This document shows positions 1 through 64,000 of a DNA stretch of 64,000 nucleotides, piece by piece; within the stretch, counting starts at the first letter, position 1; each line of letters starts with the position of its first letter. A model generated the notes under the pieces. That model was not told where the DNA came from. It saw nothing but the letters and a program-made list of their open reading frames with translations, and searched no databases. Origin of the DNA: Salinibacter sp. 10B (lineage in GTDB: Bacteria; Bacteroidota; Rhodothermia; Rhodothermales; Salinibacteraceae). The translations under genes were made by a program, and so were the position numbers. The stretch is taken from the NCBI RefSeq assembly GCF_002954405.1, contig NZ_MQWC01000004.1, forward strand, positions 3,762,613 to 3,826,612, read 5' to 3'.

Positions 1-1
1 G

Positions 2-106
2 ATTGAGGTCACGCGGCGCGGAAAGGTGCGCCGGTCCAACCTCTCGTTCCTTCGGGATCGAGTCGGCAAGTCTGCCCGCGTAAAGGAGCGCGTGCAGGAC
101 GAGTAG
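2..106 (+). CDS. rplS: 50S ribosomal protein L19, C-terminal end (partial)
   Basis: The first 34 codons of the window, open from the left edge to a TAG at 104-106, encode the C-terminal tail of ribosomal protein L19. The visible stretch [18 protein letters not shown] followed by a GKSARVKE-type ending matches the conserved L19 C-terminus, a basic segment that contacts rRNA near the 30S-50S interface. The start lies outside the window. The extra VQDE end is slightly acidic, as expected for a salt-adapted organism. Confidence 0.88.
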
Positions 107-162
107 GAATAGCCATTGGGAGATGATGGCCCGGCACGACCCTGTCATGAATCCAACAGCGT

Positions 163-981
163 ATGGAGCTCGCAACTTGGGATTACCCACCGGCTGAGTT
201 TCTCATTTCCGGGTTTACCTCGGGCGCGGTCGAGAACCCGTTTTCCATCAAGCGCTACCGCCCGGAGGAGTGCGCGGCGCGGTTCGTGGAGGACGATGTG
301 GACGTGGCGCTGCTGCCGACGATGCTTGCCCTCCAGGCAAGTGATGCGATCGACGTGATTCCGAGTGTCGGGCTCGTGTCTTGGGACTACCCGTACGCGA
401 AATTGATATGGAGCGGGGGGCTGCACGACTTTCCCGAAACCATTGCCTACGACCGGCGGGTGGCACAGGAGCGTGTCGTCACTCGCATCATCATGCACGA
501 ACATTACGGTGTGGACCCGACGTTTGTCCCGTACGACGATCACTCCCCCAAAGAGCTTCTAGAGGTGGACGAGGACGCGTCGCTGCTGGTGGGGCCCAAC
601 GTGCCGTCGTTTCAGACGGAGCCCTTTACGATTGATGTGGGGCAGGAATGGTACGAGCTCACGAACTACCCGATGGTATGGGGGCTTTATGTCACCAAGC
701 GCGATCAGGCGTCGGATGAGATGATTGAGGCGCTGATTGCCTCGGCACGTGCGGCGGAAGAGAACCGCGACGTGTGGGTGCAGGCACAGGAGACCTCTAA
801 GACCCTGAACGCTTTTTACCGGGAAGATCTGCGGACGGGCCTCGACAAATTGGCCATCGCGAGCCTCACGGAGTTTCGGAAGTATCTCTTTTATTACGAC
901 GTGACGGAAGACGTCCCAGATCTGCCGTTTGTCTTCCTTGATGACGAGGAGGAGGAAGAAGAGGAGGAGTCCGAGTCGTGA
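163..981 (+). CDS. MqnA/MqnD-like menaquinone biosynthesis protein
   Basis: This 272-residue protein resembles the MqnA/MqnD family, whose members have a periplasmic-binding-protein fold and work in the futalosine route to menaquinone (MqnA is a chorismate dehydratase, MqnD acts on cyclic dehypoxanthine futalosine). The length fits. An early LATWDYPPAEFLISGF segment and the DVDVALLPTMLAL stretch near residues 45-57 correspond to the family's ligand-binding strand and loop. The C-terminus is an unusual run of Asp and Glu, about a dozen acidic residues. No signal peptide is visible. The ATG at 163 puts the conserved first strand at the N-terminus; the nearest upstream ATGs are out of frame. The exact reaction cannot be assigned because the family is divergent here. 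No other mqn gene is in the window. Confidence 0.6.
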   Translation: MELATWDYPPAEFLISGFTSGAVENPFSIKRYRPEECAARFVEDDVDVALLPTMLALQASDAIDVIPSVGLVSWDYPYAKLIWSGGLHDFPETIAYDRRVAQERVVTRIIMHEHYGVDPTFVPYDDHSPKELLEVDEDASLLVGPNVPSFQTEPFTIDVGQEWYELTNYPMVWGLYVTKRDQASDEMIEALIASARAAEENRDVWVQAQETSKTLNAFYREDLRTGLDKLAIASLTEFRKYLFYYDVTEDVPDLPFVFLDDEEEEEEEESES

Positions 982-1038
982 ATGCTCAAGGTGTAGGATG
1001 CCACGGTCGTCTCTCTCATTGAGCCCACCAGTGCAGTC

Positions 1039-1503
1039 ATGGCAGAAGGGGTTGAGGTTGTTGAGCGCAATAAAAAAGCGCAGTTTGAGTACGACATTGA
1101 GGAGACGCTGGAGGCGGGGCTCGTCCTCGAGGGGTCCGAGGTGAAGTCGGTGCGCCAGGGCAAGGTCAGCCTCGACGGGGCGTACTGCCAGGTGGATCGG
1201 TACGGCGAGATGAAGATCCACGGGATGTACATCAAGCCGTATGATCAGGCCGGGCCGTTTGGGCACGAGCCGCGCCGTGATCGCAAGCTCCTTATGCACG
1301 ATGAGGAGATTCAGAAGTGGGGGGATATGGCAGAGAAGAAGCGCTACACCATTGTGCCTCTAGAGCTCTACTTTCGCGATGGCTGGGCGAAGTTGAAAAT
1401 TGGGCTCGCAAAGGGCCGAAAAAAGCACGACAAGCGCCAAGCCATCAAGGAGCGAGAAGAGAAGCGGCGCATGGAGCAGACGAAGCGGAAGTACAACCTC
1501 TAG
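1039..1503 (+). CDS. smpB: SsrA-binding protein SmpB
   Basis: SmpB binds the tRNA-like part of tmRNA and delivers it to stalled ribosomes for trans-translation. The 154-residue length is normal. The diagnostic N-terminal segment ([28 protein letters not shown], quoted here in two parts: [14 protein letters not shown] and [14 protein letters not shown]) starts near residue 10. The basic C-terminal tail ([19 protein letters not shown] region, residues about 125-145) is the helix that enters the mRNA channel. It is preceded by a short gap after the MqnA-like gene and followed by a 510-base non-coding stretch. I looked for the tmRNA gene ssrA next to it and did not find one. Confidence 0.96.
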
Positions 1504-2013
1504 TGTTGCGTTCGGTAATGGGGGAGGGATGGGTTTGTAGTGGAACTACCGGGCGAACGCAGATGCTCCAAGGCGTAAGATCCACGACGTCACAGGCAGT
1601 GAACGTCTCGCCAACCAGGGTTTGAAGCTGCGATTTCGAACCTCCCAACTTCTGGCCTGTCATCTCGATCAAAAAGCTCTCGGATGTCCCTCGTCGAGTA
1701 CGATTCCTACCGGAGCCGATGATTCCTTGATAGGTGCCTCGACTTGACCCTAGATTGCGCTCGTTCGGAGTACCCCGACGTGGATTTTGAGATCGCTTGA
1801 AACGTGACATACGAAGAGTACGAGCACAGGGTATTCTAGAGAAGGGACGATTGGGACTGCTGACTGCAAACGACCGACTGCTGCCGAAAGGGGGCGGAGG
1901 CGCGTGGGGAGACGCGGTCCATTGTTTGCCGTCAGGGGAGGTCCCCATGGCCCCTATTCAGACATCCCTTTTGTCAGATTCATTTCTCACCACCAGTCGA
2001 TCAGCAACCGAAC
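1504..2013. other. 510-base intergenic region, no gene recognised
   Basis: No convincing reading frame, tRNA, tmRNA or T-box is visible between smpB and tyrS. Near the left end, GCGTTCG at 1508-1514 can pair with CGAACGC at 1554-1560, with a smaller GTAG/CTAC hairpin (1537-1549) nested inside, so the first 60 bases may fold into a two-stem structure. It could be a terminator-like end of the smpB transcript, though no T run follows. Confidence 0.4.
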
Positions 2014-3243
2014 ATGGCCTTTCCACCAGTTGACGAGCAGATGGAGGTTCTCCGCCGCGGGGTGGAGGAGCTCATTCCCGAAGATGAGCTCGTCGAGAAA
2101 GTCGAACAATCGCGAGAAACCGAGACGCCTCTCACCGTAAAGCTTGGGTGCGATCCGAGCCGCCCGGACTTGCACCTCGGCCACACGGTCGTGCTCCGCA
2201 AGCTCCGGCAGTTTCAGGATCTGGGTCACCGGGCCATTCTCATCGTCGGCGATTTTACCGGCATGATCGGCGATCCGTCGGGACGGTCCAAGACGCGGCC
2301 GCAGCTTACGCTTGAGGAGACGCGCCAGCACGGACGGACCTATTACGAACAAGCGACGCGCATCCTCGACCCGGAGAAAACGGAGATACTCTACAATTCC
2401 GAGTGGCTCGATGAGATGTCGTTCAGCGACGTGATTGAGCTCTCGGCACAGCAGACTGTGGCGCGGATGTTGGAGCGGGAGGACTTTAGCAATCGCTACG
2501 AGGCGGGGAAGCCCATTAGCATCCACGAGTTTCTCTATCCCTTGGCACAGGCGCAGGACTCGGTGCACATTGAGGCGGACGTGGAGCTGGGCGGAACCGA
2601 CCAGCGCTTTAACTTGCTACTGGGGCGCCAAATTCAGGAAGCACAGGGCCAGGACCCGCAGGTGTGCATGATGCTGCCGTTGCTGGAGGGGACCGACGGC
2701 ACGGAGAAGATGTCCAAGTCTCTCGACAATGCCATCGGCATTACGGAGGCTCCGGAGGACATGTACGGAAAGGTCATGTCCATACCGGACGACCTCATCT
2801 ACCGATACGTGGAGCTCATTACGGACGTACCGACCGACGAGCTGCCGAAGGTCAAGACGTTTGCCGACGAAAACCCGCGGGCGGCAAAAGCGCAACTCGC
2901 CCGTCGCATTGTGGCCATGTACCACAGTGAAGACGAGGCCGATGCCGCGCAAGATCATTTTGAGCAGACCGTTGTAGAGGGAGGCACGCCGGACGAGATG
3001 GACGAGCACGCCCCGGATGCCGAGGCGGGGGAGGAGGTTGGACTCCTGAATTTGATGCGGAACGCCGGGCTTACAGAGTCAAACAGCGAGGGGCGGCGCC
3101 TCATCGAGCAGGGGGCTGTTTCCATCGACGACGAGACGGTGGAAGACACCGGACTGTACGTGGACGTGTCCGAGCGGGCACCGTTCGTTCTGAAGGTGGG
3201 CAAGCGCCGGTACGCCCGCATCGTGTGGAATGGGGCCCGCTAA
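2014..3243 (+). CDS. tyrS: Tyrosyl-tRNA synthetase
   Basis: Class I aminoacyl-tRNA synthetase that charges tRNA-Tyr with tyrosine in the cytoplasm. The 409-residue protein has the HLGH version of the HIGH motif at residues 54-57 and an intact KMSKS loop at 232-236. A GGTDQRFN segment near residue 193 is typical of the tyrosine-binding pocket of the longer TyrRS subgroup. The C-terminal 60 or so residues look like an S4 RNA-binding domain (GLTESNSEGRRLIEQGAV). The ATG at 2014 gives the expected N-terminus. The gene converges with the protease gene on the opposite strand, with only about 10 bases between the two stop codons. Confidence 0.96.
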   Translation: MAFPPVDEQMEVLRRGVEELIPEDELVEKVEQSRETETPLTVKLGCDPSRPDLHLGHTVVLRKLRQFQDLGHRAILIVGDFTGMIGDPSGRSKTRPQLTLEETRQHGRTYYEQATRILDPEKTEILYNSEWLDEMSFSDVIELSAQQTVARMLEREDFSNRYEAGKPISIHEFLYPLAQAQDSVHIEADVELGGTDQRFNLLLGRQIQEAQGQDPQVCMMLPLLEGTDGTEKMSKSLDNAIGITEAPEDMYGKVMSIPDDLIYRYVELITDVPTDELPKVKTFADENPRAAKAQLARRIVAMYHSEDEADAAQDHFEQTVVEGGTPDEMDEHAPDAEAGEEVGLLNLMRNAGLTESNSEGRRLIEQGAVSIDDETVEDTGLYVDVSERAPFVLKVGKRRYARIVWNGAR

Positions 3244-3253
3244 AGGGGCGTCC

Positions 3254-5656
3254 CTAGTGGACCACCATAATTTTTCGGGTTTCCGTGAAGGTTTCTCCAA
3301 CGAAGCGGAGGAAGTAGGGGCCGGTCGAGAGGGAGATTGTGTCGTAGCGGAGGGTATTCTCAAAGCCCTCCCGGACCCGGTCTTCGAACAGCACCCCTAC
3401 TTGGCGTCCCAAGAGGTCGTAGAGTTCCACTCGCAGGGACTGGGTCTTGGTGACGACGAACTGGGTCTCGGCGGAAGATTGCTCCGAGATGAGGCCGCCC
3501 TCGGTGATCCTGACGGTTTTCGTCAGGACAGCTGTGTCCTCGGGGGTTGCGATCGGGGTGGTGTTGCCTGCGTTGTCGGTTGCGACAAGGGCGAAGTGGT
3601 AGGTTTTTTCTTCCTCAAGACCGTCGGGACGACCCACGGTGATCGATTCTTGCTGAGGCGGAGGGACGGGTTGCAACGAGGGGGAAATCACCGTTGCGTT
3701 CTTGAAGTCCTCCTCGGTTTTGATGGGCGTATTTGCGTAGCGTAGGTCGTAGGTCTCGGCTGTGCCCCTTCGTCCATCGTCGCCGGTGGCCTCCCATTCC
3801 AGGGTGACAGCCACTGTCGACGTGTTGACTTGACGAATGTGGAAACGCGAAATCGGGGCTGGAGGAATCTTATCGATGAGGCGGGTCCCCTTCGGGGTGG
3901 TTCCGATTGACGATTGATTGCGGCCGTCGTCTATCGCCCGAATTGCATAATAGTACGTGCTGTCGGGAGTCAGGCCGGACACCGTGGCAGTCTGAGTCGT
4001 GTTGGCGGGTTTGGGATTGGGGACGGAAGAGGCTGCCTCTGCTTCGGCAAAGTCGGTGGTGGACTCGATGGGGGTCGTGTCGTATCGCAGCTTGTAGGAG
4101 ACAGCAGTTCCCTGGTCGCCGTCGTCGCCTGGGGCGGTCCATTGAAGCGTCATCGACGTCGTGTCCTGGTCGATCACGGTGAGGTCATCAATCTTGGCCG
4201 GTGGGGTGTTATCGTCGTTATCCAGCAGCGGGATGCCGTCGAGAGTTTCGACTCCCGAGTCGAGGGGATCGAGAACGTCCGCAATCGTTCGGTCCTGGTA
4301 GTCGCCGTTTTCAAAGCCAGCAGCGAGATGTCCGTACCAGTCGGGTTCGTCGTTGTCTTCGGCAGTTCCGTTGACGCAGCCCGCTAGTCCCCCGGAGAGG
4401 ACCCCCACAATCCGCTGGTTCTCATTAAAGAGCGGGGAGCCGGAGGAGCCGGGCTCCGTCGTTCCAAGGTCCCAGGCGCCGATTCGGAGGTGCGTATCCC
4501 CACTACTGGGCTCACCGTACCCGGTTACGCGCGCAGGGTCGTTGTCGAAGCTGATGCGTTTTCCGTGCCCCTGCGGGTGGTGAATTGTGACGCTTTCTGA
4601 GGGGGGCGTGTCGATACGACTCCAGCCGCTCAGAAAAAGATTGTAGTCGGTGGGAATGTCGTCGTCCACCTCGACGAGTGAGAGATCGGGCCGACCCGCA
4701 ATGCTGTTCGTTCGGTGAACATTTCCGTAGCGGGCACGGAGCACGGCCCCGGTTGAGGTTTGACCCCAGTTCTGAGGTTCTAGGGAGTCGGGTTGAGTGC
4801 CGTTTTCCGGAGTGCCGGGGGTGCGGCAGGTAGAGGTTTGTACATTCCAGTAGAACACCATACTGGCGGCATCTTGGGCGTTGGACACGCAATGCTCCGC
4901 CGTCAGGAAGAGGGGGCGTCCATCCTCGGCTGTGTTGTTGATGAGGGCCCCCGTGCAAACGAGGGCGGACTCGCCTTCGGAAAAGGTATACCCCCCGACC
5001 GACCGCACTTCCGACTGCCATGGATCGGCCTCCTCGCAGGCCACGTCGAGGTTGCAGGTCCCGGATTTGGTTCCCGGCGTACGAGCCGAATGAAGTGAGC
5101 GATAGCCGTGGATGACGTCCGCTACCCGAAGCGTAACGGCCGAGCGACGATTGGCAGGCACTTCGAGTTCAAGGGTAATCTCAGCGTCGGGGACGAGCGG
5201 GGTCCAAAGCTGGCCGTTGGTCGCGTCGTCGTTTGTGTAGGGGCCGTGGACGAGCGTGCCCTCCGGTCCGTAGAGGTAGAGTTGGGCGCCTTCGGGTAGT
5301 TGAAAAGGCTTGAGACCGACACTCATCGACACTGCATCCTGCGACTGGAGCCGAATACGCCAGAGCCAGTTCCCGGATGGAAGCTGTTCCCACGTGCCGT
5401 CTCGGGTCGGCGAAACGGTGGTGTTGAGCACCGTACCGTACCGGGCAGGGCCAATCCGGTCGGCCCGACGAGCATCTTCAGCTCGTAGTGCGGCTTCATC
5501 CACCGACGGAAGGGACTCAACGGGAAGCGCCGATTGCGTTTGGAGGGCGGAGGCATGCTGCCGAGAGGGGAGAGGGGGCCCCTGCTGGGCCGAGGCGGCA
5601 CCGGCGGACCAGATGAGCAGCAAAACCAACAGGGAGGAAAGAGAGCGAAAAGACAT
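3254..5656 (-). CDS. Secreted trypsin-fold protease with two FnIII domains and a T9SS sorting domain
   Basis: An 800-residue exported protein, built as follows. A signal peptide ends near ASA-QQ at about residue 23. A prodomain-like region runs to about 200. A chymotrypsin-fold domain resembling lysyl endopeptidase/Achromobacter protease I follows, with likely triad His255 (LTAEHC), Asp324 (GRPDLSL) and Ser405 (EPGSSGSP). Two fibronectin type III domains sit at about 485-595 and 598-715. A type A T9SS C-terminal sorting domain (about 735-800) contains LYDLLGRQV and a terminal TETRKIMVVH. Cysteines around the active site could form disulfides, as in lysyl endopeptidases. The sorting domain predicts export by type IX secretion, consistent with the PorV-like gene at 58983. 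Substrate specificity is not known. The gene faces tyrS tail to tail. Confidence 0.85.
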   Translation of the reverse strand: MSFRSLSSLLVLLLIWSAGAASAQQGPPLPSRQHASALQTQSALPVESLPSVDEAALRAEDARRADRIGPARYGTVLNTTVSPTRDGTWEQLPSGNWLWRIRLQSQDAVSMSVGLKPFQLPEGAQLYLYGPEGTLVHGPYTNDDATNGQLWTPLVPDAEITLELEVPANRRSAVTLRVADVIHGYRSLHSARTPGTKSGTCNLDVACEEADPWQSEVRSVGGYTFSEGESALVCTGALINNTAEDGRPLFLTAEHCVSNAQDAASMVFYWNVQTSTCRTPGTPENGTQPDSLEPQNWGQTSTGAVLRARYGNVHRTNSIAGRPDLSLVEVDDDIPTDYNLFLSGWSRIDTPPSESVTIHHPQGHGKRISFDNDPARVTGYGEPSSGDTHLRIGAWDLGTTEPGSSGSPLFNENQRIVGVLSGGLAGCVNGTAEDNDEPDWYGHLAAGFENGDYQDRTIADVLDPLDSGVETLDGIPLLDNDDNTPPAKIDDLTVIDQDTTSMTLQWTAPGDDGDQGTAVSYKLRYDTTPIESTTDFAEAEAASSVPNPKPANTTQTATVSGLTPDSTYYYAIRAIDDGRNQSSIGTTPKGTRLIDKIPPAPISRFHIRQVNTSTVAVTLEWEATGDDGRRGTAETYDLRYANTPIKTEEDFKNATVISPSLQPVPPPQQESITVGRPDGLEEEKTYHFALVATDNAGNTTPIATPEDTAVLTKTVRITEGGLISEQSSAETQFVVTKTQSLRVELYDLLGRQVGVLFEDRVREGFENTLRYDTISLSTGPYFLRFVGETFTETRKIMVVH

Positions 5657-5686
5657 GTAGTCGAAGGGCCGGGATGAGAAAAGAAA

Positions 5687-6199
5687 CTACTCGGGACTCG
5701 ACTGCTCCTGCACACGTTCGTCCATCTCCGCCACCTTGTCGGTCAGGTCGTCTTTGTAGTCGAGCATCTTCTGCCGGAGTTCCGCGTCGCCGGTGCCCAG
5801 AATCTGGAGGGCAAGGAGGGCGGCGTTGTCGGCGGCATTGATGGCGACCGAGCCCACGGGCACGCCGCCCGGCATCTGAACGATGGAAAGCAGCGAGTCA
5901 ACGCCATTGAGCTTGCTCGTCTTCACGGGCACGCCGATGACGGGGAGAGGGGTACTTGCAGCAATCATGCCGGGCAGGTGGGCGGCGCCGCCAGCCCCTG
6001 CGATGATGACTTCGACGCCACGCTCGTGGGCGGTTTCGGCGTACTCTTTCATCACGCCCGGCGTGCGGTGGGCGGAAAGAACGCGCATCTCGTAGGAGAC
6101 GTCGAAGTCGTCGAGTACGTCGGCGGCGGTCTCCATCACGGGAAGGTCGGAGTCGCTGCCCATGGCAATGCCAATGGGAGGAGCAGAAGCGTCAGACAT
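5687..6199 (-). CDS. purE: N5-carboxyaminoimidazole ribonucleotide mutase
   Basis: PurE moves the carboxyl group of N5-CAIR to carbon 4 to give CAIR in purine synthesis, working directly after PurK. The 170-residue protein carries the family signatures MGSDSDLPVM near residue 13, SAHRTP near 43 and AGGAAHLPGM near 70. It lies 47 bases downstream of purK on the same strand, so the two are very likely one transcription unit. The C-terminus has an acidic extension beyond the usual catalytic core. Confidence 0.96.
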   Translation of the reverse strand: MSDASAPPIGIAMGSDSDLPVMETAADVLDDFDVSYEMRVLSAHRTPGVMKEYAETAHERGVEVIIAGAGGAAHLPGMIAASTPLPVIGVPVKTSKLNGVDSLLSIVQMPGGVPVGSVAINAADNAALLALQILGTGDAELRQKMLDYKDDLTDKVAEMDERVQEQSSPE

Positions 6200-6246
6200 A
6201 GAGCACCAACAGGGTTTGGAAAAAAGACGAGTCGGGGGAATGAGGG

Positions 6247-7383
6247 TTACAGGTGGATGGCGTCGGCGGCGCGTTCAGCACGGGCGCGCACATCCTCTCG
6301 GTCGGAGCCGAGTGCCGTCACGTGACCCATCTTGCGGCCGGGACGCACATCGGGCTTGCCGTAAATATGTGGGCTTACTCCCTCGACGGCAAGCGCGTCG
6401 GGAAGGGTATCGGCCTGGGCAGGGGTGTTCTCTCGTTCGCCGAGTACATTCACCATGACAGCGGTCGGGGTGCGCAACGCCGTACTGCCCAGCGGCCAGT
6501 CGAGGATGGCCCGCACGTGATTTTCGAACTGCGACGTGTAGCAACCTTCAATCGAGTAATGGCCCGTATTGTGGGGACGCGGGGCCAGCTCGTTGACGAG
6601 TACGCGGCCGTCCGGCATCTCGAATAACTCCACCGCTACGAGGCCCACGCCATTCACGGCGTCGACGGAGCGCTGGGCAATCGCGCGGGCCTTCTCGGCC
6701 ACGGCCTCATCCACCGCTGCCGGCACCTCGACGGCGTGGCACCGGTGGTTTTTCTGCTCGGTGTAGGCGACCGGGTAGACGACCTGTTCTCCTCCAGGTC
6801 GACGCGCCACCTGCACGGCCAACTCTCGCGTAAACTCCGCAAAGACTTCGACCATGAGACCATCGTCCGCGGCCAGGTCGGGCCACGCCTCGCGCAGCTC
6901 ATCTTTTGAGTGGACCGTGGCATTGCCGTAGCCGTCATACGCACCGCGGTACTGTTTGAGTACGACCGGATAGCCAAAGTCGTCGGCCACACGGATCGCT
7001 TCTTCCACCGTTTCGCAGCACTCAAACGCCGGCACCGGACAGTCGGCGTCGGCGAGATGCTGCTTTTGTACCCCCTTATCTTTAATCACGTCCAGGGTGT
7101 TTGGGGAGGGCCAGACGTCCGTGTCGGACGAAAGGGCGGCGGCCGCCTCCGCCGCGGGGGCCCATTCGCTCTCGACCGTAATCACGTCGCAGTCGGCGCC
7201 AAAGTTGCGGAGCACGTCGGGATCGGTCCAATCCCCGGATTCGGCCCCGGCGTAAAACTGCATGGGCCCTGCATCTTTGGGAGAGAGCAGGCGGACATTT
7301 ACGCTCATCCGAACGGCTTCGGCCGCCATCATTTTGCCGAGCTGGCCGCCGCCGAGAATACCAATGGTGGGAAATGATGCCAC
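6247..7383 (-). CDS. purK: 5-(carboxyamino)imidazole ribonucleotide synthase
   Basis: An ATP-grasp enzyme that carboxylates AIR with bicarbonate and ATP to give N5-CAIR, the substrate of the neighbouring PurE. The 378-residue protein begins with the typical GILGGGQLGKMM nucleotide-fold motif. It contains ATP-grasp elements (VLKQYRGAYDGYGN near residue 145, and the ELAPRPHNTGHYSIEGC segment near 270). The length matches bacterial PurK. The start at 7383 places the Rossmann motif at the expected distance from the N-terminus. Confidence 0.96.
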   Translation of the reverse strand: MASFPTIGILGGGQLGKMMAAEAVRMSVNVRLLSPKDAGPMQFYAGAESGDWTDPDVLRNFGADCDVITVESEWAPAAEAAAALSSDTDVWPSPNTLDVIKDKGVQKQHLADADCPVPAFECCETVEEAIRVADDFGYPVVLKQYRGAYDGYGNATVHSKDELREAWPDLAADDGLMVEVFAEFTRELAVQVARRPGGEQVVYPVAYTEQKNHRCHAVEVPAAVDEAVAEKARAIAQRSVDAVNGVGLVAVELFEMPDGRVLVNELAPRPHNTGHYSIEGCYTSQFENHVRAILDWPLGSTALRTPTAVMVNVLGERENTPAQADTLPDALAVEGVSPHIYGKPDVRPGRKMGHVTALGSDREDVRARAERAADAIHL

Positions 7384-7419
7384 AGGGAGTACAAAAAGTC
7401 GGAGTAAAGAAGATCACGA

Positions 7420-10400
7420 TTATGCGTCGGCTTCGACGTCCTCCCCCTGAAGGAGACGGTCGAGTTCCTCCTCACTGTCCACGAGCACATCGCGTGCTTT
7501 TGTGCCGTTGTGGGGTCCCACAATGCCGGCTTCTTCCAACTGGTCGACAATCCGGGCTGCCCGCGTATACCCAACAGCCAGTTTGCGCTGCAGGAGGGAC
7601 ACGGAGCCTTGCTGGCGGCGCACCGTCACCCGGGCAGCTTCTTCGAAATGTTCGTCGGTATCCTCAACCCCGAGCGTCTCGTCCGGACCGTGTCCGGCGT
7701 CCAAGAGGGACGGGAGCTCATAGGGGGTGACGCCGGGCTGCTGCGAGACGAAGTCGACCACGTCTTCCACCTCCTCCACGCTTACGAACGGCCCTTGTAG
7801 GCGTCGCATGTCGCTGCCGCTGAGGAAGAGCATATCGCCGTTGCCCACGAGTCCCTCGGCGCCGCCCTGGTCCAGGATGGTGCGGGAGTCGGCCATCGAG
7901 GCCACTTCGTAGGCAATACGGGAAGGAAAGTTGGCCTTGATGACGCCCGTGATCACGTCGACCGACGGGCGCTGTGTCGCCAAGATGAGATGGATGCCGA
8001 CCGCTCGGGCCATCTGGGCAAGGCGGGAAATGGGGCCTTCAATGTCGTCGCCCACCGCCATCATGAGGTCGGCGAGTTCATCGACCACCACCACGATGTA
8101 CGGCATGTGCCGGTGGCCATCCTCCGGCGACAGCTCGCCGGCCTTAAATTTCTCGTTGTATCCCTCAATGCCCCGCACGCTTGCCTCGGAGAGGAGGTCG
8201 TAGCGCTCTTCCATTTCTTTTTCTACGCTTTTGAGGACCCCAGAAGCCTCCTCGATGTCCGTTATGACCGTCTGATCAACGTCCTGGGGCTGGGCAACGA
8301 ACTGGGTGTCGAGGGCGGTGTACTGCTGCAGCTCGATCTTCTTCGGATCGATGATCACGAACCGAAGATTCATTGGGTGACAGGCGTAGATGAGGCCGGT
8401 GATGAGGGAGTTGAGACCCACCGACTTTCCGGAACCCGTAGCTCCGGCAATGAGGAGGTGCGGCATTTTGGTAAGGTCAGCAAGAAAGACCTCGCCCTCG
8501 ATCGTCTTCCCCATCGCAATGGGAAGGGTCATGTCCGTGTCGCGGAACTTGGCAGTGCCCAGCACCTCACGCAGCCGCACGAGTTCGCGACTGCTGTTGG
8601 GGATCTCGACGCCGACAGCCGACTTGCCGGGAATCGGGGCCATCATCCGGACGCTCGGGGCAGCGAGCGCCATCGCAAGGTCATCTTCGAGCGATTTGAT
8701 CCGGCTTACCTTCACGCCCGGGGCCGGGGTCAGTTCGTAGCGCGTAACGGTAGGGCCCACCACCGCGCTAATGTCGTCAACCTCTACGTTGTAAGTGTCA
8801 AGCTTGTCGAGGAGGATGCGCTTATTTTTCTCGAGCTCCTCGCGGTTGACGGTGGGGTCGGTATCCGATGGTTCTTCGAGCAAATCGAGCGCGGGAGACT
8901 CGTACTCCACCTGCTCCGGGGTTTCGGCCGCGCGTTCAATTTCGTCGGCCTTTTCCTCCTCCACCCGCTCTTTGACGGTAAGCTCTACATCGTCGGCGTC
9001 GGACGGGGCCGCCGTCGACTCATCCGAATCTGTTTGGGAGGTGTCGTCGGAAGGCTCGTCAGTAGAGGCGTCCGCCGACGGAGTTGGTTCGGCGGTGGGC
9101 GACGAGGACTCCGGAGTTGTTGTCTCGTCTTCGGAAGAGGCGCTCGCGCTGGCCTCTGAGGGAGCGGTCTGCGTCTGTGCCGAGGCGTCCGCTGTATCCT
9201 CCTTCCCAGAGGAGTGGGAGGACTCGAAAGCAGATGATTCCTCGGCATTGGCGTGTGGGTCCGATTCTTCCGACTCCTCGAACTCTTCCGACTCGGAGAC
9301 CTCCTCTAGGGCCTCCCCAAACTCTTCTTCCAACTCTTCGAGGTCGAGCTCGTCGGACGGTTCCTGCTCGTCTTGCTCTGCCGATGCATCGCGGTTGCGC
9401 AGGCGTCCACGGAAGAGATCATTGCGCCGTAGCGGGCGCCCGTCGCCCACGCTGTCGGGCACCTGGATCGTGATTGGGCGGGGAGGAGACGACGTGTTTG
9501 GGGGGGACTCTTCGTCTGGAGACGTCGTGTCCGATTCGGTGTCCGCCTCGGCGTGGGGCGTGTCGGCGTCTGCGGGGGCGTCGGAAGCGGACGATTGTTG
9601 TTGGGAGGTTGACGACTCAGCGGAGGACGAGGCAGTGTCTGTTCGCTCGGTCTGTGCGGAGGGTGAGGCCTCTGACGCTTCCGTCTCCTCTTCGGAATGA
9701 GATGCCTGTTCCGATTGCGTGGAGCGGGAAGAGGACTCCGTGTCGTGCGAACGGGCGTCGTCGCGATCGTCCGTTTCGCGAGCGCGTTTTTTGCGGGCCC
9801 GTCGTTCGCGCCAGGCCGCAACCCAGGATTGAATCTTGTTTTCAATCTGGCGGATCGTGTCGATGACCCGATCGATGGAGCGTTGGATGTCGTGGTCCAC
9901 CACCAACAGCAGCATAATCGCCACGACCAGCAGCAGGAGAATGAACGAGCCGGGCGGGCCGAAGACGCCCTGCATCCAGCCGGCCATGCCCATGCCCACG
10001 GCGCCGGCCCAGCGCACGAGGTTGACCTGGAGGGCATGAGCAAACCACCCAATAAAGCCGGCGATGACGAATGCCGACAGAAGCGCGAGGCCGGTTGGGT
10101 ACAAGAGTGGTTGCAGCGTCCAGTGGCGAAAGATGGCATAGCCCCACACCATCAGGGCGAGGCTGAAGATGAGAATGCTGTATCCCAGAAAGCCGGGAAC
10201 GAGCGAGCGTGCCAACTCGGCTCCTAGCAGGCCGAGGGCGTTCTGGACGGGAGGGTACTCACTGGGGTTGAGTAGTGCCTCGACCAAGGGGGCCGACTTC
10301 GCTACGGCGTCGTCGGCCGGGGCGTAGCTGAGAAAGGCCAACGAGAGGAGAAGGGCCAGCACCATGAGCACCAGTCCCAGCACTTCCCACTTCCGCCTCG

Positions 10401-10452
10401 GGGGAATTACAGGCGATGTGCTCGTTGCAGTTGAGGAGCTGGAAGAGGCCAT
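7420..10452 (-). CDS. ftsK: DNA translocase FtsK/SpoIIIE
   Basis: A septal DNA pump that clears chromosome ends from the division site and activates dimer resolution. The 1010-residue protein has four membrane segments at about 24-45, 88-107, 115-138 and 165-186. A very long linker (about 215-535) consists almost only of Ser, Glu, Asp, Thr, Ala and Pro. The motor follows, with Walker A GATGSGKS at 670-677 and a Walker B VVVVDELADLMM. A C-terminal winged-helix gamma domain begins near 945 (LLQRKLAVGYTRAARIVDQLEE) and is the part that reads KOPS-type orienting sequences. The linker is more acidic and longer than in many relatives and is very Ser-rich, which fits a high-salt cytoplasm. Confidence 0.95.
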   Translation of the reverse strand: MASSSSSTATSTSPVIPPRRKWEVLGLVLMVLALLLSLAFLSYAPADDAVAKSAPLVEALLNPSEYPPVQNALGLLGAELARSLVPGFLGYSILIFSLALMVWGYAIFRHWTLQPLLYPTGLALLSAFVIAGFIGWFAHALQVNLVRWAGAVGMGMAGWMQGVFGPPGSFILLLLVVAIMLLLVVDHDIQRSIDRVIDTIRQIENKIQSWVAAWRERRARKKRARETDDRDDARSHDTESSSRSTQSEQASHSEEETEASEASPSAQTERTDTASSSAESSTSQQQSSASDAPADADTPHAEADTESDTTSPDEESPPNTSSPPRPITIQVPDSVGDGRPLRRNDLFRGRLRNRDASAEQDEQEPSDELDLEELEEEFGEALEEVSESEEFEESEESDPHANAEESSAFESSHSSGKEDTADASAQTQTAPSEASASASSEDETTTPESSSPTAEPTPSADASTDEPSDDTSQTDSDESTAAPSDADDVELTVKERVEEEKADEIERAAETPEQVEYESPALDLLEEPSDTDPTVNREELEKNKRILLDKLDTYNVEVDDISAVVGPTVTRYELTPAPGVKVSRIKSLEDDLAMALAAPSVRMMAPIPGKSAVGVEIPNSSRELVRLREVLGTAKFRDTDMTLPIAMGKTIEGEVFLADLTKMPHLLIAGATGSGKSVGLNSLITGLIYACHPMNLRFVIIDPKKIELQQYTALDTQFVAQPQDVDQTVITDIEEASGVLKSVEKEMEERYDLLSEASVRGIEGYNEKFKAGELSPEDGHRHMPYIVVVVDELADLMMAVGDDIEGPISRLAQMARAVGIHLILATQRPSVDVITGVIKANFPSRIAYEVASMADSRTILDQGGAEGLVGNGDMLFLSGSDMRRLQGPFVSVEEVEDVVDFVSQQPGVTPYELPSLLDAGHGPDETLGVEDTDEHFEEAARVTVRRQQGSVSLLQRKLAVGYTRAARIVDQLEEAGIVGPHNGTKARDVLVDSEEELDRLLQGEDVEADA

Positions 10453-10611
10453 ATGAGAATCCGGGCGGCACGAGAGCGGACCCGGTCGGGCCTCGCCGGA
10501 TCCAGGACGACGAATATGTGCACCCTATGTTACGGGTGCATCGGTGCAAAATGGTTCGTGTACAACAAAAGTGTAATGCAGGGGCGTCCGCTGTGCTCCG
10601 TCATTGAGGGC

Positions 10612-11349
10612 TCAAGACGCTGATGCTTGCTCGTAGCGAACGAGTCGATTTTCTGTATAGTAGGGGAGGATTGGCAGGGGATCAATCCGGAAGCAGTAGT
10701 CCAGGTCGTCCCCAAACCCCTTCTGTATGAGCCATTCCGCGTGATTGGCCCTTCGGAGGGCCGACGATAGGTGGTCGCGGTCGGTGTGGTAGAGCGTGTA
10801 GGCCGTGTGGGCTGAGTCCGTCACTACGTCTGGCTCGTCATCCTCCCAGAGGCGGTCGAGGAGCAAACCGGCACAAAGCGTATCTTCGAGCGCCAGCCGG
10901 TTCTGCTGACCCGCGCAGACGATGGTGACCTCGTCGTCGACGGCCCGAACGAAGTCCACCACGCGACCGGCATTCAAAAAGCAGGCTGCGACCAGATGTT
11001 TAGCTGATTTGGCTCGGGAAAGGGCTTGTGTGCCGTTCGTGGTGTTGAGGATGACGTCACGGTTCTCGACCTCGTTCTCCGTGTAGTCCGGGGGGGAGTT
11101 GCCCAAGTGATATCCGTCAATCTTTTCGCCGTCGCGCTCCCCTCCGAGGCGGTACACGTCGGGATCCAAATTGCTTGCAATCTTGCCGGCCTCGGCCATG
11201 TCCTGCACGGGCATCACTGCACGGGCGCCATTGTGGAGCGCTGTGGTAATCGTGGAGCAGGCCCGGAGGACATCGATGACCACAACCGTCCGGTTGCGGA
11301 CGTCGTCCTCGGAAACGCTGGAGTATGTGAGAAAGACTTCGGCGTCCAT
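10612..11349 (-). CDS. comB: 2-phosphosulfolactate phosphatase
   Basis: ComB removes phosphate from 2-phosphosulfolactate to give sulfolactate. It was first described in coenzyme M synthesis and is also found in many bacteria. The 245-residue protein shows the family hallmarks: VVVIDVLRACSTITTAL near residue 20, GGERDGEKIDGYHLGNSP near 64-81, and LNTTNGTQAL near 95. I start it at the ATG at 11349 because the longer frame adds a non-homologous 29-residue stretch. ComA is not in the window. In Salinibacter-type bacteria, sulfolactate could feed cysteate for capnine-like sulfonolipids, but that is inference. Confidence 0.9.
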   Translation of the reverse strand: MDAEVFLTYSSVSEDDVRNRTVVVIDVLRACSTITTALHNGARAVMPVQDMAEAGKIASNLDPDVYRLGGERDGEKIDGYHLGNSPPDYTENEVENRDVILNTTNGTQALSRAKSAKHLVAACFLNAGRVVDFVRAVDDEVTIVCAGQQNRLALEDTLCAGLLLDRLWEDDEPDVVTDSAHTAYTLYHTDRDHLSSALRRANHAEWLIQKGFGDDLDYCFRIDPLPILPYYTENRLVRYEQASAS

Positions 11350-11565
11350 TTCGGAAAGGCTCGTTCGTAGGGCAACCAAAAAGAGAAGGACAACGCGACA
11401 GGCTGAACGGACTGAGGGAAGGGGAAGGCCCTCCACGGTCCTGGAGAACAGTAGGCGGGAACAGCGGCGTCCCGAGGACGACCAAAGTCAGAGTCAAGGG
11501 ACGCGTCTTTCAGCCAAGTGTTCGTTGAAAGCCCTCACGACGGTCGAGGAACAGTCCTTCTGTTG

Positions 11566-12684
11566 CTAGTCGTCTTTGTGAAGCGGTGGTTCCTTGACCG
11601 TTGCCGTGAAGGTGCGTCGTCGACTGGCAATTTGGAGAGACTGCCCAGGCTCAGTATAGGCGGGCGTATTGGGCACGTAGCCCAGGCCGATCCCTGCCTC
11701 GAGTACGGGCGACTGTGTGCCGCTGGTTACAGCCCCAATAGTTTCCCCGTCGGCCGACTGAATCACATGGTCGTGGCGGGGAATCCCACGCTCGGTGGCC
11801 ACAAAGCCCACGAGCTGGCGGGACGGGCCTTCGTCGTGGATGGATTGAAGAGCCTCCCGTCCGATAAAGTCGCCTTTCTCGAGCTTCACGAGCCAGCCCA
11901 ATCCCGCTTCGTAGGGATTGGTCTGCTCGGTGATGTCGTTACCGTGAAGGCAGAGCCCTGCTTCGAGGCGGAGCGTATCGCGTGCCCCAAGGCCTGCCGG
12001 TTTCAGGCCGGCGTCCTCTCCGGCGTCCAGGAGCGTATTCCAGACACGCGGCGCCTCGTCGGCCGGCACGTAAAGCTCTAGTCCCACTTCGCCTGTGTAG
12101 CCCGTACGAGAGATGATAATGTTGTCGCAGCCCAGTACGCCGCTCTCATCCCAAAAGTGGTAAAACTTCAGGTCGTCCAGGTCCCGGTCGAGAAACGGCT
12201 GGGCAATCTCCAGCGAGCGAGGGCCTTGGAGGGCCAGTAGGGCAGTCTCGTCGGAGATGTCATTGAGGGACGCCCCGTCCGTGTTGTGTTCGTGGATCCA
12301 CTCCAGGTCTCGCTCCACGTTGGCGGCGTTCAGAACGAGCATGTAGCGCTCTTCCGCTCGACGGTAGACGATAAGATCGTCGATGATGCCGCCTTCGGGC
12401 GTGCACATGACGGTATACATGGCCCGGCCGTCGTACAGGTTGCTCGCGTCGTTCGTCACGAGCCGCTGAATGAGGGGCAAGGCCTGGGGGCCTGAGACGA
12501 GCAACTCGCCCATGTGACTTACGTCGAAGAGCCCGGCCTTCTCCCGAACGGCCATGTGCTCTTCGATAATGCTACTGTACTGCACCGGCATATCGAAGCC
12601 CCCAAATCCCATCATGCGGGCGTCGAGGTCTTCGTGTACGGCGTGCAGAGGAGTGGTCTTGAGCGCGTCGGAAGCGTCGGCCAT
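11566..12684 (-). CDS. gcvT: Glycine cleavage system T protein (aminomethyltransferase)
   Basis: The T protein transfers the methylene group from the aminomethyl-lipoyl H protein to tetrahydrofolate and releases ammonia. With the ATG at 12684 the protein is 372 residues, a normal length. Recognisable segments are KTTPLHAVHEDLDARMMGFGGFDMP (quoted only as KTTPLHAVHEDLDARM), GLFDVSHMGE near residue 53, GYTGEVGLELYVP near 195, and ARDTLRLEAGLCLHGND near 235. The C-terminal barrel domain closes with a GLGYVP motif. The H and P proteins are not adjacent, so it is a stand-alone locus here. Confidence 0.95.
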   Translation of the reverse strand: MADASDALKTTPLHAVHEDLDARMMGFGGFDMPVQYSSIIEEHMAVREKAGLFDVSHMGELLVSGPQALPLIQRLVTNDASNLYDGRAMYTVMCTPEGGIIDDLIVYRRAEERYMLVLNAANVERDLEWIHEHNTDGASLNDISDETALLALQGPRSLEIAQPFLDRDLDDLKFYHFWDESGVLGCDNIIISRTGYTGEVGLELYVPADEAPRVWNTLLDAGEDAGLKPAGLGARDTLRLEAGLCLHGNDITEQTNPYEAGLGWLVKLEKGDFIGREALQSIHDEGPSRQLVGFVATERGIPRHDHVIQSADGETIGAVTSGTQSPVLEAGIGLGYVPNTPAYTEPGQSLQIASRRRTFTATVKEPPLHKDD

Positions 12685-12834
12685 GAGTACGCGTGGGGGA
12701 CGACGAAGAGAAGACAATGCTACGGATACAGACTCTCAGCATCCATCCCTCAATAATAGGCCACGACCGGGGTGCAAATCAACGAACACGCCGTGATTCT
12801 TGGGGCAATCACGATCAGGCCAGATTCCTCTGGG

Positions 12835-12861
12835 GCCGGCTCCCTCCTCGAAGGAGCCGGC
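12835..12861 (-). terminator. Hairpin downstream of clpP
   Basis: A perfect 9-base-pair stem, GCCGGCTCC with GGAGCCGGC and a 9-base loop, lies about 105 bases after the clpP stop and 150 bases upstream of the gcvT start. There is no T run on either side, so it may be a weak or factor-assisted terminator or an RNA-stabilising hairpin. Confidence 0.4.
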
Positions 12862-12965
12862 ACATGGTCCCACTGCGGCGGGGGCGGAGGAGAGCCTGCG
12901 GCGCGCTGCTTCCGAGGGTACTCGGTGGACTGAGGTGCCCCAATGACAATGAGTCCAACAGGGGA

Positions 12966-13715
12966 CTATTCGTCCTGGGAGTCTGAGGTGCCGTTCGAGG
13001 CAGCGTCACCGTCGCCCCGCAGGGCCTTGAGGTGGTCTAGGGTATCGGAGTTGAGAATGTTGTCCACAAGCCCGTAGTCCTGAGCTTCTTCGGCACTCAT
13101 CCAGTAGTTGCGGTCCGCATCGTCCTCGATCCGGTCGAAGCTCTGGTCGGTATGGTGGGCAAGAATCTGGTACAGGCGCTTCTTAAGCCACGCCACCTCC
13201 TGCGCCTGAATCTGAATGTCGGAGGCCTGTCCTTCGGCTCCTCCCATGGGCTGATGGATCATGATGCGCGAGTTGGGTAGACAGGCACGCTGGCCGTCTT
13301 CCCCTGCCGCCATAAGCACTGCCCCCATCGAAGCGGCCACTCCCACGCAGATGGTCGAAATCGGCGAGCCAACGTACTGCATCGTGTCGTAGACGCCGAG
13401 GCCGCTGTAGATGACCCCGCCCGGAGAGTTGATGTACATCTGAATGGGTTTCTCCGAGCTCTCGCTATCCAGATACAAGAGCTGCGCCACTGTCAGGTTG
13501 GCGATCTGGTCGTTGATCGGGGTTCCGACGAATATGATCCGTTCCTTCAACAGTCGGCTGAAGATGTCGTAGGCGCGCTCACCGCGCGTGGTCTGCTCCA
13601 CGACCTTGGGCACAAGGCCCGCCGTTGGCGAGCCATCCGCCCCGCCCCCGCCAATGCCTCCGGAAAGACCGGTGAGTCCGCTGCTGAACTGGAGAAAGTC
13701 CTCGACGCTGGCCAT
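12966..13715 (-). CDS. clpP: ATP-dependent Clp protease proteolytic subunit
   Basis: ClpP forms the two-ring serine protease chamber that degrades proteins unfolded by ClpX or ClpA/C. Using the ATG at 13715 the protein is 249 residues. Ser129 lies in GVAASMGAV and His154 in MIHQPMGG, the classic catalytic positions; an Asp in the [14 protein letters not shown] region completes the triad. The first 35 or so residues are a Gly-rich extension ([13 protein letters not shown]) not seen in E. coli ClpP, and the C-terminal tail is acidic. A clpX gene is not visible here. Confidence 0.95.
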
Positions 13716-13843
13716 GTCAACGTATGCTTCCGATTTGATGATGAGCGACAATATCAATCCGTTTGGGCCGCGACAGTTTCTCAATCGACCGCTCGAATCG
13801 TGAGGTCGTTGGTACACCCCAGCTGGAGACGGAACGAATCAGC

Positions 13844-15754
13844 TCAGCGTGCGGCCGACGAGTCGGCATGTGCGTGTGCGGGAAGCCGCACGGTGACACA
13901 GGTTCCGGTGCCCTTCTCTGTTGTAACGTCGATCGTTCCGTTGAGCAGATCGACAAGTTGCTGTACAATCGCGAGTCCGAGTCCCAACCCGCCGTATTCC
14001 CGTGACAGGCCCTGCGACTCCTGGGTGAATGAATCGAAGAGAACGGGGAGAAATTCTTCATCGATTCCGATTCCAGTGTCTTCGATTTCAATAACCGCTT
14101 CCGAAGAGGCATTGCGGGACTGGTACACACGCAGTGCTACACGGCCGCCCTCCGGAGTAAACTTGACGGCGTTGTCGAGAAGGTTCGTCACGATGCGCGT
14201 GACGGCGCTCCGGGAGGCGTACGCCGTAATGGGCGTGGAGGGGCGATCGAAGGAGAAATCGATCGCTTCTTGTTCAAGTTTGGGATGAAGTCGGGTGTGC
14301 ACCGTCTGCACCACCGACCGCAGGTCCACAGACGTGCGGTCCAGAGAAACATCGGTGGTCTCCAGTCGAGAGAGGCGGAGCACCGAATCGATGGTTTCCT
14401 GAAGGCGCTTGCTGTCGTGCTGGATCCGATCGGCGATATGACGGTGGGACGGTGCAAGCTCCTCCTTTAAGATTTGAGAGAATCCATTGATCGACGTGAG
14501 GGGGGTTCGCATCTCATGGCTGAGGTTGTGAAGAACGGCCGTTTTGAGCGACGTTGTGCCCTCTGTCGTCATCTGTGTCTGCTCTTGGATGGATGAGGGA
14601 ATCCGCCCGTCGGAAGGGGCATGCTGTACCCCCAGCCAGTACTCGAGATCTCCCGTCTCATTCCGAAGGGGGGTGAAAAACCACGAAGCGGGAATGGGGG
14701 TGTCGTTGGGACGAACCGTGCGCAGTTGACCGGACCAGGGGCGCCCGTTGACCAGTGTCGAGAGAAGATCGGTCTGAGCGTCAGCGGGGGACGAAATCAC
14801 CCGGCGGAGCGGTTGTTCGTGAAGGGCCTCGGCGTCGCACCCGCACATGAGGGCCAAGGCCTCGTTCGCGTATGCGATCCGCGGGTCGGGGGCGCCCGGT
14901 TGGTCGAGAGACTGCGCGTCCAGAATCATCGCCGGAATATAGCTGTGGTCGAGCGCGTCTCTATACAGCTGAAGATGTTGGGTCCGGGGCGAGGGGGCAG
15001 GGGCCATCGTCACCACCCCGTCAAGATATTCCACAGCGCCCTCTTTTCCCTGAATATGAGTGCAGCTGACGAGGGTCCGAACGGGAGTCCCGTCGGCGCA
15101 CCGAAACGTAATCGACAATTCGCTTACCTCCCCCTGGTCGTGCACCGCTTGAAGCAACCGATCCCGTTCCTTCGGGTCTGCATAAAGGGCATCGGGGCGG
15201 GTACGAGAAAGCGCCTCTTCGGTCTCGTAGCCGAGCAGGTCGACGAAGGAGGGACTGGCGTAGACGATTTCTCCATCCGGCGTACTGCGAAAAAGGCCAT
15301 CCGATATCTGCTTCGTTACCGACCGAAGCCAGGCCTCCCGCTGGTGGAGGTGTTGTTGGGTGCGGGTGTGCTCTGTGGCCCACCGGAGCAGGTGCGCGAG
15401 CAGAGCGGGCGTAAGGCGGTCGTTCCGGAGCACTTCGGCGGCACCAGACTGTAGGGACGCCTCTGCGGCGTGCAGCGTGGTTGGACCCGCGAGAACGATG
15501 ATGGGCCCTTCGGCTCCTGCGTCGTCACACCGACGAACGATGCCGGTCGGGTCGTTCGAGAGGCGTTCCACATCGGTGAGGATGGCGTCCCAGTCTGCGG
15601 CCGACAGAGCCTCAAGTCCTGCCGGAAGACTTGCTTCGCCCCGGAGATCCACGTCCACATCGCTTTCCTTCAGGTGCTGCCGGACGGGATGATCGTCGTG
15701 GGGACCATCGTAGATGAGCAATACGGAGAGCGGTCTGGGCAACCTGCCGTGCAC
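13844..15754 (-). CDS. PAS-domain sensor histidine kinase with N-terminal receiver-like domain
   Basis: A 636-residue cytoplasmic signalling protein. Residues 1-125 look like a degenerate receiver domain with a possible phospho-accepting Asp61 (ILTDVERL). Two PAS domains follow at about 140-250 and 262-377. The kinase core has an H box with His413 (NLSHEMRTPLTS), an N box TNLLDNAVKFTPEGG, a G1 box EDTGIGI and a G2 box GGLGLGLAI. No membrane segment is seen. Such proteins sense redox, light or small molecules through the PAS domains and phosphorylate partner regulators. No response regulator is next to it, so its partner is unknown. The receiver-like domain may take phosphate from another kinase. 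Confidence 0.88.
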   Translation of the reverse strand: MHGRLPRPLSVLLIYDGPHDDHPVRQHLKESDVDVDLRGEASLPAGLEALSAADWDAILTDVERLSNDPTGIVRRCDDAGAEGPIIVLAGPTTLHAAEASLQSGAAEVLRNDRLTPALLAHLLRWATEHTRTQQHLHQREAWLRSVTKQISDGLFRSTPDGEIVYASPSFVDLLGYETEEALSRTRPDALYADPKERDRLLQAVHDQGEVSELSITFRCADGTPVRTLVSCTHIQGKEGAVEYLDGVVTMAPAPSPRTQHLQLYRDALDHSYIPAMILDAQSLDQPGAPDPRIAYANEALALMCGCDAEALHEQPLRRVISSPADAQTDLLSTLVNGRPWSGQLRTVRPNDTPIPASWFFTPLRNETGDLEYWLGVQHAPSDGRIPSSIQEQTQMTTEGTTSLKTAVLHNLSHEMRTPLTSINGFSQILKEELAPSHRHIADRIQHDSKRLQETIDSVLRLSRLETTDVSLDRTSVDLRSVVQTVHTRLHPKLEQEAIDFSFDRPSTPITAYASRSAVTRIVTNLLDNAVKFTPEGGRVALRVYQSRNASSEAVIEIEDTGIGIDEEFLPVLFDSFTQESQGLSREYGGLGLGLAIVQQLVDLLNGTIDVTTEKGTGTCVTVRLPAHAHADSSAAR

Positions 15755-15943
15755 AGTCCCTGACGATTTTTTCCAAGTAGAGATGGAATCTCTCCCACTT
15801 GGGCTTTCGTTTGGGAGTTCCTGTACGGCCAGCGTTGAGGCCGTCGCGTTGTGACTTTGTTACCCGAACCGTACACCTACACTACCGTCGAGAACGGAGG
15901 ACCGGCAGTCAGTGCCGCTAGCGACTCTCGTGCACGAACGGGG

Positions 15944-17059
15944 TTACGGACGCCACGCCTCGTAGGAGGCGGCTTCCAGGGCATCAACGGCCGCGTCCGC
16001 GTCGGCAGCACTCGCAAAGGCGAGGCGAAAGGTGCCTCCGGTGCCTTCCCGAATCTTTTGGAGCTCAATGTCTTTGATATTGAGGTTTGCCTCCACGAGG
16101 TGGCCCGTAAGCTCGTGGATGATGCCGGGTTCGTCCGGGGCACGGACATATACATCGGCCAACGGGTGCAAGAAGCCCTTGGAGTCGCCCGGCACAGCGT
16201 CGCGGGCGGTCTGGGCATCCGTGAAGGCATCTTCCAGCCCTTCGAGGTCGTCTTCGATCAGTCGGTTGCGGAGACGACGGAGGGTGCGCCGAAAGTCGCT
16301 GAGGGCGTCATGGATCGGGCCTTCGTTGCCTACGAGAATGTCGCGCCACATGTCGAACGGCGAGTCGGCGATGCGCGTCATGTCCCGGAATCCGCCACCG
16401 GCCAACTCGAGGGCCAGGTTGGTGGCTTCGTCTGGGTCGTCGGCCTCGGCGACCGTGTTGACGAGCGCTACGGCCAGAAGTTGGGGGAGGTGACTGACGG
16501 CGGCCACGAGGCGGTCGTGACGCTCGGGGGAGAGGAGGAGAGGCCGTGCCCCCGTGGCCTCCACCAAGTCGACCACCGGTGCGAGAGGGCCATCGAGGGC
16601 TGTTTCGTCCTGGTCGTCCGGGAGACACAGGAGGTACACAGCGTTTTCGAAGAGAAGAGGATCGGCGTGGTCAATGCCGGCGTGCTCTGCGCCCGCCATT
16701 GGGTGCCCGCCCAGGAACTGACGGTCGTCCGGAAGCACATCCGCGGCCTGGTCTAGCACCGGTGATTTGACCGACCCCACGTCCGTTATGATCGCATCGT
16801 CGGGCACGTGGGGTCCAATCGATTCGAGGAGCGTAAGCACCGTAGCGAGGGGCGTGGCCAATACCACGAGGTCGGCCGCCTCGACCGCCGTGACTGGGTC
16901 GGCCGCCTTTTCGTCGATTGCGCCTCGCGCCTCCGCCGTCTCCAGCACGTCGGGGCGGTCGTGGCCCACGATGGTGCAGTCGGGCCGCCGCTCTTTCCAG
17001 GCGAGCCCGAGGGAGCCGCCGATGAGGCCCGTTCCGAGAATCGCAATTCGGTCGATCAT
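15944..17059 (-). CDS. tyrA: Prephenate dehydrogenase with C-terminal ACT domain
   Basis: Oxidative decarboxylation of prephenate to 4-hydroxyphenylpyruvate in tyrosine synthesis. The 371-residue protein starts with a Rossmann motif ILGTGLIGGSLGLA. Conserved active-site segments include TDVGSVKSPV near residue 92, GGHPMAGAEHAG near 116 and SHLPQLLA near 189. Residues from about 300 to the end form an ACT-like regulatory domain (VYVRAPDEPGIIHELTGHL), which often gives feedback control by tyrosine. No other aromatic-pathway gene is adjacent. Confidence 0.92.
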   Translation of the reverse strand: MIDRIAILGTGLIGGSLGLAWKERRPDCTIVGHDRPDVLETAEARGAIDEKAADPVTAVEAADLVVLATPLATVLTLLESIGPHVPDDAIITDVGSVKSPVLDQAADVLPDDRQFLGGHPMAGAEHAGIDHADPLLFENAVYLLCLPDDQDETALDGPLAPVVDLVEATGARPLLLSPERHDRLVAAVSHLPQLLAVALVNTVAEADDPDEATNLALELAGGGFRDMTRIADSPFDMWRDILVGNEGPIHDALSDFRRTLRRLRNRLIEDDLEGLEDAFTDAQTARDAVPGDSKGFLHPLADVYVRAPDEPGIIHELTGHLVEANLNIKDIELQKIREGTGGTFRLAFASAADADAAVDALEAASYEAWRP

Positions 17060-17536
17060 AGGACGTAGATGGGTCGCAGGTCACGTTCAAGATGAGGGGC
17101 GCCCCGTGCTCAGCCGCAGCGGAAGCGTGCGCGTAGGCACGGATCAGGGATCCCGCGTGTTCTACGGAAATCACGACGGGCGGCGGGTTTCGAAAGAAAT
17201 CAGACGCCGGGCCACAGACCGCAAAAAGCGGAGGGACAGAAGAGTCTTTAGGATCTTCGTATGTCGTATCGCCCTTCTTCCTTGTACGAAAAGTGGTCGA
17301 AGGAAGCGGTTTTTTTGTAGATCGGATGCCACAAACAGTCCACTGTGGCATAGAGTAAAGCTAGTAACCACTCATGGTAGTCTGAGCGGAGCCGGTCTCA
17401 AACAAGATGCATTCATGTCGAGGCGTGGCTCGTTTTGATCACTGTGTTGCGGTACTGGATCGAGGGAGAGCGTATCCGATATAGCCTCGATCGCACTCGC
17501 ATCTCTCATGCATTACGATTAGATATACACACTGAT
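17060..17536. other. 477-base intergenic region, nothing recognised
   Basis: This lies between the divergent tyrA and CBM48 genes and must hold promoters for both, but no promoter or operator can be named with confidence. Short T-rich and A-rich tracts occur near 17300-17320 and 17515-17540. No RNA gene or reading frame with family resemblance was found. Confidence 0.4.
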
Positions 17537-17836
17537 ATGATTAAGAAGGTAAATAAGCGCGACTCCGATCAGGTGAAAGTGACGTTCGTTTTACCGGAGG
17601 ACCATCCGTACGGAGACGACGTCTCGGTTGTCGGCGACTTCAATGACTGGACGGCCGGCGAACACGAATTCGTCCGCCGGAGCAACCAGACCTACAGCAC
17701 GAACGTGATGCTGAAAGAGAATGAACGTTACGCTTTTCGCTATTACAGCGAGGAGCAGGGGTGGGTGAATGAGGAAGAGGCCGACGACTACGAGGGAAAC
17801 GACTTTGGCGAGACGAACTGCATCGTCGAGACGTAG
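17537..17836 (+). CDS. Stand-alone CBM48/AMPK-type glycogen-binding domain protein
   Basis: A 99-residue protein made almost entirely of one early-set beta-sandwich domain of the CBM48/isoamylase N-terminal type. The signature VSVVGDFNDWTAGEHEF lies at residues 29-45 and an aromatic-rich RYAFRYY segment near 63-70. In known proteins this domain binds glycogen or starch branches and is attached to a branching or debranching enzyme or to AMPK beta; here no catalytic domain follows. The ATG at 17537 is preferred over an upstream frame start because it places the domain normally. Neighbouring genes give no hint of glycogen metabolism. The protein is acidic and has no signal peptide. Confidence 0.75.
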   Translation: MIKKVNKRDSDQVKVTFVLPEDHPYGDDVSVVGDFNDWTAGEHEFVRRSNQTYSTNVMLKENERYAFRYYSEEQGWVNEEEADDYEGNDFGETNCIVET

Positions 17837-17906
17837 GACTTGTTGGGGGGGATTGCGTTTAGCGGTGGGGGCCGGGGGGCGGTCAGAAATCGCGAGGAGG
17901 CCCGGT

Positions 17907-18155
17907 TCATTCCCGCAGGGCAGCTGCGATGTCGGCGGCAGACTGGGAGCGATTGAAGGTGGCTTCGGACGTGTCGTTCAGGATCACGACTGTGCCCCGA
18001 GGGGAGACCACCATCCGTTTCTGTGAGCCGTCGGGAGACGGGTAGGCGGCCTCGATCGAAACGTCATCGTCGGCGGCGTCTTCGCGAAGTGAGGAAATGA
18101 TCGATTCGGTGGGCACCTGTTCGAGTGTGCGGCGATCCACGGTATCCGTCATCAC
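17907..18155 (-). CDS. Small hypothetical acidic protein
   Basis: An 82-residue acidic protein that I do not recognise. It contains AYPSPDGSQKRMVVSPRGTVVILND, quoted as QKRMVVSPRGTVVILND (about residues 46-62), which looks like a short beta-rich fold. There are two possible starts, the ATGs at 18155 and 18152. It is convergent with the CBM48 gene and divergent from the small gene at 18301. Codon usage looks like its neighbours, so it is probably real. Confidence 0.5.
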   Translation of the reverse strand: MMTDTVDRRTLEQVPTESIISSLREDAADDDVSIEAAYPSPDGSQKRMVVSPRGTVVILNDTSEATFNRSQSAADIAAALRE

Positions 18156-18300
18156 GGAAGAGAGATTGTTGGAGGGAGTGCAAATGAAGGGCGGCGATCA
18201 CATCGGCCAAGCCCGTAGAGCGAACGCGTAGAACTGTCGTGCGTTCACGTTCTCACTTTTCGATGCCCACCCTACCCGCTTCGTCAAGCCCGACGCTTCT

Positions 18301-18576
18301 ATGTCCAGTTCCCAAGAGCCGACGCGTGAGATGTTGGGGAGCATTGCCGCCCAGCTCATGATTCTCTACGACAATGCCATGGCCGACGGGCAGACGGAGG
18401 CCGCGGAGGCCTATGCGATGGCCCTGAACGTGGTGCGGAATGAGACGAACGGGGTGAAGATTTTCTTCGATGGTCCCCCGCCCACGCTCCGAACGGTGCC
18501 GCGCAAGTCGTTTCCGGAGGATCTGGAAGGCCGCCTTGCTCCGATGCACCGACCCAACCGAAATGGTACGGACTAA
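18301..18576 (+). CDS. Small hypothetical protein
   Basis: A 91-residue protein of unknown function. Residues 10-48 look helical and alanine-rich (LGSIAAQLMILYDNAMADG region) and the C-terminal half is proline-rich and basic. It is followed after 60 bases by a strong bidirectional terminator, which supports a real transcription unit. No signal peptide, membrane segment or known motif is visible. Confidence 0.55.
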   Translation: MSSSQEPTREMLGSIAAQLMILYDNAMADGQTEAAEAYAMALNVVRNETNGVKIFFDGPPPTLRTVPRKSFPEDLEGRLAPMHRPNRNGTD

Positions 18577-18639
18577 GCAGGAACCATAGGACGGGATCCA
18601 GTCCGGCCCACAACGAAAAGGCCCGTGCGGCTGAAATAA

Positions 18640-18676
18640 AAAAGCCCCATCCTCCAGGTCGGAGGACGGGGCTTTT
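18640..18676. terminator. Strong bidirectional intrinsic terminator
   Basis: AAAAGCCCC-A-TCCTCC pairs with GGAGGA-C-GGGGCTTTT across a 5-base loop, giving a 16-position stem with one mismatch and A/T tracts on both sides. It sits between the plus-strand gene ending at 18576 and the minus-strand htrA stop at 18701, so it can terminate both. Confidence 0.92.
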
Positions 18677-18700
18677 GTGTTGCAGATGATGGGGGCACCG

Positions 18701-20263
18701 TTAGCCATTGTCGGCGGGCTTGCGCAGGCTCGTGACATCCACAAAGCCCTGCGGCAGGCGCACAAGGACGCGGAATGCTTCTCCAGGTGGAATCTCGCCA
18801 TACACCTCCTGGAAAGTCTCCACGTCTGGGGTGGGCTTCCCTGCGATCTCGATGATCACCTGGCGCGGGCTCAGCCCCGAGTTGCGGATCATTGGATTGG
18901 ACCGGTCGACATCCGTAACCACCACTCCGTCGGTGTCGTCAAACCCGAGCTGACGGGCAATCTCCGGCGTGATGTTTCGGATGGACAACCCGAGTTCGTT
19001 CATGAGCTGGTCTTGAGACGGGGCGCTGTCTTCGCCTCCTCCGTCCGATCCCCCGGTGTTCGCCGCACCGAGCGTCACGTTGATTTCGCGGATTTCCCCG
19101 TTCCGACTAATCGTCAACGTCACCTCGTCGCCCGGTTGCATGCTGGCGACCCGGTTGCCGATTTGGAGATGGTTTTGAAGGGACTCCCCGTTGATCGACG
19201 TGACGACATCGCCCGCCTGCAGACCTGCCTCGTCGGCCGGAGAGCCATCCTCGACGCTTCCGATGACGGCGGCCCCGCTCGGCAGGTCTTCGTTCTTGAT
19301 GAGAGACTGAGAGGCAGGTCCGTACCGGACGCCGAGACGAGCGCGTTGCACCTCGCCCTGCTCGATAATCTGAGTGGCGACGCGCTTCACGGTATTGGCG
19401 GGAATGGCAAAGCCGATGCCCTGGTAGCCGCCGGTTTGCGAGGCGATGGCCGTGTTGATGCCCACGAGTTCCCCGTTCAGGTTCACGAGCGGTCCGCCGG
19501 AGTTGCCCGGATTGATGGCGGCGTCGGTCTGAACGAAGTTCTGGACCGGACTAATTTCCCGATCGGACTGACCGCGAGTGGGGCGGCGCTGGCCGGGCGA
19601 GCGCAGCCGCCCGATGGCGCTCACAATGCCGGCCGTGACGCTGTTGTTGAGGTTCTGCGAAAGCGGCGAGCCGAAGGCAAGCACCCACTGCCCGGTTTTG
19701 AGCTGATCGGAGTTCCCGAAGCTCACGGCGGTGAGGCCCTCCGCATCGACCTTAATTACCGCAAGGTCGCTGAAGGGATCGGTGCCCACGATCTTAGCGT
19801 CGTACTCAGTCCCGTCCAGCATCACCACGCTCAGCTCCTCGGCGTTCTCGACTACGTGGTTGTTGGTTATGATGTGACCGTCCGAGCGAATTACGACGCC
19901 GGAGCCAAGGCCCTGCGAGCGAAACTCCCGCTCCGGTCCTCCCGGCCCGCCGAAAAAGTCCTCGAAGGGGGTGCCCTGGAACGGATTGCGCGTTTGGCGC
20001 TCCACGACCTTCTGGGCACGGATCTGAACGACGGCCGGATTGACGGACTCCGCAACCCCGGTAAATGCATTTTGCAGGCTCTGGGGATTCGTATCGGCCG
20101 ACTGCTGGAGGGCCGTTGAGCCGTCAAGGTTTGCGGCCTGTCCCGGCGTGCCGATGGTGTCCCCGAGACCGAACAGGTTGGCCCCGATCGTGGCGAAAAG
20201 AATGCCGGCCAGAAAGGCCCCGCCAACGAAGAGGGCGATTGAGACTTTTCCTTTGGTACTCAT
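18701..20263 (-). CDS. HtrA/DegP-like periplasmic serine protease
   Basis: A 520-residue Do-family protease and chaperone for envelope protein quality control. An N-terminal hydrophobic segment (about 8-32) acts as signal or anchor. The triad is visible: His136 (TNNHVVEN), Asp166 (FSDLAVI) and Ser255 (NPGNSGGP). Two PDZ domains follow, at about 300-400 and 420-510, separated by a Gly/Ser/Glu-rich linker (GGSDGGGEDSAPS). A Q-linker-like insertion sits in the protease L loops around residues 222-236. The length and two-PDZ layout match DegP/DegQ. No sensor kinase of the CpxA type is adjacent. Confidence 0.94.
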   Translation of the reverse strand: MSTKGKVSIALFVGGAFLAGILFATIGANLFGLGDTIGTPGQAANLDGSTALQQSADTNPQSLQNAFTGVAESVNPAVVQIRAQKVVERQTRNPFQGTPFEDFFGGPGGPEREFRSQGLGSGVVIRSDGHIITNNHVVENAEELSVVMLDGTEYDAKIVGTDPFSDLAVIKVDAEGLTAVSFGNSDQLKTGQWVLAFGSPLSQNLNNSVTAGIVSAIGRLRSPGQRRPTRGQSDREISPVQNFVQTDAAINPGNSGGPLVNLNGELVGINTAIASQTGGYQGIGFAIPANTVKRVATQIIEQGEVQRARLGVRYGPASQSLIKNEDLPSGAAVIGSVEDGSPADEAGLQAGDVVTSINGESLQNHLQIGNRVASMQPGDEVTLTISRNGEIREINVTLGAANTGGSDGGGEDSAPSQDQLMNELGLSIRNITPEIARQLGFDDTDGVVVTDVDRSNPMIRNSGLSPRQVIIEIAGKPTPDVETFQEVYGEIPPGEAFRVLVRLPQGFVDVTSLRKPADNG

Positions 20264-20576
20264 AGAGTCGAAACCAAACTTGTTGAGGGAGACGGAAGCA
20301 AAAAGGAGTGCCTGGCCTCATGGCCTGGCCCCCTTCCGTTCATTCCACAGTATCAACGCACGGTCCTCGTAAATTCGTACCGACGAGAATAGTGCAAATG
20401 AGAATAACGGGGAAACCCGTACAAAGATGCCGGTCGACCTCTCAAATGAGAGTAAAGAGAGGAGAGAAGGGCGAGAGGCGTCGGAACGCCGAGGCCTCTC
20501 CATTCCCATATATTCAGAACCCCTCTCCTCTGGTGAAGGGCACAGAGTCGACAGCCCTAGGAAAGCCCGATTGCAT
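20264..20576. other. 313-base intergenic region with an inverted repeat
   Basis: It lies between fumC (ending at 20577) and the htrA start, which both run on the minus strand, so it carries the fumC 3' end and the htrA promoter is not here but upstream. GAGAGGC at 20473-20479 can pair with GCCTCTC at 20494-20500, with an alternative inner stem GGCGT/ACGCC. It may terminate fumC transcription, although no T run follows. Nothing else is recognised. Confidence 0.4.
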
Positions 20577-21983
20577 CTATTCTTCTCCCGGAATCCCCGT
20601 CTCCGTCATTGCCCGCACGTCAAGGTACTCGTCGAGCTCCTCTTCGGAGAGCAGGCCCATTTCCTGCACGACCGTGCGCACGCTCTTGCGCTCCTTCGCG
20701 GCCTTCTTCGCCACCTCGCTGGCCTTGTCGTAGCCGATGGCCGTGTTGAGGGCCGTGGCGATCGACGGATTCAGCTCCAGCAGTTCCTGGCAACGTTCGC
20801 GGTCGGCCTTGATGCCCTCGACGCATTTCGTCCGGAAGGCCTCTACGCTGTTGGCCAACAGCTCGATGCTCTGGAGCATGCCGTGCGCCATGACCGGCAT
20901 CATGACGTTGAGTTCGAAGTTGCCGTGCGTGTTGGCGACAGTGAGCGTCTGATGGTTGCCGGTCACCTGTGCGGCCACCATCATCACCTGCTCGCTCTGC
21001 ACGGGGTTCACCTTGCCCGGCATGATGGACGAGCCCGGCTGAATGACGGGCAGCTTGATCTCTCCGATGCCGCTGGTGGGGCCGCTGGAGAGGAGGCGCA
21101 GGTCGTTGGCAATCTTGAGGAGCGCCGTGGCCAGTGTATTGAGGGCGCCGTGGGCGTCCACGTACAGCTCCTTGCCCGCCTGCTGGGCGAAGTGGTTGTC
21201 GGTCTCGAAGAAGTCGAGTCCCGTCGCGTCCGAGAGCGCCTCCAGCGCCACCTCCGGAAACTCGGTGTGCCGGTTTAGCCCTGTGCCCGTCGCCGTGCCG
21301 CCGAGCGCAACTTCGGCCAGGGAGGCGGAGGCATCTTCAATGCGCGAGATGGACTGCTCGATCTGGGCCGCGTAGCCGCCGAACTCTTGCCCAAGCCGGA
21401 CCGGCGTGGCGTCCATCAAGTGGGTCCGGCCGCTTTTGAGCACGTCGTCAAACTCCTCCGCTTTTGCCTGTAGGGCTTTGTGGAGCGCGTTGAGGGCGGG
21501 GAGCAGCGTCTCCTCCATTCCCATCCGCGCGGCTACGTGCATGGAGGTCGGAATGGTATCGTTGGACGACTGCGACATGTTCACGTCGTCGTTTGGGTGC
21601 ACGGCCTTGCTGCCTCGCTCTTCGCCCATGAGCTCGGAGGCCCGGTTCGCGATCACCTCGTTCGCGTTCATGTTGGTGGAGGTGCCGCTGCCGGTCTGGA
21701 AGATGTCGAGGACGAACTGGTCGTCGTGCGTGCCCTCAATGACCTCCTGGGCCGCCTCTACAACCACCTCGGCGGTGTCGGCATCGAGCAGGCCCAGGCG
21801 TCGGTTGGCCTTCGCGGCGGCCTGCTTGACGTGGCCGAGGGCTTCGATGAAGCGACGGGCAAAGCGGAGGTCGCTGATCGGAAAGTTCTCCTTGGCGCGC
21901 TGCGTTTGGGCGCCGTAGAGGGCATCGGACGGGACCTGGACCTCGCCCAGGGAGTCGCGTTCGTTGCGGTAGTCGGTAGCCAT
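20577..21983 (-). CDS. fumC: Class II fumarate hydratase
   Basis: An iron-independent fumarase that converts fumarate and malate in the TCA cycle. The 468-residue protein has the signature GSSIMPGKVNPV (near residue 317), the SSND motif in SQSSNDTIPTSMHVA (near 136), and TGSGTSTNMNANEV near 97. Its length matches the fumarase C family. Aspartase is the main alternative, but the residue pattern and length fit fumarase better. The start at 21983 gives the expected YRNERDSLGEVQVP N-terminus. Confidence 0.94.
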   Translation of the reverse strand: MATDYRNERDSLGEVQVPSDALYGAQTQRAKENFPISDLRFARRFIEALGHVKQAAAKANRRLGLLDADTAEVVVEAAQEVIEGTHDDQFVLDIFQTGSGTSTNMNANEVIANRASELMGEERGSKAVHPNDDVNMSQSSNDTIPTSMHVAARMGMEETLLPALNALHKALQAKAEEFDDVLKSGRTHLMDATPVRLGQEFGGYAAQIEQSISRIEDASASLAEVALGGTATGTGLNRHTEFPEVALEALSDATGLDFFETDNHFAQQAGKELYVDAHGALNTLATALLKIANDLRLLSSGPTSGIGEIKLPVIQPGSSIMPGKVNPVQSEQVMMVAAQVTGNHQTLTVANTHGNFELNVMMPVMAHGMLQSIELLANSVEAFRTKCVEGIKADRERCQELLELNPSIATALNTAIGYDKASEVAKKAAKERKSVRTVVQEMGLLSEEELDEYLDVRAMTETGIPGEE

Positions 21984-22106
21984 AGAGCAGAGGGGTTGTA
22001 AAAAAGTGCCTGAAGAGACGGACTGTGAATGTCAGCGTTGCAGCATCGAACTTCAACGCTGGTTTTTCTTGCACGTCGAGAGGGGGAGAGGAGGCTCCAG
22101 TCTCCG

Positions 22107-22435
22107 TCAGAGAAATTCGATGGGGCCTTGTATTTCCTCGGGACTCAACGTGCGTTCAATCAGAGCAAGGCCTCGGACCACGGATCCGATATCATTACTC
22201 TGTTTGGCGTAGACAATTCCGGAAGAATCGGACGTGTTGTTCGCTAGGCGGAGGAAGTCATCGTCGTACGTCCCGATGGTTCGGTCCTCGGCTTGAGAAA
22301 TGCGAAATGCTCCTCATCGCTGACGCCGAGCATTTCGGCCTTCACCACCGTAAGCACGTTAACGCCTCACCTCCGGAGCCCAGAAGCGATTGCCGCGGGC
22401 ATGGGGGCGTCAATGAAGGCGCGGTTTTCCACCAC
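22107..22435 (-). pseudogene. Decayed DUF5615 PIN-like toxin gene
   Basis: Read on the minus strand from a GTG at 22435, this region gives FIDAPMPAAIASGLRR, then a TGA at 22367-22369, then GVNVLTVVKAEMLGVSDEEH in the same frame. After a frameshift near 22288-22306 it continues as AEDRTIGTYDDDFLRLANN, SSGIVYAKQSNDIGSVV and LIERTLSPEEIQGPIEFL to a TGA at 22107. Together these match the order of the DUF5615 PIN-like family (ADxxxP start, GVDVxTVxEAGxxGxSDEE middle, TxDxDFxxL end). DUF5615 proteins usually pair with DUF433 antitoxins. With one stop and one frameshift, it is not expected to be functional. The frame of the first part is supported by the alternative 49-codon frame upstream (22410-22559) only weakly. 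Confidence 0.75.
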
Positions 22436-22670
22436 AGGTGCCGGGGGCTTTACACCTCGTTGATCGAGCGATTTCGTCGGCCTGAGTCCGGAAGCGTACT
22501 TCAGAGTCCAGGTTCGTGTAACAGATACGATCGTACGCAGTTGCGGGATCAATACCCATTTTCAGTCTGAAGGGGCACTCGAACCCTCAGGGTGCTGGAC
22601 TCGTAGTTTCGACCGGCAGAAATTTTGACATCCCTCGCTCCACGTTTTCTCATCCCTCGCTTTTACACTC
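22436..22670. other. Upstream flank of the pseudogene, possible antitoxin remnant
   Basis: A short minus-strand frame from an ATG at 22559 ends at 22410, overlapping the pseudogene start, and contains APGTCGGKPRL. This resembles the PGxCGGxPxI segment of DUF433 antitoxins, so part of a cognate antitoxin may have been deleted and fused to the toxin. The match is short and not certain. The remainder up to panC holds the panC promoter and nothing else I recognise. Confidence 0.25.
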
Positions 22671-23552
22671 ATGGACCTTATTCGTACGGTCGACGGCATG
22701 CAGGACCACGCGGATGTGGCGCGATCGAAGGGGCAGACCCTTGCGCTCGTTCCCACGCTCGGGGCCCTGCACGAAGGGCACCTGGCGCTTGTCCGCCGGG
22801 CCCTGAAGGAGGCCGACCACGTGACCGTCTCGGTGTTCGTGAATCCGACTCAGTTTGGGCCAGACGAAGACTACGACGAGTATCCTCGGGATTTGGAGGG
22901 GGATCGGGACAAACTGGAGGCATTGGGGGTGGATGTGCTTTTCGCTCCCTCAGTGGCGGAGATGTATCCCTATGCGGACGACGAGGCGCTGGCGGGGCCG
23001 TTGTCGTGGGTGGAGGTGGAGCACCTGGATCAGCACCTGTGCGGGGCATATCGCGAGGGACACTTCCGGGGCGTGACTACGGTCGTTACGAAGCTCTTTC
23101 ACGCCTGCAAGCCGGACATCGGCGTCTTCGGCAAGAAGGACGCGCAGCAATACGTTATCCTCAAGCATCTGGTGGAGGACCTGCTTCTCGATATCGACAT
23201 CGTGGGTGTACCCACGGTGCGGGAGGCCGATGGGCTCGCCCAGTCGTCTCGAAACGCCTATCTGAGCGAGACGGAACGGGAGCAGGCGACGGTCTTGTAC
23301 GACGCCGTGTCGGCGGCCGAAGAGGCGATTCAGGGGGGGGAACAGGACGCCCAAGCGGTTGTTCGAGCGATGGATAATATCCTCGTAACGGCCCCCGACG
23401 GGGAGGTCGAGTACGCGGAGGTCGTGGATGCCCACACGCTTCAGCCCGTCGAGCACCTCGCGCCGGGGCAAGACGTTCTTGCCGCCGTGGCCGTCTATTT
23501 TGGCGAGACGCGCCTCATCGACAATGCGTTCGTGGAGGTGCCGTCCGCCTAA
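22671..23552 (+). CDS. panC: Pantothenate synthetase (pantoate-beta-alanine ligase)
   Basis: Joins pantoate and beta-alanine with ATP to make pantothenate for coenzyme A. The 293-residue protein has the nucleotide-binding LVPTLGALHEGHLALVRRA segment near residue 26 (the usual PTMGALHEGH with Thr-Leu in place of Thr-Met), FVNPTQFGPDEDYDEYPR near 60, KDAQQYVILK near 158 and DGLAQSSRNAYLS near 185. The next gene, panD, makes the beta-alanine substrate, so the two form a pathway pair with a 169-base gap. Confidence 0.96.
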   Translation: MDLIRTVDGMQDHADVARSKGQTLALVPTLGALHEGHLALVRRALKEADHVTVSVFVNPTQFGPDEDYDEYPRDLEGDRDKLEALGVDVLFAPSVAEMYPYADDEALAGPLSWVEVEHLDQHLCGAYREGHFRGVTTVVTKLFHACKPDIGVFGKKDAQQYVILKHLVEDLLLDIDIVGVPTVREADGLAQSSRNAYLSETEREQATVLYDAVSAAEEAIQGGEQDAQAVVRAMDNILVTAPDGEVEYAEVVDAHTLQPVEHLAPGQDVLAAVAVYFGETRLIDNAFVEVPSA

Positions 23553-23721
23553 GAGTACCTCAGTGGAGTCGCCTCATGATTTCAAGATTGGAGCGACGGA
23601 TGGTGATCATTTGAATCGGCATCACCGGTTTTGGTAGGGGGCTAAGTTCGAGGTAGCTTCGCAGAGGCATTCTAAAGAGCTGTTCGCCGACGATTGTCAA
23701 ATCCGACATTCTGGTGTTCGC

Positions 23722-24162
23722 ATGACCATTACGATGTTCAAGTCGAAGCTCCACCGGCTTCGCGTCACACAGGCCGATCTCTACTACGAAGGGTCGATTA
23801 CGATCGACGAGGAGCTGCTCGACACAGCCGGCATCTTGCCCTACGAAAAGGTGCAGGTCGTAAATGTCAACAATGGGGAGCGGCTTGAAACGTACACCAT
23901 CCCGGGCGATCCCGGCGAGCGCACTGTTTGTCTCAATGGGCCCGCAGCCCGTCTTGCCGCTCCGGGAGACCAGGTCATCGTTATTGCCTACGCCGACCTT
24001 ACCCCGAATGAGGCGCAAGGGCATCATCCGCGCGTCGTTCTCGTTGATGAGGACAACAACGTCAAGGAGACGCAGACCCTGGACGTGAGTCCGGGCGACA
24101 CCGACATTACGCCCGAGGAAGCCCCCGACGAGGACGGATGGGAGGACGTGTTGATTGCGTAA
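23722..24162 (+). CDS. panD: Aspartate 1-decarboxylase (pyruvoyl-dependent)
   Basis: Makes beta-alanine from aspartate for pantothenate synthesis, partnering with panC immediately upstream. The 146-residue protein contains the self-cleavage site Gly24-Ser25 in YYEGSITID; Ser25 becomes the pyruvoyl group. The [17 protein letters not shown]-terminus, INGERLETY-like [13 protein letters not shown] and [13 protein letters not shown] match the family. A C-terminal acidic tail of about 25 residues is longer than usual. Confidence 0.94.
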
Positions 24163-24230
24163 GGCGTGACACGTGGTAAATGAAGCGTGATCCGTGATTG
24201 TCAGATCTCGTCAGGCAATCCCCTCACGCA

Positions 24231-27200
24231 TCAGCTGTTCACCACCGATCGGGACATCTCACGTCCCCACGTGCGCAGGTCGTCGAAGAAGAGGTAGACG
24301 GCAGGAAGGATGACGAGCGTGATGACAGTCGAGAAGGCCAGTCCTCCGACGATTGCCCGGGCCATCGGGAAGTAGGCCGGACCGTCGCCGCCCACCTGCG
24401 TCGTGCCCAGGCACAGCGGAATGAGGCCGAGGATGGTCGTTGCGGCCGTCATCAGGATGGGGCGCATGCGCTCCTGTGCCGCCTGCACGATCGCGGCGTG
24501 CCGCTGCTGCCCCGCCCGGCGGAGCGTGTTGATATGGTCGATGAGCACGATGGCGTTGTTCACGACAATGCCGATGAGGATGAGCACGCCGATCCACGCC
24601 ATGATAGAAAGGGCGGTGTTCGTTGCCAGGAAGAACCAGAAGACGCCTACGATGGCGAACAGAATGGAGGTCCAGATGGCGGCAGGGTGGATGAGAGACT
24701 CGAAGAGCGAGGCCATGACGAGGTAAATGAGCGCCAGGGCCAGAAGCAGGTTCATCATCATGGTGGCCTGTTGCTCCTCTTCCCGTTGTGTGCGCTCGCC
24801 GAATCCCCACGAGTAGCCGGTGGGCAGCTCCAGGTTGCCAAGCACGGCAGAGAGGCGCCCCTGCGCTTCGTCCCGTGTCAGGCCGTCGAGTCCTGCCGTC
24901 ACGCCGACGGTGGTGGCGCGGTTTTCCCGCTGGATCGACCGAGGGCCTCGGTGGACTTCCAGGTCGGCCACGGCCCCAAGGGGAAGCGGCCTGTTTTCTG
25001 GGCCTTGCAGCGAAAGGGTGTGCAGTTGCTCCATCGTTTGTCGGTCGGCGTCCTGGAAGCGGAGGCGCATCTCCACCTCTCCGGTCGGGGTGCGGAAGCG
25101 GCGGAGCGGCTGCCCACGCAGGGCGACGGCCACCGTTTGTCCCACTGCGTCGCTTGACAAGCCGTGCCGGTGCGCTCGCTGTTGGTCGACCCTCACGCGC
25201 ACTTCCTTTTCGCCCTGCCGCGCCTCCGAGCGCACGTCCTGAAGACCGTCCACTGTGGAAATCTGCCGGGCCACCTCGTCGGCCAGATCTGCGAGCACGT
25301 CGCTAGAGGGACCGCGGAGCGTGAGGCGGATGGACGCGCCCGAATTGTCGTTTTCCCAGGTAAACGACGGCTGGGCGATCGCAAGCTTCGGCAGCTCGGT
25401 GCGGACCTGCTCCTGAATTTCATCTACCGTTCGCCGGCCGGTCTCGGTGAGGAGGATTGTGGACTGGGCGTGGTCGGCGCGGTAGTAGCTGTAGACGGAC
25501 GCAATTTCGAGGGTGTCCCGGTTCGTAAACAGGTATTCTTCCACTCGATCGACGGCGTCCTCCACGCGCTCCACCGTATACGTGTCGGTCACGTGGTAGA
25601 AGAGCCGGATTTCGCGCTCGGTGTTGTCGTTGGGGAAGAAGTCCTGGGTCACGAACATCCCGGGGATGGCCACGCTCAGCAGGAGGAGGAGAATGAGGAG
25701 CCCGGCCACGCCGCGGCGACGGAGCAGTCGGTCGAGCAGTGCGCCGTACCAGGCCGTGAGTCCCTGCAACCATTGGGCCTCCTCGTCCTTTTCGTCGGGG
25801 GGATGCAGGCGAGCCGTGAGCAGCGGCACCACCGTCAGCGAGATCAAGAGCGACACGCCCAGCGCCACACAGATGGAAACGGAGACGTGCTTTAGGAAGA
25901 GCGCCACCTGATCGGTCTGGCTCACGATCATCGGAGCGAAGACAATGGCGGTCGTGAGCGTTCCGGCCGTTACGGCCATGGCCACCTCCTTCACGCCCCG
26001 CAGCGTCGCGCCCACGTGATCCTCCGGCGTGAGGCGCTGATGTCGGTGGATGTTTTCGGTGACCACGACGGCGTTGTCCACTAGCATGCCTACTGCCAGC
26101 ATGAGGCCCATCAGACTGAGGACGTTCAGCGTGAAGCCCATGAAGTAGAGCGCGCCCACGGTGACGAGGAGGGAGATGGGGACGGCGAGCGCCACGATCA
26201 TTGTGGTGGAGAGGCGGCGGAGGAAGAGGTAGAGTACCATGATGGCAAAGACGCCGCCGAGCAGCCCTGCCATCACGAGATCGTAAAGCGACGAGGTGAT
26301 GCCGTCCGCGCTGTTGTCCATTACGTAGACGCTGATGCCCTTCATTTCGGGATCGTCCCGCAACTGTTGGATTGAGGCCTCCACGGCCCGGCCTACGGCC
26401 ACGGTGTTTGCTCCTGCCTCCTTCGACACGTTCAGCCCCACGGCATAGGAGCGGTCCAGGTGGCGTCCGTGGTCCAGTTCGGGCGTTTCCAGCGCCACAG
26501 TGGCCACGTCCTTCAGCCGCACGCCGCTGTTTGTGACCACGAGATTTCGGATTTCGTCTAGTGTCGTAAGCTCGGTGGCGGGCCGTACCGTGTAGCGCCG
26601 TCCGCCGTCCGTCACCCGCCCGGCCGTGACGGACGAGCCGCTTTCTCGCAGCATCGTCATGAGTTCGACCAGGTTGACGCGGTGGGCAGCCACGCGGTCC
26701 GACAGTAGATCAATGCGCACCTCGCGCGGGGCCACACCGTAGAGGTCGACCTTCGAAATCCCCTCGATTCGCTCCAGTCGACGCTTGATTTTCCGGTTTA
26801 ACAGTTCGTAGGCGCCGGACAGATCCCGGTCCGACGAAATGCGGACCTGGAGAATGGGCATGTCGCTCGTCGAAAACTGGCCCACGAAGATGCGCTGGAC
26901 GTCGCGGGGGAACTGGTCGCGCACGCCGTCGAGCTTTTCGCGCACCTCGATGGCCTTCAGGTTCGTGTCGGTGCCGAAGGCAAACTCCAGTTGCAGGCTG
27001 GCCTGGTTGGGGCTAGAGGTGGAGGACATCCGTTTCACGTCCGTGAGCGTGGCCAGGGCCTCCTCCGCGGGCCGCGTGATTTGGCGCTCCACTTCCTCGG
27101 GGGTAGAGCCGGGGTACGGAATGTTGACCCAGAGCACCGGCACGTCAAACGCCGGGAAGAGCTCCAGCGGGATGAGGCGCGTGGAGAGGCCGCCAATCAC

Positions 27201-27266
27201 GACGAGGCACAGAAAGACCATCATCGTGGTGACGGGGCGGCGAAGGGCGAGACGGGGGAGATTCAT
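24231..27266 (-). CDS. RND-family efflux pump, inner-membrane subunit (second of two)
   Basis: A 1011-residue resistance-nodulation-division transporter of the AcrB/HAE1 type, driven by the proton gradient. N-terminal membrane helix 1 (PVTTMMVFLCLVVIGGL) is followed by a large periplasmic loop (PGSTPEEVERQIT), a cluster of helices, a second loop and another cluster ending near 1005. The helix-4 motif reads VGMLVDNAVVVTEN, with Asp-Asn where AcrB has Asp-Asp. It follows the other RND gene by 196 bases on the same strand. Substrate is unknown; drug or metabolite efflux is likely, and the low similarity to CusA-type metal pumps argues against heavy metals. Confidence 0.88.
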   Translation of the reverse strand: MNLPRLALRRPVTTMMVFLCLVVIGGLSTRLIPLELFPAFDVPVLWVNIPYPGSTPEEVERQITRPAEEALATLTDVKRMSSTSSPNQASLQLEFAFGTDTNLKAIEVREKLDGVRDQFPRDVQRIFVGQFSTSDMPILQVRISSDRDLSGAYELLNRKIKRRLERIEGISKVDLYGVAPREVRIDLLSDRVAAHRVNLVELMTMLRESGSSVTAGRVTDGGRRYTVRPATELTTLDEIRNLVVTNSGVRLKDVATVALETPELDHGRHLDRSYAVGLNVSKEAGANTVAVGRAVEASIQQLRDDPEMKGISVYVMDNSADGITSSLYDLVMAGLLGGVFAIMVLYLFLRRLSTTMIVALAVPISLLVTVGALYFMGFTLNVLSLMGLMLAVGMLVDNAVVVTENIHRHQRLTPEDHVGATLRGVKEVAMAVTAGTLTTAIVFAPMIVSQTDQVALFLKHVSVSICVALGVSLLISLTVVPLLTARLHPPDEKDEEAQWLQGLTAWYGALLDRLLRRRGVAGLLILLLLLSVAIPGMFVTQDFFPNDNTEREIRLFYHVTDTYTVERVEDAVDRVEEYLFTNRDTLEIASVYSYYRADHAQSTILLTETGRRTVDEIQEQVRTELPKLAIAQPSFTWENDNSGASIRLTLRGPSSDVLADLADEVARQISTVDGLQDVRSEARQGEKEVRVRVDQQRAHRHGLSSDAVGQTVAVALRGQPLRRFRTPTGEVEMRLRFQDADRQTMEQLHTLSLQGPENRPLPLGAVADLEVHRGPRSIQRENRATTVGVTAGLDGLTRDEAQGRLSAVLGNLELPTGYSWGFGERTQREEEQQATMMMNLLLALALIYLVMASLFESLIHPAAIWTSILFAIVGVFWFFLATNTALSIMAWIGVLILIGIVVNNAIVLIDHINTLRRAGQQRHAAIVQAAQERMRPILMTAATTILGLIPLCLGTTQVGGDGPAYFPMARAIVGGLAFSTVITLVILPAVYLFFDDLRTWGREMSRSVVNS

Positions 27267-27462
27267 CGGTCGTTAGGGTTGGCCTGACGATCCTGCCATA
27301 CAGGAGACGGAGCCGGGTGTAGGAAAAGGCGTGAGTGTGGGCGTGTGTGGGTATGGGCGTGATCTAGGAACGGAGGAGATTCTTTCCGGACGTAGGCGAT
27401 TCCACCAGTGGTCGTAGAGGCACGCCGCTAGCGTGTCGACCGATAACAATGGAAATCGCCGA

Positions 27463-30400
27463 TCACGTTTGAATTTTGGTTCGGCCGGGAGGGGTCAGCA
27501 CCTTGTAAAGCACAGGAATCACGACCAGCGTGAGGAGCGTGGAGACGACCAGCCCGCCGATTACGGGGACCGCCATGGGAGCCCGCAGTTCGGCGCCTTC
27601 CCCAAACCCGAGCGCCAGCGGGATGAGGCCCAGTGTCGTGGTAAGCGTTGTCATCAGGATGGGGCGCAGGCGGAGGCGGCCGCCTTCGACCAGCGCCTCC
27701 ACTAGCTCCATGCCGTCCGCCCGCAGCTGGTTGACGAGGTCGATGAGGACAATGGCGTTGTTGACCACGATGCCCGCCAGCAGGATGAAGCCGATGAAGA
27801 CGACGACGCTGAGGGTGGTTCCGGTCAGCCAGAGTGCCCAGAGCGCGCCCACGGCCGCGAGGGGGATCGAGAAGAAGATGACGAACGGGTGCAGCAGTGA
27901 TTCAAACTGCGAGGCCATCACGAGATAGACGAGGAAGAGGGCCAGCGCGAGAGCAAAAAGCAAGGACCGGAAGCTTGCGGCCATCTCCTCACTCTGCCCC
28001 GCAACGTGAACGGAGAGGCCCGTCGGCACGGACAGTCCTGCCAGAACCGTGTCAATTTCATCGATCGCCGCCCCAAGATCCCCACGTTGCAAATTGGCCG
28101 TTACGAGCGCGACGCGCTGCTGGGCCGATCGGCGAATCTCACTGGGGCCGACGTCGACTCGGATGTCGGCCACGGCGTAGAGGGGGATGGGACGACCCGG
28201 ATCTGTATTCACAATAAGGTGCCGGAGTTCGTTCACGGTGGCCCGGTCTTCCGCCTGAGCGCGCACCCGGACGTCGATTTTCCGATCGCGCCACGAGTAT
28301 CGGGTGGCTACGTTCCCTCGGACCTGTTGCACCACACGGTCGGCAATGTCGTGCACCGCGAGGCCGAGTGCGGCGGCTCGCTCGCGATCGAAGTGGATCC
28401 GAACCTCCGGGTGTCCCTGCTCCATCGTCGACGTCACGTCGGCAAAGCGGTCGGACGCCGACAATTGCTCAGCCACGTTGGCCGCCGTCGCCTTCAGTTT
28501 GTTGAGGTCGTACCCCGCCACCTCCACCTCGATGGGGGTATCGAAGGAGAAAAGGGACGGGCGGCTGAGTTCGTACTCTGCGCCGGGAATACGGTTGAGC
28601 ACCGCCCGGAGCGATGAGATCGCGCTCGCCTCGCCCTCACGGCCGGCCGCCGCGTCGAGCTCGACGTGCATCTCGCCCCAGTTTTCGCCGCCCTGATCCG
28701 GATTGGCGTCCATTCGTGTGCCGGTGCCTGCCACCGCGAAGGTGGTGGTCACGGCCGAATGGTCGCGGAGGGACGACTGTAGTCGGGCGAGGGTGGCATC
28801 GGACCGGTCGAGGGGCGTGCCGGGCGGGAGTCGCATCTCCAGGTCGAATTCGTTCTGGGCCATCTGTGGAATGAGCTCCACGCCGAGCTGCGGCACGAGC
28901 AGAAGAGAGCCCGCTAGCAGGCCGAAGGCGGTGACGAGCACGAGGGCCGGCCGGGCCAGCGCGGCCCGTAGGAGCGTCGGGTAGCGTGTAGCGATTGCAT
29001 CGTAGCCGTGCGTGAACACCCACTGGAAGGGAGCAAAGAACCACCCTGCGACTCGGGTGAGCACCTGCCGGTAGAGGAGGAGCCCAATCCAGCCGAGGCT
29101 CCACACCAAGGCGGTGAGGAGGGTACCGAGTATCCAGGGAATGTACGCGAGGCCGAAGCCGAGCGCGTGCCCGATGGTTTGTGCCCACCCCGACCGGCGC
29201 ATTTTTGCACGGAGCCGCTTTAATGACGGCCGCGTCGGCCACGGAATGGAAGGCGCAGACGTGGACGACGAGCGGCCCTCGAACGACGCCAGCATGGGGA
29301 TGAGCGTAAGTGCGGCCACCAGGGAGGCCAGCAGCGAGAACGTGACGGTGAGGGCTTGGTCGCGGAAGAGCTGTCCGGCTATTCCCTCCACGAAGACGAG
29401 CGGGCCGAACACGGCTATGGTCGTGAGGGTGGACGCCATGATTGCCATGCCCACTTCGCCGGCCCCGGCCGTGGCGGCCGCGCGGGCCGATTTGCCCATC
29501 TCGCGGTGCCGGGCGATGTTTTCCAGTACCACGATCGCATTGTCCACCAGCAGTCCGATTCCGAGGGCCAGCCCGCCGAGCGACATGATGTTGAGCGACA
29601 GGTTCGCACCGTACATCAGATTGAAAGTGGCAATGACTGAAATCGGAATTGTGAGACCGATGATGAGCGTCGTCTTTACGTCACGCAAGAAGAGATAGAG
29701 CACGAGAATCGCCAGAATCCCCCCGATAAGGCCGGCACTCACCACCTCATCGATCGCGCTCGCGATGAAGACGGACTGGTCGTAGACCTTCGTCAGTTCA
29801 AGATCTTTGGGCATGGTCTCGCGGACACGGTCCAGACGTTGAGACACGGCGTCGGCCACGGCGACCGTATTGGCGTCGCCCTCCTTGTAGATCGCAATTT
29901 CCACCGCCTCGCGCCCGTCGATGCGGGTGATGGTTTCCCGCTCGCGATAGCCGAGCCGGACGTCTGCTACGTCGCGGAGGTAGATGGGCGTGGGGCCGCT
30001 GCTGGAGAGAATGACCGACTTAAACGCGTCGACGGACTGGAACTGGTTGAGGGTGCGGACGAGGTACTGCTGCGTGCCTTCCTCCAGCCGCCCACCAGAC
30101 AGGTTCACGTTCTCTGATTCGAGAGTCTGGGCCACGTGGTCGATTGACAGGCCGAACTGCGAGAGCTTGGCCGGGTCGACGTTGATCTGCACTTCGTCCT
30201 CCAGCCCGCCGCTCACCTTCACGGCCGCCACGCCCGCCGAGGACTCCAGCACGCGCTTGATCTCCTCGTCCGAGTAGCGGCGGAGCTCCTTGAGCCCGTG
30301 CTCATCGAGCGTTGGTTCCGACTGCTCGATCGTCGTTCCCGAAGCATCGGCCATCAGGGTTGACGACGAAGTCGGCTTTTGGGAGAGGCCGAACCGCATG

Positions 30401-30807
30401 ATGGGGTCGAGCGACGGGTCGAACCGCAGAATAGAGGGGCGGCGCGCCTCCAGAGGCAGGTCGAGAGCATCCAGTTTCTCCCGCACGTCCAGGCTCGCGT
30501 AGTCCATGTTCGTGCCCCAGCCGAATTCTAGAATCACGTCCGATTGCCCGGTTCGTGAGACCGACCGAATCTCTTCCACGTTCTTGACGACGCCGAGCGC
30601 CTCCTCCACCGGCTTCGTGATGAGGTTCTCGATCTCGGCAGGAGCGGCGCCTTCCAACTCCGTGCGGATCGTGAGTGCCGGATGTGCAAGGTCGGGCAGC
30701 AGATTGACGTTCAGGCGGGAAAGGGCCACCGTACCGAAGAGCAGCACCGCGATGGTAGCCATAGCGATGGTCACGCGGCGACGGGTGGCGAGGGCGACGA
30801 GGGACAT
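27463..30807 (-). CDS. RND-family efflux pump, inner-membrane subunit (first of two)
   Basis: With the ATG at 30807 this is a 1114-residue RND transporter; the longer upstream frame (Ser/Pro-rich) is not part of the family. Helix 1 is RRRVTIAMATIAVLLFG and the first loop has GAAPAEIENLITKPVEEAL. Helix 4 has IGLLVDNAIVVLENIARHREM, again Asp-Asn. A long insertion near residues 510-580 contains extra hydrophobic stretches (around ALTALVWSLGWIGLLLY), making this protein longer than AcrB. It lies 70 bases downstream of the adaptor gene and is likely co-transcribed with it. Confidence 0.88.
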   Translation of the reverse strand: MSLVALATRRRVTIAMATIAVLLFGTVALSRLNVNLLPDLAHPALTIRTELEGAAPAEIENLITKPVEEALGVVKNVEEIRSVSRTGQSDVILEFGWGTNMDYASLDVREKLDALDLPLEARRPSILRFDPSLDPIMRFGLSQKPTSSSTLMADASGTTIEQSEPTLDEHGLKELRRYSDEEIKRVLESSAGVAAVKVSGGLEDEVQINVDPAKLSQFGLSIDHVAQTLESENVNLSGGRLEEGTQQYLVRTLNQFQSVDAFKSVILSSSGPTPIYLRDVADVRLGYRERETITRIDGREAVEIAIYKEGDANTVAVADAVSQRLDRVRETMPKDLELTKVYDQSVFIASAIDEVVSAGLIGGILAILVLYLFLRDVKTTLIIGLTIPISVIATFNLMYGANLSLNIMSLGGLALGIGLLVDNAIVVLENIARHREMGKSARAAATAGAGEVGMAIMASTLTTIAVFGPLVFVEGIAGQLFRDQALTVTFSLLASLVAALTLIPMLASFEGRSSSTSAPSIPWPTRPSLKRLRAKMRRSGWAQTIGHALGFGLAYIPWILGTLLTALVWSLGWIGLLLYRQVLTRVAGWFFAPFQWVFTHGYDAIATRYPTLLRAALARPALVLVTAFGLLAGSLLLVPQLGVELIPQMAQNEFDLEMRLPPGTPLDRSDATLARLQSSLRDHSAVTTTFAVAGTGTRMDANPDQGGENWGEMHVELDAAAGREGEASAISSLRAVLNRIPGAEYELSRPSLFSFDTPIEVEVAGYDLNKLKATAANVAEQLSASDRFADVTSTMEQGHPEVRIHFDRERAAALGLAVHDIADRVVQQVRGNVATRYSWRDRKIDVRVRAQAEDRATVNELRHLIVNTDPGRPIPLYAVADIRVDVGPSEIRRSAQQRVALVTANLQRGDLGAAIDEIDTVLAGLSVPTGLSVHVAGQSEEMAASFRSLLFALALALFLVYLVMASQFESLLHPFVIFFSIPLAAVGALWALWLTGTTLSVVVFIGFILLAGIVVNNAIVLIDLVNQLRADGMELVEALVEGGRLRLRPILMTTLTTTLGLIPLALGFGEGAELRAPMAVPVIGGLVVSTLLTLVVIPVLYKVLTPPGRTKIQT

Positions 30808-30877
30808 TTCGTTGGGGGTGGGGGAGCGGGGGCGTGGGAGAGCAAACAGTCTGCTCGTTTCCTGATCCAGGGGAATG

Positions 30878-31924
30878 CTACTGGATGATTTGGACCGTTG
30901 CGGAGTCGCGGAGGGCGGTCTGGCCGCTGACGACGACCTGTTCTCCGTCTGCCAGCCCATCGGTAATCTCGATGCGATTGCCGTTGCTGTACCCCGTTGT
31001 GACGGCCCGCTGGCGAGCAACTGAATCTTTTACCACGAAGACGTTTACGGCGTCGTCTTCCTCGACGATAGCGGTTTTGGGCACCAGCAGGGCATCGACG
31101 TGCTCGTCGTATTGAATCTGGACGCGAGCGAACATGCCGGGTTTGATGGTGCGGGTGCGGTCGCGCACCTCCACCGTGACCTTGAAGGTGCCGGTTTCTG
31201 GGTCTACGACGGGGCTGATGAGTGCGACCCGACCGGGGAAGGACCGGTCGGGCAAGGCGTCGAACGTGAGGGTCGCCGGTTGGTCTTCCTTCAGCTTTGC
31301 GAGTTCGCGCTCCGGGACATGGAGCTCGGCCCGCAACGGATCGAGATTTGTGATGTCAAAGACCGGATCGTGGGTCCGCACCATGTTGCCGCTTTTGACA
31401 TGGCGGGCCGACACCCACCCAGAAATCGGGGCACGGATTGTCGTGTAGGCTAGCTCCAAGCGGGCAAGATCCGTCGCCACCGTCTGCGTCTCATAGTCCG
31501 ACCGCGCCTGGTCAAAGGTCTCGCGGCTTACAAACTGCTTGTCGTACATCGTTTGTGTGCGCTCGAAGGTTCGCTTCAGGCGCTGAAGGGTGGCTTCGGC
31601 GCGCTGTACCTCGAGGGCCAGTCGCTCATCGTCGAGTCGGGCGAGGGGGTGTCCGGCTTCTACGTACTGTCCCTCTTCAACCAGAATCTGCTCAACGACG
31701 CCGTCCGTGCGGGCCACGACGGTGGCCTCGTCTTCTGCCTCCAGGGCGGCGGTGCTGCTGAGTTGGGCTGTGGCGCGTCCCCGTTCCACGAGGGCTACGT
31801 CAACGGGGAGGGCCGGCGGCGCATCCTCGTCCGGGGTCGATTTGGCTTCGCTGCCACAGCCTACCAGCAAGACGGAGAGAAGGGAAAGGCTAGCGAAGAG
31901 GAAGGCGGGGGAATAGCGCGACAT
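30878..31924 (-). CDS. RND efflux periplasmic adaptor lipoprotein
   Basis: A membrane fusion (HlyD/AcrA-type) protein of 348 residues that links RND pumps to an outer-membrane channel. The ATG at 31924 gives a lipoprotein signal (LLSVLLVGC) with lipidated Cys23. The barrel-sandwich/lipoyl domain shows VVEQILVEEGQYVEAGHPLARLDD near residue 85 (quoted as EEGQYVEAGHPLARLDD). A helical hairpin follows (AEATLQRLKRTFERTQTMYDKQF), and then a beta-barrel with GYSNGNRIEITDGLADGEQV-type membrane-proximal sequence. It is first in the operon and serves two pumps. No TolC-type outer-membrane gene is adjacent. Confidence 0.92.
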   Translation of the reverse strand: MSRYSPAFLFASLSLLSVLLVGCGSEAKSTPDEDAPPALPVDVALVERGRATAQLSSTAALEAEDEATVVARTDGVVEQILVEEGQYVEAGHPLARLDDERLALEVQRAEATLQRLKRTFERTQTMYDKQFVSRETFDQARSDYETQTVATDLARLELAYTTIRAPISGWVSARHVKSGNMVRTHDPVFDITNLDPLRAELHVPERELAKLKEDQPATLTFDALPDRSFPGRVALISPVVDPETGTFKVTVEVRDRTRTIKPGMFARVQIQYDEHVDALLVPKTAIVEEDDAVNVFVVKDSVARQRAVTTGYSNGNRIEITDGLADGEQVVVSGQTALRDSATVQIIQ

Positions 31925-32110
31925 GGGCAAGGGGGCCGTCGTTGATAGGCACAAAGGAATCCCGGGAGGAATCGGGGGAACGACGGCCCAGAATAAAAAA
32001 AGGTTACAGTTGCCAGATCATCCTTCGGCGCAAAACAGAGTCCCATGGGCTGGTGGCCCGGCCGATAGAGATGTATTCACGAAAATCGCGACGAGAAGAC
32101 GGGCTCGATG
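31925..32110. other. Intergenic region upstream of the RND operon
   Basis: 186 bases separating the adaptor start from the end of the CAP-domain gene, both minus strand, so it should contain the efflux operon promoter. Nothing recognisable as a known operator is visible. Confidence 0.3.
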
Positions 32111-32962
32111 CTATGGAGACGTGATCATCACCTCGGGACCACGCTGGACGCTGTAGCGCCCCATTTCGAGGACGTAGAAGCGAGACCAGACGGTGCCCGT
32201 GGTGTCCGGGAAGCGGAGGGCATCGGTAAACACGTAGGGCGTTGATATTCGGCGGTTGCCCTCCGTACTCCAGAAGTCGTACCGGACGGGGAGGGCATCC
32301 GAGGGAAAGGTCGGTCCGATAGAGACGGAGATCACGTCGCCTGCGGACACCCGACGAGGCAAGGGCGAGGAAAGGTAAACCGACACGTCGGCGAACACCT
32401 GGGTGGCTCGCAGGGTGTCAGTTTGTTGCAGGACGCACACGCCCAGATGGGTGAACTGGGGACGGATAATGTTTTGTCGATGGGGAGGACTGTTCATCCA
32501 GTGCTCCATCATCTGAGCGGCCAGTGCTTTTCCCTCTTTTCGGACGGGAGATTGCCCGAACAGGTTTTCGCCGATTTGGCCGTAGAGGCGACGGTGAATG
32601 CGGCTCACCCGGTCGTGTGGATTCTCCCCATCCGGATTGACATGACGGAAGAAGTCTCGCCTCATCATATCGGCGTTGTGGGCACAGGCCACCCTTGCGA
32701 GGGTTGAGTCATATCGCAGTGTTGGGAGGGACCGTTCACGTCGAATGCGGTTGGTATGCCGGAAGACGTGACGACTCACCGTGTGGAGTGTATCGGAGAA
32801 CGCGGGCGCCCGCAGTGCATTCGAAGAGAGCAATGTGTGCGTCTCGGGAGAGGCCGGGAGGGAGGACGGGAGTCCCAGACTCAGAAGGGAAGAGACGAGA
32901 AAGAGGAACAGGCTCCCCAGCATGGGGCCGTAAACCAGTCGTGCAGACCCGAGGCTAGACAT
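32111..32962 (-). CDS. CAP/SCP-domain (YkwD-like) secreted protein
   Basis: A 283-residue protein starting at the ATG at 32962; an N-terminal hydrophobic stretch (LGSLFLFLVSSLLSLGL) acts as signal or anchor. Residues about 80-190 form a CAP/SCP domain of the YkwD type, with SHFRHVNPDGENPHDR-like FFRHVNPDGENPHDRV, IGENLFGQ, MEHWMNSPPHRQNII and HLGVCV, which match the family's conserved His/Glu positions. A C-terminal beta-rich region of about 90 residues follows, with no recognised domain. Such bacterial proteins are extracytoplasmic, but the molecular role is mostly unknown. It is divergent from marR. Confidence 0.82.
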   Translation of the reverse strand: MSSLGSARLVYGPMLGSLFLFLVSSLLSLGLPSSLPASPETHTLLSSNALRAPAFSDTLHTVSRHVFRHTNRIRRERSLPTLRYDSTLARVACAHNADMMRRDFFRHVNPDGENPHDRVSRIHRRLYGQIGENLFGQSPVRKEGKALAAQMMEHWMNSPPHRQNIIRPQFTHLGVCVLQQTDTLRATQVFADVSVYLSSPLPRRVSAGDVISVSIGPTFPSDALPVRYDFWSTEGNRRISTPYVFTDALRFPDTTGTVWSRFYVLEMGRYSVQRGPEVMITSP

Positions 32963-33065
32963 TGAAGGGGGGACGTCGTGAATGAGGGAGGAGAATGTCT
33001 CATTCCGGGAGGGAAGGACAGGTTCCCGACGGGAGAAGGCACGGGAACGGATGGTCGCAAGTATA

Positions 33066-33075
33066 TGTTGCAACA
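33066..33075. promoter_or_regulatory. Candidate MarR operator
   Basis: A perfect 10-base palindrome, TGTTGCAACA, lies in the shared region between the CAP-domain gene and marR, 34 bases upstream of the marR ATG. MarR proteins commonly bind TTGC-type palindromes near their own promoter, so it is a reasonable candidate. It could be chance. Confidence 0.35.
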
Positions 33076-33108
33076 GAAAGATTATCGTCGTAGAATAAGC
33101 AGGTAAAC

Positions 33109-33591
33109 ATGGGACAGTCCCTTCGCGAACGCATAAAGCAAACGGTCCCGTTTGAGGATCCGGCCCAAGAGGCAATGTTGAATCTCTTTGTTGCCTCTGC
33201 CACACTTCGACGGCGGGTGGAGGCCGCCTGTAAAGAGCACGATCTGCAGTTCAGTCACCACAACGTGCTACGCATCCTCCGCGGGGTGCACCCGGACGGC
33301 CATCCCCGATGTGACATCATTGATCGGATGCTTGATCCGTCCCCGGACGTCACACGACTTATTGATAAGTTAGTGGAGCGAGGGCTCGTTGAGCGCTCGC
33401 GCAGTGCGGAAGACCGGCGGATGATCATTCACACCATCACGCAAAAGGGACTCGATCTTCTGGATCAGTTGGATCCCAAAATTCGGGAGGTGCAAGACTG
33501 GTTTGACGAGCGCGTCTCCGACCGCGATCTTCGGCGTCTATCTCGGATCTGTGAGGGCATCTACGATGAATACCCCCCCTCTTCGGACTGA
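33109..33591 (+). CDS. MarR-family transcriptional regulator
   Basis: A 160-residue winged-helix regulator. The core helix-turn-helix and wing are visible at about residues 45-105, with HHNVLRILRG, the recognition-helix region DVTRLIDKLVERGLVERSRSAEDRR (quoted as DKLVERGLVERSRSAEDRR) and an HTITQKGLDLL strand. MarR proteins act as dimers, usually repress nearby genes and lose DNA binding on ligand or oxidant contact. It is divergent from the CAP gene, about 1.2 kb from the RND operon, so a role in controlling efflux is possible but not shown. The ligand is unknown. Confidence 0.88.
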   Translation: MGQSLRERIKQTVPFEDPAQEAMLNLFVASATLRRRVEAACKEHDLQFSHHNVLRILRGVHPDGHPRCDIIDRMLDPSPDVTRLIDKLVERGLVERSRSAEDRRMIIHTITQKGLDLLDQLDPKIREVQDWFDERVSDRDLRRLSRICEGIYDEYPPSSD

Positions 33592-33769
33592 CGCGTCCCC
33601 ACGAAGAGCGGAGAAAAGGACCGACTCGGCAGAGGGAAATTCCACTTTCTTGTAAAGACGTATGTTCTAACACACAATGTGGCAACAAGTCTTAGGGCCA
33701 TTCGTCAAAAGAATCGAACACAGTCAGACGCATTTTCTGCCCTTCATTCACTAAGCCCCAAGATACACC

Positions 33770-34129
33770 ATGAGTGACCTGAATGCCCGCGACCAAGAAC
33801 TGAACCAGATGATTCTCCAGGGGAAGATTCTGGAGGCGTTCGACGAGTTTTACGCCGACGACATCGTGATGGAAGAAGACGGAAAGACGCGCGACGGCTT
33901 TGATGCGAATCGGGAGTACGAAGAGCAGTTCGTCGAGTCCCTCGAAGCATTTCACGACGCCGAGATCCGCTCCCGAGCTGTGGATGAGGAGAATAACGTC
34001 ACCCTCTCGGAGTGGTATAACGACATGACGCTGGAAGGAGTGGGACGCGTTCAGCAAGAGCAGGTGTCGGTTCGCACCTGGAACGAGGACGGCAAAATCA
34101 CAAACGAGAAGTTCTACAAGCTTGGATAG
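33770..34129 (+). CDS. SnoaL/NTF2-like protein
   Basis: A 119-residue protein of the SnoaL/nuclear-transport-factor-2-like fold. A leading helix (ILEAFDEFYADDIVMEED) is followed by a beta-sheet region ending QVSVRTWNEDGKITNEKFYKLG, a common pattern in this superfamily. These proteins can be isomerases, hydratases or just ligand-binding, so no reaction is assigned. It is acidic with no signal peptide. The gene follows marR at 178 bases in the same direction, and may be part of its regulon. Confidence 0.72.
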   Translation: MSDLNARDQELNQMILQGKILEAFDEFYADDIVMEEDGKTRDGFDANREYEEQFVESLEAFHDAEIRSRAVDEENNVTLSEWYNDMTLEGVGRVQQEQVSVRTWNEDGKITNEKFYKLG

Positions 34130-34346
34130 TGCGCCCTGAACGGGCTTCCCCGTTTATCTTATCCATCAGAACCTGTTTTCCGAGCGGATGGAAAGCCGGG
34201 ACACAGTGGTCGAAGCTGCAAAATGGTGCTCAAATGAGTCCCTGTAGCGCTGCTACCGAGCGAATGCAGAAGCCATTTTGCACGAGATCCACGAAGTAGC
34301 AGTCCGCATACGTTTCGCCAAACAGGTTCTCAACCCACCAGAGTTT

Positions 34347-34751
34347 ATGCGTTCCTACGTTCCTCTCGTTGCCCGCCTCTTGCTGGGACTTATTTTCGTG
34401 ATGTCCGGAATTACGAAGATCACCGGATTTGCGGGAACTCAGCAGTATATGGCCTCGCACGGCATTCCAGCGACGGCGGTGCTCCTCGTTGGGGCAATCG
34501 TCGTAGAAGTGCTGGGCGGCCTGTCGATTATTCTGGGCCTGTGGGCTCGGGTCGGAGCCACCGCGCTCGTTCTCTTTCTCATTCCGGCCACTCTGATCTT
34601 CCACACCGACTTTGGTCAGCAGACGCAAATGATCATGTTCCTCAAGAACCTCTCGATCATGGGAGGATTGCTGTTGGTGATGGCTTTCGGAACGGGAGAG
34701 TATTACGTCCGGGCTATGGACGTGGGAACAAGCGACGTTGCTTCTGCCTGA
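34347..34751 (+). CDS. DoxX-family membrane protein
   Basis: A 134-residue integral membrane protein starting at the ATG at 34347. Four hydrophobic segments can be seen (about 5-24, 48-66, 70-88 and 100-118). Family features are LLGLIFVMSGITKITGF near the start and PATLIFHTDFG near residue 80. DoxX/DoxD-type proteins are thought to act in thiol or quinone redox chemistry, but most are uncharacterised. The gene is followed by a strong terminator. Confidence 0.85.
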   Translation: MRSYVPLVARLLLGLIFVMSGITKITGFAGTQQYMASHGIPATAVLLVGAIVVEVLGGLSIILGLWARVGATALVLFLIPATLIFHTDFGQQTQMIMFLKNLSIMGGLLLVMAFGTGEYYVRAMDVGTSDVASA

Positions 34752-34783
34752 CTGGAGCAACACATGTTCGAGAAGAGGAGTTG

Positions 34784-34819
34784 CCCCTCGGAGTCAACAA
34801 CGACTGCGAGGGGTTTTTT
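34784..34819 (+). terminator. Intrinsic terminator after the DoxX-family gene
   Basis: CCCCTCGGAGTC pairs with GACTGCGAGGGG around an AACAAC loop, with an unpaired base, followed directly by TTTTTT. It ends the plus-strand unit that finishes at 34751. Confidence 0.9.
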
Positions 34820-35058
34820 GTATTGGATTGTGACTCTTCTGGGGAAAAACGCACGGCCGCGGTATTCAGACACAGTGAGGGGGAAGGGGCGACAGAGAAG
34901 GGCGATGGAAAAGCGGATCTCTGTCCGTCGAGGTGAGGGAACGAACTGGGTCGCTCCTGTGCCTGTGGCAGTTCATGTAGAGCATCCACAGGCCGGAGGA
35001 CATCTACTTCTCAATGGAGAGGGAGACGTGTTGAAGGCTCCTGTCCGATTGAGGGCAA

Positions 35059-35079
35059 GCCCCTCCTAGACGGAGGGGC
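35059..35079 (-). terminator. Hairpin downstream of the 35097-35456 gene
   Basis: GCCCCTCC and GGAGGGGC form an 8-base-pair stem with a 5-base loop, 18 bases after the minus-strand stop. The T run on the minus strand is short (TT), so termination strength is uncertain. The 240 bases between this and the upstream terminator hold nothing else recognised. Confidence 0.55.
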
Positions 35080-35096
35080 GAGAAGAGAAGAGAGAG

Positions 35097-35456
35097 TTAG
35101 CGTCCGGCGGGCTCGGCAGTGGCCCCCCCGCCGTCATTACTGGTGACAGGGTCACTTCCAGCAGAGCCGCCTCCGGCGGAACCTCCTCCAGGACTGCCTC
35201 CGGGAGGATCGCCCGGTCCGCCACTCTCAATCGAAAGCGGTTCGGCACGGATCTCCTCCGTTCCCAGTGTGTCCCGAACCGCCTCAGAACAGACATAAAC
35301 CCGTCCGTTGGTCTGTTCGACGAAGTACGACGAAAAGTGCGCGTCGGCCCAGTCGAGAATGTCGTAGATCTCGTGACCCAGTTCTTCGGCACCGAGTCGA
35401 AAGCCGACAACCTGATCCTGCGGTCCTTTCAGGCAGTAATTCGTCGTAGAGCTCAT
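35097..35456 (-). CDS. Small hypothetical protein with Gly/Pro/Ser-rich tail
   Basis: A 119-residue protein read from the ATG at 35456. Residues 1-75 form a compact-looking acidic domain (VVGFRLGAEELGHEIYDILDWADAHF is within it; the middle reads EELGHEIYDILDWADAHF). The remaining 45 residues are Gly/Ser/Pro-rich (GGSPGGGSAGGGSAG). No family is recognised. The low-complexity tail is likely flexible and may serve as a linker. Confidence 0.6.
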   Translation of the reverse strand: MSSTTNYCLKGPQDQVVGFRLGAEELGHEIYDILDWADAHFSSYFVEQTNGRVYVCSEAVRDTLGTEEIRAEPLSIESGGPGDPPGGSPGGGSAGGGSAGSDPVTSNDGGGATAEPAGR

Positions 35457-36245
35457 ACTAGAAAAGCGCTGAGTGAGGGAAAACAACAAGGCGAAAGAGG
35501 ACCTCCCCTCTAAAGAAGAGGGCCCTCATGTGAGGCTCGCTCGGAGGATGATCCTATAAACAAACAATATCCACTCCAGGTCCCGACCGGCGGAACGAAA
35601 TGACATTTTGCGGCACGAAGGAGCATTCCCTCCGACTGAACGTGTCACTTTCTCCGATCTCGGGTGTCACTTCGGCAGTTGGGGCGAACCACGGGGAGAT
35701 GGAGCCGGAATAAGTAATCATTCTCTCCTAGGCGGTATCGATCGCCCCCCGTGCGGGATCCGGAAAAACTGTGATTGTTGTGTTTCCAACACTATACAAC
35801 AGCGGCCCGCTCCGAAGCCGGAGCGGGCCGCCGTGTGTTCTCCAAATGGCAATGCGTGGGAGCGGCCGAACCTCCTTCTGAGGGGCACACCGCCGGGGAG
35901 GGAGAAAGCGCTGAGGTTGTACCGTGCAAGTTCTGCAGACCCAAGAGGAAGGGAGAGGAGTCCGGTATCATGGTCCAGTTTCCCTCCTCAAGGAATCCGG
36001 AGCGAGCACCCGGTCGCTGCGCGCGTCCAGCCCGACAGCCCCGGAGAGTCGGTCGTTCCGACGCTGCGTTCAGTCTCAGAACGTATTGTGCTATGTGGGA
36101 CAGCATCTGTAAGCACCCCAGACGCCCGGAATGGCTGTCTCGTCGAGAGGTCCGCGGGCAACGAACATGCTGTGTTCTTGAAAAGACCGTACTTTCAAGG
36201 GGTCATATATTTCACACTATAGCACAAGCCATTTTCAGAGGAAAC
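35457..36245. other. 789-base gene-poor region with a perfect hairpin
   Basis: No frame here gives a recognisable protein. A perfect 13-base-pair hairpin, GCGGCCCGCTCCG/CGGAGCGGGCCGC with a 4-base loop, lies at 35802-35831. It has no T run on either side. The region is long for this genome and may hold an undetected RNA or a decayed gene. Confidence 0.45.
35802..35831. other. Perfect GC-rich hairpin
   Basis: Thirteen base pairs with a tetraloop (AAGC). It is too strong to be chance and could be a terminator using a factor, an attenuator-like element, or part of a small RNA. No convincing adjacent transcription unit is seen. Confidence 0.5.
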
Positions 36246-36632
36246 CTACTCCACGCTTGCTCCCGGAAGTTCTCGTAGGAATTGATCCTCGTATTGCTCC
36301 ATCTTCTTCCGGACGAGGGCGAGATTTCCATCTTGAGAAATGGCCGTGCCCATGTAGTAGTCTTCTCCGAGCTCTCGGATTAGTAGATACATCCCATTGG
36401 TCGTAATCAGGATGTCGGTGGTGTCGAGCGGATCGGCGTCGAGGATTTCCAGAGCGTCGCGATTCGCCTGTACGAAGTCGGTATAAGCTGCGTTGGCGGC
36501 GGAGGCATCGAATTCAGGATCCGCGGAATAGGACCCCACGCCCATACCGCTGTCCATGTCGACGATCGCGGTGGAGATGTAGTTGGGAACGTTGTCGGCA
36601 AAGTCCTGGATCAGGTCGTCAATCTTGCTCAT
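36246..36632 (-). CDS. Roadblock/LC7-like small protein
   Basis: A 128-residue protein that resembles the roadblock/LC7 fold. It contains IVDMDSGMGVGSY near residue 23-35, TTNGMYLLIRELGED near 76-90, and a closing helix KKMEQYEDQFLREL. Proteins of this fold (for example MglB) act as partners of small GTPases. No GTPase gene (MglA type) is nearby, so a partner is unknown, and the match is by pattern rather than by diagnostic motif. The gene follows a long non-coding region and has its own start at 36632. Confidence 0.5.
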   Translation of the reverse strand: MSKIDDLIQDFADNVPNYISTAIVDMDSGMGVGSYSADPEFDASAANAAYTDFVQANRDALEILDADPLDTTDILITTNGMYLLIRELGEDYYMGTAISQDGNLALVRKKMEQYEDQFLRELPGASVE

Positions 36633-37095
36633 AGATCCAAAAATAACGATGAGAAAAAGCAGCTACAATACTACAGTTGAGACAAAGCAAAAATAGATCC
36701 AACGAGGTCCTTTTGTGTGAGAAGGGGCCGTCAGACGTCTGTCCGTACCGAATTCCGCAGTGGTTTTGTGGAAGCTTCGTTCAATTGGTCGAATTGGGAG
36801 ACGTCCATCCGCGGTGACCGACCGGAACGTTGTCGAGTCCTTTGCCACTTCGATCCTGTCCTGGGGAACGATTGAGAACTGACAGTCCGACCGGACCGAC
36901 GGCGGTCGGTTTTCGAAACGCCTTGAGCAGGGGAATGCGTGCGCCGAACTCCTTCGGGACAGAAAATCCGCAGGAGTGCACAGCTGAACTCTACCGGAGA
37001 GGACTGGGGCCCTCACTGTCATCCTGCTGGTCTTCGTTTCGAGGTTTCACACCGGGGGCTGCTCAGCTGCAACAGCCTTCAATATCCCCGAAACA
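36633..37095. other. 463-base intergenic region, nothing recognised
   Basis: It lies between the roadblock-like gene start and the hairpin after tRNA-Lys. It should carry the roadblock-like gene promoter. No frame, RNA gene or repeat is recognised. Confidence 0.35.
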
Positions 37096-37142
37096 AAAAT
37101 GCCCCTGAAACCACCTGTAGCAGCGGCTTGGGGGGGCATTTT
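37096..37142 (-). terminator. Hairpin terminator downstream of tRNA-Lys
   Basis: On the minus strand, AAAATGCCCC pairs with GGGGCATTTT with a 27-base loop that may fold further, and the 3' side runs into a T-rich tract. It lies just 17 bases after the tRNA end, as expected for a single tRNA transcript. Confidence 0.75.
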
Positions 37143-37159
37143 CGACAGAAGAATGGAAG

Positions 37160-37233
37160 TAGGCCCGGGGGGATTCGAACCCCCAACTCACGGATTAAGA
37201 GTCCGTTGCTCTACCAGGTTGAGCTACGAGCCT
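37160..37233 (-). tRNA. tRNA-Lys (anticodon CTT)
   Basis: Full cloverleaf on the minus strand: acceptor AGGCTCG/CGGGCCT, TA at positions 8-9, D stem GCTC/GAGC, anticodon stem ACGGA/TCCGT with loop CTCTTAA (anticodon CTT), variable GAGTT, T arm GGGGG-TTCGAAT-CCCCC and discriminator A. It is 74 bases. The CCA end is not encoded. Confidence 0.95.
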
Positions 37234-37448
37234 ATCGGAGCTCAATCGTCGTTCGCCGACAACTCGACACGACTGTATTGGAGGCGGTCGTCCTGGTTCC
37301 CATTGGAACGATCCTGTGTTTGGAAAGAGAACGAAATCGGTCGGATCTTCAAGGGGATGGGCAGAAGAACCACTGCTCAAACGAAGACAGGAGGTCGGAG
37401 CGACGGAAAGCACAATGAGATGCGGCGGGAGGACCCTTGGAAAACAAA

Positions 37449-38606
37449 TCACAGGTTCAGGTTGAGAATCGGAAGCACCCGAGCCCAGACGGGATTATTC
37501 TGGGCAACATTGAGGATTCCAATCTGGATTCCGTGGAGGGATCGGGTGTAATTATAAAGTCCGATGGTAAGGCCCTGTTGGGTCCCCCGAATGTCGTTGT
37601 AGGCCCCAACGCTCATTCCCCGAAGAACACCGTCCTCTACACGGGTGTATCCGCCGGTCACGGTCAGTCCTGTAATGCGAGGACTTCCAATGCCGAGTCC
37701 GGCCACTGCGACCCCCGATAGTGCGTCGCCAGCTCCTACGGCCAGTCCTCCAACACCGATGCCGTTGAACCGGGCACCCGCCCCCACGGCGCCCAGAGAG
37801 GCCCCGATGCCGTGGAGCGCGTCCCCCGCACCTGCGCCGAGCCCGCCCACGAGGACGCCGGTGGCATCATCCCCGGCCCCGGCGCCGAGGCCTCCGATCA
37901 GCAGTCCGGTTGCACGCGCCCCGGCCCCAGCGCCGGCCCCTCCGACGAGAATCCCCGAGGCGCTGCCTCCCGCACCGGCCCCCAGGCCTCCAACGAGGAC
38001 GCCGTTTGCATTGTCTCCGGCGCCGGCCCCCAGTCCGCCGAGGAGGACGCCCGTGCTCGTTCCTCCCGTGCCGGCACCGAGGCCGCCAATGAGGACTCCG
38101 TTTGCGTCGTCGCCTGCCCCGGCGCCCAATCCTCCCACCATGAGGCCGTGAAGCCGGTCGCCAGCTCCGATGCCAATCCCTCCAAGTCCAATGCCCCCGA
38201 GGCGACCGCCGCTTCCGACCCCAAAAATTCCCATGGAAATGCCCTGAAGGGCCGTTTGCGCCGTAAGGCCGGCTCCGATGCTGATCCCGCGCAACCGGTC
38301 GCCGCCGGTGAGGGGGAGGCCCACAGCTATGCCGTTGATCGTACCGCCGGCGTCGTCGTATGGGCGCCACAGGGTAAGATTGAGGCCGTGGACGCGGTCG
38401 AGGTAGCGGTCGCGATAGTTGAACCGCAGCCCGGTGACGCGGCGCGAATCCCCAATGCTAAGTCCCACCGTGCCGACGGTAAGGTTGACGGCCGGTCCCT
38501 CGGAAGTGGGGGAATCTTGGGCCGCTACGTTCGGCTGAAGCAGCAGCGTTCCCGTGAGCACGACGGTGAACAGCAGGGATGTACGGGAAATCAGAGGGGA
38601 GAGCAT
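37449..38606 (-). CDS. Surface protein with 16-residue glycine-rich tandem repeats (LA_2272-like)
   Basis: A 385-residue protein with a signal peptide (LLFTVVLTGTLLLQPNVAAQ, cut near 30). Residues about 107-316 contain about 12 near-perfect copies of a 16-residue unit of the pattern GVLVGGLGAGAGDNAN, with hydrophobic residues at positions 2-4 and Gly/Ala at 5-12. The C-terminal part (GLTIGLYNYTRSLHGIQIGILNVA) resembles LA_2272-type surface repeats, which are thought to form a beta-helix. The start and middle are preceded by a beta-like region. The corresponding DNA repeats span roughly 37659-38288. Function is unknown; an outer-membrane or surface structural role is likely. Confidence 0.75.
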   Translation of the reverse strand: MLSPLISRTSLLFTVVLTGTLLLQPNVAAQDSPTSEGPAVNLTVGTVGLSIGDSRRVTGLRFNYRDRYLDRVHGLNLTLWRPYDDAGGTINGIAVGLPLTGGDRLRGISIGAGLTAQTALQGISMGIFGVGSGGRLGGIGLGGIGIGAGDRLHGLMVGGLGAGAGDDANGVLIGGLGAGTGGTSTGVLLGGLGAGAGDNANGVLVGGLGAGAGGSASGILVGGAGAGAGARATGLLIGGLGAGAGDDATGVLVGGLGAGAGDALHGIGASLGAVGAGARFNGIGVGGLAVGAGDALSGVAVAGLGIGSPRITGLTVTGGYTRVEDGVLRGMSVGAYNDIRGTQQGLTIGLYNYTRSLHGIQIGILNVAQNNPVWARVLPILNLNL

Positions 38607-39045
38607 GATGGTGAAAAACAGTGGACAATAGCGGCAGCATCCACAGTACGACTAAGGAGAGTCAGCCGTTACAGCGGGGCGTTGTAGCCGGAAGAGAGTA
38701 ATGAAGGTGATATGCTTTTCCGCAGAGCCGAAAAGTGGAAACAAAGGATGAATCCTACAATATGGAGATAGAGATTTTAGACGCTTCCCACGGGTTCTAC
38801 CGATCTCAGCGGTCGCTCAGGGCGGGGAGCTGCCTGGAGGCGGTCCGCGATCGGTGTTCGTCGTGCCTTTTGGAAGCGTGAATGAGGCATTCGCACGTTC
38901 TTCTCACCAACCGCCGGACATCCGGAGGAGGTGCTCCCTTCCACACACGTTTTCCCGTTTTCTTTTTCGTGATGCGCCATTGGTACCGAAAGCTGTTCGT
39001 CGCCCGCAGGCCTTGGAGCCGGGCGGGACGAGGAGGGATCGCGCC
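38607..39045. other. 439-base divergent intergenic region, nothing recognised
   Basis: It separates the repeat protein (minus) from the HNH nuclease gene (plus). It must contain both promoters. No motif or RNA gene is identified. A hypothetical upstream extension of the HNH frame exists back to 38854, but it does not look like the family. Confidence 0.35.
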
Positions 39046-39546
39046 ATGAATGGACACGTTCTCGTCCTCAACCAAGACTACAGCGCACTCACGGTCTGCA
39101 ACGTACAGCGGGCCGTGATTCTCATGCATTTGCAAAAGGTGCACCTTGTTGAGTCGGTCGATGGGGAGTATGTTCGTTCGCCGAGCACCAAAATCCCGTG
39201 GCCGAGCATCGTCCGTCTCAAGCAGTACGCACAGGTGCCGTACAAACGGGTCATGCTCTCACGCAAGAATGTACTGAAACGGGATCAGCGGACGTGCCAG
39301 TACTGCGGAACGGAGAGCAATCTCACCATCGACCATGTGGTGCCGAAGTCCCGGGGCGGGCGGGATACCTGGGAAAATCTCGTCGCGGCCTGTGTGACGT
39401 GCAATAACCGGAAGGGCGACCGCACGCCCGAAGAAGCCGGTATGGAGCTGGCCCGTCAGCCGTTTCGGCCCAGCTACGTTATGTTTCTGCGGGATTTTGC
39501 CGGGGCGGTGGATGAGGATTGGAAACCGTACCTGTTCCTCTCATAG
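39046..39546 (+). CDS. HNH endonuclease family protein
   Basis: A 166-residue protein starting at the ATG at 39046. The C-terminal half holds an HNH domain: CQYCGTESNLTIDHVVPKSRGG (first pair of zinc-type cysteines plus the first His, quoted as CQYCGTESNLTIDHVVP), then NLVAACVTCNNRKGDRTPEEA with the second cysteine pair and the conserved Asn. The N-terminal 80 residues (GHVLVLNQDYSALTVCN) match a widespread bacterial group of short HNH proteins. Role is unproven; a restriction, DNA repair or phage-related function is possible. No mobile element is adjacent. Confidence 0.85.
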   Translation: MNGHVLVLNQDYSALTVCNVQRAVILMHLQKVHLVESVDGEYVRSPSTKIPWPSIVRLKQYAQVPYKRVMLSRKNVLKRDQRTCQYCGTESNLTIDHVVPKSRGGRDTWENLVAACVTCNNRKGDRTPEEAGMELARQPFRPSYVMFLRDFAGAVDEDWKPYLFLS

Positions 39547-39755
39547 CGCCTGCGTCCTATGCGAAAGGGGGCCGCCGGGGGAGACGGATGTTCTCCGGCT
39601 GGGGCTCGGACAGGGGCGTGATACGTGATTTCCGTCCCTTCTCGCATCACGCAACGATCTCTACATTTCACGGGCAATCCCCGCCGCCGTCCGATCACGA
39701 TCGGTCTTGCGCCGTTTTATCACTCTGGCTTCCCTTCACGAATCTCCCCATTCCC

Positions 39756-40295
39756 GTGGATCGCTCCCTACTCCATCGGGTTGCGCAGGCCGCGTGGCTC
39801 GTGCCGCTTTTGTTCTTTGGCCTCTCGCTTCATCAGGCGAAAGTGACCTACGACCTGCACGCAACCAAGGTTGATGGAGTCTCTGCTACGGCCGAGGTGT
39901 TGACGATTCACAAAGGCAACCGATCGGACGTTACCTACGACTTCGTGAGTCTCCGCGTGTCGCTTCCGGGAGGCGAGACCCTCACCCGAAAGAAGCTGTC
40001 GCTGCCCCACGGCCTTGTCCCTCCGCTCATGGACCGAGAGCAGCTTCAGGTGCGGGTGCAGAAGGAGGCAAGCATCCCGATCGTCATCACTGAAAAGATT
40101 GGCCCTACGCCGGTCGTCGATACCCAGATGCGCATCGCAGGCATCAATGGGCTCATGAGCTTCGGGGCTGCCCTTTTGTTCGGGATTGGCATTTGGTTCT
40201 GGAACCGGAGCCTGCGCCGTGAGGGGGATCCGGCCGACCGCGGTATTGTGGAGCCTGATCCCGATCATCCGGCCCGACAGGTCGTCCGGTCGTAA
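39756..40295 (+). CDS. Two-helix membrane protein (DUF3592-like layout)
   Basis: Read from a GTG at 39756 this gives a 179-residue protein with a membrane segment at about 8-25 (AAWLVPLLFFGLSL) and another at about 133-153 (LMSFGAALLFGIGIWFW), and an extracytoplasmic beta-rich domain between them. The layout resembles DUF3592-type proteins. A longer frame upstream has no homology and a poor start. The C-terminus is proline and acidic-residue rich. Function unknown. Confidence 0.6.
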   Translation: MDRSLLHRVAQAAWLVPLLFFGLSLHQAKVTYDLHATKVDGVSATAEVLTIHKGNRSDVTYDFVSLRVSLPGGETLTRKKLSLPHGLVPPLMDREQLQVRVQKEASIPIVITEKIGPTPVVDTQMRIAGINGLMSFGAALLFGIGIWFWNRSLRREGDPADRGIVEPDPDHPARQVVRS

Positions 40296-40346
40296 GGGCG
40301 GTACGGGTTGGGCGCACGCTTTTTTTCCGAGTGTCTCCGTTGCCGA

Positions 40347-41519
40347 ATGTCGAGCGAATCTGCCCCAGGCCGCGAGGTTACGAGTCTTGAGCTTTTCAAG
40401 GTGCCCCCGCGGTGGCTATTCTTGAAGGTCACGACCGCCGACGGCCTTGAAGGGTGGGGCGAGCCGGTGGTGGAAGGCCGGGCGGAGTCGGTGGCGGCCG
40501 CCGTCGGCGAGTTGGAGGAATATGTGGTCGGGCATTCCTCGTCCCGCATCGAGGATTTGTGGCAGAAGCTTTACCGGGGCGGGTTCTATCGGGGCGGTCC
40601 TGTGCTGATGAGTGCCATTGCGGGCATCGATCAGGCACTCTGGGACATCAAGGGGAAGCGGCTCGACGTGCCCGTCTACGAGCTTTTGGGCGGGCCGGTA
40701 CGGGACAAGATGAAGGTCTATTGTTGGGTGGGAGGCGACCGGCCGGAGGGCGTCGCGGACGCGGCCCGAGAGAAAGTGGAGGCGGGGTATCAGGCCGTCA
40801 AGATGAATGCGACTGCCGAGATGGGATGGATCGATACCCCGGACGCGCTCCACGGGGCAGTTCGGCGAGCCGCCGCGGTGCGCGAGGCGGTGGGGGATGC
40901 AGTGGGGATCGGAATTGATTTTCACGGGCGCGTGCGACGGGGCATGGCCAAACAACTGGTGCGGAAGTTAGAGCCGTACGATCCGATGTTTGTGGAGGAG
41001 CCGGTGTTGGCCGAAAACAATGATGTGCTTCCTCTTCTGCAGCAACAGACATCTATTCCCATTGCCACCGGGGAGCGCATGTTTAGTCGGTGGGATTTCA
41101 AGGACGTCTTCGAGGATCGCAGTGTGGATATCATCCAGCCCGATCTGAGTCACGCGGGCGGCATCTCAGAGGTCAAAAAGATCGCCGGAATGGCGGAGGC
41201 CTACGACGTAGCACTGGCGCCGCACTGTCCGCTGGGACCGATTTCGTTCGCGGCGGCGCTGCAGGTCGACTTTACCGCGCTCAACGCCGTTCTTCAAGAG
41301 ACGAGCCTCAACATCCACTACAACGAAGAGGCTGATCTGCTCGACTATCTGGCCAATCCGGAGGTCTTTGACTTTACGGATGGCTTTGTCGAACGGCCTA
41401 CGGGGGCCGGGCTTGGCATTGAGATCGACGAGGACACGGTGCGAGCGCAGGCCGAGAAGGGGCACGACTGGAAAAATCCGATCTGGCGCACCGACGACGG
41501 ATCGATTGCCGAGTGGTGA
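40347..41519 (+). CDS. Galactonate dehydratase-like enolase-superfamily enzyme
   Basis: A 390-residue enzyme of the mandelate racemase subgroup. The catalytic/metal motifs are GIDFHGR (Asp metal ligand), FVEEPV (Glu), TGERMF (Glu) and an essential His in APHCPLGP, in the order expected for D-galactonate dehydratase (DgoD). It would convert D-galactonate to 2-keto-3-deoxygalactonate. Other sugar-acid dehydratases in this subgroup are possible. The ATG at 40347 fits the normal N-terminus. The GntP-type permease downstream supports sugar-acid uptake. Confidence 0.8.
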   Translation: MSSESAPGREVTSLELFKVPPRWLFLKVTTADGLEGWGEPVVEGRAESVAAAVGELEEYVVGHSSSRIEDLWQKLYRGGFYRGGPVLMSAIAGIDQALWDIKGKRLDVPVYELLGGPVRDKMKVYCWVGGDRPEGVADAAREKVEAGYQAVKMNATAEMGWIDTPDALHGAVRRAAAVREAVGDAVGIGIDFHGRVRRGMAKQLVRKLEPYDPMFVEEPVLAENNDVLPLLQQQTSIPIATGERMFSRWDFKDVFEDRSVDIIQPDLSHAGGISEVKKIAGMAEAYDVALAPHCPLGPISFAAALQVDFTALNAVLQETSLNIHYNEEADLLDYLANPEVFDFTDGFVERPTGAGLGIEIDEDTVRAQAEKGHDWKNPIWRTDDGSIAEW

Positions 41520-41744
41520 TCCCCATTTTCTTGTTGCCGGTCTAATCGGATGCAGGAGCATCTACGCTCCCGTTCACCCACGCGCCTTCTCGCCCTCGTA
41601 CTTCAGTGTTTTTTGCCAATTTGGGCAGTAGAGACGCCCTTCCTTTGGTGGCACTTCTAGCGCAAGGATTGTCCCGCTGGACAAGTCTTCGGGCGACCCC
41701 TATGTTGGAGCGATCGTTTTCTGCGCCTCGACCCGCTCCTGCCG

Positions 41745-43094
41745 ATGTCTACCTTGTCGCTCGTGGGCCTCGTCCTGCTCGCCGTTGCCATTCTGCTGGT
41801 GCTCGTCCTGTATGTGCGCCTGCATGCTTTCGTTGCCCTGATGGTGACGAGCCTGCTGGTGGCCGTACTCGGGGGCATCCCGCTCGGTGACATTGCCAGC
41901 ATTATCGAGGAGGAGATGGGGAGCACGCTCGGCTACATTGCCACGGTGATTGGGCTGGGGGCCATGGTGGGGGAGATGCTGCGGCAATCAGGGGGGGCGG
42001 AGCAGATTGCAAAGACGTTGCTGGACACCTTCGGCGACGATCGAGCGCCGTGGGCTCTGGGGCTTACGGGTCTCCTCGTGTCGATTCCCGTCTTTCTCGA
42101 CGTGGCGTTGATCCTCTTCATCCCGCTCGTCTACACGCTCACGGAGCGGACGGGCAAGTCACTGCTGTTCTATGCCATTCCCCTCCTTGCCGGAATGGCA
42201 GTCGCGCACAGCTTCATTCCGCCCACGCCCGGCCCCGTGGCCGTTGCGGGCCTGCTGGGAGCCGACCTCGGCTGGGTGATTCTCTTCGGCTTCCTGGCAG
42301 GCGTGCCGGCAATTCTTGCGGGGGGCATCGTGTACGGACGCTACATCGGCAAGCGCATTGATCTGAGCGTGCCGGAGGCCATGCGGGAGGAGGTGGAAGA
42401 GATCGGCGATCCCGACGCGTCCATGCCGTCCTTCGGGCAGGCCCTCAGCGTGATTGGTGTGCCCCTCCTCCTCATCCTCGGCGGCACCGTCTCCGACGTG
42501 GCTCTGGCCGAGGGCACCACACAGCGGGCGGCCCTCTCCTTCGTCGGCCACCCGTTCGTTGCGCTCGTTCTGGCCGTACTGCTCGCGTTCTACGTGCTCG
42601 GGATTCGGGGCGGCTACTCGATGGACGACGTGCAGAAAATTGCGACGAAGGGCCTCGAACCGGTGGGGCTCATCATCCTGGTGACTGGGGCTGGCGGTGT
42701 GCTGGGCAAGGTGCTCGTGGAGACGGGCGTAGGCGAGGCGCTGGCCGAGGCGATGGCGGCGTCCAACCTGCCGGTTGTTCTGCTGGCGTTTCTGATCGCC
42801 GTGGTCGTGCGCGTCTCGCAGGGATCGGCCACCGTGTCGATGGTGACGGCGGCGGGCCTCGTGGCGCCGGTCTTCGAGTCGGGCGACTACGCCGCGCCCG
42901 TCGTGGCCCTCACGACAATAGCGATTGCTGCGGGAGCGACGGTGCTTTCGCACGTCAACGACTCCGGGTTCTGGCTCGTGAGCCGCTACCTGGGGATGGA
43001 CGAGGAGCAGACGCTCCGGTCCTGGACGGTCATGGAGACGATCATCGGCGTGGTGGGCTTTCTCGTCGTGTTGGGGCTCAGCCTGTTTTTCTGA
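41745..43094 (+). CDS. GntP-family sugar-acid permease
   Basis: A 449-residue membrane transporter of the gluconate:H+ symporter (GntP) family with about 12 hydrophobic segments. Family features are VIGLGAMVGEMLRQSGGAEQIA, quoted as GLGAMVGEMLRQSGG (residues 66-85), SFIPPTPGPVAVA (about 155-167) and NDSGFWLVSRYLGM near the end. With the dehydratase upstream (225 bases away) it suggests import of galactonate or a related acid. Later pathway genes (kinase, aldolase) are not here. Confidence 0.88.
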   Translation: MSTLSLVGLVLLAVAILLVLVLYVRLHAFVALMVTSLLVAVLGGIPLGDIASIIEEEMGSTLGYIATVIGLGAMVGEMLRQSGGAEQIAKTLLDTFGDDRAPWALGLTGLLVSIPVFLDVALILFIPLVYTLTERTGKSLLFYAIPLLAGMAVAHSFIPPTPGPVAVAGLLGADLGWVILFGFLAGVPAILAGGIVYGRYIGKRIDLSVPEAMREEVEEIGDPDASMPSFGQALSVIGVPLLLILGGTVSDVALAEGTTQRAALSFVGHPFVALVLAVLLAFYVLGIRGGYSMDDVQKIATKGLEPVGLIILVTGAGGVLGKVLVETGVGEALAEAMAASNLPVVLLAFLIAVVVRVSQGSATVSMVTAAGLVAPVFESGDYAAPVVALTTIAIAAGATVLSHVNDSGFWLVSRYLGMDEEQTLRSWTVMETIIGVVGFLVVLGLSLFF

Positions 43095-43095
43095 C

Positions 43096-43118
43096 GCCCG
43101 ATGCGTTCAGCTTCGGGC
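43096..43118. terminator. Weak hairpin between convergent genes
   Basis: GCCCGA and TCGGGC can form a 6-base-pair stem with an 11-base loop in the short gap between the gntP-like stop and the minus-strand peptidase stop. There is no T run. Low confidence. Confidence 0.3.
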
Positions 43119-43130
43119 TGACGACCACAC

Positions 43131-44921
43131 TTACGAGGTGCCCGCTGGAGACGGAGACTCAAACTGAACGCTGATTTTCTTTCCCGCCGGACTCCACGTC
43201 TGTGCGTTCCGTACCGTAAAGGTTGTATTCTGGACCGACCGCAGAGCTGCCGCGTCGACGGCCTCGTGCACACTCTGGGTGATTCTTGGGTTCTGCGCAT
43301 CACCGGCCTCGCTCAGGGTAAACGTAACTTCGACCGTTCCGCCGATTCCGGTCTTTCGGACGAGGTCGGGATACGGAAACGGCAACGTAGCTCTCGTGGC
43401 TCGGCTGAATACGGAGCCGGTGGAGCGGAGACGATCCTGCTCGCGAGAGTCGAGGGCGTGGAAAACGAAATTGATGTTGTCGACAACCGATTGGGGAGAC
43501 TGTGCTGTGTCGCCTGGAGATGATGATTCTTCCGTCGGAAGTTTGAAGGTGACCGGGAGGGCCATTTTGACTTTCACGGGGGTTCCCCGGTGCTGACCAG
43601 GTTTGCACTCCAATGATTTTACGGCGTCCAGGGCCGCCTGGTTAAGGGATTTGTGGACCCCTTTCGTAACTTTTGGTTCGGTTACGTTGCCCTTCTCGTT
43701 TATGATAAACTGGACGAACACTCGTCCCTCAATGCCTGCCTTACGGGCGAGATCGGGATACTGAATTTCCTCGGTAAGGGCCTGGATCCCTCCGCAATCG
43801 GGGCGTTGTTCGACTTCTACAAAAACATCGTCCAAATCTTTCTCTTTTGTAGAGGAGAGTAAACTCCCAGATTGGGAATTTGCAGAGCTCGTTGGGGAGG
43901 GGGCGACGCTGTCCGAGCAGGCCACGATACCGAAGGTGACGGCGAGTCCAACCGCGAGGAGGCCGGCGGTGAGACTGAAAGGAGAGGACAACCAGTTAGG
44001 AACAGAGGAGTGCATGGCACGAAGTCGGGTCGTGAGGGACGAAGACGATTCGGAGAGGGTGAGGGTGCCGATCTGCGGAGCGCGTTCATCGGCAAAGGTG
44101 GCCAGCAGGCGGGCGTAAGCAGCGGGCGACGTGTTCGCGTCGGCAAGGACCGCTGCATCGCAGGCCTGCTCTCGCGTCTCGGCGATCCGGCTTGTCAAGC
44201 GACCGACGAGCGGATGAGCGGCAAAGAGGGCCCCGACGGCTCGCTCGACGAGATGAGCGAGGTCGTCGTACCGGCGAATGTGTGTAAACTCGTGGGCGAG
44301 CGTCATTTGTAAGGCTTCCGAGCGGTCGAGGAGGGCTGGGGGAAGCATCACCGTTGGAGAGAGACCGGCCAGAGTAACGGGCACTGCGGCGTCGGGGGGC
44401 GTGCAAATCTGGACGGGACGGGAGAGGCCAAGGCGGTCGGCCATCCGATCTGCAATGGCCTGCGGTTCGGCAGGCGGGGACCCGTCGTTGAGGTCTGTTC
44501 GAACACGAGTGAGGGCGACCCCATCGAGGACGAGACGCCCCAGACCGACGACGCTCATGCCAATGGCCCCGACGGTGGCAAGGCCGACGGCGTGAATCCA
44601 GCTCAGGGAGGGGGCGGCAGCACTCGACTGGACTGTCGGTTCGACTGGGGGCATTACCACGACGGATAATCCCGCGCTCGACATTCCAGCGGCACGTGCC
44701 CATTCTCCGTCGAAAAGAACCGTGATGAGTAGCCCCACTGGGAGGGCCCCTAGGAGCACCTGATAGAGCCGGTACTCGGCGTGCGGATGCAGGTGGTTCG
44801 TTCGCTCTAAAAGGCCCCAAAAGGGCAGGGCGAGCAGGGTCCAGGCCAGCATGGGCATCCACACCGGCTGCCACGTCGCCTGTCCGAGAGCGGAAAGGAG
44901 GTCAAGCAGTGTCGTCATCAT
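43131..44921 (-). CDS. M56 (BlaR1-like) membrane peptidase fused to two TonB C-terminal domains
   Basis: From the ATG at 44921 this is 596 residues. The N-terminal part has BlaR1-type membrane segments (about 20-38, 53-72, 108-133) and the M56 zinc site HEFTH at 210-214 with a third ligand Glu in ETREQACDAAVL (about 248-259). A fourth membrane segment is at 317-335. The C-terminus holds two TonB-type carboxy-terminal domains (about 375-460, with YPDLARKAGIEGRVFVQFIINEKG, and 513-590, with YPDLVRKTGIGGTVEVTFTLSEAG; each quoted in full is under 25 residues). The gene overlaps the end of the upstream blaI gene by 20 bases, the usual BlaR-BlaI arrangement. M56 proteins sense a signal outside and cleave the BlaI partner; here the sensor is TonB-like instead of penicillin-binding. 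Confidence 0.85.
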   Translation of the reverse strand: MMTTLLDLLSALGQATWQPVWMPMLAWTLLALPFWGLLERTNHLHPHAEYRLYQVLLGALPVGLLITVLFDGEWARAAGMSSAGLSVVVMPPVEPTVQSSAAAPSLSWIHAVGLATVGAIGMSVVGLGRLVLDGVALTRVRTDLNDGSPPAEPQAIADRMADRLGLSRPVQICTPPDAAVPVTLAGLSPTVMLPPALLDRSEALQMTLAHEFTHIRRYDDLAHLVERAVGALFAAHPLVGRLTSRIAETREQACDAAVLADANTSPAAYARLLATFADERAPQIGTLTLSESSSSLTTRLRAMHSSVPNWLSSPFSLTAGLLAVGLAVTFGIVACSDSVAPSPTSSANSQSGSLLSSTKEKDLDDVFVEVEQRPDCGGIQALTEEIQYPDLARKAGIEGRVFVQFIINEKGNVTEPKVTKGVHKSLNQAALDAVKSLECKPGQHRGTPVKVKMALPVTFKLPTEESSSPGDTAQSPQSVVDNINFVFHALDSREQDRLRSTGSVFSRATRATLPFPYPDLVRKTGIGGTVEVTFTLSEAGDAQNPRITQSVHEAVDAAALRSVQNTTFTVRNAQTWSPAGKKISVQFESPSPAGTS

Positions 44922-45312
44922 CGCTTTGCTCCGACGCCTCCAGGGCGCCGATGATGTTTTTGATCTCGCGGCGCTCGGCGTCCGAGAGGTCCTCTTGCTG
45001 TACGAGCGTTTGGACGAGGGCAGAAGGAGAGCCGTGAAAGACCTTCTCCATGAGACGCCGAAGCAGACTGTGCTGCACCTCGTTCGGCTGCTGGGCCGGG
45101 GCGTAGACGTAGGACCGCCCCTCTTTGTGGTAGGTGAGGTAGCCCTTGTCCGCAAGTTTCTTGAGCACGGTCATGATCGTGGTGTAGGCCACGTCGCGGT
45201 CCTCGAGGATGCGCTCGCGAACGTCGGCCACGGTCGCCTCGCCGAGGTCCCACACGTGATGGAGGACCTCCATTTCGGTTTCGCCGAGGTGTGTGAGGGA
45301 TTTCCGTTGCAT
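44902..45312 (-). CDS. BlaI/MecI/CopY-family repressor
   Basis: A 136-residue winged-helix repressor partnered with the M56 protein. LTHLGETEMEVLHHVWDLGEATVADVRERI, quoted as GETEMEVLHHVWDLGEATV, is the first helix pair. VAYTTIMTVLKKLADKGYLTYHKEGRSYVY, quoted as YTTIMTVLKKLADKGYLT, is the recognition helix and wing. BlaI binds TACA/TACT-type palindromes near its promoter and is cleaved by M56-type partners on signal. The candidate operator lies 25 bases upstream of the start. What signal controls it is unknown. Confidence 0.92.
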   Translation of the reverse strand: MQRKSLTHLGETEMEVLHHVWDLGEATVADVRERILEDRDVAYTTIMTVLKKLADKGYLTYHKEGRSYVYAPAQQPNEVQHSLLRRLMEKVFHGSPSALVQTLVQQEDLSDAERREIKNIIGALEASEQSDDDDTA

Positions 45313-45336
45313 AGAAGGATGGGGGACTTCGCTTAT

Positions 45337-45352
45337 TACTACTTACTTAGTA
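45337..45352. promoter_or_regulatory. BlaI-type operator
   Basis: TACTACTTACTTAGTA is a 16-base near-palindrome of the same size and flanks as the classical BlaI site TACTACATATGTAGTA. It lies 25-40 bases upstream of the blaI start codon, the position expected for self-repression of the blaI-M56 pair. The central bases are imperfect. Confidence 0.6.
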
Positions 45353-45392
45353 TTATGTAGGTCGTATTTATTCAAGTCGGTTTACATATCCG

Positions 45393-46127
45393 TTACGTTT
45401 CGGAATACTGATAGAGATGAGCGAGGCGTTCCGGATCGGTGCCGATGACGTAGTGCAGCCAGAGGTAAAGGTTGCGGAGCTGCTGCTGGAGAGGCCCGTT
45501 TCGCCGAAAGCGCCGGGCCGAAGTCGTGACGGCAGTGTTCAGAAAGCGGAATCTCCCGTACGCGTCGAGTCGCGCGGCCATTTCCAGATCTTCGAACAGT
45601 GGCCAGTCCGGATAGCCACCGACGGCGTCAAATGCCTGTTGCGTTACGAACAGCCCGCGATCCCCAAAGCAGAGTCGAATCCAGGGCCATCGGGTACACC
45701 AGGCGTAGAATCGGAGCAGGGGAGTCGATTCGTCGAACTGGAGGCGAAACGTTCCGGCAGAAACGGACGGCAGACCGAGGGCGTGCCGAATCTGCGTCAG
45801 TCCGTCTGAGGGGAGGCGCGTGTCGGCGTGAAGGAAGAGGAGGTGGGAACCCGAGGCGGCTTCTGCCCCTCGGTTGAGCTGCGGGCCTCGCCCCTGGTTT
45901 GTGAGGAGTACCGAGGCCCCGGCGGATCGAGCGCGGTCGCGCGTCCCGTCGGTTGAGCCTCCATCCACGACAATGCACTCAAAGGGGGCGGACTGCTCCG
46001 TCAGATGACGCAGAGTAGCCTCTATGACGGAGGCTTCGTTGAGGGTGGGAATGATGATGGATACCAGGGGACGGTCCGGCACGTCGCAGGAGGCTCCAGG
46101 GAGAAGGTGTGCACGCAAGACGTACAC
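45393..46127 (-). CDS. Family 2 glycosyltransferase (TIGR04283-type)
   Basis: A 244-residue GT-A glycosyltransferase. Motifs are VSIIIPTLNEASVIEATL near residue 22, FECIVVDGGSTDGTRD near 48, LFLHADTRLP (the DxD-like step) near 97, and FGDRGLFVT near 151. This short group is often called TIGR04283 and has been linked to arsenosugar synthesis. No arsM or similar gene is in the window, so substrate is unknown. The gene follows the amidinotransferase-fold gene by 30 bases. Confidence 0.82.
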   Translation of the reverse strand: MYVLRAHLLPGASCDVPDRPLVSIIIPTLNEASVIEATLRHLTEQSAPFECIVVDGGSTDGTRDRARSAGASVLLTNQGRGPQLNRGAEAASGSHLLFLHADTRLPSDGLTQIRHALGLPSVSAGTFRLQFDESTPLLRFYAWCTRWPWIRLCFGDRGLFVTQQAFDAVGGYPDWPLFEDLEMAARLDAYGRFRFLNTAVTTSARRFRRNGPLQQQLRNLYLWLHYVIGTDPERLAHLYQYSET

Positions 46128-46157
46128 ACTCTCGCTCGTGGGAGCCGTTTCGTGTCT

Positions 46158-47051
46158 TTACCAGATCATCTGTTTCATGCAGAAGACCGAGCCACCGGAT
46201 TTGAGAAACTCACTGGTGTCCAATTCAATCGGCGAGAACCCTTCGGCCCGCAAGCGTTCAGTGGTTCCTTCACAGCCTTCTTGGATCAGAACGTGCTTCC
46301 CATCCGGGGAGTGGGCGTTGCAGGCGAATTGATGCCGGGCCTCCTCGTCTGGGGCCTCAATGACGGTATCGAAGCCCTGTTCTATGATCGCCCGGCTCTC
46401 GTCGTCGAAGGCCGCGGGCGCGACGAGCACGTGGTTCGAATCGAGGGGACAGAAGCAGGTATCCAGGTGGTAATAATCGGCATCCTGCAATTCGAGGAGC
46501 ACGACGGGGACGTCCAGAAGCTCGCTGAGGGCCTCGTAGGCGGCCGGCTCAGTTCGGAATCCATATCCACCCCAAAGCAAGAAACGCCCGGGATGCCAGA
46601 TTGCATCCCCCATTCCCTCAAAGTCAACGTCCAGGTCGTCCGGGAGCGTTTCGACCGCGTAGCCTTGCTCTGCGAACATTTCTCCGTAGTATGGGACCTC
46701 TTCCCGTCGCTGTTCGGCGTGCATGCGGCTCAGCACTACTCCGCGCCGATCCTGTTCCGGCTGGTAGAAGGGCAGCGTCTGGTTGGCACAGAATACCATA
46801 TCGGGGAGGCCGGGCCGACCATTCACAATGAGGGGCGACACGTCGAGCGCCGTGTACGTGGCCCGGAGTGCTTTCCACTGTTGGAAGGCCACCTCCTTGT
46901 TCACCGCTCCCACATTGTCGGACATGTGTGGATTGATCACGTACTCCACGTCGAAGTGTGTGGGGGTCGTGAGGACGACGCGATTCGGGCGAGGGAGAGA
47001 GGGAAGGTCCGAGAATTGGAAGTCAAGAGCATCCAGGGACGTGTAAACCAT
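46158..47051 (-). CDS. Amidinotransferase/dimethylarginine hydrolase-fold protein
   Basis: A 297-residue pentein-fold enzyme of the amidinotransferase/ADI/DDAH superfamily. Key segments are GLPDMVFCANQ (about 81-91, Asp/Asn substrate-binding), FEGMGDAIWHP near 144, YYHLDTCFCPLD (His195, Asp197) and SGGSVFCMKQ with the likely nucleophile Cys291. Enzymes here act on arginine or methylarginine, for example to make citrulline, or transfer the amidino group. The substrate cannot be read from the sequence. No ornithine carbamoyltransferase or carbamate kinase is adjacent, which argues against a classical arginine deiminase pathway. Confidence 0.8.
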   Translation of the reverse strand: MVYTSLDALDFQFSDLPSLPRPNRVVLTTPTHFDVEYVINPHMSDNVGAVNKEVAFQQWKALRATYTALDVSPLIVNGRPGLPDMVFCANQTLPFYQPEQDRRGVVLSRMHAEQRREEVPYYGEMFAEQGYAVETLPDDLDVDFEGMGDAIWHPGRFLLWGGYGFRTEPAAYEALSELLDVPVVLLELQDADYYHLDTCFCPLDSNHVLVAPAAFDDESRAIIEQGFDTVIEAPDEEARHQFACNAHSPDGKHVLIQEGCEGTTERLRAEGFSPIELDTSEFLKSGGSVFCMKQMIW

Positions 47052-47217
47052 GCGGGGGCGGGGGGATGGGTGGACAGCAATGGTGCGCTGAAAACGTACG
47101 GAAAATCCAGGCAGAATGTCTACGCTGTCGAGGGGCGAATGGCGCCTGGTCGCCGGGGTCCGGATTGTGGGACGGAGGAGATGAGGGCATGTGTACTCAC
47201 ATTCTTGTCCGGTCCCG

Positions 47218-48066
47218 TTAAAAATCTCGTGTCACAAACCAGTATGTAGTGCCAGCGTAGACCACTCCTCCGAAGATTAGAGAGGAGGTGAGCGGGTACC
47301 ACGAGTCCACGCTGCTTCCCTTTGCGAGGGCCGTTACGATTCCCGTGACCTCCGTAAAGTTGGGCAGGGCATGGTACAAGCCCCAGAACATCGGTTCGCC
47401 GACCGAACCGAGAAGCGGAGCAATCTCACTGGCGCCTGCCAGCACGAGCGATACAAAGATGAGCCCGTACGACACGATAAGGGCCAGGGCCGTGCTCTGG
47501 GTCCATACTCCCATGAGCATCACCGCGGCGTACATCACGCCGAACATGCCGATCACGATGAGGATGGAGAGGAGGAAACGGAAGTGCCAGACGCCCGACT
47601 TGATCGACATGATGAGCCACGTGCCGCCCATCAGGTAGATTGTGAGAACCGCGATGGCGGCCCACACCCCCAGAACATGTCCCGCAACGACCTGCATGCG
47701 GCTAACGGGCTTGGAGAGAAGCAACTCAATTCGGCCTGGCGCCTGCAGATCCGAGAAGAGAGATGCCGATGCGAAGAGGGAAAGCAGGATGCCCACCCAG
47801 TACGCCGCCCCGGCCACCACGGACTCGACCGCCACCACCACGCTCGAAAGTGACATTTGTGGGACCCCTTCCGGTCCCCCATTGGGCGTTTCCGCTTGTT
47901 GGCCGAAGAGGCGAAGGCCTTCGAGCGAGCCCTCTACCACTTCCAGGTTGAGTGCAAAGGTGATGACGAGGAGCACCAGCGAACTGATGATAAAAAGCCC
48001 AAGCACGATTTTCTTGGCCCACAGCTCGCGAAAGGTCATTTGCAGGAGGCCGTAGAGGGGACGCAT
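47218..48066 (-). CDS. ABC-2 type transporter permease
   Basis: A 282-residue membrane protein with six predicted segments (about 20-38, 80-105, 135-160, 165-190, 200-220 and 258-276). It has the NosY/ABC-2-type region SKPVSRMQVVAGHVLGVWAA. It would form an exporter with the ATPase upstream (gene at 48430-49383). The ATG at 48066 starts the family-like segment MRPLYGLLQMTFRELWAKKI. A 363-base gap separates the two, unusual for such partners. Substrate unknown. Confidence 0.82.
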   Translation of the reverse strand: MRPLYGLLQMTFRELWAKKIVLGLFIISSLVLLVITFALNLEVVEGSLEGLRLFGQQAETPNGGPEGVPQMSLSSVVVAVESVVAGAAYWVGILLSLFASASLFSDLQAPGRIELLLSKPVSRMQVVAGHVLGVWAAIAVLTIYLMGGTWLIMSIKSGVWHFRFLLSILIVIGMFGVMYAAVMLMGVWTQSTALALIVSYGLIFVSLVLAGASEIAPLLGSVGEPMFWGLYHALPNFTEVTGIVTALAKGSSVDSWYPLTSSLIFGGVVYAGTTYWFVTRDF

Positions 48067-48429
48067 CGCGTTTGCGGTGTATTGTTGAGAGGGTGGCGTG
48101 TGTAATACCAACTCCGCATGCTCCGTGGGAACTGAGCGGGTGGAGGGGGGGACGTGTAGGCGTGTTTAGCTGTCATCCATCCGAAGCCCCTGCTACGGGA
48201 TTCGGTATACGAGTGGACGTAGCGAGGAGGGGGCATCTCCTCGGACGCAGTGACGGCAGAGGCGTCGTTGAATGCCAGCATGGAGTACGTTGAGGAAGGA
48301 AGAGGGGGCAGGCCTAGCGACTACGCTGATCCGCAGGGAGCTCTTTTCCAAACTTCCCGTTCATCCTCACACGTGTATCCTTCCGGTAGCAGCACTCAGG
48401 GACATGGGCAGTCGTGATGTGGCGAGAGG
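48067..48429. other. 363-base gap between an ABC permease and its ATPase
   Basis: The two genes are on the same strand and likely work together, yet are unusually far apart. No frame here has a good start, composition or family match. A separate permease promoter is possible. Confidence 0.35.
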
Positions 48430-49383
48430 CTACGGCGCGGACTGCTCCTCGTCCACCACATCGATAAAGTAGTCCTCCAGCGAACGGCGGAGGGGAGTGA
48501 TCGATTCGATCTCGACGTCGGCCGAGCGGAGGTGGTCGAGGATGGCGTTCAGGGCCGGGCGATCCTCCGCGTGGGCACGGTAGGACTCAAGGTCAGGGGC
48601 GGAGGGAGCGTCGTGCGGCGAAGGTTCCAGCCCGGTGGTGTCGCGCAGCGATTCAGAGATTGGAGTGGTGACGAGGTCGTAGACACGCTCGACCGCCGTC
48701 AGCTCCTGGATTTTGCCTTCGCGTACCACCTCTCCGTCTCGCAGGATGGCGATCCGGGAGCACACCTTTTCGACTTCCGAGAGCAGGTGCGAGTTGAGGA
48801 AGACAGTTGCTCCATTGTCCCGCATTTCCAGTACGAGGTCGCGAATGGCACGGCGTCCCACTGGGTCGACGCCGGAGGTTGGTTCGTCTAGGAACAGAAG
48901 GTCCGGGTCATTCAGAAGGGCCTGGGCGAGTCCGAGGCGCTGCAACATTCCTTTGGAGAAGGTCTTGACCTTCGTGTCGGCCCGGTTGGCCAGACCCACC
49001 CGCTGTAAGAGATCCGGTACCCGAGTGGCGCGGGTACGGCTTGGCACGTCCGCCAACTGGCCGTACAGGTGCAGCGTCTTTTCGGCCGTTAGAAATCCGG
49101 GAAAGCGATGATTTTCGGGCAGAAAGCCGATGCGGTCTCGGGCACCGGGCTGTCGGGCCGGGGTGCCGAAGAGCTCGGCGGTGCCATCCGAGGGATGAAC
49201 GAGGCCGAGAAGAATCTTGACAAGTGTGGTTTTTCCGGCCCCGTTCGGACCCAAAAGCCCAAAAATCTCGCCCTGCTCCACGTCCAGGGAGACGCCGTTG
49301 AGGGCATCAACCGTAGAGCGACCGAGCAGTCCCGTTCGGTACGTTTTCGAGAGATCGGAGACAGAGAGAGCGGCCGTGGCCAT
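48430..49383 (-). CDS. ABC transporter ATP-binding protein
   Basis: A 317-residue ATPase. Walker A GPNGAGKTTL is near residue 45, the signature-like FSKGMLQRLGLAQALL near 137 and Walker B DLLFLDEPTSGVD near 158, with an H-loop-type LNSHLLSEVE near 195. The C-terminal 80 residues are an acidic extension, also seen in NatA/NosF-type exporters. It lies 17 bases from mscS upstream and pairs with the permease at 47218-48066. Confidence 0.92.
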   Translation of the reverse strand: MATAALSVSDLSKTYRTGLLGRSTVDALNGVSLDVEQGEIFGLLGPNGAGKTTLVKILLGLVHPSDGTAELFGTPARQPGARDRIGFLPENHRFPGFLTAEKTLHLYGQLADVPSRTRATRVPDLLQRVGLANRADTKVKTFSKGMLQRLGLAQALLNDPDLLFLDEPTSGVDPVGRRAIRDLVLEMRDNGATVFLNSHLLSEVEKVCSRIAILRDGEVVREGKIQELTAVERVYDLVTTPISESLRDTTGLEPSPHDAPSAPDLESYRAHAEDRPALNAILDHLRSADVEIESITPLRRSLEDYFIDVVDEEQSAP

Positions 49384-49400
49384 AGCGGGAGAAGAAGTGG

Positions 49401-50369
49401 TTAGTCCGCGCCTTCGGACGCGGAATCATCGGAAGTGGGGGAGGGGACCGATTCGGGCGTGCGGGTCGGGCCGGAGGCATCGTCGATCGTGTGCACGGTG
49501 CGCTGCGGGAAGGGGATCTCGACGCCCCGCTCGTCAAACGCCCGCTTGAGTCGCTGACGGAGTTCACGCTCGGCGGCATACTGCTCGCCGGGCGTCACCT
49601 GCACGACGATCCGCGCGGTGACCGATGAATCGCCAAAGTCCATAAGCCCCTGCACGTGGGGGGCCTCTTCTAGAAGAATGTCGGAGTGTTCCTCGGCCCA
49701 GTCCTTCGCTACCTGCTCCATGATGGGCAGAATGGCGTCCACGTCCTGCTCGTAGCTGAGGCCGACCGGCACGATGACGCGGGCCCAGTCGAAGCTCTTG
49801 TTGCCGAACGTGCGAATCTCTCCTGCCGGAATCATGACGAGCTCGCCGTCAAACTTGCGCACCTTGATTAGCCGCACGCCGATTTCTTCCACGGTGCCAA
49901 CCGTGCCGCCAATGTTCACGAGGTTGCCGACGCGGATGATGTCGTCGAACAGCAGGAAGACCCCCCCGATGACGTCTTTCACCAGCGTTTGGGCCCCGAA
50001 ACCGATGGCCAGCCCGGCCACGCCCGCCGTCGCAATGAGCGCCCCCACGTCCAGCCCCACTTCGCTGAGAATCATGATGGTAACGATGGGCCACACCACG
50101 TACTGGGCGGAGGACTGGATGAGGTTGCTCAGTGTGGCGGCGCGTTGCCGGCGCGGATCGCTCGCGTCGACGTCTTCGAACCGGGCCATCCATCGGGTCG
50201 TGGCCTGGGTCACGAGGCGGAGGGCCACCAGTCCCACGACGATAATCACCGCAATCCGGAGTCCTCCAACGACGAGGGGTTGCCAGTACTCCAGGCTGAG
50301 GTAGGATTGCAGGAGGATGGGGCCGGCCGCTCCGATCATAGAAAAAAGAGAGGAGATCGAAGAAAGCAT
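49401..50369 (-). CDS. MscS-family mechanosensitive channel
   Basis: A 322-residue small-conductance mechanosensitive channel. Three membrane segments occur at about 30-55, 85-105 and 108-130 (counted from the ATG at 50369). The pore helix and the conserved middle domain are visible: VAGLAIGFGAQTLVKDVIGGVFLLFDD, quoted as GLAIGFGAQTLVKDVIGGV, and VGNLVNIGGTVGTVEEIGVR. The channel opens on membrane tension to release solutes on hypo-osmotic shock. The C-terminus is long and acidic. Expression with the ABC ATPase is likely since the gap is only 17 bases. Confidence 0.9.
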   Translation of the reverse strand: MLSSISSLFSMIGAAGPILLQSYLSLEYWQPLVVGGLRIAVIIVVGLVALRLVTQATTRWMARFEDVDASDPRRQRAATLSNLIQSSAQYVVWPIVTIMILSEVGLDVGALIATAGVAGLAIGFGAQTLVKDVIGGVFLLFDDIIRVGNLVNIGGTVGTVEEIGVRLIKVRKFDGELVMIPAGEIRTFGNKSFDWARVIVPVGLSYEQDVDAILPIMEQVAKDWAEEHSDILLEEAPHVQGLMDFGDSSVTARIVVQVTPGEQYAAERELRQRLKRAFDERGVEIPFPQRTVHTIDDASGPTRTPESVPSPTSDDSASEGAD

Positions 50370-50468
50370 CCTGATGGGAGCGACGAGCAGTGAAAAATGA
50401 GCGGCGGTTACGTTCCTCCCCACCTTCTTGAGGCATGACAACCTCGACCGAGCCGTCCGGACGCAACA

Positions 50469-51665
50469 CTATGCATCCGAAAGTGCCGCAATGCCTGGCA
50501 GTTCCGCACCTTCGAGCAGCGTAAGCATTGCCCCGCCACCGGTAGACACGTGGCTGATGCGGTCGGTAAAGCCGGAGCGGCTGAGGGCCGAGACGGAGTC
50601 TCCACCGCCCACGACCGAAAAGGCGCCGTCGTCGGTCGCGTCGGCCACTGCTTCGGCAATTTCCATGGTGCCCTTGGCGAACTGCTCAATTTCAAAGACG
50701 CCCATCGGACCGTTCCACACAATGGTTTTTGCGTCCGAGAGGGCCTCGCGGTACGTATCAACAGTCGCCGGGCCAATGTCGAGGCCCATCAGGTCCTCCG
50801 GAATGTTGTCCTCAACGACAGACGCTTCGGCGTCTTCGTCGAGATCGTCGGCCACCACGTGGTCGTTGGGGAGCACAATGCGGCCGTCTGCCTCCTTGAA
50901 CAAGGACTCGGCAGTGTCGAGCCGATCTTCCTCCACCCGGGACCGGCCCACCTCCCGACCCAACGCCTTGAGAAAGGTGTAGCTCATGGCGCCCCCGATG
51001 AGCAGGTGGTCGGCCGTTTTGCTGAGGGCACGGATTGTCCCGAGCTTATCAGACACCTTTGCTCCTCCGAGAATGGCGACCATTGGATGGTCGGGAGTGT
51101 CGCGGACGCGCGTGAGGGCCTCAATCTCTGACTCCATGAGGCGTCCCATGGCGGCGGTGTCCACATATTTTGCCACGCCCGCCGTGGAGGCATGCGCGCG
51201 ATGGGCGGCCCCAAAGGCGTCGTTCACGTAGATATCGGCGAGGGCGGCGAGGGCCTTCGAAAACTCCTCGTCGTTGGCCTTTTCCCCGGGGTCAAAGCGC
51301 GTATTTTCCAGCAGGATCACGCTGCCGTCATTCATGCCGGCAATAACCTCTTCGACGGTGTCTCCCACCGTGTTGCTCGAAAAACGAACCCGCTCATCGA
51401 GCAGCGTGCCGAGATGGTCGGCCACGGCGGCGAGGCTCAGGTCAGGGTTTGGTTGTCCGCCGGGACGGCCGAGATGACTGATAAGAATGACCTTTCCCTT
51501 GTTGTCCAGGACGTGGCGGATGGTAGGAAGGGCAGCGCGGATGCGGGTATCGTCGGCCACGGTGGGGCTGCCGTCCTCGGAGGTGTCGAGGGGGACGTTG
51601 AAGTCCACCCGGATCAGCACCCGTTGACCGCGAACGTCGATGTCGTCGAGCGTGAGCTTCGGCAT
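50469..51665 (-). CDS. pgk: Phosphoglycerate kinase
   Basis: A glycolytic enzyme that transfers phosphate between 1,3-bisphosphoglycerate and ADP. The 398-residue length is normal. Motifs include RVLIRVDFNVPL near residue 14, LISHLGRPGG near 60, VNDAFGAAHRAHAS near 155, ILGGAKVSDKL near 200 and VVGGGDSVSAL near 365. It is downstream of gap on the same strand, with a terminator-like hairpin between. Confidence 0.96.
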   Translation of the reverse strand: MPKLTLDDIDVRGQRVLIRVDFNVPLDTSEDGSPTVADDTRIRAALPTIRHVLDNKGKVILISHLGRPGGQPNPDLSLAAVADHLGTLLDERVRFSSNTVGDTVEEVIAGMNDGSVILLENTRFDPGEKANDEEFSKALAALADIYVNDAFGAAHRAHASTAGVAKYVDTAAMGRLMESEIEALTRVRDTPDHPMVAILGGAKVSDKLGTIRALSKTADHLLIGGAMSYTFLKALGREVGRSRVEEDRLDTAESLFKEADGRIVLPNDHVVADDLDEDAEASVVEDNIPEDLMGLDIGPATVDTYREALSDAKTIVWNGPMGVFEIEQFAKGTMEIAEAVADATDDGAFSVVGGGDSVSALSRSGFTDRISHVSTGGGAMLTLLEGAELPGIAALSDA

Positions 51666-51701
51666 GGGGCAAAAGACGTAAATCGACAGAAACGAAAAGA
51701 G

Positions 51702-51732
51702 GCCGCACCGTCCGTTTGGAGGACGGTGCGGC
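51702..51732 (-). terminator. Hairpin between gap and pgk
   Basis: On the minus strand GCCGCACCGTCC pairs with GGACGGTGCGGC (12 perfect base pairs, 7-base loop), followed by CTCTTTTC. It probably ends or attenuates the gap transcript before pgk. Confidence 0.8.
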
Positions 51733-51761
51733 GCAGTGGCGTGAGGACCAACTCGTTGGCG

Positions 51762-52769
51762 TTACGCAGCCTCGACCAGTTTCTCGACGAGGTCCACGGT
51801 CCGGTTGGCGTATCCCCACTCATTGTCGTACCAGCCCACGACCTTCACCAGCGAGCCGTTGGTTGCGGACCAGGGAGCGTCGTAGATGCAGGAGTGAGGG
51901 TTGTGGATAATGTCGCGCGAGACGATGGGATCGTCGCTGTACGCAAGAATGCCCTCCAGTTCGCCGTTGGCGGCATCCTTGAAGGCTGCATCCACGTCCT
52001 TAGCGGTTACGTCCTGCTCCACCGAGGCGGTGAGGTCGGTTACCGAGCCGTCGGGCGTAGGCACGCGCATGGCCATCCCATCCAGCTTGCCGTCGAGGTG
52101 GGGCAGGACGTCGCCCACGGCCTTCGCGGCACCAGTTGTGGTCGGAATGATAGATTCAGCAGCGGTGCGGGCACGGCGGAGGTCGCTGTGCGGTCCGTCC
52201 AGAATGTTCTGGGAGGAAGTGTAGGCGTGCACCGTCGTCATGAGGCCATTTTCCACCCCAAACGCATCGTCGAGCACCTTCACGAGCGGGGCGAGGCAGT
52301 TGGTCGTACAACTGGCGTTGGACACCACTTCCTCGTCGCCAGTAATCACGTCGTCGTTGACTCCGAGGACAACGGTCGCATCCACCTCGCTCTTGGCCGG
52401 AGCGCTGATGACAACCTTCTCCGCGCCGGCGTCCAGGTGCATGGCCGCCTTGTCTCGGGTTCGGAACACACCGGTCGACTCAATCACGACCTCGGCTCCC
52501 AGGTCGCCCCAGGGCAGCTTTGTGGGGTCCTTTTCGCTAAAGACCGGGAACCGGTCCCCGTCAACCACAAGCGCATCGCCGTCCAGCTCCACGTCGCCGG
52601 GGTACTGGCCGTGTGTGGTGTCGTACTGAAACAACGTAGCCAGGGTCTCGGCGTCGGTTAGGTCGTTTACCCCAACGATGTCGAAGTTGTGATCGTCGCG
52701 CTCAAGAATGGCACGGAAACAGAGACGGCCGATCCGGCCGAATCCATTGATGCCGAGTTTGATAGACAT
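51762..52769 (-). CDS. gap: Glyceraldehyde-3-phosphate dehydrogenase
   Basis: A glycolytic NAD-dependent dehydrogenase. The 335-residue protein begins MSIKLGINGFGRIGRL and its nucleotide-binding VGVND (Asp near 36) favours NAD. The catalytic Cys154 lies in SNASCTTNCLAP, followed by the HAYTSSQNILDGPH segment. Start is the ATG at 52769, not a longer frame upstream. The next gene on the strand is pgk. Confidence 0.97.
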   Translation of the reverse strand: MSIKLGINGFGRIGRLCFRAILERDDHNFDIVGVNDLTDAETLATLFQYDTTHGQYPGDVELDGDALVVDGDRFPVFSEKDPTKLPWGDLGAEVVIESTGVFRTRDKAAMHLDAGAEKVVISAPAKSEVDATVVLGVNDDVITGDEEVVSNASCTTNCLAPLVKVLDDAFGVENGLMTTVHAYTSSQNILDGPHSDLRRARTAAESIIPTTTGAAKAVGDVLPHLDGKLDGMAMRVPTPDGSVTDLTASVEQDVTAKDVDAAFKDAANGELEGILAYSDDPIVSRDIIHNPHSCIYDAPWSATNGSLVKVVGWYDNEWGYANRTVDLVEKLVEAA

Positions 52770-53091
52770 AGGCAGTTCCGGTCTAGTTTCGGAAAACGTC
52801 GGTTTGAAGCAGCGGCACAAGGGGTGCAGCGTACAATTCCTGCACAAGATACCATCCGTTAAGAAAGGGGCAACGGGTGGGTGTCGCAAGTCCCAAGTTA
52901 TAAAATATCAGCAAGTCGACTTGATAAAGATCACATGCAAAACCATGACCCTCGGAGGGCGGCGGTGGCCCACAGGAAACGAACGAGAAGCGGCGCGTTA
53001 AAGCGCAACTGCCCGTTTTGATCGCCCTCATCGTGAGGGCAAGGTTCACCGTAGAAGCCCTTTCGGACTATTTTCCCGCTGTTTTCCGAAT
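52770..53091. other. 322-base divergent intergenic region
   Basis: It separates gap (minus) from the TPR gene (plus) and must hold both promoters. No named motif is seen. A stretch near 52920-52940 is A/T-rich. Confidence 0.35.
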
Positions 53092-53802
53092 ATGACTGCC
53101 CTGAAAACGCCCGAGAAAACGTCGCGTCGCCAAGAGCTTCGGCAAAACATGCTCGTCGAGCTTTATGGGCGACTCCTACTCTTTTATGAAGACAACCGAC
53201 AGCTTGTCTATGGCCTCGGTGTGGCCCTTCTCGCTCTTATTTTGGCCATTCCGGGGTACATGTATTATCACCAGCAGCAGTCTCAGCAGGCAAACCAGAT
53301 GCTGGGGCAGATTCTGCCGACCTACGAGCAGGGCAATTACGACCAGGCCCTGAATGGGACGGCCCAGGCTGCCGGTCTCTTGACCATTGCCGACGAGTAC
53401 AGCGGGACCGATGCTGGCAATCTCGCAGCCTTTTACGCGGCCAGCGCCCTATACGAGCAGGAGGAGTATGATCGTGCGCTAACGTATTACCAGCAGTTCG
53501 AGAAGGAGAATGACTTCATCGGGGCTAGCGCCTACGCTGCCGAGGCCTCCATTTATGAGAATCAGGGCGAGCTGGAGACGGCGGCCCGTCACTACGAACA
53601 GGCAGCCTCACAGTACGACAACAAGCTAACAGCGCCCCGCTACCTTTTGGAAGCGGGACAGGCCTACGAGGAGGCTGGCAATTATCAGGCGGCCGAGGAG
53701 GCCTACCAGAAAATCAAAGAGGACTATCCGGACGCGGAACAGGCGAATGCAGTCGATCGCTACCTGGCCCGTGTGCGAGCGCGCCAGCAGTCGAACTCTT
53801 GA
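53092..53802 (+). CDS. Membrane-anchored TPR protein (YfgM-like layout)
   Basis: A 236-residue protein with a single membrane segment (about 38-57, LVYGLGVALLALILAIPGYMY) near a cytoplasmic N-terminus. Several tetratricopeptide repeats follow in the extracytoplasmic part, for example SALYEQEEYDRALTYYQQFE, quoted as YEQEEYDRALTYYQQFE (about 120-140), and AGQAYEEAGNYQAAEEAYQKI. The layout resembles YfgM, which helps the Sec translocon, but the assignment rests on layout only. It is followed by the sigma-54 regulator gene after 75 bases. Confidence 0.72.
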   Translation: MTALKTPEKTSRRQELRQNMLVELYGRLLLFYEDNRQLVYGLGVALLALILAIPGYMYYHQQQSQQANQMLGQILPTYEQGNYDQALNGTAQAAGLLTIADEYSGTDAGNLAAFYAASALYEQEEYDRALTYYQQFEKENDFIGASAYAAEASIYENQGELETAARHYEQAASQYDNKLTAPRYLLEAGQAYEEAGNYQAAEEAYQKIKEDYPDAEQANAVDRYLARVRARQQSNS

Positions 53803-53877
53803 TCCCCTCCGGCGGCGGAATGCTGGCGAGGCGCCGTTGTCCATCGTTGTCTCTTCTGCCCTGGCTTTCCTGCTGTT

Positions 53878-55257
53878 ATGCCTACCATTCTCGTGGTTGA
53901 CGACGAGGCGAGCATCCGCCGTACGCTTCGAGAGATTCTGGAGTACGAAGACTTCGAGGTGGAAGAGGCCGTAGATGGGGAGGAGGCCCTGGCGTCTATT
54001 CAGGAAGATTCGTACGACCTCGTGCTTCTGGACGTGAAGATGCCGAAGGTGGACGGCATGGAGGTCCTGGAAGAAATTGCTGGGCAGGCGACGGATCTTC
54101 CCGTCGTCATGATCAGTGGTCACGGCACCATTGAGACCGCCGTGGAGGCCACGAAGCTTGGGGCCTACGACTTCATCGAGAAGCCGCCCGATTTGAACCG
54201 GCTGCTGGTGACGGTCCGCAACGCGATGGACCACGGCGAGCTGGAGGTGAAAAACCGTCGCATGCGGCAGACCCTCAGCGAGCAGAGCACGGGAGATCTG
54301 CCGCCGATTATTGGAGAGAGTGACGCCATTGCTGAAATTAAGGATACCATCGAACGAGTGGCGCCCACGGAGGCCCGGGTGCTCATCTCCGGGGAAAATG
54401 GGACCGGAAAGGAACTGGTGGCAAAATGGCTCCATCACAAGTCCGCACGGGCCGAGGAGCCGATGGTCGAGGTGAACTGTGCGGCTATTCCGAGTGAGCT
54501 GATCGAGAGTGAGCTCTTTGGGCATGAGGAGGGAGCGTTTACCGGGGCCACCCAGCAGCGCATCGGAAAATTTGAACAGGCACACGAAGGCACTCTTTTT
54601 CTTGACGAGATTGGCGACATGAGCCTCTCGGCACAGGCCAAGGTGCTTCGGGTCTTACAGGAAGACAAAATCGAGCGGGTGGGGGGGGAGCGGAGCATTA
54701 ACGTGGACGTGCGCGTGGTGGCTGCCACGAACAAGGATTTGCTAGCGGAAATTGAAGAGGGCAATTTCCGAGAGGATCTGTACCATCGGGTGGGCGTCAT
54801 CCTCATCGAGGTTCCTCCCCTGCGTCGGCGCCGCGAAGATATACCGCTTCTCACGAAGCATGGGGCGGAGCGCTTGGCGCGTCGAAACGGCCTTCCCCCT
54901 AAATCTTTCTCTGACGAGGCGCTGGAGCGGCTACAGCGATACGAGTGGCGGGGAAACGTGCGGGAGCTCTACAACGTGATTGAGCGATTGCTTATTCTAG
55001 TGGAGGGAGAAACGATCGAAGCACCGGATGTGGATCAGTTCGTTCAGCCCGGCACGCGCTCCGGCGGTCCTGCCCAAGAACTGATCAGCGCCTACGACGA
55101 CTTCACGCAGGCGCGCGATCAGTTCGAGAAACGGTTCATCGAACGAAAGCTCGACGAGCACGACTGGAACGTGAGCCAGACGGCCGAAACGATCGGCATT
55201 CAGCGCTCGCATCTGTACAACAAGCTGAACAAGTACGGTATTGAGCGCGAGGACTAA
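53878..55257 (+). CDS. Sigma-54-dependent response regulator (NtrC-like)
   Basis: A 459-residue activator with three parts. A receiver has phospho-accepting Asp52 (LLDVKMPKVDG). An AAA+ domain has Walker A GENGTGKE (172-179) and the GAFTGA sigma-54 contact loop (219-224). A Fis-type helix-turn-helix sits at the end (NVSQTAETIGIQRSHLYNKL). It turns on sigma-54 promoters when phosphorylated. No histidine kinase is adjacent; the stand-alone DHp protein at 58413 is about 3 kb away. Target genes are not known. Confidence 0.93.
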   Translation: MPTILVVDDEASIRRTLREILEYEDFEVEEAVDGEEALASIQEDSYDLVLLDVKMPKVDGMEVLEEIAGQATDLPVVMISGHGTIETAVEATKLGAYDFIEKPPDLNRLLVTVRNAMDHGELEVKNRRMRQTLSEQSTGDLPPIIGESDAIAEIKDTIERVAPTEARVLISGENGTGKELVAKWLHHKSARAEEPMVEVNCAAIPSELIESELFGHEEGAFTGATQQRIGKFEQAHEGTLFLDEIGDMSLSAQAKVLRVLQEDKIERVGGERSINVDVRVVAATNKDLLAEIEEGNFREDLYHRVGVILIEVPPLRRRREDIPLLTKHGAERLARRNGLPPKSFSDEALERLQRYEWRGNVRELYNVIERLLILVEGETIEAPDVDQFVQPGTRSGGPAQELISAYDDFTQARDQFEKRFIERKLDEHDWNVSQTAETIGIQRSHLYNKLNKYGIERED

Positions 55258-55306
55258 CGTACGTTCTCAATTCCCATCGATTCATTTCTAAATTGGATTT
55301 GGTCCT

Positions 55307-56047
55307 GTGGATGCCCCATTTCTCGACGTTCAGAACCTAGTAAAGGAGTACGACACCGGTGGGGCCGATCCCTTAACGGTGCTCGACGGCCTCTCGATGA
55401 CCGTGGAGCCGGGCGAGATTGTGGCTGTGGTGGGCGAGAGTGGGACGGGAAAGTCGACCTTATTGCATCTGTTGGGCGCACTGGATCGGCCCACCTCCGG
55501 CACAGTGCATTTTCAAGGACAGGATCTTTTCGCGAAGAACGACGACGACCTTGCCGCCTTTCGAAATCGGACGGTTGGGTTTGTCTTTCAGTTTCACCAT
55601 CTCCTTCCCGAGTTCACCGCTCTTGAGAATGTGGCGATGCCGGCCCTCATCCAGCATCGGTCCTTGGCCGATGTTCGAGGACGAGCGCTCGACTTGTTGG
55701 GGCTGCTGGGAATGGCCGATCGGGCCGAGCACCAACCCAGCGCGCTGTCGGGCGGAGAGAAGCAACGGGTGGCCGTGGCCCGTGCTCTCATGAACGAGCC
55801 CGCTCTTGTGTTGATGGACGAGCCGACTGGCAACCTTGACGCCCGGACGGCCGAGCCGTTGCACCGGGAGATTGAGCGGTTAAGCCGAGAGATGAAACAG
55901 ACCTTCGTCTTGGCCACCCACAATCCGTCGCTCGCATCCATTGCGGGACGGGTCCTTCGTCTGGAGCACGGGGGGCTTCACGAGGCAGGGCCGGAAGACG
56001 AGAGTGCCCTAACGGAGGGAGCGGCGGAAGCAGACCAGGCGACGTGA
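55307..56047 (+). CDS. LolD/MacB-type ABC transporter ATP-binding protein
   Basis: A 246-residue ATPase read from a GTG at 55307; the next ATG at 55311 is out of frame. Walker A is [11 protein letters not shown], the signature [16 protein letters not shown], and Walker [14 protein letters not shown]. LolD proteins work with LolC/LolE in moving lipoproteins to the outer membrane; MacB-type ATPases use similar sequences. No permease gene is adjacent here. Confidence 0.9.
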
Positions 56048-56190
56048 CGGCGACTTGTGAAGAGGGGTGAACACCTTGCCGAAACGGCGAACTCTGATTT
56101 TTCCCCGTCATTAAAGCCCACAGACTTCGGAGGAGAGTGTCGTTCGTCGAGCCGTTTCGGTCCCTACCTGCGCCAGCCGCCGATTGTACA

Positions 56191-56700
56191 ATGAACGTTG
56201 CCCTGCTCAACGCTGCTCGCCAGTCTATTGCCACCGTCCCCCACCGCTTCTGCGCCGCACAGTGGGCCTTTGCACGCAATGCGGAGGCTGTTCTACGGCG
56301 TGAGGCCTCCCCCGAGGGATTTCGGTGCTGCATTGCGGGGCATGTGCTGCTGGAGACCGGGCAGTTTGGGGAGCGGGAGTTGTTGAAGACTGGGGGATTC
56401 CACACGGGCGGTGGGCTCTGGATGCACGCTGCAGAGAGGCTCTTGCTGACGGAGGCTCAGGGACGAGAGCTTTTCTTCCCGAGCCAGTGGGATCGTCCCC
56501 ACAAGCAGGACTATTATCTGTGTTCACGGGAGGAAGAGGCCGATGTGGCGACAACGTACATTGACTACTTCCTCCAGAAGCACGAGGAGAGGTCGTCCAC
56601 GCCGTTTGGCGTTGAGCATGATCCTAAGCGCGTCGAGCGCGAAGCACACAGTATAAGTCGATCTTCCATTGAGCCGGTTCTCGCAGCTAGGGAGGAGTAG
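56191..56700 (+). CDS. Hypothetical protein
   Basis: A 169-residue protein of no recognised family, starting at the ATG at 56191. It is basic toward the N-terminus, with a short helix-rich stretch (LLTEAQGRELFF) and two Cys residues near 52. A possible GTG start at 56137 would add 18 residues. Codon usage looks similar to neighbours. The gene lies between the LolD-like ATPase and the LON-domain gene. Confidence 0.55.
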   Translation: MNVALLNAARQSIATVPHRFCAAQWAFARNAEAVLRREASPEGFRCCIAGHVLLETGQFGERELLKTGGFHTGGGLWMHAAERLLLTEAQGRELFFPSQWDRPHKQDYYLCSREEEADVATTYIDYFLQKHEERSSTPFGVEHDPKRVEREAHSISRSSIEPVLAAREE

Positions 56701-56830
56701 GCAAGAGACAGTCTCGATCGCGGAGGAACGAGTCCCGGTCGCGTTGGAGGGCTGTGTGTCTCCGAATTCGGTTCCACGTAGTATCGCCTGGGCCGACTGA
56801 TTTCACTTCTCACCATCTTGGGCATGGCTT

Positions 56831-57469
56831 ATGGCCTTCATTGATTCTCTCCCCCTTTTTCCACTTAACCTCGTGTTGTATCCAGGGGAGCATCTTCCCC
56901 TGCACATCTTTGAGGAGCGGTACAAGGAGCTGACGCAGTATTGCCTCGACCACGACGTGTCCTTCGGAATCGTTCGTGCGAAGGACGACGCGGTGGTCGA
57001 GGTTGGAACGACAGCACGGATCCAAGACGTGGTTACACGCTACGATGATGGGCGGATGGACGTCGTGGTTGAAGGAGAGGAGCGCTTCCGGCTTTTGGAA
57101 ATTCACGACGAGAAAAGTTATTATACGGCGGATGTCGTGCTGCTTGAGGAAGAGGAACAGCCGGTAGAGTTGGATCTCAAGGAGCGCGTCATCACCCAAC
57201 ACATGAAGCTCCTCGAACTGGTCGGCCGAACGGTGCGCCCCGACCTATACGAGAATGAGGAGTACCTGTCGTACGTGCTTGCTCAGAATGCCGCGCTTGA
57301 GGAAGAACAGAAACAAGAGTTGTTGGAATTGTCGAGTGAGAGTGAGCGGATTCGGTACCTGATTCGTCACTTTGAAACCCTCATTCCACGGGTGGAAAAG
57401 AAGGAAGATGTCCATCGTCGCATCCGCTCGAACGGACACTTCAAAGACTTTCCGCCAGAGGAGGTCTGA
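56831..57469 (+). CDS. LON substrate-binding domain protein
   Basis: A 212-residue stand-alone LON N-terminal (LON-SB) domain protein. The pattern PLFPLNLVLYPGEHLPLHIFEERY (quoted as PLFPLNLVLYPGEHLPLHIF, residues 8-27) is diagnostic. There is no AAA+ or protease part, as in several bacterial YcaP-like or cereblon-type LON-SB proteins. Role is unknown; a substrate or peptide binder is likely. The C-terminal half is helical (ALEEEQKQELLELSSESERI). Confidence 0.88.
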   Translation: MAFIDSLPLFPLNLVLYPGEHLPLHIFEERYKELTQYCLDHDVSFGIVRAKDDAVVEVGTTARIQDVVTRYDDGRMDVVVEGEERFRLLEIHDEKSYYTADVVLLEEEEQPVELDLKERVITQHMKLLELVGRTVRPDLYENEEYLSYVLAQNAALEEEQKQELLELSSESERIRYLIRHFETLIPRVEKKEDVHRRIRSNGHFKDFPPEEV

Positions 57470-57513
57470 GCGGCCGCCGCCTACGTGTGCTCGTATTACA
57501 AATCGACATTGCC

Positions 57514-58371
57514 ATGCCCGACATCGGCCCGTATTCGCTTTACTCGATAGAAACCGGTCGATTCGGGTTGGACGGCGGCGCGATGTTTGGGATCGTCCCG
57601 AAGCCGCTGTGGTCAAAGCGCATTGCCCCGGACGAGAGCAACCGCATCCCGCTTCACATGCGGTGTCTTCTGTTGGAGGGACCGAACCGCTTGATTCTCG
57701 TGGACACCGGCATTGGGGATGTATTTGCCGGGACGAAGTATGAAGACATCTACGCAGTTGATCACGAATACGCTACGCTCGAAGGCAGTTTGTCCGAGCA
57801 CGGGGTTTCGGCCGGCGAGGTGACCGATGTCATTCTTACGCATCTTCACTTCGATCATTGTGGCGGGGCCACCCGGGCCACAGAAGACGGGCGGAAGGTA
57901 CGGTTTCCGAATGCTACGTACCACGTTCAGAAAGAGCACTGGCAGTGGGCGCAGGACCCGAACCCGAAAGAGCAAGGATCTTTTCTGCGACGAGCATTGG
58001 CCCCGATCAACGACGCGGGACGACTCCATCTCCTCGAGGGCGGGCAAACGCTCTTTCCTGGGATCACTGTCGAGTGTGTTCATGGACACACGCAGGCCCA
58101 GCAGATTGTGCGCGTTTCCGACCCGGACACCACACTTGTCTTCGTTGCTGACTTGCTTCCCACGACTCATCATCTGGCTCCAACCTGGACGATGGCGTAC
58201 GACGTACGTCCTCTACAAACGATGGAGGAAAAGGGAGCGTTTTTGCGCAGGGCTGTGAATGAGGAATGGAACTTGTTCTTTGAACACGATCCCGACGTCG
58301 CCGTCGGGTGCCCCCGAGAGACGGACCGTGGCATGCAAATTGAGGATCCACGCCCTCTCCCGGACTTGTAG
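57514..58371 (+). CDS. MBL-fold metallo-hydrolase
   Basis: A 285-residue hydrolase of the metallo-beta-lactamase fold, starting at the ATG at 57514 (a GTG at 57487 is an alternative). The metal site is visible: THLHFDHCGG (HxHxDH, about residue 113), a later His in VHGHTQAQ, Asp in VFVADLLP, and another His in EHDPDVAVG. Two-metal lactonases, phosphodiesterases and quorum-quenching enzymes share this pattern. Substrate is unknown. Its neighbours do not suggest one. Confidence 0.86.
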   Translation: MPDIGPYSLYSIETGRFGLDGGAMFGIVPKPLWSKRIAPDESNRIPLHMRCLLLEGPNRLILVDTGIGDVFAGTKYEDIYAVDHEYATLEGSLSEHGVSAGEVTDVILTHLHFDHCGGATRATEDGRKVRFPNATYHVQKEHWQWAQDPNPKEQGSFLRRALAPINDAGRLHLLEGGQTLFPGITVECVHGHTQAQQIVRVSDPDTTLVFVADLLPTTHHLAPTWTMAYDVRPLQTMEEKGAFLRRAVNEEWNLFFEHDPDVAVGCPRETDRGMQIEDPRPLPDL

Positions 58372-58412
58372 ATGACATTCGTTGAACCTTTCTGTTGCTA
58401 CGTCCTTTTGCC

Positions 58413-58664
58413 ATGAGTGAATCCAATGGTGCTGAATCGCTAGATGAGATGCACGAAACGGTGTCGTCCGTCTATCACGATCTCAACAATCCCCTCTCCA
58501 TTATTTCCGGCAACGCGCAGTTTCTTCTCGAAATTAGCCGAGAAGAAGACCTGGACGAGCAGTTCGTGTCGTCTGCTCAGGATATCAAAGAGGCAGCCCA
58601 GCGAATGGCAGATTCCCTGCACCGGCTCACTCGGTTGAAAGAGCAGATGGAGGAAGAAATTTAG
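58413..58664 (+). CDS. Stand-alone histidine-kinase DHp (HisKA-like) domain protein
   Basis: An 83-residue acidic protein starting at the ATG at 58413. It is essentially one helix-hairpin domain with the phospho-acceptor segment VYHDLNNPLSIISGNAQFLL, in which His22 corresponds to the phosphorylated His of HisKA. The C-terminal half is a second helix (AQRMADSLHRLTRLKEQME). There is no ATP-binding (HATPase_c) domain here or downstream. It could relay phosphate, dimerise with a kinase, or inhibit one. A function is not known. Confidence 0.72.
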   Translation: MSESNGAESLDEMHETVSSVYHDLNNPLSIISGNAQFLLEISREEDLDEQFVSSAQDIKEAAQRMADSLHRLTRLKEQMEEEI

Positions 58665-58982
58665 CTCTTCAGGCATTCCAGCAGGGAGCAAACGAGAAAA
58701 AAGTTTGGAAACGTTGAGTTGGGTTGCTCATTAACAGTCTTCAGGATGGGGAGATCATGTATCAGCGGTCTTTAGGGTCACTGTTGCTTTCACGTCCACT
58801 TGCGCCTATGCACTGAGCGAATTGCTACGATGAACGTCGTTTTTCGAATGAAGGAGCGTCTTGGCTTTCCTGGTTCCCCTTTGCTTCTTCCTGTATTCTC
58901 CACGCAACTCCTCGTCTGTGGAAGGGGACACGGCGTTCTCATTCGCTGAATTCTCTTGTACGACGCCACCGTTTGATTCATC
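58665..58982. other. 318-base intergenic region, nothing recognised
   Basis: It lies between the DHp mini-protein gene and porV. No terminator-like hairpin or RNA gene stands out. It should hold the porV promoter. Confidence 0.35.
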
Positions 58983-60131
58983 ATGCGCACTCCTCAGACT
59001 CGTGTAGTTCAGTGGACTGTTTCCCTTGCTGCTCTCTTCCTTCTTGCGTGTGGGATGCCCCATGCGTCACAGGCACAGCTTGGAGAATCCACGGCCCTTT
59101 TCCTTCGCATCGAGCCTGACAGCCGATCAGCAGGGATGGGCAATGCCGGGGTTGCGGTAGCCGACAATGCTAACGCTATGTTCTGGAATCCCTCTGGCCT
59201 TGCCTTCCAGACCAACACGCAGGTTGGCATCACGCACGCCAACTGGCTTCCGGAATTCGACGCAGGCCTGTTTTACGAATACCTCGTGGGAACGTACCAC
59301 GTTGAAGGCGTGGGCACCTTTGGGGGGAGCGTGACCTACCTGAATCTTGGGGAGATTGAGATTCGGAACAGCGAAGGCATTTCGCAAGGCACCTACAACT
59401 CCTACGAACTTGCCGTTGGAGTCTCTTACGGGTATCGGGTGTCGGACCGTCTCGGCCTTGGCACCTCTCTTCGGACCATCTACTCGAAACTTGCCCCGTC
59501 GGACAATCAGGGGGACAGCGGGACGGCGGCGACGATTGCCGGGGATCTTTCCGCTTTGTACCGAACGGCTCCTTTCTCGATTGGCGGATCAGACGCGACC
59601 TTCTCGGCCGGAGCAAATCTCGCCAACATGGGGGGACGGATGCAGTATCGAGAAGTGAAGCAGGCCCTGCCGATGAACCTTCGCTTTGGGTATGCCCTGA
59701 CCGTCGATTTCGACGAGTACAATTCGCTGACCTTTGCAAACGACTTTAACAAAGAGCTGGTCAATGTCGAACAGCAGGTGTCCGGCGAGGACACGAGTTA
59801 CGTAGCCGATCCGTTCTATGAGGCACTCTTTAGCTCATGGGGCACGGCACGAGGGCAGCAGGACGTGAACGACGAGGCTGCACAACTCAGCCTGATTGAG
59901 CAGTTTACGGTCGGAGCAGGTCTCGAGTACTGGTACAGTGATCTTTTTGCCCTTCGGACGGGATACTTCTACGAGGACCCGAAAAACGGGAACCGACAAT
60001 TCTTGAATTTTGGGGCTGGCCTCCGTTACAATATCGTCGGCGTAGACATCTCGTACATCTACACGCTTGAGGAAAATAGTCCCCTCGCGAATACACTACG
60101 ATTCTCGCTTCTGTTTGAGTTTCAGAAATGA
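58983..60131 (+). CDS. porV: PorV-like T9SS outer-membrane protein
   Basis: A 382-residue outer-membrane beta-barrel protein of the PorV/LptO type. A signal peptide (about 1-31) ends near QAQ. The early segment RSAGMGNAGVAVADNANAMFWNPSGLAF, quoted as GMGNAGVAVADNANAMFWNP (50-69), is diagnostic of PorV and PorQ relatives. Beta strands follow up to a C-terminal Phe-rich SLLFEFQK. PorV shuttles T9SS cargo to the attachment complex. The T9SS-type protease at 3254-5656 is a plausible cargo. PorQ is an alternative family, but length and the GMGNAG motif fit PorV better. Confidence 0.85.
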   Translation: MRTPQTRVVQWTVSLAALFLLACGMPHASQAQLGESTALFLRIEPDSRSAGMGNAGVAVADNANAMFWNPSGLAFQTNTQVGITHANWLPEFDAGLFYEYLVGTYHVEGVGTFGGSVTYLNLGEIEIRNSEGISQGTYNSYELAVGVSYGYRVSDRLGLGTSLRTIYSKLAPSDNQGDSGTAATIAGDLSALYRTAPFSIGGSDATFSAGANLANMGGRMQYREVKQALPMNLRFGYALTVDFDEYNSLTFANDFNKELVNVEQQVSGEDTSYVADPFYEALFSSWGTARGQQDVNDEAAQLSLIEQFTVGAGLEYWYSDLFALRTGYFYEDPKNGNRQFLNFGAGLRYNIVGVDISYIYTLEENSPLANTLRFSLLFEFQK

Positions 60132-60383
60132 TTTTGTTCTCTTATGAGTAGGTCTTCCAACCCAAAGTCGTATTGAAACTCGACGCGGGGGCGAGAGGCC
60201 ATAGCGAGTGCGGAAGGGCGCTATTCGATTAGGAGCCCACTGTCGTGCGGGGATTATAACTGATCGGTGACTCACATATGGAGAATGTCTCGATTGTCGG
60301 AAGCGGCAATCGTTCCTGCTGTACCTGCGCATGTTATTCTCGGTTTTGTGTTATTTTTTCCTCATTGGCCGCGGCACCCCCAC

Positions 60384-60785
60384 ATGGTGAGAACTAACTC
60401 TTTCCGAACCTCCTTTGGTCTCATGCATCTCATTGCTTCTCTCGCCGCGGCAGGGATGGTGTTCCTGATGGCGGGTCCTGCTCTGGCACAACCGCTGGGC
60501 GACCGCGATCAGAGTTCGCAGCGATATGAACAGCCCGGAGGACAGGAGCGCCCGACAAGTTCACCGACAAACTTGCCGAGTTGGGCAGAGCCTTCTACGC
60601 CTGAGAGCGGAGGGACAGGAGGGGTCGCGACGCCAGAAGGGGTGCAGACGAAGGCTGCTCCACCGCCACCCACACAGCCACAAGTTCCAGTCGATGGAGG
60701 GCTTGCACTTCTCGCGGCGGCCGGGGCAGGGTACGCTGTCCGCAAGCTTGGGGAGTCGGACGAAGACGAGGAGGAGTTGCCGTAG
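60384..60785 (+). CDS. Small secreted protein with PID-CTERM-like tail
   Basis: A 133-residue protein starting at the ATG at 60384 (an internal ATG at 60423 is an alternative). It has a signal peptide (IASLAAAGMVFLMAGPALAQ), a long Pro/Ser/Gly-rich middle, and the C-terminal tail PVDGGLALLAAAGAGYAVRKLG followed by acidic residues. That tail has the PxDGGL-hydrophobic-basic pattern of PID-CTERM sorting signals of Bacteroidota. It follows porV by 252 bases. Function unknown. The signature is a tail pattern, so false matches are possible. Confidence 0.62.
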   Translation: MVRTNSFRTSFGLMHLIASLAAAGMVFLMAGPALAQPLGDRDQSSQRYEQPGGQERPTSSPTNLPSWAEPSTPESGGTGGVATPEGVQTKAAPPPPTQPQVPVDGGLALLAAAGAGYAVRKLGESDEDEEELP

Positions 60786-60990
60786 CTGTTCTCATGAAGG
60801 GGCTCCACTGCCGCGGTCGTTGGTGGAGAACCAGTGCAGTGGCCCTGTGATGTCGGGCGGTTCGGTGTGTTCAACCGGGGCTCGTGGGGCGAACAGGGAT
60901 AGATTGTTTTCCCGCCAAGTCGTATAATACCGTTCGATGTGAGGGCTGATCACATCCGACAGATGTTCTGGCTGGCATTTCCCGAACCGT
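60786..60990. other. Intergenic region before the TetR gene
   Basis: It holds an imperfect inverted repeat (GGGGCTCCACTGC near 60796 with GCAGTGGCCCTG near 60835) that may terminate the upstream gene. The TetR promoter must be here. No clear TetR operator is named. Confidence 0.3.
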
Positions 60991-61617
60991 ATGACTACGT
61001 CCTCCACCGACTCAGATGGCGAAGATCTTCGTCGGTTGATCCTCGATACGACCCGGCATCTCCTCGTGGCGGAGGGGTATCAGAACGTGTCGATGCGGAA
61101 GATTGCCGATGCCATCGGGTACAGCGCGACAAGTATCTATCTGTACTTTGACAGCAAAGATACTCTTCTCCATGCTCTCATTCACGAGGGCATGATGCAG
61201 TTGCACGATCAGCTTGCCGAGACGGCCGAACAGTTTCCCGACGCTCCACTGTCGCGCCTTCGGGCCCTGTGTCGCTGCTTTATCGACTTTGGGCTGGACA
61301 ATCCGGAGTACTACGAGATCATGTTTCAACTCCGGCCGGAACGGATGGAGCGATACCCCCCGGAAAAGTATCGGCAAGCGCGAAGCAATCTCGACTTCTT
61401 TTCGCAGACGCTGGAAGAGGGACGCGAGCAAGGCCTCTTTGAGGTTGACGATGCGAAGGTGTTGGCCAGCACCATCTGGGCGTCGCTCCACGGAACCGTC
61501 TCGCTTCTGCTGGCGGGACGGGTCGATGTGCAGATCGAGCCCGAGCGATTCATCGAGGCCGCAATACGGCGAACCCTCCAGGGATGTCGGGCGTCCGGGA
61601 TCCCATCCTCGGCCTAA
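60991..61617 (+). CDS. TetR-family transcriptional regulator
   Basis: A 208-residue regulator. The N-terminal helix-turn-helix is visible: ILDTTRHLLVAEGYQNVSMRKIADAIGYS, quoted as EGYQNVSMRKIADAIGYS (about residues 28-46), then ATSIYLYFDSKDTLLHALIHEG. The C-terminal half is helical and binds a ligand, often fatty acyl-CoA. It is 58 bases upstream of the fadD-like gene, a common arrangement for repressors of fatty-acid degradation. The ligand is not known. Confidence 0.9.
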   Translation: MTTSSTDSDGEDLRRLILDTTRHLLVAEGYQNVSMRKIADAIGYSATSIYLYFDSKDTLLHALIHEGMMQLHDQLAETAEQFPDAPLSRLRALCRCFIDFGLDNPEYYEIMFQLRPERMERYPPEKYRQARSNLDFFSQTLEEGREQGLFEVDDAKVLASTIWASLHGTVSLLLAGRVDVQIEPERFIEAAIRRTLQGCRASGIPSSA

Positions 61618-61675
61618 TGCGTCTCTAAGGATACGCACCTCATTTCGTTTAGCGACTAGATCGACCCTACGGCGC

Positions 61676-63592
61676 ATGCCCGGACCGATTCATACTGCTC
61701 CTTCCGATGCCGGACCTGTTGCCCTGGGGGAGACGCTCCCGGATCTCCTCTACGATGCCTGCGAGGCCTACGAAAATCCGAAGGCATTGAACCAGCCCCA
61801 GGCCGAGGGATGGACTCCGATGTCTCTTGACGACTTCCGGGTCCAGTCGGAAGAGACGGCAATGGGACTCTTGGATCTTGGATTGGAACGGGGGGATCGG
61901 GTAGCCCTCCTGTTGGAAAGCGATGTGCCGTTCTGCGTCGTTGACATGGGGTGTCTGATAGCTGGGCTCATCGACGTGCCGCTGTACTTGTCGAGCTCGG
62001 CGGAGCAGATGACGTACGTGACCGAGCATTCGGAAGCGAGGGCATTGGCAGTGGCAAATCCGGAGCGTCTCGAACAGGCTGCCGAGATTCTGCCGGACCT
62101 GCCAAACATCGAAACGGTGATCCTTTGTGAACCTGGGGAGGAGGACGGGTATCCAGACTTGCCGGACGACGTTTCCCTCGTGACCCTTGACGAGGTCCGA
62201 GCACGGGGCCGAAACGCAACTGAGGATCAATCCGCGTCGGTCCAGGCTCTTCGCGATCAGATCGATCCCCAGGACCTGGCAACCATCATCTACACGAGCG
62301 GGACGACGGGGCGGCCAAAGGGGGTCATGCTGACGCATGAAAACATTTCGTCAAATGCCCTCAACTCGGTTGGGGACCTCACGGGGTTCGAGAACGGACC
62401 GGACGGGGAGGTAGTGCTCTCATTTCTCCCCCTCACCCACATTTTTGCACGGATGCTCCAGTATGCCTTTATGCTTCGGGGCGTGAGCATCTACTTTGTT
62501 CATCCCGACAACTTGGTGGAAGCGCTCCCGAAGGTGCAGCCTACGGCTTTTGCGTCGGTCCCCCGTGTGTTGGAGAAGGTCTATGCGGGCATTCGGAAGA
62601 AGATTTTAGGGATGGAGGGACTACAACGACGCATTGGAGAGTGGGCGCTGGAATTGGCCCAGGAATACGAGATGGACAAGACGATGCCGGGGACGTACGA
62701 GTTAAAACGGTGGGTAGCGGACCGGCTCGTGTTTCGGAAGTGGCGGGCAGCGCTGGGGGGACGTGTGAAGTGGATCGTAGTGGGAGGGGCAGCCCTTCAG
62801 CCGGACCTTGCCAACACGCTGGCAGCCGCGGGCATCACGACCCTGCAAGGCTACGGTCTCACCGAAACGAGTCCCGTCATTGCCTATACGCGCCCGCAGC
62901 GCATCAAGCCGGGCACCGTGGGCGAACCGCTGCCCGGCGTAGAGGTGCGCATCGCCGACGATGGGGAAATCCTGACTCGCGGGCCGCACGTCATGAGGGG
63001 CTATTACAAGCGGCCGGAGAAAACCGATGAGGTGTTGACGGAAGAGGGGTGGTTTCATACCGGCGACATCGGGGAGTTTGATGACGACGGCTATCTGAAG
63101 ATTACCGACCGAAAGAAAGACCTCTTCAAGCTCTCGACCGGCAAGTACGTCATGCCGCAGCCCATCGAGAATCGGCTGGGCAGTCAGCCGCTCGTGGATA
63201 AGGCCGTGGTGGTCGGCAGCGATCGGAAGTTCTGTGCGGCTCTCATCTTCCCGACTGAGGATCAGGTGCGGGTGGAAGCCGACGAGCGGGATCTTGATCC
63301 CGACGCATCCTTTAAAACACTACTTCAGCACTCCGAAATCGTAGAAGCGTTCCGAAGCTTGGTCCGGGACGCAAACGAAGGCCTTGACCATTGGGCGACC
63401 GTAAAGCGGTTCGCTCTGGTCCCCGACGAACTCACCATCGAGTCGGGACTCCTCACTCCGACGTTGAAGGTGAAACGACCCGAAGTGCAGAAGACCTTTG
63501 CGACGGAAATCGACGCGCTGTACTACGAAGAGGAACCGCCGAGTGGACCGACGGACCGAGGGGCCGTGATTGCTGAAGTCGACCCGCACTAA
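61676..63592 (+). CDS. Long-chain acyl-CoA synthetase (AMP-forming)
   Basis: A 638-residue acyl-CoA ligase that activates fatty acids with ATP and CoA for beta-oxidation. AMP-binding motifs are IIYTSGTTGRPKGVMLTH near residue 205, the YGLTETSPVI segment near 400, and TGDIGEFDDDGYLKITDRKKD, quoted as FDDDGYLKITDRKKDLF, near 470. The length and FAA1/FadD-like layout fit a long-chain enzyme. It lies between the TetR gene and a 3-hydroxyacyl-CoA dehydrogenase gene. Confidence 0.9.
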   Translation: MPGPIHTAPSDAGPVALGETLPDLLYDACEAYENPKALNQPQAEGWTPMSLDDFRVQSEETAMGLLDLGLERGDRVALLLESDVPFCVVDMGCLIAGLIDVPLYLSSSAEQMTYVTEHSEARALAVANPERLEQAAEILPDLPNIETVILCEPGEEDGYPDLPDDVSLVTLDEVRARGRNATEDQSASVQALRDQIDPQDLATIIYTSGTTGRPKGVMLTHENISSNALNSVGDLTGFENGPDGEVVLSFLPLTHIFARMLQYAFMLRGVSIYFVHPDNLVEALPKVQPTAFASVPRVLEKVYAGIRKKILGMEGLQRRIGEWALELAQEYEMDKTMPGTYELKRWVADRLVFRKWRAALGGRVKWIVVGGAALQPDLANTLAAAGITTLQGYGLTETSPVIAYTRPQRIKPGTVGEPLPGVEVRIADDGEILTRGPHVMRGYYKRPEKTDEVLTEEGWFHTGDIGEFDDDGYLKITDRKKDLFKLSTGKYVMPQPIENRLGSQPLVDKAVVVGSDRKFCAALIFPTEDQVRVEADERDLDPDASFKTLLQHSEIVEAFRSLVRDANEGLDHWATVKRFALVPDELTIESGLLTPTLKVKRPEVQKTFATEIDALYYEEEPPSGPTDRGAVIAEVDPH

Positions 63593-63700
63593 CGAGTGGG
63601 CGGACGAGTTTCCTTCTGATGGCCTGGAAGCGGTTCCTTATGTGCTATCCGTCCAAGTTAACACTGTTAATTTCATTTCCTAAAAGCCAATACGACTCTC

Positions 63701-64000
63701 ATGGAAACGAAGGCCCTCGACACTCGCTCTCTCCATCTTTCTGCTCCGGCGACCCATCCGCCGTTTCGCACCGCTGCTGTGCTCGGAGCGGGTACGATGG
63801 GAGCACAGATCGCCGCTCATCTCGCCAATGCTGGACTGGAGGTGCATCTTCTTGACATTACTCCGGACCATGACGACGATCCGAATGCGGTGGTGAAGAA
63901 AGGATTTGAACAGGCCCGAGAAGCGAGTCCCGACCCATTCTTTACCGACGATGTGGCCGATCGGATCTACCTCGGCAACTTTCAAGGTGACTTCGAGCGC
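63701..64000 (+). CDS. 3-hydroxyacyl-CoA dehydrogenase, N-terminal part (partial, cut by window end)
   Basis: The first 100 residues of a protein that runs off the right edge. After a short leader there is a Rossmann nucleotide-binding motif, AAVLGAGTMGAQIAAHLANAGLEVHLLDI, quoted as VLGAGTMGAQIAAHLANAG (about 29-47), which is diagnostic for FadB/FadN-type 3-hydroxyacyl-CoA dehydrogenases. It would work after the fadD-like ligase in fatty-acid beta-oxidation. Whether an enoyl-CoA hydratase domain is fused cannot be seen. Confidence 0.85.
   Translation, partial: METKALDTRSLHLSAPATHPPFRTAAVLGAGTMGAQIAAHLANAGLEVHLLDITPDHDDDPNAVVKKGFEQAREASPDPFFTDDVADRIYLGNFQGDFER

Follow-up and report, generated by a model that had tools for sequence, protein, structure and literature searches.

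An 83-residue protein encoded in the window, the 64,000-nucleotide stretch of Salinibacter sp. 10B DNA that we analyzed, is a bare histidine phospho-acceptor (DHp) hairpin that stands without a kinase domain. Its gene is under purifying selection. Comparison with related loci suggests that the protein is what remains of a system that once comprised a kinase and a receiver-DHp protein, and because this likely origin can be read from the relatives, the finding is more interesting than first noted. Our leading, still tentative proposal, based on sequence comparison, is that the target of this kinase-free DHp is a response regulator, which it most likely dephosphorylates, and that the DHp descends from a unit of a PAS kinase and a receiver-DHp protein.

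Results and Discussion

The features of the locus are collected in Table 1. In what follows, codes with L denote loci, G genomes and f families; f1 is the window's own family and G000 its own genome.

Table 1. Features at and around the stand-alone DHp gene (window positions).
Feature	Position	Strand	Evidence
Stand-alone DHp (HisKA) mini-protein, 83 aa	58413..58664	+	ORF (ATG to stop), PF00512, order-wide profile, AF2 hairpin
Phospho-acceptor His22 codon	58476..58478	+	Sequence; His in 68/69 family members
Asn26 codon (His+4, phosphatase-type position)	58488..58490	+	Asn in 66/69
Gly33-Gln36 codons (GNAQ, His+11 to +14), among the most conserved helix 1 stretches	58509..58520	+	Gly 69/69, Asn(+12) 65/69
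MBL-fold hydrolase, directly upstream, frequent neighbor	57487..58371	+	PF00753, 67.9 bits; start probably ATG 57514
Stand-alone LON substrate-binding domain protein, frequent neighbor	56831..57469	+	PF02190, 110 bits
PorV, type IX secretion outer-membrane protein	58983..60131	+	NF033710, 293 bits, cut-off 250
NtrC-type sigma-54 response regulator, no adjacent kinase; wider old neighborhood	53878..55257	+	Profile matches

The sequence-only reading had described a protein made almost wholly of one HisKA hairpin around His22, without a kinase domain, and the profile searches against HisKA and Hpt that it proposed bear this out. Pfam HisKA (PF00512) covers residues 15–73 with an E-value of 2.3e-9 and 37.6 bits, above the cut-off of 26.9, while neither HATPase_c nor Hpt (PF01627) is among the Pfam matches at E ≤ 1; a SPOB_a match stays below its cut-off. 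The HisKA hallmarks, a His in helix 1 and a Pro at +5 from it, are both present. The reading frame has an in-frame TTG at 58395, and its ATG falls at the same alignment position in 8/8 loci (L031–L038). AlphaFold2 folds the chain into a two-helix hairpin (helices 3–44 and 49–82; pLDDT 90.3, pTM 0.72), with which the protein ends; no further domain follows. Foldseek lists the DHp domains of ZraS (TMq 0.74), ERS1 (TMq 0.77), CpxA and GacS with RetS, together with other helical proteins, none of these matches to the short query having an E-value below 0.001. A sequence search against solved structures gave weak matches only, with a designed coiled coil at the top, followed by the histidine kinase 4jas (E 5e-4).

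The protein is exceptional in its own genome. Of 32 HisKA matches, paired by hand with HATPase_c from their coordinates, 30 share their frame with a HATPase_c match, one belongs to an interrupted gene (C4:2097102) and one, the DHp of the window, has none. The interrupted gene is a histidine kinase (G000:C4:2097102-2097757, L193) with HATPase matches in two frames, one of them carrying an internal TAG. An ordinary kinase overlooked through a frameshift can be set aside for the DHp itself: its genome holds no HATPase match near it, and the own-family loci gave the same result with a four-seed profile. Nor did a source kinase emerge from within the genome, where the family profile scores the best of 31 HisKA regions at only 27 bits.

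We then looked at how widely the gene is kept. A search with the window protein (P0001) gave matches at E ≤ 0.01 in 75 of 100 genomes, its own included, some of them ordinary kinases. A family profile built from 36 sequences (A1; strong match, E ≤ 2.3e-16) matched 87 of 244 class genomes, counting 132 genomes without printed rows as misses; these are 85 of the 114 genomes labeled as belonging to the order Rhodothermales plus both f21 genomes (G228 and G229). All 27 genomes of the own family, Salinibacteraceae, contain the gene; in G006 (L047) the His is replaced by Glu. With profile A1, 29 genomes of the order lack it, namely 25 of the families f4, f14 and f15 together with G086, G089, G234 and G237. 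In the loci L155–L158 of DHp-lacking families, MBL is followed by porU, and none of the 36 queries detected a DHp between them. A phylum-wide draw of 394 genomes gave 36 matches at E ≤ 1e-8, of which 31 fall in the order or in f21; the other five are weak, three of them in long frames. The closest homologues among the matches listed come from a Salinivenus MAG (94% identity) and then from other Salinivenus and Salinibacter, Salinivenus being a member of the same family and order. The dN/dS values against the window gene are 0.029 for L031 and 0.10–0.12 for L032, L033, L035, L036 and L038, the six pairs that could be estimated, since L034 and L037 are saturated. Within L033–L035 we obtained 0.04–0.07; the near-identical pair L036/L038 gave 0.86 from almost no changes. 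The sequence-only reading had named absence from relatives, an unconserved frame and an insignificant HisKA match as grounds against it. The first applies in part, because f4, f14 and f15 are without the gene while most of the order keeps it; the frame is kept across most of the order, and the HisKA match is significant.

The gene also lives in a conserved neighborhood. From best-match lists, a non-random sample, we collected 70 loci and compared 69 after the duplicate L089 was dropped. In 59 of the 69, MBL and/or LON lies at most 3.5 kb upstream and, on the same strand, PorU or PorV at most 7 kb downstream. PorU/PorV occurs without MBL/LON in L066 and L163; the Rhodothermus-type loci L055 and L091 have MBL/LON and no PorU/PorV downstream despite sufficient room; L090, L101 and L115 have MBL/LON and end too soon downstream; and L084, L159 and L160 show neither, L084 also ending too soon. 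PorU or PorV within 7 kb downstream is thereby found in 61 of the 69 loci and is absent from L055, L091, L159 and L160. Many relatives from other families carry porU between DHp and porV, and PorU was confirmed in 3/3 loci tested (963–975 bits, cut-off 420). In the window's genome, 35 matches to type IX sorting tails (E ≤ 0.001) accompany PorV and PorX. We infer a possible link of the DHp to type IX secretion. Against it stand L055 and L091, which have a DHp without porU/porV, and the own family, which has lost canonical PorU yet retained the DHp: only one of its 27 genomes (G019), several of which are incomplete, has PorU above the cut-off. PorU is thus not a required partner.

Two response regulators were also considered as partners. 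The NtrC-like regulator that the sequence-only reading placed about 3 kb away is indeed there, its gene ending about 3.2 kb upstream of the DHp, and such a gene is found near the DHp in loci of f1, f2, f3, f9 and f13. The link that was guessed at is unsupported: the gene also occurs in L158, an f15 locus that lacks a DHp, and LON/MBL and porU/porV accompany the DHp more constantly. PorX is encoded in the own genome (NF052313, 709.7 bits), the four key positions of its receiver are identical in 38/38 sequences, and PorX-type PglZ is above the cut-off in 98 of 100 genomes; it occurs in families without DHp as well. With PorV, LON and the PorX effector as controls, the distances of DHp and PorX receiver across 31 genomes gave a partial correlation of 0.004 (Mantel p 0.497), so that PorX as a partner receives no support from this test, which is weak for a 70-residue protein. 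The same test against DHp gave 0.151 for the PorX effector (meant as negative control), −0.151 for PorV and 0.605 for LON. This last value, obtained for LON_sb (56831-57469 and relatives) with PorV and PorX controlled, could reflect a rate effect or a functional link.

Where the protein probably comes from is visible in the relatives. L160 of f21 encodes a 766-aa PAS-PAS-HisKA-HATPase_c kinase whose gene overlaps that of a 236-aa REC-DHp protein. L159 contains a like pair, the two kinases being 70% identical, and the receivers of both loci retain their key residues as read from the alignment. In the same order as the window, L084 (f6) has a PAS-HisKA-HATPase_c kinase (HATPase_c 74.3 bits), cut at its N-terminus by the contig end, followed by a REC-DHp protein (REC 62.1 bits). 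The DHp genes of f13 and f5 are immediately preceded by a gene for an apparently membrane-bound PAS protein. This sensor is homologous to the f21 kinase (hhalign 99.6%, sensor 26–520 on kinase 11–500; based on only two kinase sequences, with blastp roughly in register) and stops about where HisKA would start. Pfam scans of 16 truncated f5/f13 sensors found HisKA or HATPase_c in none; no single PAS model matches more than 11 of them, and L058 is without a Pfam match. The sensor profile (E ≤ 1e-10) matches 25 of 100 genomes and none of the own family. Twenty strong matches adjoin a DHp on the same contig, two of them with internal stops (G062 and G097); the match in G031, which is the full kinase of L084, is split over two contigs, one with the DHp; G085 has two partial pieces beside the DHp; and those in G033, G041 and G086 are weak and away from it. 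When the family loci were searched with a HATPase profile built from four seeds (E ≤ 1e-3), only three of them, L084, L159 and L160, had a match roughly 1 kb or less from the DHp and on its strand; one further match, in L043, lies 4.5 kb away. Because L159 and L160 are among the seeds, L084 is the independent hit.

The receiver appears to fade along with the kinase. In several proteins, the region N-terminal to the DHp aligns with receivers and has lost the key residues. The Pfam receiver match of L041 (47.1 bits) exceeds the cut-off, those of L045 and L048 are weak, and L042, L055, L065 and L069 have none; in the alignment set, Response_reg matches 6/12 proteins at E ≤ 0.1, HisKA 12/12 and HATPase_c 0/12. 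The model of the L045 pseudo-receiver-DHp is of moderate quality (pLDDT 77.5, pTM 0.55), and its structural matches include receivers and LvrB. The loci can be arranged as a series: kinase with REC-DHp (f6, f21), PAS sensor with pseudo-REC-DHp (f13), PAS sensor with DHp (f5), pseudo-REC-DHp alone (loci of f3, f7, f8, f9 and some of f1), and finally DHp alone (the window and others), the window's genus retaining the DHp only. We infer from this series the probable order in which kinase, receiver and sensor were lost.

Which activity survived may be read from the residues. Among 69 DHp sequences, His is present in 68, Asn at +4 in 66, Pro at +5 in 67, Gly at +11 in 69 and Asn at +12 in 65, while an acid at +1 is found in 57. 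Thr or Asn occupies +4 in 67 of them. Most members retain the +1 acid, including the window protein, which carries the complete HisKA phosphatase signature (E/D at +1, T/N at +4) as Asp23 and Asn26; twelve have lost it. In the kinases of the own genome, an acid stands at +1 in 28/29, position +4 is Thr in 21, Asn in 5, Glu in 2 and Ser in 1, and +12 is Phe in 11, Tyr in 4, His in 3 and other residues in the rest (n=24). The loss of the +1 acid does not differ significantly between the family and these kinases (Fisher p 0.10). The p value falls to 0.009 once the comparison includes 35 outside long-frame proteins (34 Glu, 1 Ala), presumed kinases read by eye from a motif-selected list of the best 80 loci; this value overstates the difference since the sequences are related and kinship was ignored. 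In HisKA kinases, according to the available text of Willett & Kirby (PMC3510030), the +1 acid is needed for kinase and not for phosphatase activity, while the Thr/Asn at +4 is needed for phosphatase activity and not for kinase activity or transfer. The family thus keeps the phosphatase-type +4 and loosens the kinase-type +1, a residue pattern that leans toward phosphatase. Two members deviate further. L070 has lost the NNP motif, and in L047:7604-7861 (G006, same genus) Glu replaces the phospho-acceptor His in a frame that is otherwise open and has a normal neighborhood.

We picture an ancestral unit in which a membrane PAS histidine kinase was paired with a receiver-DHp protein and of which the DHp domain would have survived. 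Because the mini-protein has no ATPase, it is not expected to phosphorylate itself. It would form a dimeric four-helix bundle presenting His22 and Asn26, and a conserved response regulator would dock on the face bearing the SGNAQ stretch. Positions +7 to +14 reportedly face the regulator in HK853-RR468, and the conservation of this stretch here suggests one conserved partner. Phosphate would then most likely be removed from the docked regulator by a HisKA-type phosphatase reaction. In f5 and f13, the truncated PAS sensor would switch the DHp in trans, whereas in the window's genus the DHp would be unswitched or controlled by its amount. A phosphatase is favored by the retention of His (68/69) and Asn+4 (66/69) against only 57/69 for the +1 acid. 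EnvZ lacking its catalytic domain reportedly had phosphatase activity in the hands of Zhu et al. in 2000; that protein is a laboratory construct, whereas the DHp of the window occurs alone in nature. Against a phosphatase, nucleotide in the ATPase domain is said, in the available part of PMC7005713, to stimulate HisKA phosphatase activity, and the window DHp is without this domain. The conservation of Asn+4 may be structural instead.

The same evidence can be read in other ways. A histidine phosphotransfer protein of the Spo0B/ChpT kind, in which His22 would receive its phosphate from another kinase or from a phosphorylated receiver and hand it on to a response regulator, is a rather doubtful alternative. 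The retained His (68/69) and the apparent descent from a receiver-DHp protein beside a kinase, an arrangement in keeping with a relay, would fit it, as does the independence of transfer from the +4 Asn in the available text of PMC3510030. Yet transfer leaves the near-invariant Asn unexplained, the receiver that would feed the relay is degenerate or absent in many lineages, and the HATPase profile links no donor kinase to the own-family loci. It is unlikely that the DHp is a non-catalytic adaptor or inhibitor, which would heterodimerize with the DHp of a complete kinase or mask a response regulator. RetS acts on GacS in this manner, DHp hairpins can dimerize, and one of the structural matches is 7n0e, a DHp complex of RetS and GacS. 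Such a function does not need the near-invariance of His and Asn+4, however, and the strong conservation of helix 1 from +8 to +14 would fit a single docked regulator better than many kinases.

The sequence-only reading had also considered half of a split kinase, whose His22 would be phosphorylated by an ATPase domain in trans, with sensor, DHp and ATPase as separate proteins. Sensor and DHp are separate genes in f5 and f13, and Mycobacterium Rv0600c/Rv0601c is said to be a split DHp/ATPase pair. Both of these are described in one literature passage as histidine kinases cooperating with TcrA. The results turn against this idea: none of the 16 truncated sensors contains HisKA or HATPase_c, the HATPase profile matches near a DHp only in full-kinase loci, with no ATPase-only partner at E ≤ 1e-3, and the +1 acid of kinase chemistry is lost in 12/69 members. 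A working split kinase is therefore very improbable. Simple decay into a functionless remnant would agree with a system that seems to shrink along lineages and with the His-to-Glu change in L047 and the missing NNP motif in L070. Given dN/dS values of 0.03–0.12, the presence of the gene in 27/27 own-family genomes and its persistence where kinase, sensor and receiver are gone, we regard decay as improbable in the extreme.

The proposed stand-alone DHp phosphatase is best placed beside known systems. Spo0B and ChpT use a DHp-type hairpin without kinase activity of their own, and both have a C-terminal ATPase-like domain, which the 83-aa window DHp is missing. The available text of PMC3433190 describes ChpT as dimeric and kinase-like. 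The hybrid regulator LvrB of Leptospira (REC-DHp-CA) resembles the REC-DHp relatives in having REC and then DHp in one chain. LvrB retains its catalytic ATPase domain, whereas these relatives have none. Its structure 8vc9 is the top match of the pseudo-receiver-DHp model (E 5e-5, TMq only 0.38), and NCBIfam ranks an LvrB-type family first for the f21 REC-DHp, with a score far below the cut-off. In archaea, proteins with HisKA and no HATPase are listed by P2CS as a "possible incomplete histidine kinase", for example the REC-PAS/GAF-HisKA protein AF_1472 (PMC5847659). They are alike in having HisKA with the conserved His and no HATPase; the available text of Galperin et al. (PMC5847659) proposes phosphatase or phosphotransfer activity for them and reports no tested role. 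Sensor or receiver domains accompany the archaeal HisKA, whereas here the hairpin is bare and bacterial, with intermediates leading to a kinase pair and a conserved neighborhood. As far as that source goes, HATPase-less HisKA itself is already described in archaea, and what is new here is the bare hairpin, its occurrence in bacteria and a visible likely route of reduction. Our literature search of open-licence PMC papers found no description of this DHp family.

Further candidates for HATPase-less HisKA proteins turned up beside the family. GAF-HisKA proteins without HATPase_c are encoded at L122:5085-5951 and L143:938-1792 (Zixibacteriota) and at L113:6446-7312, with receiver domains near the genes in L122 and L143; L125 and L145 resemble them by sequence only. 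L143 and L145 have Lys after the His position, the His itself being lost in L143. Two proteins from other Bacteroidota families end too soon for a HATPase domain as judged by their length: an apparently membrane-anchored HisKA-like protein with His followed by Arg (L203:5825-6433, 202 aa) and a receiver-HisKA-like protein (L204:6063-6776, 237 aa).

Conclusion

In summary, the DHp mini-protein of Salinibacter is a HisKA hairpin maintained without its own kinase. It is possible, although we hold this with considerable doubt, that Rhodothermales contain a pathway without a kinase, dismantled stepwise to a PAS sensor plus DHp or to the DHp alone, in which a stand-alone regulator phosphatase persists beside type IX genes. 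If so, the retained DHp would signal by controlled dephosphorylation without a dedicated kinase. As the related lineages preserve stages ranging between a kinase pair and a bare DHp, the activity that was kept after loss of the kinase can be read from the residues and is testable with small proteins. The system could thus show whether a lone DHp is a working regulator in cells.
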